The notes under the pieces are model-generated. The model saw only the letters and a program-made list of their open reading frames with translations, was not told the DNA's origin and made no database searches. A DNA stretch of 64,000 nt from Mortierella sp. BCC40632 (Eukaryota > Mortierellomycota > Mortierellomycetes > Mortierellales > Mortierellaceae), in contig WAEK01000019.1 of NCBI GenBank assembly GCA_011634665.1, forward strand, positions 1 to 64,000. The letters are read 5' to 3'. The position numbers and the translations under genes were made by a program. This document shows positions 1 through 64,000 of this stretch, in pieces. How positions within the stretch are numbered: the first letter of the stretch is position 1; every line of letters begins with the position of its first letter.

Positions 1-813
1 GAATCCTCAGAAAGGGGTTAGAAGACGACGTAGTCGGGGATGCCGGATCAAATTTGGAGGGATGACAGGCTCTGTTCCTGAGCCAACTCGTAGAAGGAAC
101 TCACTGAACTCTCTCGATTGTTCACTCGTATTATTGATGAGCCTCATATTTTCCGTCAGTCGTAATGTCTCAACAAATGGCCAGATTGTCATGCAGTTCT
201 TTTAAGCAGGCGCCCACTATTTGGGATTCGGATCCATTTTGTATAACTGGAAGTATCTGGCGAAAGTCCCGCCAAATACAACTGTTTTTGCCTCCAAAGG
301 GTGTTTGGTAGTTTTTGGTAATATCCCTGTATAATCGGTCAACTGTCTCAAAGACATGTCGATGTTGCATCGAGCATTCGTCCCAGAGTAATAAAGATGA
401 ATCTTTTGATCAGAGCCATTGGGTGTTGTAAATGAATTGAACAGGTGGAAGTCGAATCCAATTCAATAGGGACCTTAAAAAGTGGAGTGAGCAGTTTGGC
501 CAATCAAGATTTGTGCCGCAATCCCCGAAGATGCTACAGCTATGACATCGCCTTGAAGGATCTCTTTGACGTAGGATATTAGCGTATTGAATAAGAACGA
601 CTTTCCTGTTCCTGCTGGTCCATCGACAAAGAATAGTTTTCTTTCTGATTGATTTTGAATGGAGGCCAGAACAGAGTCAAAGGCTGGTCGTTGTCCGCTA
701 TTGAGTTTCCCTACATCGTTCAAGATAGTTTGGCGCTGTGTTTCTTTCAGTAAACTTGCTTGAGGTTCCTCTTGCTCCTGAGTGTTTTCAGGAGGCCGGA
801 ATGAGGGATCCAA
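1..813 (-). pseudogene. Helitron PIF1-type helicase portion, broken and truncated
   Basis: The segment at 813-475 contains the Walker A motif GPAGTGKS preceded by NSGQRPAFDSVL, the classical start of a PIF1/Helitron helicase. After a gap, 370-170 carries a Walker-B/motif III-like stretch (FGGKNSCIWRDFRQILPVI) and 192-7 carries LTENMRL plus the 'WPFVETLRLTENMR' context of motif IV. The pieces lie in different frames and the C-terminal motifs V and VI lie beyond the window. Relaxed selection after transposition is the likely reason. Confidence 0.85.
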
Positions 814-1101
814 TCTGCTAAAGAGCGTCGAGTAGTTTTCGTAAGCTATCGCCTAGCTGTTGGAGCAAGCCATCAATGTCAGCAAGTGCCACTTGTTGTG
901 CACTTTGTTGGTAGTTGTCATCGGCAATGTTCAAAAGTGTCGCTCGTGATCTTCAGATAAATCGTGACTGAATAAATCCCACAGTTCTAAAAAGGATCAC
1001 TTGGAGAACAATCATGCAAAATTTGTGCGAAGAGAAGTCGTAGTTGTGATGGCATACCCCAATTGGTGCATTCTTCTAAGCAACGTCTCCAATCGGCGTC
1101 A

Positions 1102-3660
1102 TCAATGAGAAGACCTCTCGCCTTTGCTGCTTCCTGAAAAAGAGTTGAATACTTGTCCATCGAAAATTTTTAAATCTTCATATCCTTTGGCGCCTTTGAC
1201 ATGTAGGAGGAGGAGACGCAAGTAGTAACGTTCTTTCTCTTTTGGTTGGACAAAAGAACATTCGCCCAATGACTGGAGTATTGGCATGTCGAGACCGTTT
1301 TTCCCAATGGCGAGATCCATTGTTAGATACCAATTTGTAGTGGCTAGGTATTTCCGGGTAGATGTATTGCGCTGCCTGTGTGTCTCCTTCATTGAGCTGG
1401 AACCATGCCATCAATGCGCTTGTTCGGTTGAAAGCCAAGACTTGTTCAAGTATAGCAGTATATCAAAATGTTATTCTTTGCTCCTCTTCTAGGTGGACAG
1501 GTAGACGGATGATTGATGGAGATCGTCCATGCATTGGAAACTCCATTAGCCTCCAGTAAGCCTCATGTGCGGAAAGGTATCGAGAATCCAAGTAGTCTTT
1601 TATCTCATTGACAGTCTCTTGAGCTGGGTCATCGTGATGAGAGTTGAGCTGCTGATTGCTATCACTTCTAGAGTGCTGATCCTGCTGTCGTTCCTGTTGC
1701 TGTATTGACATTTCGACATTTTTTGTCTTCACCTTTGTATAAATACTTGTAAACGTACTTCACAGATCCAAATGAGGTGCAAATCTCGATGTTGATATGG
1801 GCGTCGTATTTTGTGCAAAGGTAAAGGTTATGGGGAACGATCCACTGGTTGTCAATGAGATAAGGTGTGCGGCCTCTTTTTGTCATTGATTCTTGCATCC
1901 CTTGACGCCGTTTGTAGATCGGGTAGCCATCCTCTCTTGTAAACGTCTCAGCTGAGAAGGACTTGGGGAAATCCTTTTATACATTGACCATTGACCATGC
2001 ATGGTGCGTTTGGATTGTGTTCACCGCAAGGTCCATGTACCATGTGTCGTAAAAACGGTGTCCCTCGCCTTGGGTGCCGTCAGATTGTCAGGAATCTCAG
2101 CGGAAACAATAATATCTATTTGTTCCGCTGAGTGAGGTTTGTCGTCAGGGGTGTAAAATAAATAACATATGACAATGGGGCAGCCCACGTTTCTGGAACT
2201 CGATAACCCACACATGAGCAAGGACTTTTCCAAATATTTCCTTATGGATGATATCGTCCTGTAGCTGTTGTAGCTTCATCTTGAATACGCGGTTCACCAG
2301 ATCAGGCCGATCACTTGATGTTTGACCACTATAGAGTTGTTTCTTGATTTCTTTCCAGCTTGGGTTGCATGTAAAAGGTGATAAAGAGATCAGGCTTTCC
2401 ATATTTGTGGACAATTGCCATCGCATCTTGGAACTGTTGTTGCATATGTCTTGGACCCCCTTGAAAAGAAGATGGAAGAATAACTCGTTTCCCAACACTT
2501 GAAGCCATAGTTGGGGACGGTATATCTGATTGAAGAGCATCTTGTAATCCTTTATAAATGTCAGCGCGAAGCTGACTTTGGTGGGTCGCGAGATAATGCA
2601 ACTTGTCCGATTCCACTTTGGCATATTGATCGACTATAAATTGAAGGGTCAATCGTCCGCATGTCCAGAGGTAAGAGCGTTGTTCTGTGCTGCTAGAAGG
2701 TCGGATCTGGAGTTGATATGCGTAGTACTCTCTTGGAGAGACCCACTTCCGTTTTGAGTTTGATTGAATTCCATGTAAAGGGTAATAGTCAAAAGTCCAT
2801 CCGTGCTCGCCGTTCGGGTTCAAGAGAATATAATGTAACGGGTCATAGAGGCTTGACGTCTCTGGAATTCGCTGAAGCTCATGATTTCTCCCTTGAACAA
2901 TAACATCGCGGAACTGGTGTGTTGGTTGTTCATTGGGCATTAGGATAGCCATTTCACTTGCAGAGGGGCAAGTCATACTGCTTGTTGTGGGCTTTCGATC
3001 GTAAGACAATCTTGTACGTGTTATCGCCTGAAGTAGGACAACTTTGCTCTCGTTCTCTAGCCGTTAGAAAGATCTTGACGAATGGATTATTTTTCAAGAT
3101 TTCATCCTGTAAAAAGAAAGGAGCAGGTCTTCATCGAGAGTGTTATTGAACAGCTCGTTCCTTCTTGATGCTTGCTCTTCGGCACTGTAAAAGAATATTT
3201 GACTGAAGGATGCCCTCTCGTTGGCTGGAGGAAGTAAAGATCCCATGCTGTGCGAAACAGTTCCTTGTATCTTGAAGGTGTAAGGTCCAGCGGTATTGTA
3301 GACTGAATGATCCATTTTGGCACCCAATGAAGTAAAAGACAATGCAGAGTTGTATTCACGAATGCGTTTCAAAAGTCTCGATTCGTTGTAGTAAGATGGA
3401 GAAGTTCTGGACTGTGTTTGGGTGGTTCAAGTCGTATTTTACCCTCTCGACAACAAAGGGACTGTGGCTCCTGACTCCATCGGAATGCATGGCAGTGTGG
3501 GCAGGTTTTTATATATTACAGGGTCGATATAGTGTCTATTGTCCACAATGTCTTTACCGCAAACTAAATTTTGCGTGAAAGGCTGCCTTGCGATGAATCT
3601 TATTTTTTTTTTTGCTTCTGTTGTAGTTACTGCCACTGGTAGGTTGGTATTCGCTTTCAT
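1102..3660 (-). pseudogene. Helitron Rep (HUH) and linker portion, frameshifted
   Basis: Reading leftward, a CPHC...E...CC..GK Cys cluster (about 3530-3430) is followed by the YNSALSFTSLG block (about 3350), then the 'YDPLHYILLNPNGEHGW' block of the Helitron-like N domain (about 2840). The HUH motif appears as KRGLPHCHML (about 2180). The active-site tyrosine region reads VKYVYKYLYKG (about 1760). The linker contains RYLSAHEAYWRL, then WEKR and ERYYLRLLL (about 1590-1200), all typical of Helitron proteins between Rep and helicase. Frames change at least five times, so no intact protein is possible. Confidence 0.85.
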
Positions 3661-3862
3661 TATCGGATTCTGTCGAATAGTTGCTTGCGATATCCCTGGG
3701 TGTCTCTACTTCGGCATCTTCACGATGGGATGATACTTGCACTGGTTGAGTCGATTCAGATGAATCCGTAGCAGGCATTTTCCCTTTGTCAAGGATCGAC
3801 AGTCTCTTGCGATTTGTTAAAACAGGACTACATGCTCCTAGACAGTCGTGTCTGAAGCACAC

Positions 3863-4527
3863 TGAACAGCTACCTCTGCGGGAATGATAATGTTGATTAG
3901 ACTCTATTTCTTCTTCATGAATAAGCGGATTATAAAAAAGATAGAAAAAGGATACCTATTAAGACGGTGACTTGAAGTAACGACTGACGGACCCTGCTCG
4001 CCTGAATTACATCTCTTTCTCTTTTTCTGAGCTACAAACGACTTTTTCTCCTTTGGATACATTGGCTCACATCCTCCTAGGCATTGAGTGTTTCTACAGA
4101 TGCTACAATGTAGCCTTTTTTTTTTTTTTTTAATTTTTTGGTTAGCTTATTGTGTTAAAGCAATACGCTGTCAGAAAGCAGAAGAAGGTGCTTGTATTAC
4201 TGTTCCGAAGGTGGGATTTTAGTTGCTCGGCTGCGCAAAGGGGTAGCGACTTGGTCCTTTCATTTTTTTTTTTTCTTGTAGATTGAAGTGAGAGTGAGGA
4301 CTCTTGCAACTCTTGAGGCAAGGTTGAAATATATTATGGTATGGCAAGTGTAATACAATGAGCATCCCTGGACCATATACACCTAATACCAGAATCACGC
4401 AGAATGAGCCGACGTCATGCAAAAAATGCGACGGTTTAGAAAAAGAATAAAAACTCCCAGCTCCTCTAACCACTTCCTTCTCATCTCTTTTCACCGCTCC
4501 CTTCATCGACCTCTCAAAAGAATAAAC

Positions 4528-4574
<47 letters not shown>

Positions 4575-4581
4575 TTCTCTC

Positions 4582-4626
<45 letters not shown>

Positions 4627-5043
4627 GTCCCTCTCTTTTTCTCCTCTCTTTCTCTTTTCTCTACTTCTCTGTCTCTCTCTCAGTCTCTCTTTTTCTTTCT
4701 TCCGCTCTCTCTTTTTACCACTCTTTCTCTTTTCTCTCTCTTTCTCTCTCTCTTTCAGTTTCACAACAACTGTGTTGTTCATGGCTGGCAACCAAATAAC
4801 AATCCGCCATACTATTCAGTAAAAGAAGGTGTCTATGTTGAAGAAAGGTCGTGGATGTTTGCTGCATCAGAATGAGGACGCTGCAGAATGGAGGGACGCA
4901 ACATGAGATGAGAACGCAGCAGATAGAGGGCAGATGAGGGCGCAACAAATGAGGACGTAACAGATGAGGGACTTAGCAGACGAAAAGACTACCGCCAGTG
5001 CCTTCATCATATTCGTTTCTTCTGGTTCCATGGCTTCACTTTA

Positions 5044-5131
<88 letters not shown>

Positions 5132-5216
5132 CTTTTTTTTTTTTTTTTTTTTTTTTTTTCTTTCGCGCGCGTCCCCTCTCTTTTTCCCCCTCTCACTCTT
5201 TCTTTCACTACCTTTC

Positions 5217-5255
<39 letters not shown>

Positions 5256-5392
5256 CTCTCTCTCTATCGTAGCATTCCTTTTATTCTCATTCTAACTTTC
5301 AGAAGGGACGTGGAGGAGCGAGAGCAATAAGGTCGAGTGTAATGGGGATATTAAGTCGGAACAAGCACACTATAGACTATAGATTTATCTCT

Positions 5393-5427
<35 letters not shown>

Positions 5428-5429
5428 CT
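3863..5429. repeat. Low-complexity stretch: (CT)n, (CTTT)n and T tracts
   Basis: No supportable gene lies here. The stretch holds a pyrimidine microsatellite at about 4531-4760 (mostly CT), a second (CT)n block at 5046-5127 followed by a T tract to about 5159, a (CTTT)n block at about 5217-5256 and a T tract at 5394-5427. Long apparent reading frames such as Ser/Leu repeats or Arg/Glu repeats are translations of the microsatellites. Confidence 0.9.
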
Positions 5430-6119
5430 TTAATATTTCCCTTCATCGTTATAAGGATTGTCGCTGAGTCTGTTATAGAGTTCCTCCTCATATTCTTGGT
5501 CATATTCAAATTCCTCGCGCAAAGTATCCTCGTCAAGTTGGGAGTCTACTCCAAAGTAGCGCTCTCTCATTCGACACTCCCTACACCATTTTTTCTTTTT
5601 GCAGGTGCATAGAGATGTGTCGGAAAGGCAGTGGATGCATGTTGTTCCTGAGAAGCAAAAGACATCGATATACTGAAGCGTCTTCAGGTATTTCAAAACC
5701 GATCAGGTCCTCGTGGTTGACAAAGGGGATATCTTTGTACCCAAATGGTTCCAACCATCTGGATAGGTCTTTGAATTGAAGAATAAATGGGTATATTTGG
5801 CTGTCTGAGCTTATTATCACCCTTTTTTTTCATCGCAGGTTGATAGAGTGATGGAGCGAATCCTTTCAAGCCTTGATTGTCGGATGTTATTGTCTGCTGA
5901 TCTGGGGTCCGGAGGAGGAGGGGACTCTAAGTCTGAGAAAAGGGGGACAATACTGACGTTGACCACTTCGAAAAGTTGCAGCTTCCTTTCTATTTCTGTT
6001 GGATCTAGAAGGATAGGTAGGTCATTGCAGCTGGCGCAGCGTGGATTATCTTGGCTGTAGTGATTTTCCTCAAGGCATCCTTCGCAGATCAAACCATAGC
6101 TGGAACCAAGGTAAAACAA
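5430..6119 (-). CDS. Small Cys-rich protein of unknown function (exons approximate)
   Basis: I do not recognise this gene. A minus-strand start at 6119 opens a Cys-pair segment (CEGC ... CASC), then the LLDPTEIERKLQLFEVV helix-like block and a PPPP linker. Coding texture continues at 5820-5581 (FKDLSRWLEPFGYKDIPF) and at 5696-5430, where a second Cys cluster (CIHC, CTC, CREC) is followed by an acidic tail. The segments are in different frames, so short introns or frame breaks are needed near 5830 and 5690. The Cys pairs suggest zinc binding. A second copy of the CNxxPxLLDPT region lies at 46.1 kb, which shows the sequence was real coding DNA that duplicated. Function unknown. Confidence 0.5.
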
Positions 6120-7928
6120 AATGAGAGGGCATATCTTTGAGGTGAGGAGGAGAGAGAGCTTGATAGGATGATAGGGAAGAGAAGAGAAGGCAAGGGCCGT
6201 GTGAAAAAGAGCACGCTCCGTCTCATATCCTCCTTTTATCCTCCTTCGCCTTGAGTGGCATGAAGCGATGAAGGGGAGAAGGTGGTGGAAAAAAAAGGTG
6301 AAGTGGTGGACACAGAGAGTGTTAGTACAATAGGAGAGATTAGGCGTTACAGCGTGTTGTTTAATCGCCGTGTTTTTTTTCTTTTCACTCTCTTCTGTGT
6401 TTGAGTGTGAAGGTGTGTAAAATTGACATAGTCCTTTTGGTTGGCACTAATGCAATCTCTTAGTTTGGTTGTTCGTTTTGTTTGTTTGTTTGTTTGTTTG
6501 TTTGTTTGTTTGTTTGTTTGTTTGTTTTTTTTTTTTTTACTTGAATGCAACCTCTTAGTGTCTCCTGCTCCGCGTCTATCTCTCCCTCTCTTGGCAGCTC
6601 CTCCATCTCTATATCTCTCATATTCGCTTTGTGGTGTAGTTTCATTTTATCGCTATGAATATATGCGAAAGAGAAGCTGGAGAAAAAGGAGGTCGACTAT
6701 TAAAAGGCCTAACCGGAGAGAGGTTAGGCGGTACAGGTGTATCTCTCTGACAGTATGTGGTGTATTCTCCTTCTCCTTCTCCTTGTTCGTGCCGAATACT
6801 ACTTCTTTTTTGTTCTATTAGGCAGGTCTATCCCGATCATTATGCCTCCTATAATTTCTCTACAGTTGCTACTCCATTGAAATAGAAGAGAGTGAGGGGT
6901 GACAGTGTAGAAAGGCTTGATGAGTTGACAGAAGGGAAAGATAAGGAGAAGGGATGGTGGTGCCACCCGCTCATTCCTTTTCAGTTCGGCTTTTTTTTTT
7001 TTTTTTTTCTTTCTTTCTTCCGTGATCTCTTTTTCTCCTTCTTTTCCCAACCACATTCAGTGGTTACTCTTCTTTACAACAATCAAAAGAACCTTTTTGT
7101 GATAAAAAAATATTTTATTTGAAGCTGTCAGTAAAAATAGCGCAATTGCAGCGTGTTTTTGATGAACATGGTCTGTTCAAACAAAGTTGACAATGAGCCA
7201 TCTCTGCAATTAGCTGTTTTTCAAGTAGCTCAAGACTTGATATTATATCTTCCCACTCGTCCTTTGTGAATTCCTCGTGTGGGAAGGGCGGAGGCTCCGA
7301 GGTGGGCTTGTGGTAGAGCGGTATTTCGACCGCTATTACTTTTTTTCACGTCTTTGCTTCTTGGCCACGGTAAAGTTCGATGAGGAATGAGGCCGAGCTG
7401 AAGGCTTTTTCGCCACTGACGGTGACAATGGCGATATGATGTCAGTCGTTTCATTAGATGAAAATGAGAAGAGAAGGGATGGAAAAGTGTGAGAATATCT
7501 CATCAGAGATTGTAGTTTTTTTATAACCTCACATTTAATTGGGTTTTACTCGAGATGTTTGATTCATCTCATAGTCAAACTGGGGCAATTATTGCAAAAA
7601 GACACAGGGCAAATCGTGTTGCTTCGTACTGAAGTTGTTAATATCTCTGTGTAAATGTGCTATGTGCGTGGGAAGACGAAAAAAAAAAAAAGTGTTGCGT
7701 GGGGAAAAAAAAAAGGAGAGAAAGGTGTCTGTATGATAGGGATGTAATATCACTTTTACCCCTACTCTATCCAGGTTGGGCTCTATCTTGAAGAAGACCA
7801 TGGAGCCATTAGTTACTGCTGAATCTGTCGTACACAGGAATGTAGATTCTTCACAGAGATACTTCCGAGTATGAGTTGGTTTGCAGATCAGTGAGCTTGT
7901 GTATGGATACTCCAATGATTAAGGTGGA

Positions 7929-7959
<31 letters not shown>

Positions 7960-8450
7960 CCTATTCCTTTCGCTTTTTTGAAGTAGTGTATGGAGACCAA
8001 TGTTCTCTAATCCTTGGCTCAGAAGGAGCCCCAGTAGGCTGGTTCTTATTTTAGGTAGGGATGGCACACTTTATTGAAGTGGTAATAGGGTAGTCTCCGT
8101 AATCCATAATGCTATCAACATTAGGCTTTTATGTTTCTTTTCAAACAACAATAGCTAATTCAATGGTTCACGGGAGGAAGACATTGTATTCATGTGAAAG
8201 GCAGCTTTGAATTGAAGAGAGAGATGGAGAGAGAGATTGAATGAATGTGTTCGTGTGTGAGAGAGAGGGAAAGAGTGTGGGAATTGACCATTTTATGTTG
8301 ATGACTGAAAGTCAGCAGTATCAAAAGCTCCCACGCTCTCTACGCAGATGCCATCAAACCCACTGCAGCTACAACCTCTTTCATGGAGCTGCTCCCAGTC
8401 TCTCTGTTGCAACAACTCCACTCAATTGCTCTGACCACCTTTCGCCTTAT
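6120..8450. other. Intergenic, no supportable gene
   Basis: Only short low-complexity frames are present. The stretch contains the (GTTT)n microsatellite listed separately, T tracts near 6992-7009 and 7932-7959, and A-rich tracts near 7680-7715. No conserved domain, RNA gene or transposon end was recognised. Confidence 0.6.
6475..6538. repeat. (GTTT)n microsatellite ending in a T tract
   Basis: About thirteen GTTT units run from 6475 to 6526 and pass into a pure T tract to 6538. The apparent Cys-Leu-Phe-Val and Lys-Gln-Thr-Asn peptide repeats on the two strands are translations of this microsatellite. Confidence 0.95.
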
Positions 8451-8940
8451 AGCTGCAACTGCTACATACATCTCTACAAAAAAAAAAAAGAACATACCTT
8501 CCCACGACTGAATCTTTGAGGAGCCTTATGCATGCCCTTCCTGCAAAAAAAAAATAGAAACAAAAGAAAGCCAACTTATTATCGAGGTCAGCGGTGAGCA
8601 GTGAGCACACCCAAAGAAGACGTTAAGCTGCAACTGCTACATACATCTCTACCAAAAAAAAAACCTTCCCACGACTGTACCTTTGAGGGGCCATATGCAT
8701 GCGCTTCCTGCAATAAAATAGAAGCAAAAAGAAAGCCAACTTATCGAGGTCATGGTGAGCAGTGAGCACACCAAAAGAAGACGTTAAGCTGCAACTGCTA
8801 CATACATCTCTAAAAAAAAAAAACCTTCCCACGACTGTACCTTTGAGGGGCCATATGCATGCGCTTCCTGCAATAAAATAGAAGCAAAAGAAAACAAACT
8901 TATCGAGGTCAGTGGTAAGCACACGCAAAGGAAGACGTTG
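8451..8940. repeat. Three-unit tandem repeat, about 155-175 bp per unit
   Basis: Each unit starts with AGCTGCAACTGCTACATACA and runs through an A tract, CCTTCCCACGACTG, ATGCATGC, CTTCCTGCAA, CCAACTTAT, CGAGGTCA and GTGAGCAC to AAGAAGACGTT. Units start at 8451, 8626 and 8787. Units 2 and 3 are closer to each other than to unit 1, which differs around 8480-8550. Length differences lie mainly in the A tracts. No reading frame is conserved across units. Confidence 0.9.
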
Positions 8941-10678
8941 AAATGAACTACGGTCAAAATGGTTCAGTTGATAATGAAATGGAGACCATACACCTCTTGG
9001 GTCTCCTAGATGCCTCTCTCTCTCATATGCACTTGCCTTATTTCTGTTATCAATGCGCAGGAAGAATAGCTGGTGCTTTTTCTATTTCTTGAATAAAAGA
9101 AAACAAAAAAAAAAAAAAGCTTTGGCTCAAGACAGTGAACGCATGAGGATAAAAAAAGTAGAGACGAAAGGAAACACAGAGAGACAAACATCGTGTACAG
9201 TAGGTTCTTACGGGTATGGTTGCTGGCGACTACGGGAAAAGGAAAAGTAATTAGGGCCCTTTGCTGAAACGATGGATGGCGAAACAATGCTGGAATGTAT
9301 TTGGCTAAGGTGAATAAGGATGGCGAGGGACGGCTGTGGGAATGAGGGTAGGTTGTTGTTGAGAGGAGGAGGAGGAGGGAAGCAGGAGAGGATAAGAAAA
9401 GAGGAGGAGGGGCAGTTTAGAGCTGGAGGATGGAAAGAAAGAAAGAAAGGTGGAGTGTGTTCAAGGAAGGAAAAGAGTGCTATAAAAAAAAAAAAGTGGG
9501 GCATACCTCACATGGTGTACCATGACCTGTCACAGAATACAGTGCATTCTGTGCTCAGCCAGAAGACTGCTCGTGGGAAGATTTCTGACGCACATGGACT
9601 GGAGTTTCCTCATTTAGACAGATCCTCTCGACCTTTTGTGCTTTTTTTGCAAGGCTATGATGGCATGCGATGCATGGCCCTCTTTTGCTGAGGAGCAAGA
9701 ACATAATCTATAGAATGAGATAAGCTGGTCTTTTCTCAAGAAACGATGCCAGCGTACATGAGTCCAGGGCAAGGGAGAGGTGAGCCTTGCTTATGGTTCT
9801 TTAGTAGGTTTCTGAGCAATCAGATTAGAGATGTTTGAGAGGACCCGACTACTCGGTGAAGGAACTCTTTGTAAGTCTGTGATACCTTCTTTGGGATGTT
9901 CAATAAATGATAAAAAAAAAAAAAGTCTACACATCTACGCCCTATGCAATAAGGATAGGATTCTATTTTCGAGTTTTTTCTCGAGGGTTCATGAATGAAA
10001 AACGACCTTTTAATGGATGAAAGTGATTCATTTTCAAAGGAGCATTTGGTCATTCACTTTGATGAGGACATGGGGTCGATTCAGAAGGGGCATCTTAAGA
10101 GATTTTCCTTATTTGGGCATCGATACCTTTTTAGGCTGTGTCAGTTACGTGCGTCATTATATAGACAAGTAGAGTGCCCGCGGCTTCGCCACGGGCACTC
10201 GACTCTCGCCTTGGTAGTCTTTCCTTCTTTCCTTCTTTCAAAGCTTTTTTTTTTTTTTTTTTTTATTTTTTTTTTTTAGCTGCAAGAGTGATGTGAATGA
10301 GCTTACCGTGAGGAAACGCCTCGATAGGGATGACCGTGGTAGTCAAAGGCGAAGAGCAAAGGGAAAGTGTGAGTCGGTGAGAAAAAGACATGCCTGGACA
10401 CTTAGTCTCAGGGACGCTGAGTATTTACTCTGTTTCCTGTCCCACAGGAGGCTATATCTAATGTAGCTGCTGTGATGTGCACGTGCCCAGGGCCCTGCTC
10501 CTCTGATATGGGTCTCCCACCATAGATCCCAAGTCGAACTGCAAGATTAAATGAAGCAGACAGTGGGTGACTGGGTGTACTTTACTAATGCTCCACCGAA
10601 TCCTTGCCCCTATCCTCTCTATCTCCTAGACACACGCTCAAGCTCTCTCTCTCTCTCTCTAGTGTTTCTCAAAATTAA
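8941..10678. other. Intergenic, no supportable gene
   Basis: Frames here are short and compositionally biased (for example the Pro/Phe/Ser-rich minus frame at 9208-9504). A purine-rich stretch lies at 9360-9480, T tracts at about 10244-10277, and a strong hairpin at 10172-10200 is listed separately. Confidence 0.55.
10172..10200. other. Perfect 9-bp hairpin GAGTGCCCG / CGGGCACTC
   Basis: GAGTGCCCG at 10172-10180 pairs with CGGGCACTC at 10192-10200 around an 11-nt GC-rich loop. Hairpins of similar style occur inside the LTRs of families C and G in this window, so it may be a relic of an LTR. It could also act as a terminator-like or RNA structure; no neighbouring gene helps decide. Confidence 0.5.
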
Positions 10679-11340
10679 CCGAGCGAGTCGGGCCAGCTCG
10701 GGCTGGCTCGAGTTTTTCGAGCTTTTTCGAGCCAGGCTGACCTCACGGCTCGACTCGAGATGTCGGTTAAAACTCGAGCCAAATTTATTCTGGCTCGGCT
10801 CGACAAGGTATTGTTCGGTTAAATTTTAACTCAGATCGAGTTGGTTCGAGTTGGCTCGCATGGCTCGAGTTGGCTCGAATTAATTCGAGTTGGCTCGCAT
10901 GACTCGAGTTGGCTCGCATCAACTCGGGCTGGCTCGCATGGCTCGAGCTGACTCGCATGGCTCGAGCTGGCTCGCATCAACTCGGGCTGGCTCGCATGGC
11001 TCGAGCTGGCTCGCATGACTCGAGTTGGCTCGCATCAACTCGGGCTGGCTCGCATGGCTCGAGCTGACTCGCATCAACTCGGGCTGGCTCGCATCAACTC
11101 GGGCTGGCTCGCATCAACTCGGGCTGGCTCGAATTAGTGTTTCTCAAAAAAAGCCCGAGCCAAAAAAGCTAGTCCCACACAATGTAAAATTTCTCGGTGA
11201 AAGCTCACCCGACTCGGCTCGAAAATTTACATTGTGTGGGACTGGCTTTTTTGGCTCGGGCTTTTTTTGAGAAACACTAGCTCGAATTAATTCGAGTTGG
11301 CTCGCATGGCTCGAGCTGGCTCACATCAACTCGGGCTAGC
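10679..11340. repeat. GCTCG-rich minisatellite
   Basis: Short units built on GGCTCGCATCAACTCGGGCT and GGCTCGCATGGCTCGAGCT repeat irregularly over about 650 bp, in a 15-30 bp higher-order pattern. The array is interrupted at 11137-11277 by a MITE. Translated frames give Ala-Ser-Ser-His or Ser-Gln-Leu-Glu type repeats and are not genes. A TAGTGTTTCTCAAAA sequence at 10659, matching the MITE end, sits at the left border, which hints that the array itself expanded inside an older relative of the MITE. Confidence 0.85.
11137..11277. mobile_element. Near-palindromic MITE with TA target duplication
   Basis: The 141-bp unit begins GTGTTTCTCAAAAAAAGCCC and ends with its reverse complement. The two arms match for about 50 bp with one mismatch (GCTAG versus GCCAG), leaving only about 30 bp of unpaired centre. 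TA dinucleotides flank both ends (11135-11136 and 11278-11279), the signature of Tc1/mariner-mobilised MITEs. No coding capacity. The arms do not match the Tc1-a or Tc1-b ends in this window, so the mobilising transposase is elsewhere. Confidence 0.88.
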
Positions 11341-11551
11341 TTGCATGGTTTGATCTTAAAAGAGAAAAATCTGAGGGCATTCCAAAGATCAGGCGATGTC
11401 AGACTATCTCATCAATATACACCAGCGAATAGGCAAGGCTTGACAGCTTGAGGAAGAGAGTTCTCAGAATCTGGCCTCCCCCAAGAACTTCGTAAGGCAG
11501 CAGCCCAAGTGAAGTGGTTCCTGTGCAAGAGAAACCCCAGGAAAGCAGCCA

Positions 11552-11727
11552 ACTTTTTTTTTTTTTTTTTTTTCTCTCTCTCTGTCTCTCTCTCTCTCTT
11601 TGGCGCGCGTTCCTTTGTATCTCTCCGTCTCTCTCTCTCCGTCTATCTATCTCTCACGCGCGAGCACGCCCGTTCAACTCTCCCCCCACCCTCTCTGTCT
11701 CCTCTCTCTCTCTCTCTCTCTCTCTCT
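11552..11727. repeat. T tract and (CT)n microsatellite
   Basis: A T tract at about 11552-11571 leads into interrupted CT repeats to 11727. Overlapping Ser/Leu frames on the plus strand are artefacts. From 11728 to the left LTR of element A at 12046 I see no gene. Confidence 0.9.
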
Positions 11728-12045
11728 GGTTTTTTTTGCCATTTGCCAAGGGAGTGATTCACGCATTATCTACAATCGACTTAGGCCCAAGCAATTTTGG
11801 GTAACGGCAGTTACCAAGCTATTGGTAATAGATTTGGGCGATGAGTACTGCAACGTGGAGACTGGTAACTTTAAGCTAGGCTCTGGAATAGCTATTGCTG
11901 TGTTATGATTACACAAAGTCCCAACCTAACATCGTGCGGCAATAAAGGGAATAGATCGGTCAAACCGAGACCTGGGAGTGAGAGAATTACTTCTCATATC
12001 ATTTCGTACTCACAGGCAATCGCGAGTTAGGAAAACCTCAGCTAT

Positions 12046-12207
12046 TGAAATAGGACAGCCACATTGCTGCGCCTACCTCTGTACAACATAGTGGCGCGCC
12101 ACTATCCGCGCCCCCAAATAGTCCCTCAACCTGTATAAATACCCTTCCCTCACTATCCTTAATAAAGCAGACTTACTCCGACTTCCACGATCGCCTTTTC
12201 TATTGCA
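12046..12207 (+). repeat. 5' LTR of element A
   Basis: TGAAATAGG...TATTGCA, 162 bp, with TG/CA ends. It contains the palindrome GTGGCGCGCCAC, a TATA-like TATAAATA (about 12136) and an AATAAA (about 12161), which fit promoter and polyadenylation roles. The same sequence recurs at 36351-36512 (+) and 38057-38218 (-). Confidence 0.93.
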
Positions 12208-12258
12208 TTGACCCCCTGATTTTTTTTTCTCCCTGCCTTCCACTTCCATTGATTCCTT

Positions 12259-13242
12259 ATGTCGACCATCGATCAACTCATTGATGGCCTCGCCGGCCTT
12301 AACCTATCCTCAGAGGAAGGACGCAACCAGGCCCATCTTCGTCTCCTCAATCTCGTTCAGTCCTCCGCCGCTACATCTGCTGCCGCCTCCGCTGCCGCTA
12401 CTGTTGCCGCCGCCGCCGTAAAGGCCCCTGTCCCGACAAGATTCAAGGGAGGAAGGGATGCTCTTCTTGCAAGCGCTTTTATAACTCAAGTCGATCGATT
12501 TGGAAAAAGCATGGGTGTTCCTGATAACAGTCTTACCGAGATAGCCATCAACTATCTTGATGGCCCCGCAGTTCGTTGGTGTGAACTATCAAAGATAACC
12601 AATGACACCACTTGGGTCGAGTTTAAAAAGCAATTTACTTCCGAATTTCGACCAACCGATCATGAACGCTTAGTCCTTACTCAACTCCGAGAACTCAGAC
12701 AGCCAGAAGGTGAAGAAGTTACGAAGTACACCAACAAGTTCCGAGATTTGGCTGCCCAGCTCGACTCTCCCTCTGAAGACATGCTCCGAGAGTACTACAT
12801 CACGGGCCTTGCCAAAGACACCCAAGTTCAAGTGGAGATCTCAAACCAATCTACATGGACTGAAGCAATCAAGGTTGCCGAACGAGTGGACCGCATCCTC
12901 CAAAGAGCGGCCAAACAAAAGAAACAGCCCTTCGTCCCTGTGAATCGCCCAAGCAGCAACGTCGAGTCCCTGCCCCCTACCGAGCCTATGGAAGTAGACA
13001 ACATTCGACTTATCGCCAAGGCCGTAGCCCAATATCTCGGCAAGTCAACTGAAGTAAATGCCGTGCAGCAGAACCTTACCAAGCTTACCGATACCGAACG
13101 AGAAAAGCTTAGACGAATTGGTGCATGCTTTCGTTGCCGCCGTGTCGGCCATCGAGCCAGCGAGTGCCGCGCCCGCACTATCAATAGCATCGAGACTAGT
13201 ACTTCCCCCACCACCGACACCGCCGAGCAGGGAAAAGTCTAA
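12259..13242 (+). CDS. gag: Gag of element A
   Basis: An intact 327-residue frame starts 51 bp after the 5' LTR. It has an Ala-rich N-terminal segment, a retrotransposon-gag domain (about residues 60-220, with WCELSKITNDTTWVEFKKQF and LRELRQPEGEEVTKYTNKFR) and a CCHC zinc knuckle near the C terminus (CFRCRRVGHRASEC, about residues 290-303). Gag forms the virus-like particle and binds RNA. It is the best-preserved frame of element A; the downstream pol is broken. Confidence 0.92.
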   Translation: MSTIDQLIDGLAGLNLSSEEGRNQAHLRLLNLVQSSAATSAAASAAATVAAAAVKAPVPTRFKGGRDALLASAFITQVDRFGKSMGVPDNSLTEIAINYLDGPAVRWCELSKITNDTTWVEFKKQFTSEFRPTDHERLVLTQLRELRQPEGEEVTKYTNKFRDLAAQLDSPSEDMLREYYITGLAKDTQVQVEISNQSTWTEAIKVAERVDRILQRAAKQKKQPFVPVNRPSSNVESLPPTEPMEVDNIRLIAKAVAQYLGKSTEVNAVQQNLTKLTDTEREKLRRIGACFRCRRVGHRASECRARTINSIETSTSPTTDTAEQGKV

Positions 13243-14348
13243 GGCGACCTGCGATCCAGACCAGCTTCGCCAAACTCCCTATTGCCCGTCCCCTGGAGAC
13301 ACAGGGCATTTCACAAAGCTCTCTGAATAAAGTTGTTTTTTCTCATCCCATTCAGAAGCAAAAAGTGAGCTTACCCTGCGCGACACCCCCTCAAACAAAC
13401 ACCCCTCCTCCACCCTCTCTGTTCCCATCATCTCATCGTACCATTTCATGTCCTCCTTCACCCTCTATCTCCCCCCCCTGCCTTCCCAGAAACCCTCGCT
13501 TCAACGCATCCACCAACCAAGAAACAACCTAGGCAACTCAAGCTGCACACATTCGCTACAAAATACAAGAATGAGCGCACTCTGTTGACCTTTATTTGCG
13601 CCGTGAACGGTCGTCCAGCCAAGATCCTCATTGATGGTGGAGCTGAAGGGGATGTAATCAGCTCTTACTTTTGCAAAGCGAACAACGTCTCACTCCAAGA
13701 AGGTGTTTCCATCCCTGTTGTATTGCCAAATGGTTCACGGACTCTTTGCAACTCCACTGCTTCGATCACAGTCGAACGAGGTGACTATAAAGAATGCCTT
13801 TCAGCCCTGGTATACCCTCTCGACAAATATGATCTTATTTTTGGGAAAACCGTGGTTGACTCGCATCAATCCTCGTGTCAGCTGGCAAACGATTGACCTT
13901 CACTTTGAACACAATGGCTCTGCTATTCATTGGACATGCCGTGGCTTCCAATCTAGTCGATCCGATATTCTATATCTGCTATCCGTTTCGCCACCGTTAT
14001 TGCATCTGATCCTGAATGCTCTATCTTCATGGTCAAGGTCCGCACCGATCCACCTAAACCACCGCCCTCACCACTTCAAGAGCCAGTCAGAAAAATTGTA
14101 GAAGATGAATATCCTGACGTGTTCCCATTGGAATTGCCAGACGGACTCCCGCCCGATAGAGAAGACAGCATGCGAATTGAAATTGACCCACACGCCGATC
14201 CTCCTGTGAGACCAGTTATACGTCTCTCTATCGCTGAACTTGATGAGCTCCGGAAACAATTGGGGGTGCTACTGAAAAAAGGATTCATCTCACCAAGTAC
14301 ATCGCCATTTGGAGCACCAGTACTTTTTGTCAAGAAAAAAGAAGGCGA

Positions 14349-14481
14349 TGTCGCGTTTAACAGTCACGAACCTAGGTGCCCGTCACCTACGGGCTTCCCT
14401 TTTTATTTGGCGAAGCGTAGATTTTAATAAAACAACTTCTTGTCTCGTTACTCACTCGTCCATACACCACCACATTTCACA
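14349..14481 (+). mobile_element. Solo LTR of family G, 4-bp target duplication GCGA
   Basis: 133 bp, TGTCGCGTT...TTTCACA. It is the reverse complement of the LTRs of the full-length element at 38317-45828. GCGA occurs on both sides (14345-14348 and 14482-14485). It splits the A RT between LFVKKKEGD and LRMCVDYRG. Solo LTRs arise by recombination between the two LTRs of a full element. Confidence 0.95.
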
Positions 14482-14734
14482 GCGATCTCCGGATGTGTGT
14501 CGACTACCGCGGGCTGAACAGGATCACGAAAAAGAACAGGCACCCACTACCCAGAATTGATGAACTAATTGACCGATTTCGAACTGCTCGTTGTTTCACA
14601 AAGCTAGACTTAATGTCTGGATACCACCAGATGCCTATCCATCCAGATGACAGACACAAGACTGCATTTAGAACAAGATATGGCCACTACGAATTTAATG
14701 TCGTACCCTTTGGTCTCACGAATGCCCCTGCCGC

Positions 14735-15226
14735 TGTGCTGTAGCTCCTTGCTCCAAAGACACACGGGGGATGCTCAAAGGAGAGGAAGGCAAAGGGACG
14801 GTCATCTGGTCGAGGGCCAATGAATGAGAGTCATAGGATTGCTCAGGTGGGAACAACAGCCAGGAAGGAAGGAAAGAATGAAAGGGGGGACGAAACGAGA
14901 AGAGTCTTACATCAAAAGCGCCATGCTACCAACGGGTCGCCAGGAGCTCTTCAATGGCATGAAACGAGCGGAAGGCAGCACAAAGCTAAATCAAGCTTCT
15001 ACAAAAAAAAAGGGGAAGGGTGGACGCATCTTACTTTCAAAGTCAACAAGGAACAAAACAAAAGGAAGAAACGACCAGGAGCAAACAAGAGCCTGCTCAA
15101 GTATTTATTCATCTACTATCTATTGAGGGGCATGCAGACCAGATGGCTCCGCAGCCCCAAGTTGTCCACCTCTTGGAAAGGGCTAAAATCGTAGCTACTG
15201 CGACCAGTGTCAGTTACTACACGACA
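14735..15226 (+). mobile_element. Solo LTR of family H, 4-bp target duplication CCGC
   Basis: 492 bp, TGTGCTGTAGC...CACGACA, flanked by CCGC (14731-14734 and 15227-15230). A second copy, also 492 bp and nearly identical, is at 20448-20939. No internal region of family H is present in the window. The insertion lies inside the RT motif NAPA|AFSAMM of element A. Short frames inside it (for example RIAQVGTTARKEGKNE) are not genes. Confidence 0.93.
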
Positions 15227-15261
15227 CCGCCTTCTCAGCCATGATGCGTAAAGCATTAGAG

Positions 15262-15528
15262 TGTAACAAGGCAAGAGGAATAGGGAAGGAGAAGAACAAG
15301 GACAGGGACTAGGACAAAGGCTAGGGACAAGAAGTGAGTTACTAACTGACGTTTATTGAGAAAGAAAGAGAGGAAATAAATACTAGAGAAGATATGTAGA
15401 AAAAGGGGTGAACCCTTTCCATGGAGCGCGGCAATGGGGGAAGAAAATTCGTGTCCGTCCGTACAGATCGAAACATTCCAGCAAGGACATTCTCAAAGAG
15501 ACGCACCAAGGTAGCATACTCTTTGACA
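15262..15528 (-). repeat. 3' LTR of element D
   Basis: 267 bp, TGTAACAAGG...CTTTGACA in plus orientation. Its distal 203 bp (15326-15528) recur at 32376-32578 with no difference that I can see. The start at 15262 is set by the TG end and the break in the A reading frame. Confidence 0.85.
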
Positions 15529-16808
15529 CTCCCCCTCTTAAAAAGAGGTCCTTCTCCTTGAGAGTATCTCGGTAATCTTGAATAACATCCTGTGCGTTCT
15601 CGAGGTCTTCGAGCGTCTGCCAAGTGCTATCTTTTACCGGGAAACCAACCCATTTGACTAGGAATTTAATTAGACCTTCCTTTGTCTTCTTGTGCTTGAC
15701 GATTCGCTCCACCTCATAGGGCTGTTCATAGTACTCATCGCTATCGTCAATGAGAGGTTCCTTGTCAGGCCTCAGCTCTTCATTATCCGCAAACTCGTCA
15801 CTCCTACGAGTAGTAGCCCTGAGCTTGGAGACGTGGAACACAGGATGCAGTCGACTTCTAGGAGGTAACTGCAACTTGTAGTTCAAGGGACTTGGTTGAG
15901 CAATAATTTTGTAAGGTCCTAGGAATGGTCTCCTCAGTTTGTTGACCTTCTTTGTCGCATTTTCCGTGGCGGTTTTGATATCGGTTGCGTCGATATAGAC
16001 AAGATCGTCTATTTCAAATATGGCCTCGCGTCTGTGGGCATCGTACTGGTCAGAGTACTTTTTGTGACTGTCTTGGATAGCGTCATAAACAATTCGGAAT
16101 CTCGCTTGGTGTTTCTCCATCTTCTTCTTTCACATTAGGTTGTTTGACCACATGAGCTTTTTCCGTCAAGAGTGTCGCTGGTGTTAACGGTACGTGTCCA
16201 TACATCACTTCGAATGGGCTAAGTCCTGTAGCGGATGACTTGGCAGAATTATGCGCAGACTCGGCATGGATGAGGGAATTCGTCCCAATCATCGTGAGCC
16301 TCATATTCGTGTATAAGCGCAGATACTGTTCCAAGGACTGGATGATTCGCTCTGCTTGTCCGTTTGATTGTTGATGTCAGCGGTTGACATGTCTCAGACT
16401 CGTTCCAAGATGCTCGAAAAGGCTCTTCCAGAATGTACTGGTGAATCTGGTGTCTCGGTCCGACACGATTGACTTGGGAACTCCATAATGTCGGAACACT
16501 TGCTGGAAAAATATGTTGGCAACATCCTTGGCGGTGCAACTGGTTTTGTGGCGACAAACACAGCGGCTTTACTAAACCTGTCCACAAATACTACTATTGC
16601 ATCATGTCCTGCTTTCGTTTTAGGTAGATGTGTCACCAGGTCCATTGCAATGTGCGTCCAAGGTTTCTCTGGAATGGGTAATGGCTGCAATAGCCCCAGT
16701 TCTTTTGTCGTTCTGTGCTTGCTAAGTCGACACTCGTGGCACGAGCTAACATAATTTTTGACGGATTGCCACATGCCCGGCCAATAGTATCCTTCAGATA
16801 GCCGGACG
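15529..16808 (-). pseudogene. pol: Integrase and chromodomain of element D
   Basis: From 16808 leftward: RLSEGYYWPGMW and CHECRLSKH (the H2C2 integrase zinc-binding region), [26 protein letters not shown] (first catalytic Asp region), then frame breaks before HAESAHNSAKSSATGLSPFEVMYGH, and an intact block at 16120-15529 with [32 protein letters not shown] and the chromodomain YEVERIVKHKKTKEG...FLVKWVGFPVKDSTW. The frame continues into the LTR. The upstream part is cut at the TA target by Tc1-a copy 1. Confidence 0.85.
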
Positions 16809-16810
16809 TA

Positions 16811-18095
16811 AAGTGAATCCATAGATCGATCAATGATTTTTTTAGAAATGCATTCTGGCAGATTGCTCATTCGTCTATGATGCATTCCAATGGGGAACTC
16901 TCATGGGAGAATGGGTGATCCTTCAACTTTAAACTGATTGCTCTCCATCTCCTTTAGTAGAGCTATACATCAATAGTTTACCTGATGTAGCAGAGAAGTC
17001 ACATTGATCAAACGCTGGAAAAGTAGAAAGGCTGAGACATCTCTCTATTGCATGTCTTTTTTTCCCCTAACCAATCATTCACCCAGCTTGAATATTCTTC
17101 TCTCCCAGTCTTTTGAACCACAATGCAGCAGCCATTGGAGCGAACTCGAAGGCCCCCAAAGCACCTCTCTCCTGAGAAAAAAGGAATCGGTCAAAAAGAT
17201 CTGCTGATGCAAGGGAAATCAGTTAGACAAGTGGCAAGTGCCCTTGTTGTCTCCATTGGGACCGCTGTCAACATTCGTAAAGGTATTCAAGAAAACGTTC
17301 CTCCATCAAAACCAGGTCCTCAATCTTAAGATTCCAGAGAGAACGATGGTCCTTGTTGCCCGCAATTTCAAAAACTGGCAAAATGGAAACACTTCGTCAA
17401 GCTCAGCGGTTCATTCAGGAGCGAGATGGAGTGCATGTCCAGATTGAGACTGTGCGGACCAATCTACGTAAGAGAGGCATCAAAAGCATCTGTCAAGCAG
17501 AAACGACCTGATCTCTTCCCCAATCACATTCACGAGAGGTATGAATTTGCAAAAGCGCACAAAGACTGGACTGTCGAAGAATGGAAGAAAGTAATGTTCT
17601 CCGATAAGAGACATGATCAGCCGCGTGGGAACATTTGGCAGACAGTTCTACTACAGCGACCTTGAACACAGGAAGCTTTCGCGTCAGCAGGTCCGTCGAA
17701 CTCCACAAGGTGGCGGAGGCAAGATGATGATCTGGGGATGCATCACTTACAATTCCCCAGGCGACCTCTGCTGGATCGAAGAAGGAATGAATTCGGAAAT
17801 GTACCTCCAGGTTCTCCAGGATTATGTTACCAGCTCATTCGAATGGGCCGGCATGGACCCAGCAGACTCCATCTTCCAACAGGACAACTCCAAAGTGCAC
17901 ATGGCAAACATAGTAAAGAGATGGTTTGCAGAACAGGAGTTTAGAGTTGTGAAGTGGCCAGCGAAATCCCCGGACCTCAACATCATTGAACACGTCTGGA
18001 GTATCCTCAAGCGTCGCCTCAATCAGTACGACAATGAGCCGAATGACTTGAATGAGCTCTGGGAACGAGTCCAAGACGAATGGGTAAAACTCTCG
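16811..18095 (+). mobile_element. Tc1-a copy 1, 3' part lost at the element C junction
   Basis: The left terminal inverted repeat (AAGTGAATCCATAGATCG..., about 75 bp) follows a TA at 16809-16810 in the D integrase. The element then matches Tc1-a copy 2 (32926-34546, opposite strand) up to ...GTAAAACTCTCG at 18095, where the LTR of element C begins. The remaining transposase C terminus and the right repeat are missing from the window. Confidence 0.9.
17123..18095 (+). pseudogene. Tc1-a transposase, truncated and frameshifted
   Basis: Start MQQPLERTRRPPKHLSPEKK, an HTH region (GKSVRQVASALVVSIGTAVN), then the DDE domain: [37 protein letters not shown] and [18 protein letters not shown]. The spacing between the second Asp (QQDN) and Glu (IIEHVW) is 34 residues, that is DD34E, the Tc1 group. 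The frame breaks near 17330, 17440 and 17600. It ends at WERVQDEWVKLS where element C starts; copy 2 continues with PELIHKLYESMPRR. Confidence 0.9.
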
Positions 18096-18359
18096 TGTCA
18101 TGGACAAATACAGGACTCTCCTTTAGAGACAGGAAGGTAAGGGCAAGGAAAGATATTTATTGCAGACTGACGGAAATAGGATGCGCCTATTGCGCCCTTT
18201 TATACTAGATTTTTGTTCTTGCTCGAAAATAATAAACTTCATCCTTTCCGAGTGCTCGCGCACTTCGGAAAGTATAACACAACCTTTTTTCCTCCATCTG
18301 CCGATGGAGGATACTTGCCCGCGATCCTATAGTAAGAGGAGAGTTAATAGGACATGACA
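18096..18359 (-). repeat. 3' LTR of element C
   Basis: 264 bp. It contains two strong stem-loops: TTTCCGAGTGC paired with GCACTTCGGAAA (one-base bulge) near 18240, and the perfect CCTCCATC-TGCC-GATGGAGG near 18292. The partner copy is at 32112-32375. Confidence 0.93.
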
Positions 18360-18555
18360 ATCCCCTCCCTAGGCGCGAGCTCCGAGAGCGCCATCTGGTG
18401 GCCTTGGCTTGTCAGGATATCTTGCATGGAAATCTTGTACTAGGTCGGGGCAATTTTCGACGTCGGTCACGCTCTGCCACGTCTGCTCGTTGTGACCAAG
18501 CCACTTGACCAAATACTGTAGTCGGCGGTATCTCCATCTTGAATCGAGAATCTCT

Positions 18556-20447
18556 TCAACCTCCCATTCTGCTTCTCCATCTCACATCATTGCGGGAGGG
18601 GAGCAGCAATGCGTCCCCAATGTCGTTCTCCAGGTAAGGCTCCAAGAGGGAAACATGGAAGACAGGATGCAGGCGTGACAACTCTGGTGGAAGCTCCAGA
18701 CGGAATGACCGCGAGCCTACTGCCTCTGTGATCTTGAATGGACCCAATCTCCAACATTGTCCAACTTCGAGGAGGGGCGCTTGGTCTGGATGTTGGTTCG
18801 AAGCAACCACACCTGGTCATTGACCTGGAGAGGGGGTTGATCTTGTGTGCGGTTGTTGTAATTTCTTTCGTGGGCTTCGTTGGCGTACTCAATATGGAAC
18901 TTGAGGTCTTCTTGCAACTCTTTTAATTCTTGGAGGCGGTGTTCGGCTCTGGGGTTGTTGACTGCGACTCTTGGGATGCTGACATTGAAGCGAGGGTGGT
19001 ACCCAAGGCACGCATAGAAGGGTGTCGTGTGGATCGACGAATGGACAGTATTATTGTAACAGAACTGTGCCATCGGCAAAAGGTCAGCCCAATTGTCTTG
19101 CTGGTAGTTGAGGAAGCAACGGAGGTATTGCTCTAGGGTGGAGTTGGTGCGTTCTGCTTGTCCGTTAGCCTGTTGGTGGTATGCTGTTGTCGTGTTTTGA
19201 TTAATCCTAAGGGCGCTAAGGAAGTGACGTGTGTACTCGGCAGTGAAGACTGTTCCTCGGTCTGTCAAGATGTCGTCAGGTAGACCATGGCTGGACACGA
19301 CATTGTTCAAAAAGAGGGTGGCGAGGGAGTCAGCATCCACATTACTTGTAGTGGGGACAAAATGCGCCATCTTGGTTAGGCGATCAACAGCGACCAGGAT
19401 TGCTGTGAACCCCTTTGACAAAGGAAGCTGGGTAATGAAGTCCACAGAGATAGAAGACCATGGTACTTCGGGGGCAGGGACTGGGACATAGAGGCCGTAA
19501 GGTTTATGACGGGACTTCTTGTTGCGCTGGCAGATGTCACAGGTGCTCACAAATCTCTTGACAAACATCCTCATGGTTGGCCAATAATAGGTACGGCTGA
19601 CTAGCTCATGAGTCTTGTACATGCCAAAGTGTCCTGCATTGGGCCTGTCATGGCATTCGGTCAGAATATCCCTCTGAATCTCTTCATCATCTGGTACGGC
19701 TATTTTGCCATCATAGAACAGGAGGCCGTTGTCATAGGACCATTCTGTGTATGCCTCTGGATCTTGCTGGACGCCTTCGATAATTTCTTGGAAGTCCTCA
19801 TAATCCTGATAGGAATTCTTGAGGCGATCAGTGATGTCCGCTGGGGCTCGGTCGGGTTCTTCTCCGTCATTGGCCAGCTCTATTTCCTCATCATCGGCCA
19901 TGATGGGGCAATGGATGCAGTCGCTTGGAGAGTGGTCTCTGATTTAGGTAAGAGCGCGACATGAACGCGGTCCTCCCCCTTCAGGAGGGTACATGCGGGA
20001 AAAGAGCATCTGCGGCACCATTCAGGACTCCAGGGCGATACACTACACGGACGTTAAACTTGGACAAACGCTCGGCATAGCGGATTTGGCGATCACTCAA
20101 AGAACGCTTCTCAGAGAAGTACTCCAGATTCTTGTGATCGGTCAGGATCGTTGCAGGGAAGGGTGAATAGGCGAAGAAGTGGCGGAAGTGCTCCAAGCCT
20201 TCGATTGCAGCGAGGAGCTCGGTGTCATGGACATGGTAGTTCCTTTCAGGGCCGGATAGTGACCTGGAATGAAAGGCAATGGGGCGTAAGACTCCATTGT
20301 CATCTGGCTGGCTACAAATCATGCCAATGGCATCCTTGGAAGCATCGGGCTCGAGGAAACAGGGCTTGGCAGGGTCGAAATGTTGCAGGATTGGCTCTGA
20401 TGTGAACAACCTTTTTAAATTATCAAAGGCTTCTTGCGCTTTAGCGT
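18556..20447 (-). pseudogene. pol: RNase H, integrase and C terminus of element C
   Basis: The RNase H block (20447-19981) shows FLEPDASKDAIG, HDTELLAAIEGLEHFRHFF and TDHKNLEYFSEKRSLSDRQIRYAERLSKF. The integrase block (19901-18717, one long frame) has H2C2 zinc binding (HDRPNAGHFGMYKTHELV...CDICQRNK), then VDFITQLPLSKGFTAILVAVDRLTK, LTDRGTVFTAEY and ANGQAERTNSTLEQYL with the three DDE residues. The C-terminal region (18810-18556) has [26 protein letters not shown] after a frame change near 18740. Confidence 0.88.
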
Positions 20448-20939
20448 TGTGCTGTAGCTCCTTGCTCCAAAGACACACGGGGGATGCTCAAAGGAGAGGA
20501 AGGCAAAGGGACGGTCATCTGGTCGAGGGCCAATGAATGAGAGTCATAGGATTGCTCAGGTGGGAACAACAGCCAGGAAGGAAGGAAAGAATGAAGGGGG
20601 GGACGAAACGAGAAGAGTCTTACATCAAAAGCGCCATGCTACCAACGGGTCGCCAGGAGCTCTTCAATGGCATGAAACGAGCGGAAGGCAGCACAAAGCT
20701 AAATCAAGCTTCTACAAAAGAAGGGGAAGGGTGGACGGCATCTTACTTTCAAAGTCAACAGGAAACAAAAACAAAAGGAAGAAACGACCAGGAGCAAACA
20801 AGAGCCTGCTCAAGTATTTATTCATCTACTATCTATTGAGGGGCATGCAGACCAGATGGCTCCGCAGCCCCAAGTTGTCCACCTCTTGGAAAGGGCTAAA
20901 ATCGTAGCTACTGCGACCAGTGTCAGTTACTACACGACA
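20448..20939 (+). mobile_element. Solo LTR of family H, 4-bp target duplication GCGT
   Basis: Same 492-bp unit as at 14735-15226, flanked by GCGT (20444-20447 and 20940-20943). It splits element C between the RT end ([10 protein letters not shown]) and the RNase H start. Two separate solo insertions, both with 4-bp duplications, define family H. Confidence 0.94.
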
Positions 20940-21137
20940 GCGTCCCACTCAAATGGGACTCCTTTCTTGAGCAGTCGAGTTATGGCGGACACGACCCCCG
21001 AAAAGAACTTGATGAATCGTCGATAGAAGTTGGCAAACCCGAGGAATGCTTGGATATCACGGACAGACGTGGGTGTGGGCCAGGAGAGGACTACAGCGAC
21101 TTTCTTGGGGTCCATTGAGATGCCATCTGGCGAGATA
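20940..21137 (-). pseudogene. pol: RT C-terminal segment of element C
   Basis: [20 protein letters not shown] then [16 protein letters not shown] and [13 protein letters not shown], the RT thumb/connection. It is bounded by solo LTR H on the left and by Tc1-b copy 1 on the right, which interrupts at a TA. It joins cleanly to FLGYV at 22770. Confidence 0.9.
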
Positions 21138-22767
21138 CAGTTGGCGCCAAAATGGTTTCAATGTTTTCAGAAATTTCGCTTTTTCTAATTTTCTCGTTTA
21201 TTCTTTCTTTCTCTTTCATATTCAATTCTAATAGAAAGGAAAGTCTTATCAATGGTGGACCCGAGAAATAAGAAAGCGGGCCTTTATCACTTCACATGAG
21301 CGAGCTATGCCGCCTCCAATGTTGTCGTCTCATAGAAACCATTTTGCCACTAGTCCGGGAAAATTCTTCAATACCTCGTATTCCCCCCTTTCGCTTTCAA
21401 CACGGCCTCTACTCTTCGTGGCATCGACTCATAGAGCTTGTCAATCATATCCTGTGGTATCAGCTCCCATTCCTCCAGCACCATATCCCACAATTCATGA
21501 ACACTCGTAGGCCGCTTCTCTCGTTGACCAATCTGAACCTTCAGCTTGTCCCAAACATGCTCGATTGGATTTAAATCTGCTGATTGTGCAGGCCATCGAA
21601 GAACCTCAATATCCTGATCCTCCAGGTACTTGGTTATTGCTTTGGCTTTGTGTTTGGGGTCGTTGTCGTGCTGAAAAATGAAGTCATTTTTTTCCGAGAT
21701 CATAACACTCGAGACTTTCTTTCAATGTTGTGTCGAGAATATTGATGTAATCCTCCTTTTTCATAGTTCCTTCATAGATCTGACAGCCATAGCCAAGTCC
21801 CTTGGACGTCATACAGCCCCAGAACATCAAGGATCCATCTCCATGCTTGACAGTAGGTTGAAGATGAAATGGTTGAACCGGATCGCCTGGCTTAGCACAG
21901 TAATATTGTATCCCGTCCGAGTTCCAGATGTTTATCTTTGTTTCATCTGAGAATACCACTCGCTTCCAGTCATCGATGGTCCAATTTTTATGACCTCTTG
22001 CCCACTCCAAACGCGCTTGCTTGTGTCGCTTACTAAGGAAAGGCTTTTTGACTTTTTTTTTTTTTCGCTTGAAAGCCGATCTCCCTGAGGTTGCGAAGGA
22101 CTGATCTGTACGAGATAACAGTCCCTTCACCATTGAGGCTCTTGTGGACCTGCTTGCCAGTCTTCAAAATGCCGGAAAGTAACTTCCTGTTGAGATCATT
22201 CTTGGAGCGAGCCGAGAGAATTCTTGGTCTTCCTGTTGGTTGCCTTTGTAGAGTAGGTAAATGCTTGGTTCGGATCCTTGAAACAGAAGCAGGGCTGACT
22301 GATAATCGTCTAGCGACATTCTTGACGGAGTAGCCTGCTTTTAGCTGGCTTATGATAGAGTTTTGAGTGTCTTCTTTCGTTTTTTCATGATGGAGGAATA
22401 TCGACCATCTTCGAGCGATTGCACCCGTATTTTATATCAAACTTGTCAAGATCTATTCATCATCTTTTCATCTCTCTGACTGACTGTAGATATAAGACAA
22501 ACGATTGTGAAAAAAGAGATGAAATAGCAATAAATATAAATGGCGTGCCCAAGTGGCGAAATGGTTCCAATATCTAGCTTCAACAATTTACCTCATAGCA
22601 CGCCTTTCTGACAACATATTGAAAATCTGTTTACACTGTCGTGAACAAGGCATTCTGGGTATTGTTTTCAATCGAAGCAACAAAGTGCATTTACATATTC
22701 TCGATGGGTAGAAAATTGCTAAAATATGAAAATTTGAGAATTATTGAAACCATTTTGGCGCCCACTG
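21138..22767 (-). mobile_element. Tc1-b copy 1, complete with TA target duplication
   Basis: 1630 bp. The ends read CAGTTGGCGCCAAAATGG (left) and, inverted, CAGTGGGCGCCAAAATGG (right), with TA on both sides (21136-21137 and 22768-22769). The two ends match for only about 25 bp and then diverge. Copy 2 (23227-30071) has exactly the same unspliced length, 1630 bp, once element F and its duplication are removed, which supports both boundary calls. Confidence 0.94.
21371..22388 (-). pseudogene. Tc1-b transposase (copy 1), frameshifted
   Basis: Start ATG at 22388. HTH, GRPR-type linker (TGRPRILSAR), then RLEWARGHKNWTIDDWKRVVFSDETKINIWN (first Asp), HGDGSLMFWGCMTSKGLG, FQHDNDPKHKAKAITKYL (second Asp) and NPIEHVWDKLK (Glu), giving DD34E. 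C terminus LYESMPRRVEAVLKAKGGNTRY. Frames break near 22240, 22100 and 21700; copy 2 differs at some of these, so the family was recently active. Confidence 0.9.
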
Positions 22768-22769
22768 TA

Positions 22770-23224
22770 ACATAGCCAAGAAATTCTACCTTGGTTACAT
22801 TGAACTCACACTTTTCTGCGCTCACTTGTAGGTCGGCGTCCATCAGCAATTGCATGATCCTTCGTACATGGGTCCTGTGAGTCTCGGTGTCTGGCGAATA
22901 GATCAGGATGTCGTCCATATACGCAACGACATGTTCGTCAAGGGCTTCTCGCAGGACGTCGTTGATAAACGCTTGGAAGGTAGCAGGTGCATTGGTCAGG
23001 CCAAACGGCATCACGGTATACTCGAAGTGCCCATAACGAGTGCGAAAGGCTGTCTTCCACTCATCGCCTTTCGCAATTCTTATCAGGTTGTAGGCCCCTT
23101 TAAGGTCAAGCTTGGTAAATATGCGGGCCGAGCCAAGTCGTTCAAGGGTCTCTGATATCAGGGGTAATGGGCAACGATTCTTGACAGTGATCTTGTTTAG
23201 TGCTCGGTAGTCTACACAGAGACG
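22770..23224 (-). pseudogene. pol: Central RT of element C (YMDD)
   Basis: [60 protein letters not shown] and [17 protein letters not shown] give the palm with catalytic YMDD, ending KVEFLGYV. Bounded by Tc1-b copies on both sides. The apparent N-terminal residues [14 protein letters not shown] and C-terminal residues after FLGYV are translated Tc1-b ends, not RT. Confidence 0.92.
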
Positions 23225-23587
23225 TACAGTGGGCGCCAAAATGGTTTCAATAATTCTCAAATTTTCATATTTTAGCAATTTTCTACCCATCGAGAATATG
23301 TAAATGCACCTTGTTGCTTAGATTGAAAACAATACCCAGAATGCCTTGTTCACGACAGTGTAAACAGATTTTCAATATGTTGTCAGAAAGGCGTTGCAAC
23401 AGTCAGAGGCCAGGGAGTCTTTGGTTTGGGCAGTTTATTGCTAAAGATTAAAGTAATGAGAAAGCTAACTATTTATACAAGTGGTTTGGTGGCAAATGGA
23501 AGGGGGCGCGGCAGTGGTGGCAACTGGACAGTCACAAATAGTGGCAAAGGGCGCAGCTTGAAGAGGACACTGTCGCACCTTCCCCTT

Positions 23588-25494
23588 TTAAAAATTTAGG
23601 TCGTGTTTCTGCTTGTACTCGTCCACAGTTTCCTGGCAATGTGTAAGATCCTTTACTTTTTCCCATGTTGCCTCGTCTCGAGAGTAGCCCTTCCATAAAA
23701 TAAGGAACTGATGCTGCCGTCGATAGTACCGATAGTCCAGAATACTGTCTACTTCAAACTCTTCTTCTCCATCGATGATTTCAGGCTCTGGTTCTGAATG
23801 TACTGTTGTCCGAGGGCCGAGTGATTCTGGCGACTCTTCATAGTGTCGGAAACGATCCACATGGAACACGTCGTGTATTTTCATTGTCGGAGGTAATTCA
23901 ACTTTGAAGGTGACAGGGGACAATTGCTGAAGGAGTGTGTAGGGTCCAATGAATCTCGGCTTCAGTTTATCTGATGGTCTGTTTTGGTCTGCTGGGATAG
24001 TGATATGTTCCGCGTTGAGCAAGACTTTGTCGCCTTCTTTGAAGCTGTGCTCGATCCTATGTTTGTCTGCGTTCCAAGTCTGCCTTTCCTGTGCGAGTCG
24101 AATAGAATCCTGGGCCTCCTTGAGTATCCTGCTCTGGTCGCTTACAAAACTTTCAACCTTGGGAGCTTTAGACGGTTGGGGTTGGAGTAGAGCGGATGGG
24201 ATACGGGGATGGTAGCCCATGTTCAAAAAGAAGGAGAGTAACCAGTTGTTGGGTTGACCGAGTTGTTGTATCCAAATTCGAGTGAAGGTAATGAAAGATC
24301 CCAGTTTGTCTGTTGTTGATCTATGACAGACCGGAGCATCGTTGTGAGAGTTTGGATTGCGCGTTCTGATTGTCCATCTGTTTGGGGGTGGTGTGCAGTT
24401 GACATGGCTAGTCTTGTGTCCATTAGTCGATGTAACTCCTGCCAGAACTGACTAGTAAACTTTTGTATCCCGATCTGACACAATAGTTGTTGGCATTCCA
24501 TGAAGTCGGAAGACATTTTTGAAGAAGCAATGGGCCACGTCAACAGCTGTGTCAGTTGTTCTACTTGGTGCAAAGTGGGCCTGTTTTTGATAGTTTGTCG
24601 ACAAAAACTGTGATTGCATCGAATCCTCTCTCTGTTCGTGGTAATTGAACGACAAAATCCATTGTTACTGTTTCCCATCGCTGATCTGGGATTGGAAGTG
24701 GATGGAGGAGTCCTGTTGGTGCACGATTGCTATGTTTGTTCCTTTGGCAACTCTCACAAGTTCTGACGTACGTCCTGATATCATTGACTATCTGTGGCCA
24801 GAATGCAAAGCGTCTCAAGTTGTCGTAGGTTTTATCGAATCCCAAGTGTCCTGCTATGGCTGAGTCGTGTGCATCATGGATAAGTGAGTGGCGGATGTCA
24901 GCATTCCTGGGGATACAAATTACTGATTTGCCTTCGTCGTAGTACGTGGAGTAGGCCATCGAATATAGCATATCCTTGAGGTGGTTGTCCTTTCATGCAG
25001 CTGTAATAAATAGGCCATAAACGGCTGTCGTCTCTGTAGCTAAGGATGAGTCGTTTTCGAAGATCGCGGTCCAGAGCTATTTCCATGGAATTAAAATCGA
25101 CAGGTTGGGGTAGGGAGTGGTCAGGTCGGCGGGAGAGAGCGTCTGATACGATGTTTTCCGATCCTTTCTTGTACTTGAAGGTGAAGTCGTACTCCTGAAG
25201 GAGTTCCATCCAACGAGCTTGGCGACGGGTGAGCTTCGGTTGTGTAGGAAAGTGTCGTAGGGTAGCATGATCGGTGTATACAATGAAATGTGTTCCATCG
25301 AGATAGTATCGCCATGTTTTCAGGGCATGTACAACTGCCAACAGTTCCTGCTCATGTGTTGGATAGTTCCTTTCTGCTGAGTTCATTTTGCGAGACGTGA
25401 AGGCGACTGGTCGTGACTCTCCATTTTTGTCTATCTGAAATAGGACAGCTCCCACAGCAAATCCAGATGCATCTGTCTCCACGGATGTAGTCAA
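23588..25494 (-). pseudogene. pol: RNase H, integrase and chromodomain of element F
   Basis: RNase H: TSVETDASGFAVGAVLFQ, THEQELLAVVHALKTWRYYL and YTDHATLRHFPTQPKLTRRQARWMELLQEYDF. Integrase: HDAHDSAIAGHLGFDKTYDNL...[47 protein letters not shown] and HHPQTDGQSERAIQTLTTML. The 3' block (24226-23588) has FIGPYTLLQQLSPVTFKVELPP, IHDVFHVDRFRHY and the chromodomain FEVDSILDYRYYRRQHQFLI...WKGYSRDEATWEK. Frames change near 24940, 24560 and 24225. Confidence 0.9.
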
Positions 25495-25569
25495 TTCAGG
25501 GTCAAATATCCTGAGGACTGGTGCTTCACTAACAGCTTTTTGAGGGCGATAAAGGCTGACTCATGGCTG

Positions 25570-26604
25570 TCATTCCATTCGAAGGGGACGTCGTCTCCTA
25601 AGAGAGATGTCAGGGGGCAGAGCTATCTGAGCAAAGTTGTTGACATAGTTATGGTAGAACTGAGCGAGGCCGATGAACTGTTGAACTTCCTTTTTTTGCT
25701 TTGTTGGTCGAGGCCATTCTCTGATAGCTTTGACGAGTCCAGCGTTTGTTTGAATGCCATCCTTGGTGAGAATGTGTCCCAAAAACTCCGTTTGTTGTTG
25801 TAGAAATGAACATTTGCTGAGCTTTGCGTAGAGGCCGTGCTTCCTGAAGAGAGAGAGAACTGTTCGTAGATGGTCCAGGTGTTCTTTCTTGGATTTAGAG
25901 TAGATTAGCACGTCGTCTAAGTAAGCTACAACAATTTCGTCCAAGACAGGGTTCAAGACGGTGCGCATCATTGAAGAGAAGGAAGCTGGGGCGTTTGTCA
26001 GACCAAAAGGAACAACATTAAATTCATAATGTCCATATCGGCAACGGAAGGCTGTTTTGTGGGTATGCGGTTCGTAGACTCGTTGTTGATGGTATCCTGA
26101 TAAGAGGTCGAGTTTCGAGAAATACTTGGCACCTCTGAATCTGTCAATCAACTCGTCAATTCGAGGCAGAGGGTGGCGGTTCTTTTTGGTGATTCGGTTG
26201 AGACCTCTGTAATCCACACACATTCTGAGGGTTCCTTCCTTTTTGCGAACGAATAGGACGGGAGCGCCATAGGGTGATGTGCTAGGCTTAATGAACCCTT
26301 TTTTCAACAGGTCGTCTAACTGCTTTTTTAGTTCATCAAGTTCAGCGATTGAAAGTCGAATGACAGGTCGGACAGGTGGATCGGCGGTAGGGTCGGTCTC
26401 AATTCGCATTGCATCTCCTCTGTCTGGTGGGAGTCCATCAGGGAGAGAGTCGGGAAATACATCAGGGAACTCTTCCATAACTATTTTTCGGATTTCAGGG
26501 TCAGCATTTTCCAAGGGGTTGGTGACAGGCTTGACATTTCCTTCTTTGAGTAGGGCAATAAAGACTTCACTACCAGGAAGGGCGGCGATGGTGTTGAAGT
26601 GCAT
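25570..26604 (-). CDS. pol: Reverse transcriptase of element F
   Basis: An uninterrupted 344-residue frame: [95 protein letters not shown] and VAYLDDVLIYSKSKKEHLDH (catalytic YLDD), then FLGHILTKDGI and QFIGLAQFYHNYVNNFAQIA. Closest to element A in this window. Copies genomic RNA into cDNA inside the particle. Confidence 0.93.
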   Translation of the reverse strand: MHFNTIAALPGSEVFIALLKEGNVKPVTNPLENADPEIRKIVMEEFPDVFPDSLPDGLPPDRGDAMRIETDPTADPPVRPVIRLSIAELDELKKQLDDLLKKGFIKPSTSPYGAPVLFVRKKEGTLRMCVDYRGLNRITKKNRHPLPRIDELIDRFRGAKYFSKLDLLSGYHQQRVYEPHTHKTAFRCRYGHYEFNVVPFGLTNAPASFSSMMRTVLNPVLDEIVVAYLDDVLIYSKSKKEHLDHLRTVLSLFRKHGLYAKLSKCSFLQQQTEFLGHILTKDGIQTNAGLVKAIREWPRPTKQKKEVQQFIGLAQFYHNYVNNFAQIALPPDISLRRRRPLRME

Positions 26605-26903
26605 GTGGCTAAGGAGGAGTCCACCAGAGGTTGTCGTTACTGAAGTGGGTTTGAAGCCGCGACATGTCCAGTGAACTGTCTTTCCGTTGTGATCAAAGAC
26701 TAGTTTGTTCGTCTGCCAGTTGATATTCGGGTTGATGTCAGTGAGCCAGGGTTTACCGAGGATGATGTCGTATTTTTGGAGGTCATAAGCGATAGTGTCT
26801 ACCGTGTCAGTGTAATTATCGCGTGCAAGTGTAATGGTTGCCGTGTGGGATGTCGTAGATGAAGAGCCGTTAGGGAGGAGGACTGGGATGGGGTTGCACG
26901 ACT

Positions 26904-27188
26904 TTACGGGGATCGAGTGTTGGGATAAAATCGTTTGCTGATAACATTCATTTCAGCCCCGCCATCGATTAAAATCTTTGCAGGGTGGTTGTTGACTGCG
27001 CCGATGAAAGTAAGGAGTCGTTGTTGAGCCTTTGCAATAGTGAAGCTATGAAGACCCAATCCTTTCTTTTTCTTCGGTTTGTGTGTTGACTCTGGCGATG
27101 GGTCTAGCTGTAATTCAGGAGCAGGTGGGTCCAGGTCCACTTTGTCACTAATACAAGCCTTCTCCTCAGTCTTTGACGACGTTGGCAT
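26904..27188 (-). CDS. Aspartic protease region of element F (D-G-G variant)
   Basis: Contains FIGAVNNHPAKILIDGGAEM then NVISK. The active-site tripeptide is D-G-G where retroviral-type proteases have D-T/S-G; element A has the same variant. Frame changes separate it from gag upstream and RT downstream (26604), and 26605-26903 holds out-of-frame protease C-terminal coding. Confidence 0.75.
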   Translation of the reverse strand: MPTSSKTEEKACISDKVDLDPPAPELQLDPSPESTHKPKKKKGLGLHSFTIAKAQQRLLTFIGAVNNHPAKILIDGGAEMNVISKRFYPNTRSP

Positions 27189-27359
27189 TGGTTCATGGAT
27201 GTTTGTGTGGGCCTTGGTTGGGTCGTGAGTATTATTGTCATTATTTTTCTGAGGAGTGGACGAAGTAGAGTTGAATACTTTTTTATTTTTATTCGCTTGA
27301 GAACTTAACTCTGGTCTTGGAACACTCCCCTGATCCAGGTGGATAGGAGAGAGGGGGTT

Positions 27360-28274
27360 TCAGCAACTAAGCCCTGGACTGATCTTAATTGCTGGGGCCT
27401 TTTCCCTGCTCGGGCTGAGGGGAGAGGTCTCTTCGGATTCTATGTTGTTGAAACGTTTTCCACTGCGACATTCGTTAGCCATATGTCCATCCTTGCGGCA
27501 GCGGAAGCAAGCTCCTCGTTGGCGGAGTCGCTCGCGTTCTTGTGGCGATAGTTTGGGTGTTGATGAGGGGCGGGAAGAGAACTGTCGACGAAGGGCGTTA
27601 AGTTCGGTCCTGAGGTTATCAATTTCCATAGCCATCGGGTCTTTTTGAGTACTGTTGGAACCGGGGGGAAGAGGGACCATGGTGATTATCGTGGGAGAAA
27701 TAACTGGAGGGGTAGAGGATATCGTGGACGATTGTTGCCTCGGTGATTGCTTTTTCAAGGGTCTTGGGTTGGCGTAGTCGAACCTGTTTAGAAGTTTCTG
27801 GATCGAGGCCACGAAGAAACCGGAAAAGTGAAGCGTCCTTGTCTTCCTTTGGGATGAGACGAAGGTATCTTCTGAACTCATTTGTATATTCAGCGACGCC
27901 TCTTTTTCCTTGGATCAGATTTTCCAACTTTAAACGAGCAGCGTGGACAGCATCAGGAGGCGTGAACCTTGCGATAAACGAAGCGCGGAAATTCTCCCAG
28001 GGGTGTCAATCTTGATCTCAGATGTGCGCCACCAAGAGCGTGCGTCTTTTGTGAGGGCAAGTACAAAGTACCGAACCCAAAGATTCTTGGAGAGCTGTAA
28101 GACAGTGAAATACTCTTCATAGCTATCGGCAAAATTTAGACACTCTTCAGCATCGATAATGCCACTAAAGGGCTCGGGCTTGGGCGGTTTGAGGACGGCG
28201 GCAAGGGTTCTTGCTTGATCATTCGCGGCCAATCCTTGAAGAATGGAGGCGGAGGCGTCGGCTTCTTGGCTCAT
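27360..28274 (-). pseudogene. gag: Gag of element F with two frame changes
   Basis: Start MSQEADASASILQGLAANDQ at 28274, gag domain with FADSYEEYFTVLQL and DARSWWRTSEIKID. A frame change near 28010 leads to MENLIQGKRGVAEYTNEFRR and FLRGLDPETSKQVRLRQP; another near 27750 leads to a CCHC knuckle (CFRCRKDGHMANEC, about 27510-27470). The order and spacing are those of an otherwise complete Gag. Confidence 0.88.
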
Positions 28275-28822
28275 GATGGAAAGGGAAGAAAAAATAATCG
28301 GAAAGGGGGTCTTGATCTTGGGGTACTTGGGTTGGAGTCGTGGGGGTCCGAGGGGTGGCAGGGTTCGAGGGGGGAGTCGGTGTCAGAGGGGTCGGTGGAA
28401 AGAGATTGTACCTTTGCTGCCATGCAACAGTCAGAGGCAGGGAGTCTTTGGTTTGGGCAGTTTATTGCTAAAGATTAAAGTAATGAGAAAGCTAACTATT
28501 TATACAAGTGGTTTGGTGGCAAATGGAAGGGGGCGCGGCAGTGGTGGCAACTGGACAGTCACAAATAGTGGCAAAGGGCGCAGCTTGAAGAGGACACTGT
28601 CGCAGGCGTGCTATGAGGTAAATTGTTGAAGCTAGATATTGGAACCATTTCGCCACTTGGGCACGCCATTTATATTTATTGCTATTTCATCTCTTTTTTC
28701 ACAATCGTTTGTCTTATATCTACAGTCAGTCAGAGAGATTAAAAAAGAAGATGAATAGATCTTGACAAGTTTGATATAAAATACGGGTGCAATCGCTCGA
28801 AAATGGTCGATATTCCTCCATC

Positions 28823-29841
28823 ATGAAAAAAACGAAAGAAGACACTCAAAACTCTATCATAAGCCAGCTAAAAGCAGGCTACTCCGTCAAGAATGTCGCT
28901 AGACGATTATCAGTCAGCCCTGCTTCTGTTTCAAAGGATCCGAACCAAGCATTTACCTACTCTACAAAGGCAACCAACAGGAAGACCAAGAATTCTCTCG
29001 GCTCGCTCAAAGAATGATCTCAACAGAAAGTTACTTTCCGGCATGTTGAAGACTGGCAAGCAGGTCCACAAGAGCCTCAATGGTGAAGGGACAGTTATCT
29101 CGTACAGATCAGTCCTTCGCAACCTCAGGGAGATCGGCTTTTCAAGCGAAGAAAAAAGTCAAAAAGCCTTTCCTTAGTAAGCGACACAAGCAAGCGCGGT
29201 TGGAGTGGGCAAGAGGTCATAAAAATTGGACCATCGATGACTGGAAGCGAGTGGTATTCTCAGATGAAACAAAGATAAACATCTGGAACTCGGACGGGAT
29301 ACAATATTACTGGGCTAAGCCAGGCGATCCGGTTCAACCATTTCATCTTCAACCTACTGTCAAGCATGGAGGTGGATCCTTGATGTTCTGGGGCTGTATG
29401 ACGTCCAAGGGACTTGGCTATGGCTGTCAGATCTATGAAGGAACTATGAAAAAGGAGGATTACATCAATATTCTCGACACAACATTGAAAGAAAGTCTCG
29501 AGTATTATGATCTCGGAAAAAATGACTTCATTTTTCAGCACGACAACGACCCCAAACACAAAGCCAAAGCAACAACCAAGTACCTGGAGGATCAGGATAT
29601 TGAGGTTCTTCGATGGCCTGCACAATCAGCAGATTTAAATCCAATCGAGCATGTTTGGGACAAGCTGAAGGTTCAGATTGGTCAACGAGAGAAGCGGCCT
29701 ACGAGTGTTCATGAATTGTGGGATATGGTGCTGGAGGAATGGGAGCTGATACCACAGGATATGATTGACAAGCTCTATGAGTCGATGCCACGAAGAGTAG
29801 AGGCCGTGTTGAAAGCGAAAGGGGGGAATACGAGGTATTGA
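28823..29841 (+). pseudogene. Tc1-b transposase (copy 2), nearly intact
   Basis: Start MKKTKEDTQNSIISQLKAGY, HTH to LSVSPASVSK, then a frame change near 28935; FQRIRTKHLPTLQRQPTGRPR continues and a second change near 29150 leads into the long DDE frame ending GGNTRY at 29841. Catalytic triad: SDETKINIWN, FQHDNDPKHK and NPIEHVWD (DD34E). The DDE domain frame is uninterrupted for over 220 residues. The Tc1 DDE domain catalyses cut-and-paste transposition at TA. Confidence 0.92.
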
Positions 29842-30073
29842 AGAATTTTCCCGGACTAGTGGCAAAATGGTTTCTATGAGACGACAACATTGGAGGCGGC
29901 ATAGCTCGCTCATGTGAAGTGATAAAGGCCCGCTTTCTTATTTCTCGGGTCCACCATTGATAAGACTTTCCTTTCTATTAGAATTGAATATGAAAGAGAA
30001 AGAAAGAATAAACGAGAAAATTAGAAAAAGCGAAATTTCTGAAAACATTGAAACCATTTTGGCGCCAACTGTA

Positions 30074-30948
30074 ACTTTCCACCTTTCTTAGGTACGAATA
30101 GGACAGGAGCCCCTGCAGGAGATTCTGATTTACGAATGAAGCCTTTTTCCAAGTTTTCATCAAGATATTCTCGGAGAGCCTTCAGTTCCACCTGTGAGAG
30201 AGTGTAGAGGGGACCATAAGGGGTCTTGGCTTCAGGCTCTAAGGGGATGGCGTGATCACATTCTCTGTGGGGAGGCAATCTTCCTATTTCTCGATCTTTG
30301 AAGAGCGGGGCGAATTCGGAATATTCACTAGGCAGGAATGCAAGAGGATCAGGACTAGACTCGGACAGGCTTTCATCAGGGACATCTACACTGGATATTT
30401 GGCATAAGGAATAATGTTCAAGACTAGGACAAGGATCATCAACAACAATACAAGACAGGACAGAAGAGTCGAGTGACTCATGGGACAAGACAGGATACTG
30501 TTCAAAACAGTGTTTATTGCAATACAGGTCTCGGAAGAGAATGACGTGTTTTTTCCAATTGATAAGAGGGTTGTGTTTTCGAGCCAGTCTATTCCAAGGA
30601 TAACAGACTGGCGTTGGAGTTTGGTGACATGGAGGGTAACGATCTCATGATGGTTATCGATACTAAGAGGAAGTTGGGTGAACTGGGTAACAGGACCAGA
30701 GGCGCTACTCTGACCGTCAGCCATATTCATTGGATGGGGTGGAGCAAGGGAGTGGTGGGGACTGAGTGCTTTTGGACAAGAGAATGATCAATGAAGGAGG
30801 TTTGAGCTCCGGAATCGACAAGTGCTTTGATATGGATAGGGTTTTGGTTGGGCAGTGCTAGAACAGCCTTAACAAGGAGACAGACTCTGGGTGGAGAGGG
30901 GTCAGAAGAGGCGAGGACTTGGCCTAGTGTCCAGTCTGTCGGTGGACC
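30074..30948 (-). pseudogene. pol: Protease and N-terminal RT of element C
   Basis: A DSGA protease motif (ALVDSGAQTSFID) lies near 30825-30787, followed by the QRQSVILGIDWLE C-terminal protease block (30640-30580). RT begins EYSEFAPLFKDREIGRLPPH, ECDHAIPLEPEAKTPYGPLY, LDENLEKGFIRKSESPAGAP and VLFVPKKGGKL, where Tc1-b copy 2 interrupts at a TA. The frame resumes at 23224. Confidence 0.88.
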
Positions 30949-31918
30949 TAGGCCTCGTCGTTTTCCTGTACCTCAGCCATAATGGTGGCAATGCGGGACC
31001 TCTTGACAGGACATTCGTTGGCTATGTGACCTGAGCCACCGCAGTAAAGGCATAGGTTATTATCGCGACGGCGTTGTTTTTCGGCTTCGGAGATTCGACG
31101 GGCACGCAAGGCATCCAGGTCCATGGCCATAGGAGAGGGGCTTGGTGTATTGGTTGATTGGGGCCGAGGAGAGGGTGTGGGCTTCTTGGGGGCGGAGCCA
31201 TTCGTGTGTCGAGAGGGACCGCGACTAAGGTTGTTGTACACCGTAGCTGCCTTGGACTGGATGTCTTTCAAAGATCGGGTGTGTGCCAATACGGAACCAT
31301 GGCGGTCTTGACCTCATGCGATAGTCCATTCTTGAATTTGGAGACCAGGGCAGACTCGTTCCATTTGAGCTTAGCTTGGAGGATCTTGAACTCTGATATA
31401 TACTGGGTCATTGTCTTGCCGTGTTGCCTGAGACTGTTCATCTTGTCTTCTGCCTCATCAACTTCCAGCTGATCACCGAAAAGCTCATCAATGGAATCCA
31501 GGAACGCGCCATAATCTTCAAGGAGGCCATCGACATCTTCAACTTCGTTGTTTAGATAGGGAGCGAACATCTTGAATGGGGCACCTTCCATTGACAGGAG
31601 AGCAAAGTGGATCTTGTGCTTGTCAAGTAGGAATGACTCGGGAGAACGGGCAAAGGAACTGGCAAGCTTGGCTTTGAAATCGGAGAAGCTCATTTCAGAG
31701 TTGTCACCTTTGAACTTGGAGGAAAGAGGGGTGAGAAGACGTGAATTGGAAGAGGGCCTGTGTGTCAAGGTTTCGACAATTTGTTGCATACTAGAGGCAA
31801 CACTCTGGCTCATCAGTGCGGATTCATGAAGTCGATCGGCCAAGGCTGTAGTGAGGTTCGGGGTACCGGGGACTTGATTGGCTTGTGCATTGGCTAGTTC
31901 TTGCTGTAGGCTTGTCAT
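30948..31918 (-). pseudogene. gag: Gag of element C
   Basis: MTSLQQELANAQANQVPG start at 31918, gag domain (KFKGDNSEMSFSDFKAKLAS, FGDQLEVDEAEDKMNSLRQH, MTQYISEFKILQAKLKWNES). A frame change near 31280 leads to a segment ending in the CCHC knuckle [14 protein letters not shown] (about 31050). Different Gag subtype from A and F. Confidence 0.88.
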
Positions 31919-32111
31919 TTGTTGTTGGGGGACTCATATGTGTGCTGAATGTGCATCACAAACTGGGAGGGGTCAAGATTCCCTTGCTGGGCTTGGTCCA
32001 GCAGGGCATGGAAGGTGAAGAGACCTTGAGTGGTCTCGTTGGGATTGGACATGGAATAGTGGGAGTAGGGGATATGCTGGGGAAGGTGGCAGGATGTTGG
32101 TGAGTCTGCAA

Positions 32112-32375
32112 TGTCATGGACAAATACAGGACTCTCCTTTAGAGACAGGAAGGTAAGGGCAAGGAAAGATATTTATTGCAGACTGACGGAAATAGGATGC
32201 GCCTATTGCGCCCTTTTATACTAGATTTTTGTTCTTGCTCGAAAATAATAAACTTCATCCTTTCCGAGTGCTCGCGCACTTCGGAAAGTATAACACAACC
32301 TTTTTTCCTCCATCTGCCGATGGAGGATACTTGCCCGCGATCCTATAGTAAAAGGAGAGTTAATAGGACATGACA
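32112..32375 (-). repeat. 5' LTR of element C
   Basis: 264 bp, matching 18096-18359 with about one substitution (AGTAAAAGG versus AGTAAGAGG). Its right neighbour is the truncated D LTR, with no sequence in between. Confidence 0.93.
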
Positions 32376-32578
32376 GACAAGAAGTGAGTTACTAACTGAC
32401 GTTTATTGAGAAAGAAAGAGAGGAAATAAATACTAGAGAAGATATGTAGAAAAAGGGGTGAACCCTTTCCATGGAGCGCGGCAATGGGGGAAGAAAATTC
32501 GTGTCCGTCCGTACAGATCGAAACATTCCAGCAAGGACATTCTCAAAGAGACGCACCAAGGTAGCATACTCTTTGACA
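32376..32578 (-). repeat. 5' LTR of element D, first 64 bp lost at the C junction
   Basis: Matches 15326-15528 base for base as far as I can read. It starts exactly where the element C LTR ends and stops at CTTTGACA; element A RT sequence (PTPTSQHHVMQFLGLAQFYH) resumes immediately. Confidence 0.9.
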
Positions 32579-32925
32579 CCAACCCCGACTAGCCAACACC
32601 ATGTGATGCAGTTTTTGGGTCTTGCCCAGTTTTACCACCAGTATATTGACCACTTTGCTGATATCGCCCTCCCTCTTACTGCTCTGCTAGGTTCAACTGC
32701 GAGGTTTGAATGGAACAAAGAACAACAGGCAGCATTTGATTCTCTGAAACGTGCTGTCACCAGCGCCCCTGTCCTCCGTATTTTTGATCCTGCTTTTGCC
32801 ACCGCTGTTGAAGCAGACGCCTCTGGTTTCGCAGTTGGCGCTGTTTTATTTCAGACAGATCACCACGGCACATCAAGACCAGTCGCCTTCACCTCGCGAA
32901 AGTTGAACCCAGCAGAGAGGAACTA

Positions 32926-34546
32926 AAGTGAATCCATAGATCGATCAATGATTTTTTTAGAAATGCATTCTGGCAGATTGCTCATTCGTCTATGATGCAT
33001 CCCAACTGGAGACCACCGTGGGAAAATAAGTCAGCCACTTATCTATGTCCTGCTTCAGTTGCACAGACCTGCAGTAGGGAAGACTTTATTTTTTTTTTTT
33101 TTTTTTTGTTTCACTTGTCACATTGAGCCATCACTGGATTCATGGATCCTCATCGGATGATTGCTTCTCCATGGAGGGTCAGTATTTAGTGTGTCCTCCT
33201 TTGCTACGTAGCACAGCCTCAATGCGCCGAGGCATGCTCTCATACAATTTATGGATCAACTCTGGCGAGAGTTTTACCCATTCGTCTTGGACTCGTTCCC
33301 AGAGCTCATTCCAAGTCATTCGGCTCATTGTCGTACTGATTGAGGCGACGCTTGAGGATACTCCAGACGTGTTCAATGATGTTGAGGTCCGGGGATTTCG
33401 CTGGCCACTTCACAACTCTAAACTCCTGTTCTGCAAACCATCTCTTTACTATGTTTGCCATATTGCACTTTGGAGTTGTCCTGTTGGAAGATGGAGTCTG
33501 CTGGGTCCATGCCGGCCCATTCGAATGAGCTGGTAACATAATCCTGGAGAACCTGGAGGTACATTTCCGAATTCATTCCTTCTTCGATCCAGCAGAGGTC
33601 GCCTGGGGAATTGTAAGTGATGCATCCCCAGATCATCATCTTGCCTCCGCCACCTTGTGGAGTTCGACGGACCTGCTGACGCGAAAGCTTCCTGTGTTCA
33701 AGGTCGCTGTAGTAGAACTGTCTGCCAAATGTTCCCACGCGGCTGATCATGCTCTCATCGGAGAACATGCTTTCTTCCATTCTTCGACAGTCCAGTCTTT
33801 TGTGCGCTTTTGCAAATTCATACCTCTCGTGAATGTGATTGGGGAAGAGATCAGGTCGTTTCTGCTTGACAGATGCTTTGATGCCTCTCTTACGTAGATT
33901 GGTCCGCACAGTCTCAATCTGGACATGCACTCCATCTCGCTCCTGAATGAACCGCTGAGCTTGACGAAGTGTTTCCATTTTGCCAGTTTTGAAATTGCGG
34001 GCAACAAGGACCATCGTTCTCTCTGGAATCTTACATTGAGGACCTGGTTTTGATGGAGGAACGTTTTCTTGAATACCTTTACGAATGTTGACAGCGGTCC
34101 CAATGGAGACAACAAGGGCACTTGCCACTTGTCTAACTGATTTCCCTTGCATCAGCAGATCTTTGACCGATTCCTTTTTCTCAGGAGAGAGGTGCTTTGG
34201 GGGCCTTCGAGTTCGCTCCAATGGCTGCTGCATTGGTGGTTCAAAAGACTGGGAGAGAAGAATATTCAAGCTGGGTGAATGATTGGTTAGGGGAAAAAAA
34301 GACATGCAATAGAGAGATGTCTCAGCCTTTCTACTTTTCCAGCGTTTGATCAATGTGACTTCTCTGCTACATCAGGTAAACTATTGATGTATAGCTCTAC
34401 TAAAGGAGATGGAGAGCAATCAGTTTAAAGTTGAAGGATCACCCATTCTCCCATGAGAGTTCCCCATTGGAATGCATCATAGACGAATGAGCAATCTGCC
34501 AGAATGCATTTCTAAAAAAATCATTGATCGATCTATGGATTCACTT
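32926..34546 (-). mobile_element. Tc1-a copy 2, complete with TA target duplication
   Basis: 1621 bp with about 75-bp terminal inverted repeats (AAGTGAATCCATAGATCG at the outer ends, running to ATGATGCAT). TA lies at 32924-32925 and 34547-34548. It interrupts the RNase H of element A. Translated frames crossing the repeats (HHRRMSNLPECISKK) are artefacts of the insertion. Confidence 0.95.
33179..34233 (-). pseudogene. Tc1-a transposase (copy 2), two frameshifts
   Basis: Start MQQPLERTRRPPKHLSPEKK at 34233, HTH (GKSVRQVASALVVSIGTAVN), QRFIQERDGVHVQIETVRTN, then the DDE domain with GGGGKMMIWGCITYNSPGD, FQQDN and [15 protein letters not shown] break near 33460 and another near 33310 shift the frame; the C terminus LYESMPRRIEAVLRSKGGHT is present. 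Copy 1 keeps the frame at 33460, so the lesions are independent. Confidence 0.9.
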
Positions 34547-36350
34547 TACCCTACACACGAGCAAGAAATGCTGGCTGTCGTGCACGCCCTAAAAACATGG
34601 AGGTTCTATCTGGACGGCTCTCATTTTATTGTGTACACGGACCACGCAACACTGCAACATTTTCCTACCCAGCCAAACCTTACTCGACGGCAAGCACGAT
34701 GGATGGAACTACTGCAAGAATATGACTTTACATTCAAATACAAAGCCGGCAAAGACAACATTGTCCCTGATGCTCTCTCCAGGAGACCTGATCACAAGGA
34801 ACAGGAGACTACCCAGATCAACTCCATGATGACCAGAGCAGTACAGCTTGACCCAGGTTTACGGCAGCGCCTGATAGAGAGTTATCCCACAGACCCTGCT
34901 CTTGGGTCACTCTATGAAAGCTGCCGGAGGGAAGTCCAAACAAACGTTATTTTATCTTTGATGACCTGCTTTTGGATCAACCATGATGAAAAGATCTTGC
35001 TCTGCATACCGAAAGGAGCTAACATCCAAGCCGATCTACTCCATGACGCTCATGACGCACCTCTTTCAGGACACCTTGGGTTCGACAAGACGTATGACCT
35101 ATTGCGAAGATCATTCTACTGGCCCCGAATGGCAAGAGACGCCAAACGTTATGTGACCTCCTGTGACGCCTGCCAACGGAATAAGCCCTCGCTCAAAGCT
35201 CCCGCTGGACTGTTTACGCCTCTAGCAATCCCTAGCCAAAAATGGGACACTGTCTCGATGGACTTTATTGTCAAACTCCCTAAAACGGCTCGGGGTTTCG
35301 ATGCGATTACTGTCTTTGTGGATAAACTTTCCAAGCAAGTCCACTTCTGTCCCTCGAAAACCACAGACACCGCCGCCGACGTCGCTCGAATATTTTTCAA
35401 TGAAGTCTTCCGGCACCATGGTATGCCCAAGAATATTGTCTCCGACAGGGACTCCAGATTCACGGGCAAGTTTTTGGACAGCCCTTATGAAGTTGATGGG
35501 CACCAAACTCAACATGTCAACGGCGTTCCACCCACAGTCAGATGGGCAAACAGAAAGGGCCAACCGTACCTTGGAGGAGATGCTGCGACCACTTGTCTCA
35601 TACGAACAGAATGATTGGGACCTCTTCCTTCCTGCCGTGGAGTTTGCATACAATAATTCAAAAGAACGCCTCCACTGGATACTCACCATTCTTTTCTGAA
35701 CTATGGTCACAACCCACACGTCCCTTCTTCTCTTGTGACCCCTCCGTCCTCTGATGTCCCAGCAGTGGATGATTTTGTTGCAAGACAGTCCTCTTTCCTT
35801 TCAAGAGCAAAAGATGCCATCCTGGAGGCTCAAGGGCGACAAAAGAAACATGCAGACCAATCGCGCCGTCCAGCAACCTTCGAAGTAGGAGACATGGTCA
35901 TGCTCAAAAGTGAACATGTCCGATTGGCAGCCCACTCCAACAGGCCCTCAAGAAAGTTGGGACCCGTCAATGCTGGACCCTTCAAGATCATCGAGAAAGT
36001 GCATGAAAATGCATACAAGTTGGAATTGCCTCCTCAGATGAAGCTACACCCTGTCTTCAACGCTGACTTGCTGATCCAACATCAAGAGTCTCCAGAAGAA
36101 TTCAGTGATAGAGTGCCAGCAGGGCCCCCACCTGAAATCATTGAAGGAGAAGAAGAGTACGAGATTGAAAAGATCTTGGATGTCAAGAAGGCTGGACGAG
36201 GATTCAAGTACCTTGTGTTATGGAAAGGCTACCCCCATGAAGAAGCACAATGGATATCAAAGACAGCTCTCAAGAATGCACCAGAAGTACTCGCCGAGTT
36301 TGAAGCCCAACGGAAAACGACTTAGATATTTTTTTTCAAGACGGGGAGGA

Positions 36351-36512
36351 TGAAATAGGACAGCCACATTGCTGCGCCTACCTCTGTACAACATAGTGGC
36401 GCGCCACTATCCGCGCCCCCAAATAGTCCCTCAACCTGTATAAATACCCTTCCCTCACTATCCTTAATAAAGCAGACTTACTCCGACTTCCACGATCGCC
36501 TTTTCTATTGCA
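36351..36512 (+). repeat. 3' LTR of element A
   Basis: 162 bp, matching 12046-12207. Polypurine tract ACGGGGAGGA immediately precedes it. The hAT coding sequence begins directly after its CA end. Confidence 0.93.
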
Positions 36513-38056
36513 GAGAAGCTGGGTATGGAAGTGGGCGAGGCAGGACAAGGTAGACAAAAAGGCTTACTGCAACATTCAAGGTTGCAAGCGGAATATTACC
36601 GGATACGACCATAGCAGCTCGTCCACTTCCACTATGGGCAGACACCTGAAGACAGCGCATGGTCTAACCGAAAAAAGCAATGACAGTAGTGCCTCGGAAC
36701 CTGTTGTTGGGCCACTCGAATTAGCGTTAACAAAGCAAGGCAATAAGCGGCCTTGGCAAGACGAATGGGAAGAGAGTATCTGCAAATTCGTTGTCTGTAA
36801 CCAACAACCATACTGGATTGCTGAAAGCCCTCAGTTCCAGGAGCTTGTATTAGTCGCACAGAGAGCACCTGAAGCAAGCAGAGTGATAATCATGTCGAAC
36901 GATACGGTTGCGAGAAGAGTAGGTGGATCATGAGACTGGGGTAAGTAAAGCAGAAGACTTTGAATTCCTTCCTAATCGCTCCCTACTTTCATCACGTCTT
37001 TTTAGATAGCCGACGCGTATCTAGATTACATGCGGCAACTAAGGGTCGAGCTGCGCGAAATCTCTAAGGTGTCGTTCACGCTAGATGGATGGACGAGCCC
37101 AACTGGAACTTCTTTTCTGGCCGTCACTGCTCACTGGATTGATGAGCATTGGAATTTGCACGATGTTACGCTCGGATTTGAGAAGATCACTGGCCGACAC
37201 ACAGCTCAGGTCCTTTTGGAGACATTTATTCCAGTTATCGAGCGGTTTGAACTACAGAAGAAGATTATGGCGATAACAACAGACAATGGCGCAAATGTCC
37301 TCAAGATGGTAAAGCTTTTGGAGGAGCACACAAAAAAGTACCCTCAGGAATGGTAAGTCCTCAAATTTCAAATATCCCAATGTAACACTGTGTTGCGAGC
37401 ACGGCTGCAGGAGTGCTATCCCGCTGATCAAAAATGAACATGGTTTATAGGGACCATTTCGATGCAAAGAGACAGCATGTGTCATGCATTGCACATGTTG
37501 TTAACTTAGCTGTGCAAACACTGCTAGGCAGGAATGGCCTCGGCGCAAGCCTCCCTGAAGAAACTGGAAACATAGTAGACGACAATTCCAGTGACGAGGA
37601 AAGCGGTGATGACGATTACAGCGACGCACTTTTCTCCTTCAATGTAGGCCAGGAATCTGCCACCGGTGTCAATGGATCAAACAGCAACGACGACACCAGT
37701 AACAGCCAACATCTGTTGGACGACAATGCGTCCGATAGTACTAGTGCTAGCACCAAGCAAGCGCTAGACAAGTTGCGGATAGGATTGAAAAAAATCAGGT
37801 GTGTAATGTAGTAAATGTACCAAACTGTCCAAGTCTTCATTTCTTTATTTCAACTAATTAAATTTGCAAGATATTTGTACACTTTCCATGCGCTGCAGAC
37901 TATCCTCTACAAGGCTCGAGAAGTTCATACAGTTCACAAAAACGGATGACAACAAGAAGGGCCTTCGGCCACTCCTTGACGTCTGCACTCGTTGGGGGTC
38001 AACATTTACGATGCTTGAGCGGGCAATCGATTGCAGGGCAGCGTACAATGATAACG
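36513..38056 (+). pseudogene. hAT-type transposase fragment with BED zinc finger
   Basis: Starts mid-frame after the A LTR with SWVWKWARQDKVDKKAYCNI and a BED-type finger (CNIQGC ... HLKTAH, about 36560-36660). After an intron near 36940-37005 comes FTLDGWTSPTGTSFLAVTAH (first catalytic Asp), ITTDNGANV (second Asp) and after another intron DAKRQHVSCIAHVVNLAVQT. The last part, RPLLDVCTRWGSTFTMLERA, is followed by the inverted A LTR, so the C-terminal hAT dimerisation region with the catalytic Glu is missing. No terminal repeats are seen. Both ends are cut by LTRs of the same family. Confidence 0.85.
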
Positions 38057-38218
38057 TGCAATAGAAAAGGCGATCGTGGAAGTCGGAGTAAGTCTGCTTT
38101 ATTAAGGATAGTGAGGGAAGGGTATTTATACAGGTTGAGGGACTATTTGGGGGCGCGGATAGTGGCGCGCCACTATGTTGTACAGAGGTAGGCGCAGCAA
38201 TGTGGCTGTCCTATTTCA
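38057..38218 (-). mobile_element. Solo LTR of family A, inverted
   Basis: 162 bp, reverse complement of the A LTRs. Flanks AACG and ATAA do not form a target duplication. Together with 36351-36512 it forms an inverted pair around the hAT fragment. Confidence 0.92.
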
Positions 38219-38316
38219 ATAAGTGACTAAAAAAAAAGAATGAGGAGAGAGAAGGGATGATGGAGAGAGCGAATGGTCCTTCAAATGGTCATGTTCCTTT
38301 AATAGAGGGTCACAAG

Positions 38317-38449
38317 TGTGAAATGTGGTGGTGTATGGACGAGTGAGTAACGAGACAAGAAGTTGTTTTATTAAAATCTACGCTTCGCCAAATAAAAAGG
38401 GAAGCCCGTAGGTGACGGGCACCTAGGTTCGTGACTGTTAAACGCGACA
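38317..38449 (-). repeat. 3' LTR of element G
   Basis: 133 bp, TGTGAAATG...GCGACA in plus orientation. Contains the hairpin GCCCGT/ACGGGC. Identical to 45696-45828 by eye; a solo copy is at 14349-14481. Confidence 0.95.
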
Positions 38450-38703
38450 TAGCTCCCCTCCCCAGACGATTGGTCCGGTAGGTCCTATGAGGCTGCCAAA
38501 ATTGAAGGAAAATAATAGAAAACCTTCTCGGAAACATGTAGGGAAAATCATCTAAAAACCCTTCTAAAAAATATCGTTGTGTATCAAGGAAAAATTGAAA
38601 AACCTTGCTGTGTGATCATGGAGAATAACTGTCTGATGAGATCCTCTTTGATCTTGGTTGTGTATGAGGAAAAGCATTCGAAAAACCTCTGTTAAACGAG
38701 TCC

Positions 38704-41700
38704 TTATTTTCTGGATCTCTTTGTTACTCTAGATTTCGCTTGGGTCGTCGCCTTTCGCTTTCCAGATGTATTGGCTTCATGTGGGTTGTTTTGTTTAAGC
38801 CTTTTATAGTAGTTGCTGACTGTTCGTTTTGTGTCAAAAGCATCGTAGGTAAGCCATAAGTTGTGTGACTTGTCATAACCTTTCCACTTTACTTCGTATT
38901 CCCATTCCCCCTCATTATTGAGACGATGGTTCACGATTTGTTGAATTTCATAGTGGTCCTCTTCGTCTTCTTCGTCAAGGTTCTGGGTCACTAACTTTAA
39001 CTGCTCAGGGGCGTATCTGCGAGCTATAGCTGATCCAGTAGCATCTTTCAACGTATACGTTCCAGTTGTGTTGTGCTTAAGAACTCTGTAAGGACCTTCA
39101 TACTTGGGATCAAGAGCGTTCTTAGCATCTGAATTTACTACCATGACATGAGCACCAATTGGGTATTCAACTAAGTTGCTCTTGTCATCAAATTTGGCTT
39201 TCATTCTTTCTTGAGTTGCTTTACTTTTTTCTGATATCGCTGGGTAGACAAGATTGGATAGGTAGTCCATTCTTTTTGATAGCTCTGAAGTATTAAGGAG
39301 CTGTGATCTAACCGTAGAGAAGTCAGATATTCCAGCAAAAGCTCTACCATAGAATAATGAAAACGGAGTAGATCCATGTAGACTGGTTGTTTTGGCATTC
39401 ATTTGTAATTGAACCATGGGGATGTATGTATCCCAGTCCGTTACTTTACCCTCTAGTGATCTTTTTAAGACGTTCTTGAGAGTCTGAACAAATCGCTCCG
39501 CAACTCCATTAGCCCTTGGATGGTAAGGCGTCGTGAGTCGGTGTTCGATTGTCAATTTAGTGGTAATTATTTTCAAGATGGCGTTGACGAATTCTGTACC
39601 ATTGTCACTCTGCATTATTTCGGGAAACCGATGGAACAGAAAAGTTTAAATAACAATGCAGCAATCGTTTGCGCCTCTTTGTTAGACATGGGTTCAAGGA
39701 AGACGAATCGTGTACACACATCAACCACTAATAATACGTAGGTGTTTCCTTTGGTTGATGTGGGAAGTTGTGCTAGATCAATTGCAATATGTTCACCAGG
39801 TAACGTAGCATGAATAGGTTTCAATGGATGATAGCCTTTTCTTGCAATATTGAAATGTAAACATGATTTGCATTGGTTTACCCAATCTAGACAGTCTTCC
39901 TTCATCCTTGTCCAAGCATAACCTTGTCCGTGTAAAGACGCGACCATAGCGTTTGCTCCGATATGACCAAAGTTATGAGCAGTGTGCAGCAAATCCTTTC
40001 TCTTTTCTTTAGGAGGATCCTGCCGAATAGTATCTTTGTCTTGGATGACATGAGAGTAAGCAACTATTGGTGTACTTTCCGCTATCTCCAATGGTGTGAG
40101 AGATGGGAAGTCGCTTTTTTCTTTGTCATCCTTGCCTTTGCTCCTCGTTTGTACTGAAGCAATAGCGCCAATTGTATCACCTGGCATGGTCATGATTTGA
40201 TCATACGTTGGCCAGAGCTCCGATGGGAATGCTCTCGACAATGCATCAGGGATAATATTTAGAATCCCTGGCCTATGTAAACAATCAAAATCATAGCTAA
40301 GGAGAATATCCTTCCATGAGGCTAATATTTGCGGTAATTCCTTTTGTTCATGTATATAGGTAAGAGGTCTATGATCAGTGTAGAGAGTGAACTTTCTACC
40401 CCATAGGTAATAGTGGAACTTCATACATGCAAAGAGAATTCCGAGTAGTTCTTTTTTGTAGGCTGGATACCTTCTCTCATGATCTTTCAACGCTCTTGCC
40501 ATGAAGGAAATGTAGTGGATCGTAGTTTCGTCATCTGGGCCATTGGGTAGTTGGTATAGTACAACACCGATCCCAACATTTGATGCGTCAGTGGCAACGT
40601 AGAACGGCTTGGTGAAATCAGGGAATCTCAGTACTGGTGCCTCAACAATTAATGTCTTCAAATGTTCAAAACATTGCATCTCTTGTTCATTGAGTGTGAA
40701 GGTTCCTTTCACATTTCTCAACTTGTCAAGAGGTGCAGCTAAAAGTGCTGTAGAGAGGGATGTACTCTCTAAAATAGTTGAACATTCCCAAGTATCTCTG
40801 AACCATCTTTCCGTTCGTTGGTGGTGCCCAGGACTTGACATTGGCTACTTTCTCGGGATTAATTCTTCTGCCATTAGCATCTACAATGAAACCGAGCAGC
40901 AGCACCTGAGTTCGCATGAAGTGGCTCTTTTCACGATTGATGATGAGCTTAGCCTTGGTAAGGCGTTTGATTACTTCGAGTACGTGCTCTTTATGCTCTG
41001 CAACAGAATTGGAGTAGATGACAATGTCGTCAACGTAGACTGACACAAAATGAAGATCTCCAAGAAGCCTTGACATGCCTCTTTGAAAAATACTTGTCAT
41101 TGGTTTCAGACCAAAAGGCGCTCTTGCGAACATGTATTGTTTTCCTTCGTGCGTGAATGCTGTTAGCCATTGACTTTTTCTATCGAGAGGTAGTCTATGG
41201 TAGGCCTGTGACAGGTCAATTGTAGTAAAGTATTTATGCCCTGAGGCTTTCTCGAGGATTTCACTGATCATTGGTATTGGGAAATTATCCGTATCAATCA
41301 GCTGTTTATTAAGCGTACGTGGATCTAGACAGACTCTGTATTTCAGGACCTCTCCTTCCAGGTTCCTTCTGGCTGCTAGTGTGAGTGAATTATTGAATGG
41401 ATTTCCTTTAGGTGCTTCAACAATTACACCATTCTCGAGCCATGCCTTGACTGTAGCGTCAACTTGTTTCTTTCTCAGTCTGAGCATAAAAACGTCTGGT
41501 TCGATCTTGGATTGTGCAATCCGGTTTAACCATAAGAGTTACCTTCATGTCATCTAGTGGACAATGGCTCTTTGGATCGATGGATGCATTCTCCTCCAAG
41601 GATTGTGTGAGAGTCTCCAAGAAGGCCTTTTGCAGTTCTATGAATTGTGGATCAAGTTCAGCATCAGGCTTCTCCTCGGACACCAACGAAGGCTTCTCGT

Positions 41701-42215
41701 CTTGAACAACATAAAAGTCTTTTGCGTGGTGGAGCTGGGTGGACAAATCCGTTGATTGAGAATCCCAGTCTTGTAAATAGGTCCATGCCAATGATGAACT
41801 CATGGCGTTCCATTGGTAGTACACTTAGTTGCCATTCCACAGTGCGATTATTGCATTGTAGGGTAAGACGTTTAGTGGTTACAACGCAGGCTGTCAGCAT
41901 CTTTGTGTCTGCCAACTGGTAGCATTTGTCTTTGATTACGGTCGTCTCTATTCCTAACTGGTGTGTTAGACCCCTACTGACAATAGAGTGAGTGGCTCCG
42001 GTGTCTATCAATGCTGTGTATTTCTCTGCACCGATCTGTATTGGTACTGCCAGTCGGTTATCATCAAGCGGTAGTCCTTGGAACAGGTTTATCTGTCCTC
42101 GGATTGCAGTATTGGTAAAGTTGTTGAAATTCGGGACGTGTATGGCCCTTTTTTGTGTATTATCGGCAGCCGTTTGTGTCAGCGCCTCTGTAATTGTGCA
42201 TCTGCGTATGTTCAT
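38704..42215 (-). pseudogene. pol: Pol of element G: protease, RT, RNase H, integrase, chromodomain, with frame changes
   Basis: Probable start MNIRRCTITEALTQ at 42215. Protease ALIDTGATHSIVS (canonical D-T-G). RT: YRVCLDPRTLNKQLIDTDNF, FTTIDLSQAYHRLPLDRKSQ, ARAPFGLKPMTSIFQRGMSR and VYVDDIVIYSNSVAEH (YVDD). RNase H: FYVATDASNVGIGVVLYQLP, YKKELLGILFACMKFHYYLW and YTDHRPLTYI. Integrase: LHTAHNFGHIGANA...CKSCLHF, HIAIDLAQLPTSTKGNTYVL, QSDNGTEFVNAIL, PYHPRANGVAERFVQTLKNV. Chromodomain YEIQQIVNHRLNNEGEWEYE...WKGYDKSHNLW. Frames change near 41750, 41470, 40780 and 39618; at 39618 a short C run is one base short. Confidence 0.9.
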
Positions 42216-42336
42216 TTGTGTTTTTTTATTGTTCTTAGTGTGGGTTAAGTGATATGTATGTGGGATTGACCGTTGTTGTTGTGTGTGTGTGTGAAGTGGA
42301 AGAAGAAGCTTTTTTTTTTTTTTTTTATAATTATAT

Positions 42337-43128
42337 TTAGTCTGTCTTGGACTTCGGTGGGAGCTGAGTGCTTGCTTTCTCTTCACTATCTTCCGCGATT
42401 ATTGTTGTCAGCATCAGATGGTGAGCCTTCAGAGCCCTGTTATGTTCCGTCTCGAGAGTGCTCAGCGAGGTTCTGGTCTCGACGTATCTCTGCATTAATA
42501 CGTCAAGTGCTGCTTGGCAACGCTCGATGTTTTGCTCTCGGCGTGCTCTTCTTCGATCCTGGATCATTAGCTCAGTAGGGTAGCTTTTTTTGTAAATCGT
42601 TTCGGTCACCCTGTTGCTGTTGGCACGCAATTGATCCATCTGTTGTTGTACAATTTGCATGGCTGCCTTCGAGTCCCTTGTAATGCCTCGTTTCGTTATT
42701 TCAACCAAGCTTTCCGAAAGTTGGTATAGCTGTACATCGTAGCCCTGCCTTAAGGCATGTAATTCATCTGCAGTATATGTTGTTACGACAGGTTTGTATT
42801 CATATGAGGACGGCGAGGGTGAATTAATTCCTGGTATACGGAATTGGGACTGAGTTGGCGGCGTGCGAGGGATCTGCAAAATATCAGTGTAGTTTGCGGA
42901 TTGCTCTTCATCATCTTGCGTTTCTTTTCCGGTCAGCGCAGGTTTTTCTGTGTTGGTTACTGTGGCACTCGGGAAATGATGTGCATAGGGCATGGTGTCT
43001 TCCCTTGGTCTTTTCCCGGGACTCGTTTTCGTCGGGTTGGCTACTGACGGGTCAGGAGTTGTAGGTTTTTCGCTGCTAGCCGGTTCAAGAGCTGTGGGAT
43101 TTTTGCTGTTTGAAGGGCTGCTAGACAT
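42337..43128 (-). CDS. Extra sense ORF of element G (ORF-x), unknown
   Basis: I do not recognise this protein. Likely start MSSSPSNSKNPTALEPASSE at 43128 (an upstream ATG at 43209 is possible); about 263 residues. The N-terminal half is Pro/Ser/Thr-rich and disordered-looking, with KRPRED. The C-terminal half is rich in charged and Leu/Gln residues with coiled-coil texture (ADELHALRQGYDVQLYQLSE, KAAMQIVQQQMDQLRANSNR, RRRARREQNIERCQAALDVL). It lies between gag and protease in the sense direction. It could be a divergent structural or envelope-unrelated accessory protein, or captured host sequence. Confidence 0.6.
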   Translation of the reverse strand: MSSSPSNSKNPTALEPASSEKPTTPDPSVANPTKTSPGKRPREDTMPYAHHFPSATVTNTEKPALTGKETQDDEEQSANYTDILQIPRTPPTQSQFRIPGINSPSPSSYEYKPVVTTYTADELHALRQGYDVQLYQLSESLVEITKRGITRDSKAAMQIVQQQMDQLRANSNRVTETIYKKSYPTELMIQDRRRARREQNIERCQAALDVLMQRYVETRTSLSTLETEHNRALKAHHLMLTTIIAEDSEEKASTQLPPKSKTD

Positions 43129-43472
43129 GCTGGCGTGTGAGGGTAGGTGTCGATTTTTTTTTGGTGACGGGGAGGTTGAAGATAAAAGACGTGTGAGAAA
43201 ATAAGGCATCTCTTTTTTTTTTGTCTTTCCTCCTTCTGCATCAGATCATTAGGTGCATGATTCTGATTGGTCCTTCAACCTGACCCCCATTCATGCATCT
43301 TTCTGTGACATCATTTCGGGGATGAGTCTTTTTGTCCTCTACTCCCTAAATCAGTGATTGGATCATCTGATCGAAATGGCGTGATCGTCTTGTCGATGAG
43401 TTTTGAAAGGGAGGAGTAATGCTTCTTCAATTCAATTTTTTCTCCATTCCTCCATTCCTCAACACGCCCGAC

Positions 43473-43790
43473 ATGACTACTCAACAATGCTCTTCTTCCC
43501 ATTCCTGCTCTGTTCCTAAGAGTGATGCGAACTCAAGCTTGGGCTCTCGCGAGGTGGTTAACAACAAGCGTCGTGGTCCAGACTCAAATGAGGATTTGGA
43601 GCTTTCGTCCCAACCTTCACGTCGTCTCCGCAAGCGTTGTCGCCATGTTGATGAATCCTTAGTCGCACTCTTGGCAGAGGAGCAGTACAATGAGGTAGCC
43701 GAGCTACACAAAGCCTACTTGGAGGATTGTGAAATTTTTCGTCAACAGATCGCTGTTATTGAAGCTTTGGTGCACCAATCCCAGCAATGA
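43473..43790 (+). CDS. Antisense ORF of element G (ORF-y1), unknown
   Basis: Opposite to the element's own genes. Start MTTQQCSSSHSCSVPKSD (43473; an in-frame ATG at 43419 also exists). A basic patch RRLRKRCRH is followed by a helical, coiled-coil-like segment (ALLAEEQYNEVAELHKAYLE). It ends at 43790 in an ATGA overlap with ORF-y2. The 210 bp between it and ORF-x is a divergent intergenic region with two ATTGG (CCAAT-box) motifs near 43268 and 43358. No family recognised. Confidence 0.55.
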   Translation: MTTQQCSSSHSCSVPKSDANSSLGSREVVNNKRRGPDSNEDLELSSQPSRRLRKRCRHVDESLVALLAEEQYNEVAELHKAYLEDCEIFRQQIAVIEALVHQSQQ

Positions 43791-43960
43791 GTGATGAGAT
43801 GATGCGTATGCATGTGGAGTCTCTCGACCGTTTGGAAGCATCCCTTGAGAAGCGTCGTGATATCGAATTCGAGGAGCGGCAGGAAGCTTTTGCACTTCGA
43901 TGGAAACTAGCTACTCTCGATCCTTTCTGCTGTGAAGATGGATGTCGTTATTGTGAATAA
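43787..43960 (+). CDS. Antisense ORF of element G (ORF-y2), 57 residues
   Basis: Starts at the ATG that overlaps the stop of ORF-y1 (ATGA at 43787-43790). MSDEMMRMHVESLDRLEASL continues the charged helical texture and ends with a Cys cluster FCCEDGCRYCE. It may be the second half of one protein with ORF-y1 if the overlap is a one-base frame break, or a separate frame. It ends 31 bp from the gag stop on the other strand. Confidence 0.5.
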   Translation: MSDEMMRMHVESLDRLEASLEKRRDIEFEERQEAFALRWKLATLDPFCCEDGCRYCE

Positions 43961-43990
43961 ATTTTGCCAGTATCTTTATTGTAGTTGTAT

Positions 43991-45664
43991 TTAAAACGCA
44001 AGATTATCTGCGTCTTTACCGAGAGGTAATCGGTCCTCATTTTCTTCACCCATAATTGTTTCTACGTAGGTTTGTCTGGGCCCAATGGCTGCCAGTTGCA
44101 TTCTGCTAGTTGTATTACTAGGAGTCAGTCCTTTCTTGGCCATCTCGTTTTTGTTCATTCGTTCAAAACGGGCTTGGTCTTGGTGTCTCATGCATTGTGG
44201 ATCGCTGTGAGTTCGTCCTAGCGACTGGCAAAGGTGGTATTTACATGGGTTCGAGGTGTCCTCCGGTTTGCGACCTTTAGTACTAGGTCTTTGGTACGGT
44301 TTTCTTGATCTTAGTGTAGACCTTGAGGTGGGTTGTGTGATTGCATCAATTTTTGCGACGGTTGTAGGATTCCTTTGGTTGTATCTGGCTCTCAACCAGG
44401 CACATGGATCTGAATGATCTCCATGTAGTAAGCTGGCATTGGCTCTCATGTAAGTGAGGAACGTTGGTACATCCGTCAGTTGTCTGATGGGTTTGAATTC
44501 GGCTCTCAACCTTTCTTGACCAGCATCCGGTAACGAAGAGATTATGGTGGTGATGATACTGTTTCCATCTTGTACACCACCCGCCTTGATGAGGACTTCT
44601 AGTCTGTCGACAAAGGTATGGATATCTTCATTCGGCTTGGGTTTGGACGAGAAAAGTTGCATACGCACCACACTCTGTAGGTTATCGAACTTGTATAGGT
44701 GGGCAACGCATTCAGAGACATCGGTGAAGGTTCGATCTCCGTACTCTGGTCGTATGATAGCCTTTTCAAATTGCTCGCTCATCTTCTCCTGCTCTAAGGC
44801 TCTTCCCATGTATCTCCACGCTACATCATCAAATAAGTCCTTTTGTAAACTCATTCTTGTAGAAGTTGCGGAATTTATCCAGGAAATTGATGACTTCTGT
44901 CACCACCTTCAGAGCAGTCTCTTGTGTAGGAACTCCGTTCAGATTAATGCTCAGTATGGGAGCCTTGGCTCTGTCCTTAAATTGGACTCGAGACCAATCG
45001 ATCTGCATCGACTCATGGCTGATGATTGGGATCGACTTGTAGTTGAAGACCCTTCTCAATGCCGTATGTTTGTGGTTGTTGAGTTGTGGTTCAACTTCTA
45101 ATCCATGCCCTTTTGTACCATGGGCCTCTTCTTCCTCATCTGTCATGCCCTCTGTGTAGGTCGTATACACATTGGTTGCCTTGGCCTCTCTCTCTAAGTC
45201 GAAGGTTCTTTGTAACGCCTTCAGCTCAGCGTCAGCCCTGTTCATGCGAGATTGTACGTCTTGCCATTCTTGTTGATACGAAGCTTCCAACTGTTTCCCC
45301 CCTGTAGGGTTCCAGCTTCCACAGACTTCTTGCGCGTGGTGTAACGTACCACCACTTGCTTCTGTTCTGTCACCAGCGCTTGTATGATGTCTTTGAGTTC
45401 GACAACACGTTCCTTGAGCGCTTGGTCTGGGTCCAACGGATCAAGATCCATTGAGGAAATCCCTACAGTGATAGGGTGTTCAGGCTCTGTCGGATTACTG
45501 GCTTGTTCCGTAATGGAGGTTACAGAAATCGTTATGTTCTCCTCCGTGGTGGTGTTAGGAACAATGGAGGAAGCTCCTGTTTGTTGTGGGGATGCAATAT
45601 GATCAGTCTCCATGGAGGCGTTCTCGGGGATCAGGTTGGCTTTACGAGTGCGTGTGTTGGCCAT
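43991..45664 (-). pseudogene. gag: Gag of element G in three overlapping frames
   Basis: Segment 1 (45664-45242) starts MANTRTRKANLIPENASMET, segment 2 (about 45300-44829) has coiled-coil AELKALQRTFDLEREAKATN and segment 3 (44854-43991) carries the gag domain (AWRYMGRALEQEKMSEQFEK, FVDRLEVLIKAGGVQDGNSI) and a Cys/His knuckle-like end (CKYHLCQSLGRTHSDPQC). Segments 1 and 3 share a frame; segment 2 is displaced. The first change can occur at a G6 run (45297-45302). Either two indels or programmed shifts are needed for a fused product. Confidence 0.8.
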
Positions 45665-45695
45665 GTTGTAACTTCAGAATATACGTTAAAAAAAA

Positions 45696-45828
45696 TGTGA
45701 AATGTGGTGGTGTATGGACGAGTGAGTAACGAGACAAGAAGTTGTTTTATTAAAATCTACGCTTCGCCAAATAAAAAGGGAAGCCCGTAGGTGACGGGCA
45801 CCTAGGTTCGTGACTGTTAAACGCGACA
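45696..45828 (-). repeat. 5' LTR of element G
   Basis: 133 bp, identical by eye to 38317-38449, with TG/CA ends. Right flank CAAG completes the target duplication. Confidence 0.95.
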
Positions 45829-46079
45829 CAAGGTCAATGCACCTTACCGGGGACCACTTTTCTATGAACTAATGTTCTCTCATGCCTAGATAAAGGAATG
45901 CAAAGAGGAAGGGCAGACAAATATCTGAAAGAGCTCTTGAGATGGGATGCTATGATGGGAGATGAGAGATGGAAGTGATTAGGCTAAATCGTGATTTGGT
46001 TGATCATCCAAGTGGAGGACTTTAGTATAAATACCTCTCCCTCTCCCTCTAATAAACGACAGCTCTTTCTACGACTCTT

Positions 46080-46278
46080 GCTGTTGCACCAGCCAAGAGA
46101 ACTCGCGATCCCCCTGCTGCAATGCCCAACCTGTCCTTCTAGATCCAACAGGAATAGAAAGAATATTGCAGCTTCTCGAAGTGGTCGACGTCAGTATTGT
46201 CCCCCTTTTCTCAGACTTAGAGTCCCCTCCTCCTCCTCGCTGTAAATTTAGAACGCTTGCCATTATACTTTGAAGAAA
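46080..46278 (+). pseudogene. Duplicated fragment of the Cys-rich gene at 5.4-6.1 kb
   Basis: A plus-strand frame reads CCTSQENSRSPCCNAQPVLL then DPTGIERILQLLEVVDVSIV and PLFSDLESPPPP, aligning to the minus-strand protein at 6080-5900 (SQDNPRCASCNDLPILLDPT, IERKLQLFEVVNVSIVPLFS). The frame closes at 46272 shortly after PPPPR. A TATA-like TATAAATA lies at 46024. The C-terminal Cys cluster is absent. Probably a partial copy; whether it is expressed cannot be told. Confidence 0.65.
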
Positions 46279-46651
46279 TTATATTGGCTCTGGAAGACGA
46301 ACTAGCTTTCTACAGAAGTGCTAAGGTGAGATACACCTATACGGACAAGGTGGGTTTAAAAAAGAAGAGCAATACTCATGTGAATACAATTGAAGTAGAA
46401 GGAGAGTAGAGGAGCTCAGCAACATACTGTACAGAACAGTAGGATGTGAAAAGATTAAAGAAACGCGAGCGTGCTAAATACAAAGAAAGACAACTTAGCC
46501 TTCTCGAGGGACACATCGATACCTGCAATGCCAACACTCTATTGCTGACTGCTGAGGGAATAGATGGCTACGTAACTCGATAGCGAGTGATTTTCTCAAA
46601 CCTTCAGATAGCCAAGGATCCAGGGAACTATCTCTGGCGACTGAGGCGAGG

Positions 46652-46696
<45 letters not shown>

Positions 46697-46893
46697 GGGT
46701 GTACTGTTAAATATACACTACCCTCTCTCTCTCTAAAATTGATAAGTTCATTCTCAATCTATGTCCCTGTTGCAATCATCCTAAATTATTACGTTTACTT
46801 TTTAAAATCGCACAAAGCCTCTTGTTCTCTCTCTTCCTTTGGTATTGAGGGTGGAAACTGGTAGTTTAGGCGAAAGGGTGGGCTTAGATTGAG
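46279..46893. other. Intergenic, no supportable gene; T tract
   Basis: Contains a T tract of about 40 bp at 46654-46694 and a short (CT)n at 46722-46734. No domain or RNA gene seen. Confidence 0.6.
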
Positions 46894-49800
46894 CTAGGGT
46901 AAAAAGTTAGATCTGAACTTCTTGACTTCTACCATGACTGTCTGAATGCCCACTGGCTGATGCGACCAAGATCTCACAACTTGCGCAGGGGTCATCCAGC
47001 CTGAGTTATTTCCTACACTCGACGTTTCCCCAGATCTACCATGACTTGACGGTTGCCTTAGTTTTTCATCGAGAAGTGCATGGAAACGAGTATAGTAGAC
47101 TATGAGTTGCCCTAAGACTTGATGTAAAACATTTGTTCCATTCTTGAATGAAGTGAAGTGCTGAATAACGGATGCATTGATTGCAACTAGGGAAGACCGC
47201 CAAGTGTTACTGAAGCTAAAGGAAGTGCGCTCAAAGTGTTCTATTGGTTCGAAGAGCAAGGCTAAGTAAGTGACCTGAGATCAAAAGTGTTCTAGCAGAG
47301 CTCCACACTGGATTATCCTTACCGATCGGGACTTTCGTGACACCGCCAGCAATGTCAACCATTTTCACAAAAGAAACAAGGTCTCCAAAATGAGGTTTCA
47401 ATTCTTCTTCCACGAATAAAGATATGGTCTTGCGCAGTGCATCCTTCCAGTGATCCGATTCAACATCTATTTCCGTCGCCCTAGTATCCTGCTTCTATAA
47501 CAAGTTGGCGAGTCATTATAGCAGTGAGAGGCATATTTTCGGTATGAAGGCCTGATGAGCCGGTGTCCTTATAAACTTACCGTAACGAGCGAGATAATGA
47601 GATCAAACGTATTGATCAAGAAAATTAGTTGGTCCTTCTTTTCATCAAAAGATTTGGACATTGTCTCAAACAACGAGCTCATCTCCAATCTTAGTAATGC
47701 CAATCTATTGAGAACATACCCATACAGGGGTTAGTTAACGTGTTTCATTTTGATTTGACTACTGGATGAAGCAATAGAGGCTCGTTCCCTACCTAGGCAT
47801 GACGTCTGCTTCCTCATTATTCAACAAAAGAAGCGAGCTAGCAAATTCGCCATAGCGCCTTGCAATCTATCCAAATGAAAAAGGTTAATTCTAATGAACT
47901 CCTAGGAACATCTCGGTTCTTGAGCTCCAGTCTCTGTGACCTACCCAATGTGGATGAACGCTCTTTGGCTGGATCTTGGACTTTGCTTTTCGTACGCTTT
48001 CGATATGTAAGTCGACGACTGTTTGGAATCGCGGCCAGAGAGCCATGTGAATGGCATCCTTGTACTTAGACATCATTGGTACGCGGATACTTCGACGCTC
48101 AAGTTCCTTTGCCAACTGTTGGTTGATCCGAAGGCACAGTAAGATGCCAATCGCGTCATAGCTTGAATCAGCGTATTCTTTCACATTTGTCTAATGGATG
48201 AGAGGAGTTAGAGAGACGGCAAGAATAACGACACCACATTGTTATGGTAGCAAGAAGCCACGAGGCCACCCATTATGCAAAGATGAACCTACTAGTCCTA
48301 GTTTGATGGTAGGCTCGAAAATATGGGAGAAAGTCGACTGAATAGTTTCAAGATTTGGTTTGGATCGACTTGAGAAGTATTCGATCAAGAAAAGATATTC
48401 GGAGCTAGCGTTGTCGATTAAGGCAAGGTTGAAGCTTCTAAAGAGGACTTCATATGGATATTTCTATCATAAATTAGTTAGTCGATAGTCTTCATAGCTC
48501 CTGTTCTTACCCCAGATATTGCTGGATGCGCCTTACCAAGCCTTTTTCATTAGCGACATGAATCAGTATAAGACCAGCGTCATGATTGTTGAGTGTCTCA
48601 ATGCGTTCTCCAATTGCGAAGATATTGGTCTTTTGAGGCGCTTTAGCAATCCCAAAGATACCTAGCGGAGAAAAATAAAATGGGGTAATGTTTAGTTAAT
48701 GAGGTGTTCTTGTGACCCATCATTGCTCAGACTCATTAAGTACTACCTACTTTTCTTCGGACTTTCGAATGTGCAAATCAAATCATGTTTGTCTCCAACA
48801 GCCGACTAGAATCCATAAAGTTCTGATAAGAAGTTTGAAAATAATTTGATCCGATTGGACATCTAGATGCTGCAACGCTACTGACCTGGAGTTTCTCAAG
48901 ACCTGAGGCATAAGACTCAAACTGATTTGAGAAGTACCATCGCAATGTATTGGCATACGTTTGTCTGATTTCAAGTGCGGCCTCGCTGTGTCTCTCCAGT
49001 ATGAATTGATAGATTTCTTTGTACTTGAGTAAGATTGAATGTTGCATAATCTGAATGTTGGTGTTTGGAGTCCGGAAAGACTTGATTTTCGAAAGAAGAA
49101 ACTCTCGGATTATTTCTACAGACTGTTAAACAAGGAGCAGGGTAAGAGGGGGGGGAGGGGTTCCAGGCATTCGACCACGATATCAGAAAATAAAATAAAA
49201 AGCCTATACCTTGATCCTGAGGCGTTCAAGCTCCGGACCTATCTCTTTCAATGCTCTAATATGCTTTCCTTGACTAGCTTTGGCATGGGTGATCTTGCTA
49301 TTTAGCTCACTTAGAGCTATCACCCATGAATCATCAACATCCCCATCGTAGAGCTTGCGTATAAACTGGGGCGTGATCAAAAGGTATTCCAGAAGGACAT
49401 TCAAACTATTTTCCACAGCCTAAAGGGATCAGATGAATCATATGAAAACAAACAAACAAACAAAAAGGTTAATTTCTGTACTTGAAGAAAACTCAGGCTC
49501 GCGAGACCAAGATCACTTGCCATTCTGTTCTTGAGTTGGATGCTCATGGACACAGATTGAGTCTGAAGCGTTTGGATCTCGGCCGAAATGTTGCCAAGGT
49601 CCGTCTGAAAAATACTCAGAAGGGTCTCCATTGTCTCCAGGATTTCATCGCAAGACTTGATCTGAGAATGGAGGTCCACAAATGCTTGGCTTTGGTGTAT
49701 GTCTATATGAGTAAGGGGTAGTTACGAAAAAGAGGATTCGGGAGTATTAAATCCCCATTTTTGAGTAACTCTGATAAAATATCTAAGCAACTACTTCCTT

Positions 49801-50576
49801 GGTCAGTATTTCCCTACATGCTTCCTCATGATCCTGGCCAACGGCATCCAGTTCACTTTCGATATGATGTGCATATTCTCGAAGATCCATGCCCTGTAAT
49901 TCATGATTTCTACCAAGTTAGCACATAAGAAAGCATAGGCATTTTGGTAGAGTTGCTGTGCATTCTATAGTTGGGCAACCTAACCTTTGCCAAGGCCTCT
50001 CTCACAAATTCATCCTCCTGAAACTCAGAGATTCGGTCTAGTGAAGTATAGTCAGTGAGTATGCTCTGTTAGGGCTGAATCCTGGTAACAAGAAGGACCA
50101 GCTGCAAAACTCATCCACGAAGGCGATTGCATCCCTGCTCCCATCCCACCTCCAACCTGCTGGAATGCTGAGTCGTCTTCTGGGAACAGGGTATTCGGGT
50201 CATCTCGAATAGGCTCCTCTGACAAATCGCTCCGGGCTGAATGCTAACACGTAGAAAATGATTTCATCCTGGGATGGTTACTCAGAGTTATCTTGGCAAG
50301 CCTCAAGGGGTTGGTAGAAGAGAGAGAGATCCCCACCACGACTACAGGAGTAATTATGGTGGATACGAATCCTCAGTCACCTCATACCTCAATCTCATCC
50401 CTTTCATGGTCATCCAGAAGGCGATCGAGGTAGTGGAGTCCTGTCAGCGCCTGTGTTCCCTGAGTGTTCCTCCTTGGACCTGACAGTGTATGAGAGGTGA
50501 TGGGCTGAATATCGCGGGGGATCGAGTCCATTGGTGAGGAGCCAGCTTCGGGAACGAGGTCAAAAAGCGCGTCCAT
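46894..50576 (-). CDS. VPS52: Vps52, GARP complex subunit (multi-exon)
   Basis: Start MDALFDLVPEAGSSPMDSIP at 50576; exon 1 ends at 50388 (GT at 50387), exon 2 starts at 50243. Later exons carry LTDYTSLDRISEFQEDEF (about 50050), DLREYAHHIESELDAV (about 49880), DLHSQIKSCDEILETMETLL (49679-49530), NVLLEYLLITPQFIRKLYDG (49400), HSILLKYKEIYQFILERHSE (49040), YDAIGILLCLRINQQLAKEL then MALWPRFQTVVDLHIESVRK (48150-47980), HFGDLVSFVK (47390) and SSLVAINASVIQHFTSFKNG (47200), ending at 46894. These match Vps52 along its length. It is the core of the GARP tether that receives endosome-derived vesicles at the trans-Golgi. Exons are AT-poor and introns 50-100 bp. One junction near 50070 needs a very short intron or a one-base correction. 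Confidence 0.9.
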
Positions 50577-50871
50577 TGTAGAAGAGGAGCAATAATGATT
50601 GGCTCAAGGCAGAGCCCGAAAGAATGGGAAGGGCTCGTTATTCCAAAAACCTACCTAAATGAAATTGATATTCGACCTGTTCAACTTAAAGTCAAAAATA
50701 ACTGGGCGAGAGCCCCATTGATAGTATTGTTGGCCATTCTCCACCCTCAGTCATCACTCTTTTACCTTTCGCACACATCGACACCTCCTCTCCCTCTCCC
50801 TTTCCTCAGCCCTTTCGCTCTGTCATCATCATCTTTACTTTCATCACCGCTCTCTCTACCAGCCAGTACTA

Positions 50872-53616
50872 ATGTCAGACGCTAAGTTCTTCCAACGAGG
50901 TAGCGACTTGTAATCTGCGAGTACCCTAGCATGGACCTATCATCATCATCTTCCAGAAGCTAACCCTATGATGACCCACTCCACATTCAGGAAAGATCCA
51001 GGAGCTTCGGATTGAACTCAACTCGGACAAAAAGGACCGCAACCATACAAGGAAGAAGGCTACTCTCAAGAAAATAGTCGCTAACATGACAATGGGCAAC
51101 GACATGTCCTCCTTGTACCCTGACGTTGTTGCCTGTATGGCCATCCCTGTCCTCGAAGTTAAAAAGATGGTCTATCTGTTCTTAATCAACTATGCCAAAA
51201 GCAAGCCTGAAATGGCCCTTGAAGCAATCCCTACTTTTAGGAGGGTAAGGAAGACCTCTGTTGAAGTCGTTTCGGCAAGGAGTTGAGAAGGGGCGAGGAG
51301 AGTGATAAACTCAGGAGCAGAAACTGATGCGAAGACTCTGAAATGCATACTTACTGAGTCTGAACTATCATTAATGGCTGACAGGATGTAGAAGACCCGA
51401 ATCCACTGATCAGAGCATTGGCGATTCGCACTATGGGCTACATCCATGTCGAGAAAGTCACAGCGTGCCTGATTCAACCTCTTCGACATTGCATGCGGGA
51501 TCAGGATCCATATGTACGCAAGACAGCAGCTGTCTGTGTAGCAAAGCTGTTCATGCAAGATCGCCACCTTGTAGAGAATGCGGGATTTATTGACCTCTTG
51601 CGTGAGATGCTTGTGGATTCTAACCCTTCGGTAAGTCGCTGAAAAAAAAAAAAAAAAACGGAGTCGCAAGGTCATGCGTATTGAAGGATTACATGCTGAA
51701 GAGACAAAGACGCGCTTGCTCGTCATTTTCTTAGGTTGTAGCTAATGCTATTGCCGCGTTGACGGAGATTTCAGAGCGGTCAGATCATATCCAGCTCAAA
51801 TTGAATATGTCTCTTGCTAGCAAATTGGTTACAGCACTGAACGAGTGTTCCGAGTAAGTTCTATTTGGACCTTCTTTGTGCTACATGAATAGAATAGGCA
51901 CTTATCCATACATTGTTGCATATAGGTGGGGTCAAACGTATATTCTGGAGTCGCTGATGTTTGTGGTACCGCAGGATCCGGGCGATGCTGAGATGTTAGC
52001 AGAGCGTATTGCTCCTCGACTCCAGCATGCCAATTCTGCGGTTGTCTTGACTGCAGTCAAGGTCATTGTCTACCTGATGAACTACATGTCCCGGGATGAG
52101 GATATCGCCAGCATGTGCAAGAAACTTTCTCCCCCTCTTGGTATGATCGTGATCACACCTTGGTACTTCGCGTCTGGTCGTAGAGAATTGACAGAGAGGC
52201 GGGCTACTTGGATTAACTGAGACTGCACGCTAACAACTCAAATCAAATCTTTCTCCTCAATCCTATACAACAGTGACCCTCCTGTCCAGTGGACCCGAGG
52301 TCCAATATGTTGGCCTCCGAAACATTCTTTTGGTTATCCAAAAACATCCTGATATCCTCAAGAACGATATCAAAATCTTTTTCTGCAAGTACAACGATCC
52401 TATCTATGTTAAAATGGCTAAGCTGGAAATCATGTTCCGACTAGCTAGCGAGAATAACGTCGAACAGGTGTTGTCTGAACTCAAGGAGTATGCCACAGAG
52501 GTTGATGTAGATTTTGTCCGAAAAGCTGTTCGTTCGATTGGAAGACTGGCAGTCAAGATCGAGTCGACAGCTCAGAGATGTGTAGAGGCGCTTCTGGATC
52601 TGATTCAAACAAAAGTCAACTATGTGGTGCAAGAGTCTATCGTTGTTATCAAGGATATTTTTAGGAAGTATCCAAACAGATACGAGTCTATTATCAGTGT
52701 CCTCTGCGAAAACCTGGACAACCTGGATGAGCCAGAAGCCAAGGCGGCTATGATTTGGATCATCGGACAGTATGCAGACAGGATTGAAAACTCGGATGAA
52801 TTGCTGGATGACTTCTTATACACCTTCTTGGAAGAGACAGTTGAGGTCCAACTCGCCTTGCTGACGGCTACTGTGAAGCTGTTTATCAAGAGACCCACCG
52901 CCGGTCAGGATTTGGTACCAAAAGTACTCAAGTGGGCGACAGAGGAGGTGGACAATCCAGATCTACGAGACCGTGGCTACATTTACTGGAGACTTCTGTC
53001 AACTGATGTTGCTGCAGCTAAGGTACGATGATCTGCCACTTATTGTACGCTGGGGTAATGTCTAGTCTCTGATCGCCTTTCTATTTTTATTCCAATTTCA
53101 TTTATTTAGGCGGTTGTACTTGCAGAAAAGCCTCATATTTCAACAGAGACCGACAATATGGATCCTGTCCTTCTGGAAGAACTTCTACTTCATGTAGCAT
53201 CGCTTTCGGCCATTTATCACAAAGCTCCCACAACATTCATTCCACACTGCAAGCCTCGTTTCTTGATCCCCTCACCAACCTTACGGCGACAGTATTACGG
53301 ACGTTCACAGCTTATTCATCAAGACTCTTATGTTTCAATTCAGTCAAGTCAGAGCCAGAGCAATAAGAATGATGGAAGTTCAAAGGGTGCGGACGAGCAA
53401 GAGGGTCATAACCCAACTACCGAACCTCACCATCAACGACTTAGTTACCATGAGCAGTCCTTCGACCAAGTTGCCGAGGCATCGATTGGTAACCAAAAAT
53501 ACTACGATCTCAAGATTGCAGCAGAAAATCCCTACAGGACAGACACACCGTCAGCTGCTTCTGCTTCTAATGGAAACAATGGGGCGGTTGGAGACTTGAT
53601 GTCGTTTGACCTTTGA
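50872..53616 (+). CDS. APL2: Beta-adaptin, AP-1/AP-2 large subunit, seven exons
   Basis: Exons 50872-50899, 50991-51244, 51385-51630, 51735-51853, 51926-52140, 52274-53022 and 53110-53616 join in frame to 705 residues, with GT-AG introns of 72-140 bp. Diagnostic stretches: [156 protein letters not shown]. These make up the adaptin N-terminal HEAT-like trunk of clathrin adaptors. The protein ends in a Ser/Asn-rich hinge with a GDLMSFDL end (clathrin-box-like) and has no appendage domain. Whether it serves AP-1, AP-2 or both cannot be decided. It is divergent from VPS52, 295 bp apart, so promoters may be shared. Confidence 0.95.
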
Positions 53617-54064
53617 CCCTACTCAGCAGATTTTACATAAAGTATAGTGTTGCAAATGCCGTTGGTCTCACGATACCTTTTGCGCAAATGCTCACGCAAA
53701 AAAAAAAAAAAAAAAAAATATTGCAAGCTTGGCTTGTACTTCGCAAAGGTGGTGTGAGTGTCGTTTCAATAATATTATCCTAATGATCGCTTTTTTGCTT
53801 CTATTTGTTCGCAAGTCTTGAAAGGGAATGCTGGCAACGATTTAGTGAACATTGGTGCTTTGATAACTGAATGGCACATCTTGGATTCGAGAGAAGGTTT
53901 ATCCCTTAAACCGTAAGGTTTAATAGGCAAATTTGCCAGTCAAAAAAATGGGAGTGAAAGAGTGAAAGAGAGGGTTAGCATCCACTACTGGTTATGTTTG
54001 AGTTGGCCTGGCTTGCATCTCCGTGAATTGCCCATGAATTGCTTACCAATACGGGATAATTATT
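53617..54064. other. Intergenic between convergent genes; A tract
   Basis: An A tract of 20 bp at 53698-53718 lies near the adaptin 3' end. No gene. The region may include 3' untranslated sequence of both neighbours and the distal part of any guide RNA of the Fanzor gene. Confidence 0.5.
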
Positions 54065-54102
54065 GTCGAGCTCCACGCTCGACTTGGGGAGCAGAGCGCT
54101 CC
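54065..54102 (-). ncRNA. Two stem-loops at the 3' end of the Fanzor frame, candidate guide-RNA scaffold
   Basis: Directly after the stop codon on the minus strand, GGAGC-GCTCT-GCTCC (54102-54088) and the perfect 7-bp GTCGAGC-GTGGA-GCTCGAC (54083-54065) follow with 4 nt between. TnpB and Fanzor omega-RNAs are transcribed from just this position, overlapping or following the ORF 3' end. The structures are seen; the RNA role is inference. Confidence 0.35.
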
Positions 54103-57100
54103 TAGTTGGTTATCCGGCGCAAGAACCATGGCCATTCCATCTTGGACAACCAGTGGTGTACCGCCATTGCCATGTTGTGAGCCCCATTGATATCACGATC
54201 ACGGCCTGCATCATGCTGGACCCCCTCCTCCTGCCTTGCATACAAGATTTCTTTTCATCTCCTCTGTTTTCAAACCACAGAGGCAGCATTGTCGCGATGT
54301 CTTGAACTCGTCAACCAGGCAGACTATGATTCCCATCCCTTGTGCCTGTCATCCACAAATAAAACGATTAAATCGTTAGCTACTCTCCTCACTTTGGTCT
54401 ACACAATTGCTCATATTAATGTTCATTACCATCTGGCACAGCCTCTCCAACACAACGTATGTCCCACTCGTTCCACCGTTCAATGGTTTGAATACTCCAT
54501 CCCCAATCGCGAGGATAACCTGTCGCTTCGATGGTAAACTGGGCTTAGGCAGAGGCTCTTTCATATCTTCTGCAGGTTCGAGATTGGCAATGCTGACTGC
54601 TGTCCGCAAAATATGCGAGAGTCGCTGGTCGATCTCTGCAGCATGTTCTTGTTGTTTTCGAAACTTGAGCGTCTTGTACGCCATCGATCCATAGAAAGAT
54701 CCAAGCGATCTGTCCGCATTGAGCTTCGACAGGACATGGTCTTCCGTGCTCTTGGAGAGCTGTTTCAGTCGAGTCTCCTCAATCATCAACCGTTACTGGG
54801 ACTATCGTTTGCTCTACTGGATTGATCCCGTCTGTCTCCTTGGCGAGTTGCATTAGGTGTCTCATCCCCTGTGTGTGCCAGTTGTATGTCCCTCTGGAAA
54901 GGTGGTGGTTGGAAGCTTGGTTGGGCCGTGCACTGTCAACGATCACTGCTGTGACAAGCTCCGCTATCCCTGGGTCAACCCCAATCACCACGTAGCTATC
55001 GCCAACAAGCTGTAAAACAGTCTCTTTGTTCGCAAAGAGCTCTGTCACATACCGGATAGTGGTTCGGCCTACGTTCAGAGGATGAGCACTTGCGTTGGCT
55101 GCCTCGGCTTTGATCTTGGGCCTTTGAAACTTTTCAGTCTTTGGATCTAGAGGACGGTACGCAAGCAGCCGCAACTGATATCCGTCCGTTACCATCGTCC
55201 CTCGCAAGCAGTATTTCTGCTGTGGAGAAATCGCTGCTGGCATGCTTTTTTTTTTCTCGATCTGGCAACTTTTGGTTTTCTTCAGAATTGCAATCCTCTC
55301 CTTTGTCATCTCGACAAATTGAGTCTTTAGTTGACCATATCGTCTCTTGGCTTCTTCTCTCGTCGCCCTGAGCTACTGCCGTCGAGCTTTCTGCTCTTTT
55401 TTTCGCCCTGGCAATCTCTGGGCTGCCTCCTCGAGCTCCTCTTCCGCCATTGCAAAAAGAGTCGAAAAGACTTGGAACTTGAGACGATGAGGGCCTCCCC
55501 AACACAGGTAGTCTTGTCGTAATTGCTTCTTTTTGTCTCCCACCGACAAAGAGCCTGTAGTAGATCTCGCCTGGATGATTGGATGCCTTCGAAGATCCCT
55601 CTCTCTGGGAGCTGACTCCCTAACAGGTCCTTGATTATTCCTTGTTCCACTTTTTGTGCTCCAAATCTTGTCGAAAAATAGCGCGGACAAAATACTGTTC
55701 AGAAATGGTGAGAAATGACGTTGACTCTTTTGCAGTAGGAGCTAGTTCTAGTCGGTCCTTGATGGGCAGCTGGAAGTTGAGGACTGTGAAGACCTCGGCC
55801 TGGCTAAACGCTTCTGATATTCCTTTTTCCTCTACTGCTGCCAGCATGGCTGCTCCCTCTGTTGATTGTGCCCATCCTGGGTTCAGCCGACACACCTAGA
55901 ATATTAGGTTGAGTTAACAACTTTTTTTTTTTTTAAAAAAAAAAAAGAGCATGAACCACTTACTCGTTTGATCAACTCGGGAACAAACTCGACAAACGTT
56001 TTGCACAACATACTGTACAGATTCCGGCCAGAACTCTCAAAAAAACACTGTGGTACTTGTCCTTGTAGGTGCGACTGGAGCCGATCTCGTTGTTGTTTGA
56101 AATTGGGGCCTGCACTCTTTGCAAAGTCGTCTACTACCTCCCTGGCTAGACTCATGCCAACAGTCCCTCGCTTTGTTCTGTTTTCATAGTATAGCAGCAT
56201 TAAGAGCTGGCGGCAAAAATCCTCCGTATCTAGGATCTGTAACTTTTTTCTGCCATCCTCTTGACTCCCATTCACAGAGTACATGGCTGCAACAGTCTTG
56301 GCAACAAACCACCGTACGATGTACAGTCCAATTTTTGTCGCCTCCGAGTGGCATTTGGCGAGTGCTAGCCCGTGTCGGCAATATACTTGGCAGCTCCACT
56401 GCGCTCCTCTTTGGTTTTTGAAGGCAACCTCTCCTCCAAAACTGACGCTACTCGCCACAGAATCGGCTCGCGCTTCTGGGTAATACAGTCAGAAGTTGAG
56501 TCCAATGCTTGGTCAATTAGATTGCCAGGCGATACTCTGTTGGATGATCCTGTTCCCATTACGCTTCCTGTTCCTAGAGCCGTTTGAACTGCAAGCCTTT
56601 GATGCCTTTGCTCTCGCCAGCTTTTTTTTTGCATTGTCGTTTCGGTGGAGGATCTGGCGGTGCGTTTGCCTTTTTGCTTCACTTGCTGATGCTCCTCTCT
56701 TGATACCTTGCCACATTTGGATCAATCGAAAAAAAATGTCAGTTCTCGTATCCTTTTTATTTTTTAATTACATCAATCCAACCTGCAAAGTCGCATACAC
56801 CTTGCCTTTTGAGAATCTGCTTGTCAGAGTCGAGTCGTTCGCCCACAGGGCACTCTTGTTGTTGTATTTTCAACCCCTTGACCTTGTCTTTTGTGTGTTC
56901 GATGTTCCCTTGAGCCGTCTCGCCAGCAACACTTGGGTCGGAGACCTCCTCATCCTCTTCCTCATCGTGAGATCTTGGAAAATTTTCGATTAACCCCATG
57001 CCTCGAGGTTGGACAAGCTTAAAACTCGGCTTTGTTTGTCCCTTGACCGGTCGTTTCGTAGATCTAGGTCCACGTCATGTCGGCCCAGCGTCTTCATTTC

Positions 57101-58381
57101 GCTGTTCATCAGCAAGCAAAAATGAAAAGGGCGCTCTAGGCAATGGTTCTAAACCTAGATGACATTTTTTTTAAAAAAAAAAAAAAATAGTGGACAAGTA
57201 CCATTAGATATGAATCCCTGCAGCGTCGTAGGACTAAGGAGTCAAGTATTGAAAAAAAAATATACTCAGTCTTACTTACTTCGTGCTTTAGACTTTTCTT
57301 GCCTGATCTGAAAGTTGAGTCTGGAAAGCTCCTCGGGGAATCTCTTTGCGGCAGCCAAGACTAGGTCCAACAGGCTACTCGTCTCGGAAGGCGTGGCTGG
57401 GAGCTTGAGAGGCGTCTCTTCCGCGTCGAGAAAGATCTTGGCCGCGGCATCAAATTTATGTGGATCTGCATCGTGGCTAGCCGTGTATCCCGCCAGCAGC
57501 GCACTTGCAGTCCTTTGGTCTGCTGGTGAGCGGTTCCACAGCTTCACAAGAATATTCTGGTTCTTGGTGATACCAAATCCTTTGAGGTTGTCGCAATAAT
57601 CATTACCTGAAGTAATGGCAATCGTCTGCCACACCCCAAAGTCAGGAACCCCTAGTTTCTCTAGGGCTTGGTCGTCGATTGTATAAAGATAGAATGTGGA
57701 CCTGTTGCTGTAGTCTTGCCTGAGTACATGGACGTTAGGGATGAACAGCATGTCACTATCAGTGGTCGCGACATAGATCCGTTGGCTGCTCTCCATTGCT
57801 TCATGTCTAATACAGTTGTCGGCCTCGCCAGAGCAGACGTGAGCATGACGACCAAGAGCAACAAGGTCTTTGGCCAGCCTGTGTCGCGTGTCCATGCTGA
57901 TCTCCATTGCACCTCTCCAGGACACCATCATTTTCTTGAACGCCCGGAGTAGCCGTCGGCGCAAGTTGCGCGCCGAGCGAAGGCCGCCTTCGGGGGGTAC
58001 TCTTGTCCAGGCTGGATTGCCGCATTGAATGCGGACAGTGAGCTGGAGCACTGGCGACGGCTATCCTCCTCTCTTGGAGCGATATTTCCGGGCGACGGCC
58101 TTTTCGCTGGTGGGGAATCCGTCGATGTGTATTATCGCATCCCTTGAGAAAACGAGATCCAGCTTCTTATTGAGCGCCTTGGCGACCCAACCTGGTTCTT
58201 TGTCTGGCTTCTTGCCTCTTGAAGGCGAGCGCGGTGTGTGGAACCAAAATAGGATGGCAAGGATGTAGTGAAAAAACAAGGAGAAGAGGTCGATATGAAC
58301 AGATGGGAACTCTTTCGGATCTACAGAAGATCGTGGGATGCCTGCGTCCGTAACTTTTTTCCAGGCCTGTTTAACTCCCAT
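54102..58381 (-). pseudogene. XPG/FEN1-type nuclease joined to Fanzor (TnpB-like) nuclease, damaged
   Basis: Start MGVKQAW at 58381, the classical FEN1/XPG N terminus, with acid-bearing motifs HIDLFS, IHIDGF, GEADNC (about 57829), TTDSDML (about 57763) and SGNDYCDNLKGFGI (about 57607). A GTAAGT donor at 57291 and an acceptor near 57150 join to a basic linker (KRPVKGQTKPSF) and an acidic segment (57000-56757). The C-terminal half shows TDGYQLRLLAYRPL, RuvC-I GVDPGIAELVTAV (Asp at 54976), LSRGTYNW, an intron at 54346-54429, then VDEFKTSRQCCLCG (about 54315) and RuvC-III DRDINGAHNMAMA (about 54198), ending at 54102. These are TnpB/Fanzor hallmarks. Breaks: in-frame TGA near 57070, shifts near 58070, 57940, 56700-56450 and 54790, and an extra G in a G5 run at 54221-54225. 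Alternatively two adjacent genes. Confidence 0.75.
57283..58381 (-). pseudogene. XPG/FEN1-type nuclease module
   Basis: This is the N-terminal part of the preceding locus, given separately because it could be its own gene. Two segments, 58381-58061 and 58051-57283, share a frame but are separated by a TAG and flanking one-base shifts in a GC-rich stretch (58070-57930). All the metal-binding acid motifs expected of the XPG-N and XPG-I regions are present: HID, IDG, GEAD, TDSD and GNDY. This family cuts branched or flap DNA. A canonical GTAAGT donor immediately precedes what would otherwise be the stop at 57283, so splicing onward is favoured. Confidence 0.75.
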
Positions 58382-60236
58382 GGTCAGAAGTGAATAAAAG
58401 TGAACTTTCGAAGGTGTGAGGAAACGTGCCAGAGAAGTGGATAGAAAGTCGAAAAAAAAAAAGATAAAAAAAAGGACATCGGGAGCTCGAGGTATCAAAG
58501 CCAAATTCCGCCCCATCCACTCTCTTGCACTCTCTTACGCATCAGTGTCTATCCCGTGCTTTAGCGATTCATCAGATACTTTCATCAAAAAAAGTCGTTT
58601 GTCCTCTCTCTTTATTAATGGTGACCGAGTGAATCTTCAGCCATAGCAAGCAAAGCGAGCGACGGCTGTTAGCACAATACAATTATTAATAAATTCCGCA
58701 CGGACCACAGGTGTAATCTCAGATGAATGAGTAGACCCATTGGTTCCATGATGGTGCATTCTACCTAATGCCGGCTAGATTCTGATGGTAGATGTCAGCA
58801 CGTAGTTTGATCTGCTAATTTCTGACCATAGAGAAGGGGGGGTTGCGGTTTAAAAGACTTTCGAGAAAAAGGCTGGAAACCTCCAAAGTATGGCTAACGA
58901 GAGAAGGTTTATAGAAAAGTATTATATATTACATCTTGGTGGCTACTGTTCAGTGCAAAATATGGAATTTCCATCCTCTCTCGAAGTTCTTGTTGTGATA
59001 TTGTGGAAAAACACTTATGAAGGCTCTTTCCGTTGAGTGGGTTCCTCTAGCTCACTCCCTTACACCCCTTCCCTCTCATTTTGATTCTTTGATTGCTCGT
59101 TGCAATACAGAAATAAGTGATGAAGAGCAGGGAGAAGCAGCGGGGAAAGAAACAAATGAGAGGGAAGTGAAGGACGACATTTTTTCTCGGATGAAATGGA
59201 CAGGAGAGATAAGCATCGATCATTGGGACACTAACACGTAGTCTATCAATCAGTCCTCAGGGTATAGAGATGGACAGCTTGGAATAGCTGAAATTACAAG
59301 GTCACAAAACACGCACACACGGGCCTGTGAGCAACTTATCACGCATGTTAATTGAGACTTGAAAAATCAGCATTCGCAAGTGCTGCAGAAAGAGAGGGTG
59401 GTTTGGTCGTCCTTGCAGCAGATGGACGTCAGTTTGTTAGAGCCAAGGCAGGGCAGAGTCGCTGGGTCAAGCAAGAGGCTCAGGCACCACAGGATTGACA
59501 ATATTGATCGATCTGAGATGTCTTGTAGGTGGGTGATTTTCGCAGACTGGGGGTTACTCCATTGGAATGTATCTCAGTTTGTCTCAGGATGAATCTTATT
59601 GAACTGCCTGCAATGCTAACAGAGATAGCAGAAACGGCTGTAGGGTTGAGGGTAGTCAGACTTGCTAGCTGCATGGCGAGAGAAACATGGTGGGTACTGC
59701 CTTGTGTTGATGACAGCTGAGCTCCGGATGAGCAAGACATTCATCTTTTACTTCAGACGGACACAAGTTTCCCGACCCCGAAGGATTGTTAATAGCACGG
59801 CCAATATGACGAGGGAAAATGACATGGTGAAGTGTGTCAACCCAAACAGTAAATCCTTTTACGCTCGGTGTTCAGTCAAGGGTCAGAACAGTATGTGCTG
59901 CCATGGCGATAGCAAAATCTGGGGCGTCTCCATTGCCTGTCAATCAACTCCTGAAAACGTTCTCAAGGACTTCACTAGCGACGTTGTTTCCCATCAACAA
60001 AGCCTGTCAGATACAGGAGCTAAATTACTCTCAAAATCTACGAGGATGTGATTGAAGCCCCAAGCGCGTTGGGACAGCGGTGGGAGTACAACTGTTCAAA
60101 TGTTCCCAAGCTGCATCGCTACTTTGTGTTGCATGACTTCTCACTTTTAAGCATTTTTTTTTCTTTTTTAATGTGGTACAAGAGTAAAAATCGCCTGTGC
60201 TAAACTACATCCTCATCATCGACTCAGAGGCTTTGA
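58382..60236. other. Intergenic, no recognised gene
   Basis: Short frames occur on both strands (for example plus 59017-59241 and 59662-60051, minus 59740-59480), but none shows a known domain, and no convincing splice-linked set was found. An uncharacterised gene or pseudogene around 59.4-60.05 kb cannot be excluded. Confidence 0.45.
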
Positions 60237-61271
60237 TTACGAGCTAGGCGACACCTTGCCTACAATCTTCCAGCTGTCGCTCGGGTCGGTGATGTATCTC
60301 TGGAACACGATATACTCAAGAACAGGTACAGTCTTCTTCAAGTCTCCAGCGATAGGTCTGTTCTTTTTGTCAAAGACTCCCATACTCTATGGCGCGGTTT
60401 GCAAAAGAAAAGTAGAGAGATGGGTGTGAGCTACGAAGTTCTGCGATTAATGAACTATTCCGATAAAGATATGGTCGCGTACCTGTGTGCTGTGCATGCG
60501 AATTGTGATCTGAATTAGGACATGACCGCCAATCTGTCCTTGACGAATAGACACGATCTGTGGCTTCTCAACTGCTCCATGGTATCTCCATTCAAATCGT
60601 CCGGATCGGTCTTTCATCTGACTCTTCAATTTGGCAAACATTGATGAAGTGCAAATCTCTTCCAAGAACTTGCGATCTCCTTTGGCGAAAGCTTCGTTCA
60701 TCGCGATATAGGCGTCCTCTGACTCTCCCACAAATCTTGCGGCAATACCAAAGTCCTTAAGCTTCCAGCACATGCCCAACGTACTATAATGGTCGTTAGA
60801 GAAAAGGAACAAGGCCTCGCTTTGTGACAAAGTCTATCCAGTCGTGTAAAAATGCCTCGGGATAGTTACCTTGCTGCAGTCATTCCTGTGCTTCGCATAC
60901 GAAGCTTGGCATATTTGATCCACGCCTTGTAGTCGCCGAAAAGCGATGGTCGGTCTTTTTTCTCCGGAACAACATATGGGTCTAGACATCGAAGCAATGG
61001 GATTGTATCAGAACCTCACTAGTCGTCTAGTGCGAGTGAAGATAGAGTAATGCTGCTTACCCATAACGCCGATATCTCTCAAGGTGACCTGTTGCGACAA
61101 CTGGTGTGGCACACTCGAGTAGAATGCTGGCTGAGGAATCATCCTGAAACGAGCCATGTTAGCGGAACCAGCCAAGGCAGCAACATCGGCTCTTGCCGCA
61201 GGGGCAAGGCTGCGGAGGTATTGTGTGGGTTGGGCAAAACTACCCAAGAGACGAGAGCTTGTTCGGAACAT
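60237..61271 (-). CDS. MBA1: Mba1/mL45-type mitochondrial ribosome protein, four exons
   Basis: Exons 61271-61061, 60981-60870, 60783-60483 and 60386-60237 join in frame to 257 residues. The start MFRTSSRLLGSFAQPTQYLR is an Arg/Ser-rich, acid-free presequence; the upstream in-frame ATG at 61355 adds an untypical extension. The Tim44/mL45-like domain shows YKAWIKYAKLRMRSTGM, CWKLKDFGIAARFVGESEDA, YIAMNEAFAKGDRKFLEEIC, RFEWRYHGAVEKPQIVSIRQ, VLEYIVFQRYITDPSDSWKI and VGKVSPSS at the end. Mba1 tethers the mitochondrial ribosome to the inner membrane during insertion of nascent proteins; mL45 is its ribosomal homologue. Which of the two names applies cannot be settled here. Head-to-head with NOC4, 196 bp between starts. 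Confidence 0.88.
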
Positions 61272-61384
61272 GGTGCAGGTGAATTTGTCGATCGTTCCGA
61301 GACGAATGAAGTAGCCGAGCATTGATGGAAGTCCCTCTTGAGGAATCTCGGACATAAGCCACGACCGTCCATGTTTTCCTTTTT

Positions 61385-61387
<3 letters not shown>

Positions 61388-61419
<32 letters not shown>
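61388..61419. repeat. T tract between divergent MBA1 and NOC4
   Basis: About 32 bp of nearly pure T in the 196-bp divergent promoter region. Poly(dA:dT) tracts exclude nucleosomes in fungal promoters, so a shared promoter role is plausible. Confidence 0.6.
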
Positions 61420-61467
61420 TTTTGTTTGTTGCCACTCTGAGCTAAACCCAGGCTTCTCTATTCCAAC

Positions 61468-63722
61468 ATGGCTGTCCCAAAGCGAGCTCGCACATCTAGC
61501 TCAGTTGTAAGTTCGTATTGCAACAGCCTAGCCAATGGTGAATCCTCCAGTTGGACTTACAGATTCCATTTTAACTTTAGACAAAAAATGGCAAGGAAGT
61601 TGTGGACCAGATTCGCTCATTAGAGAGCCAAATTGCAGAGAGCAAGACAAATCTAAACAACATCGCACCACTGCTTCAGTTCTGCCAGGTACTGCTACCG
61701 CTTATTCTTCCCGCCCATGCTAGAAAAGACATGAGCTTTGGAACTAACCCTACCTCCCTGTATCTAGCATGATAGCCCCAAAGTGACCCATGCGGCCATC
61801 CATGCGCTCTTCCGTGTATTCTCACCAATGGTTTCGGAGGGTGAGCTTAGGGTCTCAAAGAAAGCAACAGAAGGAGACTCCAAGGCTGCTGTGGCAATGT
61901 GGCTCCGGGAGAACTATAAGAAATTTACAAGGAGACTTTGTGAGCTCTTGGATAGCACTGAGCCAGGACTTCAGATTCCCGCTTTAAAGCTCCTATTGGA
62001 TCTTGTCAAACTGGAATCAACAGACCTGAGCAGACTCTCAGGAGAACATCGATTCTCTAACGCACTCTACCTCAAAACAGTGGAGAGTTTGTTGGGTTGT
62101 TCAAATATGTCAGAGCCATTGATGCAGGAGTTCTCGCAGAAGTACATCGGTTTCTATGATGACCTTCGATTCTACTTCCTAAAGAATGCTGCGTTTGTCA
62201 TCAACACAGCACTTGGACAACATCCAGTCAAGGTTCGGATCCCCCTTGAGATTTTCCAGGTTCTTCGTGAATACAATAGAAGAGGTACTGAAACTGACTT
62301 GGTCTTTTACTCATTACTTTTAGAATCAGAAGGCTATCAACAAAGTACCACAGGAAAAGCTTGTTCTCTTGCTAGAAAACTCGTTTGGATTTTTAGAGAC
62401 ACTCAGCACAATGCCAACAGATGCAAAGGAGCTAGACGAATTCTGGGCCGGTAGCCCTGATGTTGGTGAGTACCCCCTTCCCCTAGACCTCAATCTATTA
62501 TGTCAACCAAAGCAGAAGCTGACTAGTATTCTCATATCCTCGTAGGCGGTAAGAAGAAAGCCAACAGCGGAGAGATCCCACAATTCTCGGATTCCGAGGA
62601 CGACAGTATGGATGAGGATCCTCAGGGCGCTGCTTCTCAGAAATCTAGAGGAAAGAACCCTCTCCTTTCACTAAATAGTCACCGACGCGCATTCTCAGAC
62701 TGCTGGATCGCCGTGCTCAAACTACCTTTTACGCCCATGATGTACAAGAAAACGCTTTTGATCATTCACAAGAGGATTATTCCACACCTTCCTCGGCCAG
62801 TGGTTTTGATGGACTTTTTGACGGACTCTTATAATTCTGGAGGCGCGGTCAGTTTGCTAGCGCTCAAGGGTTTGTTTGTTCTCATCACGGAGCATAACCT
62901 GTAAGTTGCCTTTGTGGGAACAATGAACAGTCTAGGACCCTGTAGAGCAATTCTAACGATCTTCTTGATTACATCACTAGTGACTATCCCGATTTTTACC
63001 AAAAGCTGTACCTACTTTTCGACCACAATTTAATGCATGCCAAATACAGAGCTCGCTTCTTTAGTCAAGTCGACATCTTTTTGTCCTCACCGTAAGTTTC
63101 TGGATAGATCTCTGTTATGAAGTATATACCATCTCTTGTACATCAAATACTAACTTTTCTTTCTTTTCTTTTCCTTTTTTTCCCCTCTTTACGCCTTGTA
63201 GACTCCTCCCAGCAACACTTGTGGCGGCATTCATCAAACGCATGGCACGTCTCAGTCTTTCAAGTCCTCCTGCATCGATTGTAGTCATTGTTCCATTCAT
63301 CTACAATCTGCTAAAGCGGCATCCAACATGTATGCAGTTAATTCATGGAAGCGCAAACCAGGAGAACGACTGTTATGACCACTCAGAACCAGACCCCATG
63401 AAATGCAGCGCCTTTAACAGCTCTTTATGGGAGCTCCAGGTATGTGTAAACTTGCTTTATACATATTTTCTAGTATACATGAAACAAACCCTAAAGACCT
63501 CATATCTGATTGTTTTTTTTCTACTCCTAATAGACTCTCCAAAACCACTTTGCACCCAATGTTGCTACACTGGCCAAGATCTTCAATGAGCAGTTCACTA
63601 AGCCTTCATACAACCTTGAGGATTTCCTTGATCATACCTATGCGACTATGTTCCAGAATGAACTCACAAAGAAACGAAGAGGAGACGCAGCCCTCGCTGT
63701 TGAAGCACCAACGGGTTGGTGA
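61468..63722 (+). CDS. NOC4: Noc4/Utp19, nucleolar 40S biogenesis protein, eight exons
   Basis: Exons 61468-61506, 61581-61688, 61768-62259, 62324-62465, 62546-62900, 62981-63091, 63202-63439 and 63534-63722 give a continuous 557-residue frame. Start MAVPKRARTSSSV. Diagnostic C-terminal CBF/Noc blocks: FSDCWIAVLKLPFTPMMYKK, LMDFLTDSYNSGGAVSLLAL, KGLFVLITEHNLDYPDFYQK, LYLLFDHNLMHAKYRARFFS, LLPATLVAAFIKRMARLSLS, FIYNLLKRHPTCMQLIHG and FEDFLDH-like NLEDFLDHTYATMF. An acidic FSDSEDDSMDEDPQ patch lies mid-protein. Noc4 works with Nop14 in pre-40S maturation and export. The exon 3 donor (CAG|GTTCTT) is non-canonical but keeps phase. Ends EAPTGW at 63722. Confidence 0.93.
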
Positions 63723-64000
63723 GATTGAGTGGGCCATAGAATTTGTAAAACAAAATAAAGTCAGTTGCGAGTTTCGCCTTTAATTGTGTCTCGTCAGCTC
63801 GTAGTCCTCAGGGAGAGCCTTCATTGCATCCAGCTCAGAAGATTGGAGCTGATATTAAGTCGCATAGGTTTGCTGAGTGGCCCTCCACTCCTTCCTTTAA
63901 AGGGTCCTACTTTGTTGCAGTAGTGGTCAAGTCTGCAGGAGAGAGGAGTCAAATCGCTGTATGATGTAGCACTTTGTTTCCACTAAACACGAAGTTCAAT
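63723..64000. other. 3' flank of NOC4, no gene seen
   Basis: An AATAAAG-like polyadenylation signal lies at about 63753. The rest holds no supportable frame before the window ends. Confidence 0.5.

What the first reader, a model, noticed from the sequence alone, without database searches (positions are those of the whole stretch)
54102..58381. XPG/FEN1-type nuclease apparently fused to a Fanzor (TnpB-like) RNA-guided nuclease
One minus-strand locus carries a near-complete XPG motif set (HID, IDG, GEAD, TDSD, GNDY) followed by a full set of Fanzor landmarks (TDGYQLRLL, GVDPGI, VDEFKTS, CCLC zinc ribbon, DRDINGAHN). A canonical GTAAGT donor sits just before the XPG stop, and the downstream exon stays in frame through a basic linker into the Fanzor half, broken only by one TGA (about 57070). 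Fanzors are known eukaryotic TnpB relatives. A flap/structure-specific nuclease on the same polypeptide could process the ends made by the RuvC cut. I know of no described XPG-Fanzor fusion, but I cannot search.
Basis: partly seen in the sequence, partly recalled or inferred. Interest (0 to 1): 0.9.

Follow-up and report, generated by a model that had tools for sequence, protein, structure and literature searches.

The report
Jumping gene with two fused nucleases
This is a decayed copy of a fungal jumping gene whose better-preserved relatives appear to encode one protein joining an RNA-guided DNA cutter (Fanzor) to a DNA-end-trimming nuclease of the FEN1/EXO1 kind, a pairing that could let the element cut a site and prepare it for copying itself in.

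Summary
The XPG-then-Fanzor order is real. The window copy (53900 to about 58911, minus strand) belongs to a TIR-flanked element family in its 49.9-Mb genome. It is broken in many places, not by one TGA, and its 5' end is damaged. A 98%-identical copy on C17 gives one spliced frame of 1302-1308 aa through XPG, linker and Fanzor. The fusion does not rest on splicing alone: in two copies of another subfamily the XPG C-terminal extension, linker and Fanzor N-terminal region share one open frame. Database gene models from Benniella, Linnemannia gamsii and Mortierella join them too, and one of three from Synchytrium does in part. 38 of 61 Fanzor zinc-ribbon hits have an XPG hit upstream on the same strand; about 0.3 expected. 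Ten catalytic or gateway positions of XPG are invariant in 8 of 8 representatives, and its model matches EXO1/FEN1. Mechanism is inferred: RNA-guided cutting followed by 5'-end trimming that favours copying of the element. No transcript or biochemical evidence. No report of such a fusion found. New variant of a known kind.

The parts
53900..53913 (.). 3' terminal inverted repeat, outer 14 bp (+ strand TATCCCTTAAACCG), ending in the terminal TA
   Evidence: Exact 14-mer found 15 + 16 times in the genome, 0 for the reversed control; homology with sister copies ends here
53914..54101 (-). 3' non-coding stretch with palindromic subterminal repeats; where a guide RNA would be expected by analogy with known Fanzors (inference)
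   Evidence: Same stretch of the C17 copy folds with z -2.52, 2 of 200 shuffles as low; weak, and includes the terminal-repeat hairpin
54102..54345 (-). Exon 5: Fanzor zinc ribbon and last RuvC motif (VDEFKTS, CCLC, DRDINGAHN), frame-shifted in this copy
   Evidence: PF07282 hit at 54232-54348, 23.6 bits, below cut-off here; C17 copy 31.0 bits, above; exon limits from C17
54430..55895 (-). Exon 4: TDGYQLRLL, RuvC-I GVDPGI and the central RuvC region; several frame breaks
   Evidence: Frames; open for 507 aa in C17; 38 own-genome hits
55964..56706 (-). Exon 3: Fanzor N-terminal half; frame breaks
   Evidence: 36 own-genome hits with a 194-aa piece
56801..57154 (-). Exon 2: charged linker in frame with XPG after splicing; holds the TGA at 57077-57075 (alternative 3' limit 56783)
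57155..57279 (-). Predicted intron 1 between the XPG exon and the linker
   Evidence: GTAAGT donor, CTAG acceptor, 125 nt in C17; same limits in the window
57280..58381 (-). Exon 1: XPG/FEN1-type nuclease; holds a TAG at 58063-58061
   Evidence: profile, residue and fold evidence from relatives
58382..58887 (-). 5' non-coding part of the element shared with sister copies
58888..58911 (-). Damaged remains of the 5' terminal repeat
   Evidence: Comparison with the ends of the C17, C9, C10 and C5 copies

Best explanation
The locus is a decayed copy of a TIR-flanked, TA-ended transposon family that encodes one fused protein: an N-terminal XPG/FEN1/EXO1-type 5' nuclease, a charged linker and a C-terminal Fanzor. 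Shown by sequence: the order, the in-frame joining in relatives, conserved XPG active-site residues, the Fanzor motif set, terminal repeats and many copies. Inferred: the Fanzor half, guided by RNA from the element's 3' end, cuts the matching site that lacks the element; the tethered XPG half then trims 5' ends or flaps at the break and leaves 3' tails, which steers repair towards copying the element from an occupied chromatid. I put about 0.9 on the fused protein and about 0.4 on this division of labour; the number given is for the whole.
For: Fusion: 1302/1308-aa spliced frame in C17; L053 open for 1038 aa from within XPG into RuvC after two predicted introns are removed; junction in single open frames of 395 and 402 aa (read; 6e-55 against P0002); database gene models. 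Linkage: 38 of 61. Active XPG: profile match to RAD2 3.3e-14 and FEN1 6.7e-14, 10 positions invariant in 8 of 8, fold match to EXO1 4.0e-08 and FEN1 1.3e-07. Fanzor: defining motif in 4 of 4 subfamilies tested, zinc ribbon over the Pfam cut-off. Mobility: nine elements with both ends. A published Fanzor from S. punctatus leaves 5' overhangs, and its authors consider copying of the element and help in trans (PMC10432273, passages).
Against: The window copy is broken. C17 itself reads about 30 residues of exon 3 in another frame than its sisters (78% amino-acid against 94-98% identity), so it may not work either; L053 has its XPG start in another frame and L054 has stops after the linker. No transcript. 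Codon-position bias in the linker is not significant (E: 7, 8, 15, p = 0.15; A against B: 21, 21, 24). P0001, a Lunasporangiospora model on a 2458-bp contig, starts at an internal methionine. 23 of 61 zinc-ribbon hits have no detected XPG; 3 of 5 looked at show none. P0006 has Ala in place of the Asp of the IDG motif. The Fanzor half found no Fanzor in the PDB, and its structure prediction failed. No guide RNA, target motif or cleavage was tested.
Confidence: 0.5

Rival explanations
1. The fusion is real, but the XPG half acts elsewhere: on excision or replication intermediates of the element, or on the 5' end of the guide RNA or transcript, and not on the ends made by the Fanzor cut.
For: FEN1-type nucleases cut many branched substrates (general knowledge); the element has palindromic ends and no transposase was found inside it.
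Against: Nothing here separates this from the best explanation; tethering to the cutter fits action at the break most simply (inference).
Confidence: 0.3
2. Two neighbouring genes of one transposon, translated separately, with the in-frame joins produced by my choice of splice sites.
For: XPG frames end in a stop soon after the junction in A and C; P0001 was modelled as a Fanzor-only protein; each predicted splice has a one-in-three chance of keeping the frame.
Against: Single open frames across the junction in C1 and C7 copies; gene models P0002-P0004 join the halves; conserved linker residues precede the first methionine of exon 2 in C17.
Confidence: 0.06
3. The XPG half no longer cuts in the fusion and serves for DNA binding or regulation.
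For: P0006 has lost one catalytic Asp.
Against: All listed catalytic and gateway positions kept in 8 of 8 representatives that share 23-30% identity with the first.
Confidence: 0.06
4. Chance neighbours or an assembly artefact.
For: The window copy taken alone is broken.
Against: Same order, strand and spacing at 38 of 61 hits against about 0.3 expected, within shared terminal repeats, and in other species.
Confidence: 0.01

Closest known systems
Fanzor1 RNA-guided nucleases in transposons (PMC3627910, section 7 and passages; PMC10432273, passages)
   Same: C-terminal motif D-X(125,275)-[TS][TS]-X-X-[C4]-X(5,50)-RD, zinc ribbon, carriage by elements with TIRs and terminal TA, some without a transposase
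   Different: Here an XPG/FEN1 nuclease is fused at the N-terminus; the passages and section seen describe none. PGv-1 there carries a separate GIY-YIG protein, not a fusion
XPG/RAD2, FEN1 and EXO1 5' nucleases
   Same: Profile match, invariant carboxylates and gateway Lys/Arg, fold
   Different: Host enzymes of this family act in repair and replication (general knowledge); here the domain sits on a transposon's RNA-guided nuclease, at 13-17% identity to the solved structures
Non-autonomous Tc1/mariner elements
   Same: TIRs, terminal TA, and in subfamily C ends beginning TACAGT
   Different: No transposase found inside; no empty site to prove TA duplication
'Fanzor flap endonuclease homologs (Fendons)' named in a virus preprint (PMC11071296, passages)
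   Same: The phrase puts Fanzor and flap endonuclease together
   Different: One sentence, no architecture given in the passages seen; whether a fusion is meant cannot be told

Membership tests
Fanzor1 | Motif D-X(125,275)-[TS][TS]-X-X-[C4 zinc finger]-X(5,50)-RD (PMC3627910) | tested here: met
   4 of 4 subfamilies tested (A, C, D, E); spacings about 202, 225, 260 and 171, counted across exons set side by side for C, D and E. My pattern required one CxxC; the A copies printed have only one Cys at the second pair
Fanzor1 | Zinc ribbon PF07282 | tested here: met
   Over the cut-off in C, D and E copies and C17 (31.0 bits); the window copy itself is below it (23.6 bits)
Fanzor1 | Position in the Fanzor1 clade of a tree | not tested
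   No named Fanzor1 sequence was used; PDB searches found none
Fanzor1 | Guide-RNA-dependent DNA cleavage | not testable with these tools
   Needs biochemistry
XPG/FEN1/EXO1 nuclease family | Conserved catalytic carboxylates and gateway Lys/Arg | tested here: met
   D31, D87, K94, R101, E186, D188, D208, D210, D261 and G2 invariant in 8 of 8; P0006, outside that set, lacks the second Asp. Correspondence to FEN1 numbering is recalled
XPG/FEN1/EXO1 nuclease family | Overall fold | tested here: met
   Model pLDDT 72.7, pTM 0.70; 54 PDB matches at E <= 0.001; the 50 rows listed are FEN1, EXO1, RAD2/XPG, GEN1 and T5 nuclease entries (one an excision-repair complex); TM about 0.35-0.54
XPG/FEN1/EXO1 nuclease family | Pfam XPG_I over its cut-off | tested here: inconclusive
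   16.7-23.4 bits against 24.9 in most single proteins scanned; two own-genome D copies reach 24.9 with their neighbours
Tc1/mariner element | TIRs with TA target duplication | tested here: inconclusive
   TIRs met; TA present at both ends, no empty site seen
Tc1/mariner element | DDE transposase encoded inside | tested here: not met
   No listed DDE_3 hit (list cut short; 151 matches) and none of 36 DDE_1 hits lies inside the nine elements with both ends; at most a non-autonomous member

The most novel reading that the evidence does not exclude
A self-resecting RNA-guided homing nuclease: in fungi, possibly of two phyla, a Fanzor is fused to an EXO1/FEN1-like 5' nuclease, so that one protein cuts the empty site under RNA guidance and prepares the ends for copying of the element. 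It would be a natural counterpart of engineered nuclease-exonuclease fusions.
Probability: 0.35. Interest if true: 0.9.

Novelty: new variant of a known kind. Interest (0 to 1): 0.8.

Why it matters
How Fanzors help their transposons in eukaryotes is open; the work seen here offers copying at the cut site only as a possibility (PMC10432273, passages). A conserved, catalytically complete end-processing nuclease on the same polypeptide makes a concrete, testable prediction about what follows the cut, and offers a naturally evolved cutter-plus-trimmer for genome engineering to examine.

Tried and rejected
Pfam on the window's broken fragments gave no XPG or Fanzor domain; homology had to come from better-kept relatives. 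The protein search with the 1302-aa C17 model gave no hit. The 497-aa search admits only proteins up to about 870 aa by the tool's length rule, so full-length fusions could not appear in it. Viral contig scans with three single proteins found no relatives; such scans reach close relatives only. A structure of the Fanzor half failed (pLDDT 38.9) and was not used. The codon-position test of the linker was not significant. RNA folding of the 3' end was weak (z -2.52 and -1.74). No target-adjacent motif could be read: the bases before the TA differ among the few distinct insertions. A linked transposase was sought: DDE_3 pieces beside a Fanzor cluster on C5 and near a lone TIR on C8 are outside any element with both ends. 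Literature: Fanzor with XPG none; with Mortierella none; with flap endonuclease two, one seen in passages, one as a listing; TnpB with XPG one, seen as a listing; Academ with XPG none; XPG with transposon, fungi, nuclease and transposase two, listing only; a broader Fanzor query listed 12 of 28; Fanzor since 2024 listed 30 of 69. PMC10711439 has 'fused' three times by the count; those places were not read. Papers outside the held library were not searched.
Full report
What is in the window. Pfam on eight of the broken fragments gives neither domain. With the exon limits of a close relative and the frame carried through the window's own exon lengths, the five exons hold 1, 1, 2, 11 and 4 stops. 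The window copy is a pseudogene, not a gene broken by one TGA.

It is a mobile element. The window is C19:1-64000 of an assembly of 49.9 Mb in 62 contigs. Its 4.8-kb DNA recurs at 95-98% identity on C17, C9, C10 (two places), C5 and C8, with long matches of 68-72% elsewhere. Homology ends at 53900 in the six sister loci that reach that end, and at 58886-58887 in the five that reach the other (L035 and L036 are parts of one copy). Better-kept copies begin TATCCCTTAAACCGTTAG and end ACGGTTTAAGGGATA. The exact 14-mer occurs 15 + 16 times, 0 for the reversed control. Pairing those hits by eye gives nine elements with both ends: C5, C9, C10 and C17 at 4.6-5.1 kb (subfamily A), and C1, C3, C7, C15 and C27 at 7.1-7.2 kb (subfamily B). 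Seven A copies have seven different 3' flanks; C1 with C7, and C3 with C11, share flanks and look like segmental duplications. The terminal TA, without a longer shared flank, fits TA target duplication, but no empty site was seen. A distant subfamily (C; L041) has other terminal repeats, 37 bp at 89%, beginning TACAGT.

One protein or two. In C17 four GT-AG introns give one open frame of 1302 or 1308 aa from ATG to stop. Against this copy: about 30 residues of exon 3 are read in another frame than in its sisters. In subfamily E, L053 is open for 1038 aa from within XPG into RuvC after two predicted introns are removed, though its XPG start lies in another frame; L054 has an intact XPG exon but stops after the linker. 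In C25c the frame of the XPG C-terminal part runs through the intron position into the linker without a stop (L043 2297-2899). The strongest evidence needs no splicing: a query over the junction of the Benniella protein finds C1:564939-565712 (395-aa open frame) and C7:573625-574398 (402 aa), each covering query residues 4-276 of 278 without a stop. Their sequence shows XPG C-terminal extension, linker and Fanzor N-terminal region in one frame, and the C7 frame aligns with P0002 at 6e-55. The XPG core and that C-terminal extension share one exon in A and C (aligned). So each link is seen without splicing, but in different subfamilies.

Other species. An E-subfamily query gave 6 database hits: Benniella sp. 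(P0002), Linnemannia gamsii (P0003), Mortierella sp. NVP85 (P0004) and three of Synchytrium endobioticum (P0005-P0007). After their XPG part P0002, P0003 and P0004 match the Fanzor N-terminal region of subfamily D at 6e-28, 2e-11 and 1e-29. P0007 matches a RuvC piece at 1e-8. P0006 matches the Fanzor half only weakly (0.006), and P0005 was matched on XPG only, so in Synchytrium the fusion rests on P0007. These are computed gene models. A Fanzor-half query gave one hit, P0001 of Lunasporangiospora selenospora, 69% identical, a partial model that starts at an internal methionine on a 2458-bp contig. The host is probably one of the Mortierellaceae; that is inference from these hits.

Linkage. For the count I pooled by hand 87 XPG-like hits, leaving out rows that repeated a locus as I saw it (30 of 44 rows, 47 of 69, 5 of 56, 5 of 18); some loci are still present twice. 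Of 61 PF07282 hits, 38 have one of these upstream on the same strand within 6 kb: 37 at 2.5-3.9 kb and one at 0.4 kb; two XPG hits serve two ribbons each, so 36 XPG hits are used. About 0.3 is expected under uniform placement. Of the 23 unpaired ribbons I looked at 5: C12 and C15 show XPG remnants, C5:2.06M and C6:0.68M show none in frames of 80 aa or more, and C5:2.91M shows none but a DDE_3 piece and another Fanzor end upstream. 44 of the 87 XPG-like hits have no ribbon downstream; these include strong host-type hits, weak fragments, and places such as C25 where the ribbon was missed although other Fanzor parts are present.

The XPG half. A profile of 8 representatives matches RAD2 at 3.3e-14 over positions 1-267 of 293 and FEN1 at 6.7e-14. 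G2, D31, D87, K94, R101, E186, D188, D208, D210 and D261 (C17 numbering) are invariant in 8 of 8; from recall these are FEN1 G2, D34, D86, K93, R100, E158, E160, D179, D181 and D233. In the wider set of 12, which has truncated rows, P0006 has Ala at the D87 position. The model (pLDDT 72.7) matches EXO1 on 5'-recessed DNA first (4.0e-08), then FEN1 (1.3e-07), TM about 0.5. The ranking does not tell EXO1-like from FEN1-like function.

The Fanzor half. The motif that defines Fanzor and TnpB in PMC3627910 (passages) is present in 4 of 4 subfamilies tested; A copies have only one cysteine at the second zinc pair. The zinc ribbon passes the Pfam cut-off in C, D and E copies and in C17, not in the window copy. 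NCBIfam's TnpB model matches with its last part at 1.2e-07, below its cut-off. PDB searches found no Fanzor, and structure prediction failed. Assignment to Fanzor1 therefore rests on motif, domain and context.

How it may work (inference). Published SpuFz1 leaves 5' overhangs, and its authors consider that Fanzor cutting at the sister chromosome could promote propagation of transposons, or that Fanzors help other transposons in trans (PMC10432273, passages). A tethered 5' nuclease with EXO1/FEN1 chemistry could trim those ends or flaps, discourage simple rejoining and expose 3' tails for copying from the occupied chromatid. No transposase was found inside the element; the genome holds many Tc1-type pieces (151 DDE_3 matches) that could move its ends in trans. 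None of these steps was shown.

Known or new. No held paper has both Fanzor and XPG. Fanzor with flap endonuclease gave two: one with a single phrase on 'Fanzor flap endonuclease homologs' in viruses, one seen as a listing. PMC3627910 describes Fanzor1 in mariner elements, one beside a separate GIY-YIG protein (section 7); 'XPG' does not occur in it. 'Fusion' does not occur in PMC10711439 or PMC10432273. On these searches the fusion looks undescribed: a new variant of Fanzor, not a new class.

Noticed in passing
window 58912-58898 and 53902-53888: A 15-bp direct repeat (ATAAACCTTCTCTCG) lies at both ends of the window copy, whose 5' terminal repeat is damaged; it may record imperfect repair at the insertion.
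   Followed up: partly
C1, C3, C7, C15, C27 elements of 7.1-7.2 kb; L051 minus strand 948-2027: Subfamily B carries about 2 kb more upstream of XPG, with a further gene (open frame of 360 aa in C7) of unknown function and a hydrophobic C-terminal stretch.
   Followed up: partly
G000:C12:1433204-1433291: Two facing copies of the 14-bp terminal repeat only 88 bp apart: a possible miniature derivative.
   Followed up: no
L065 (G000:C5:2902300-2906000): End of one Fanzor, a Tc1-type DDE_3 fragment and the N-terminal part of another Fanzor in a row, with no XPG seen.
   Followed up: partly
L066 (G000:C8:1301900-1304100): A Tc1-type transposase frame (302 aa) starts about 450 bp outside a lone A/B-type terminal repeat; its DDE part resembles the C5 fragment. 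A candidate for mobilising the family, not shown.
   Followed up: partly
L044 (G000:C27:222200-228800): An XPG relative with all ten positions kept but no Fanzor recognised in the forward frames downstream.
   Followed up: partly
introns of L030, L041, L053 and window copy: Several predicted introns hold long poly-T runs of variable length, which could also cause length errors in an assembly.
   Followed up: no
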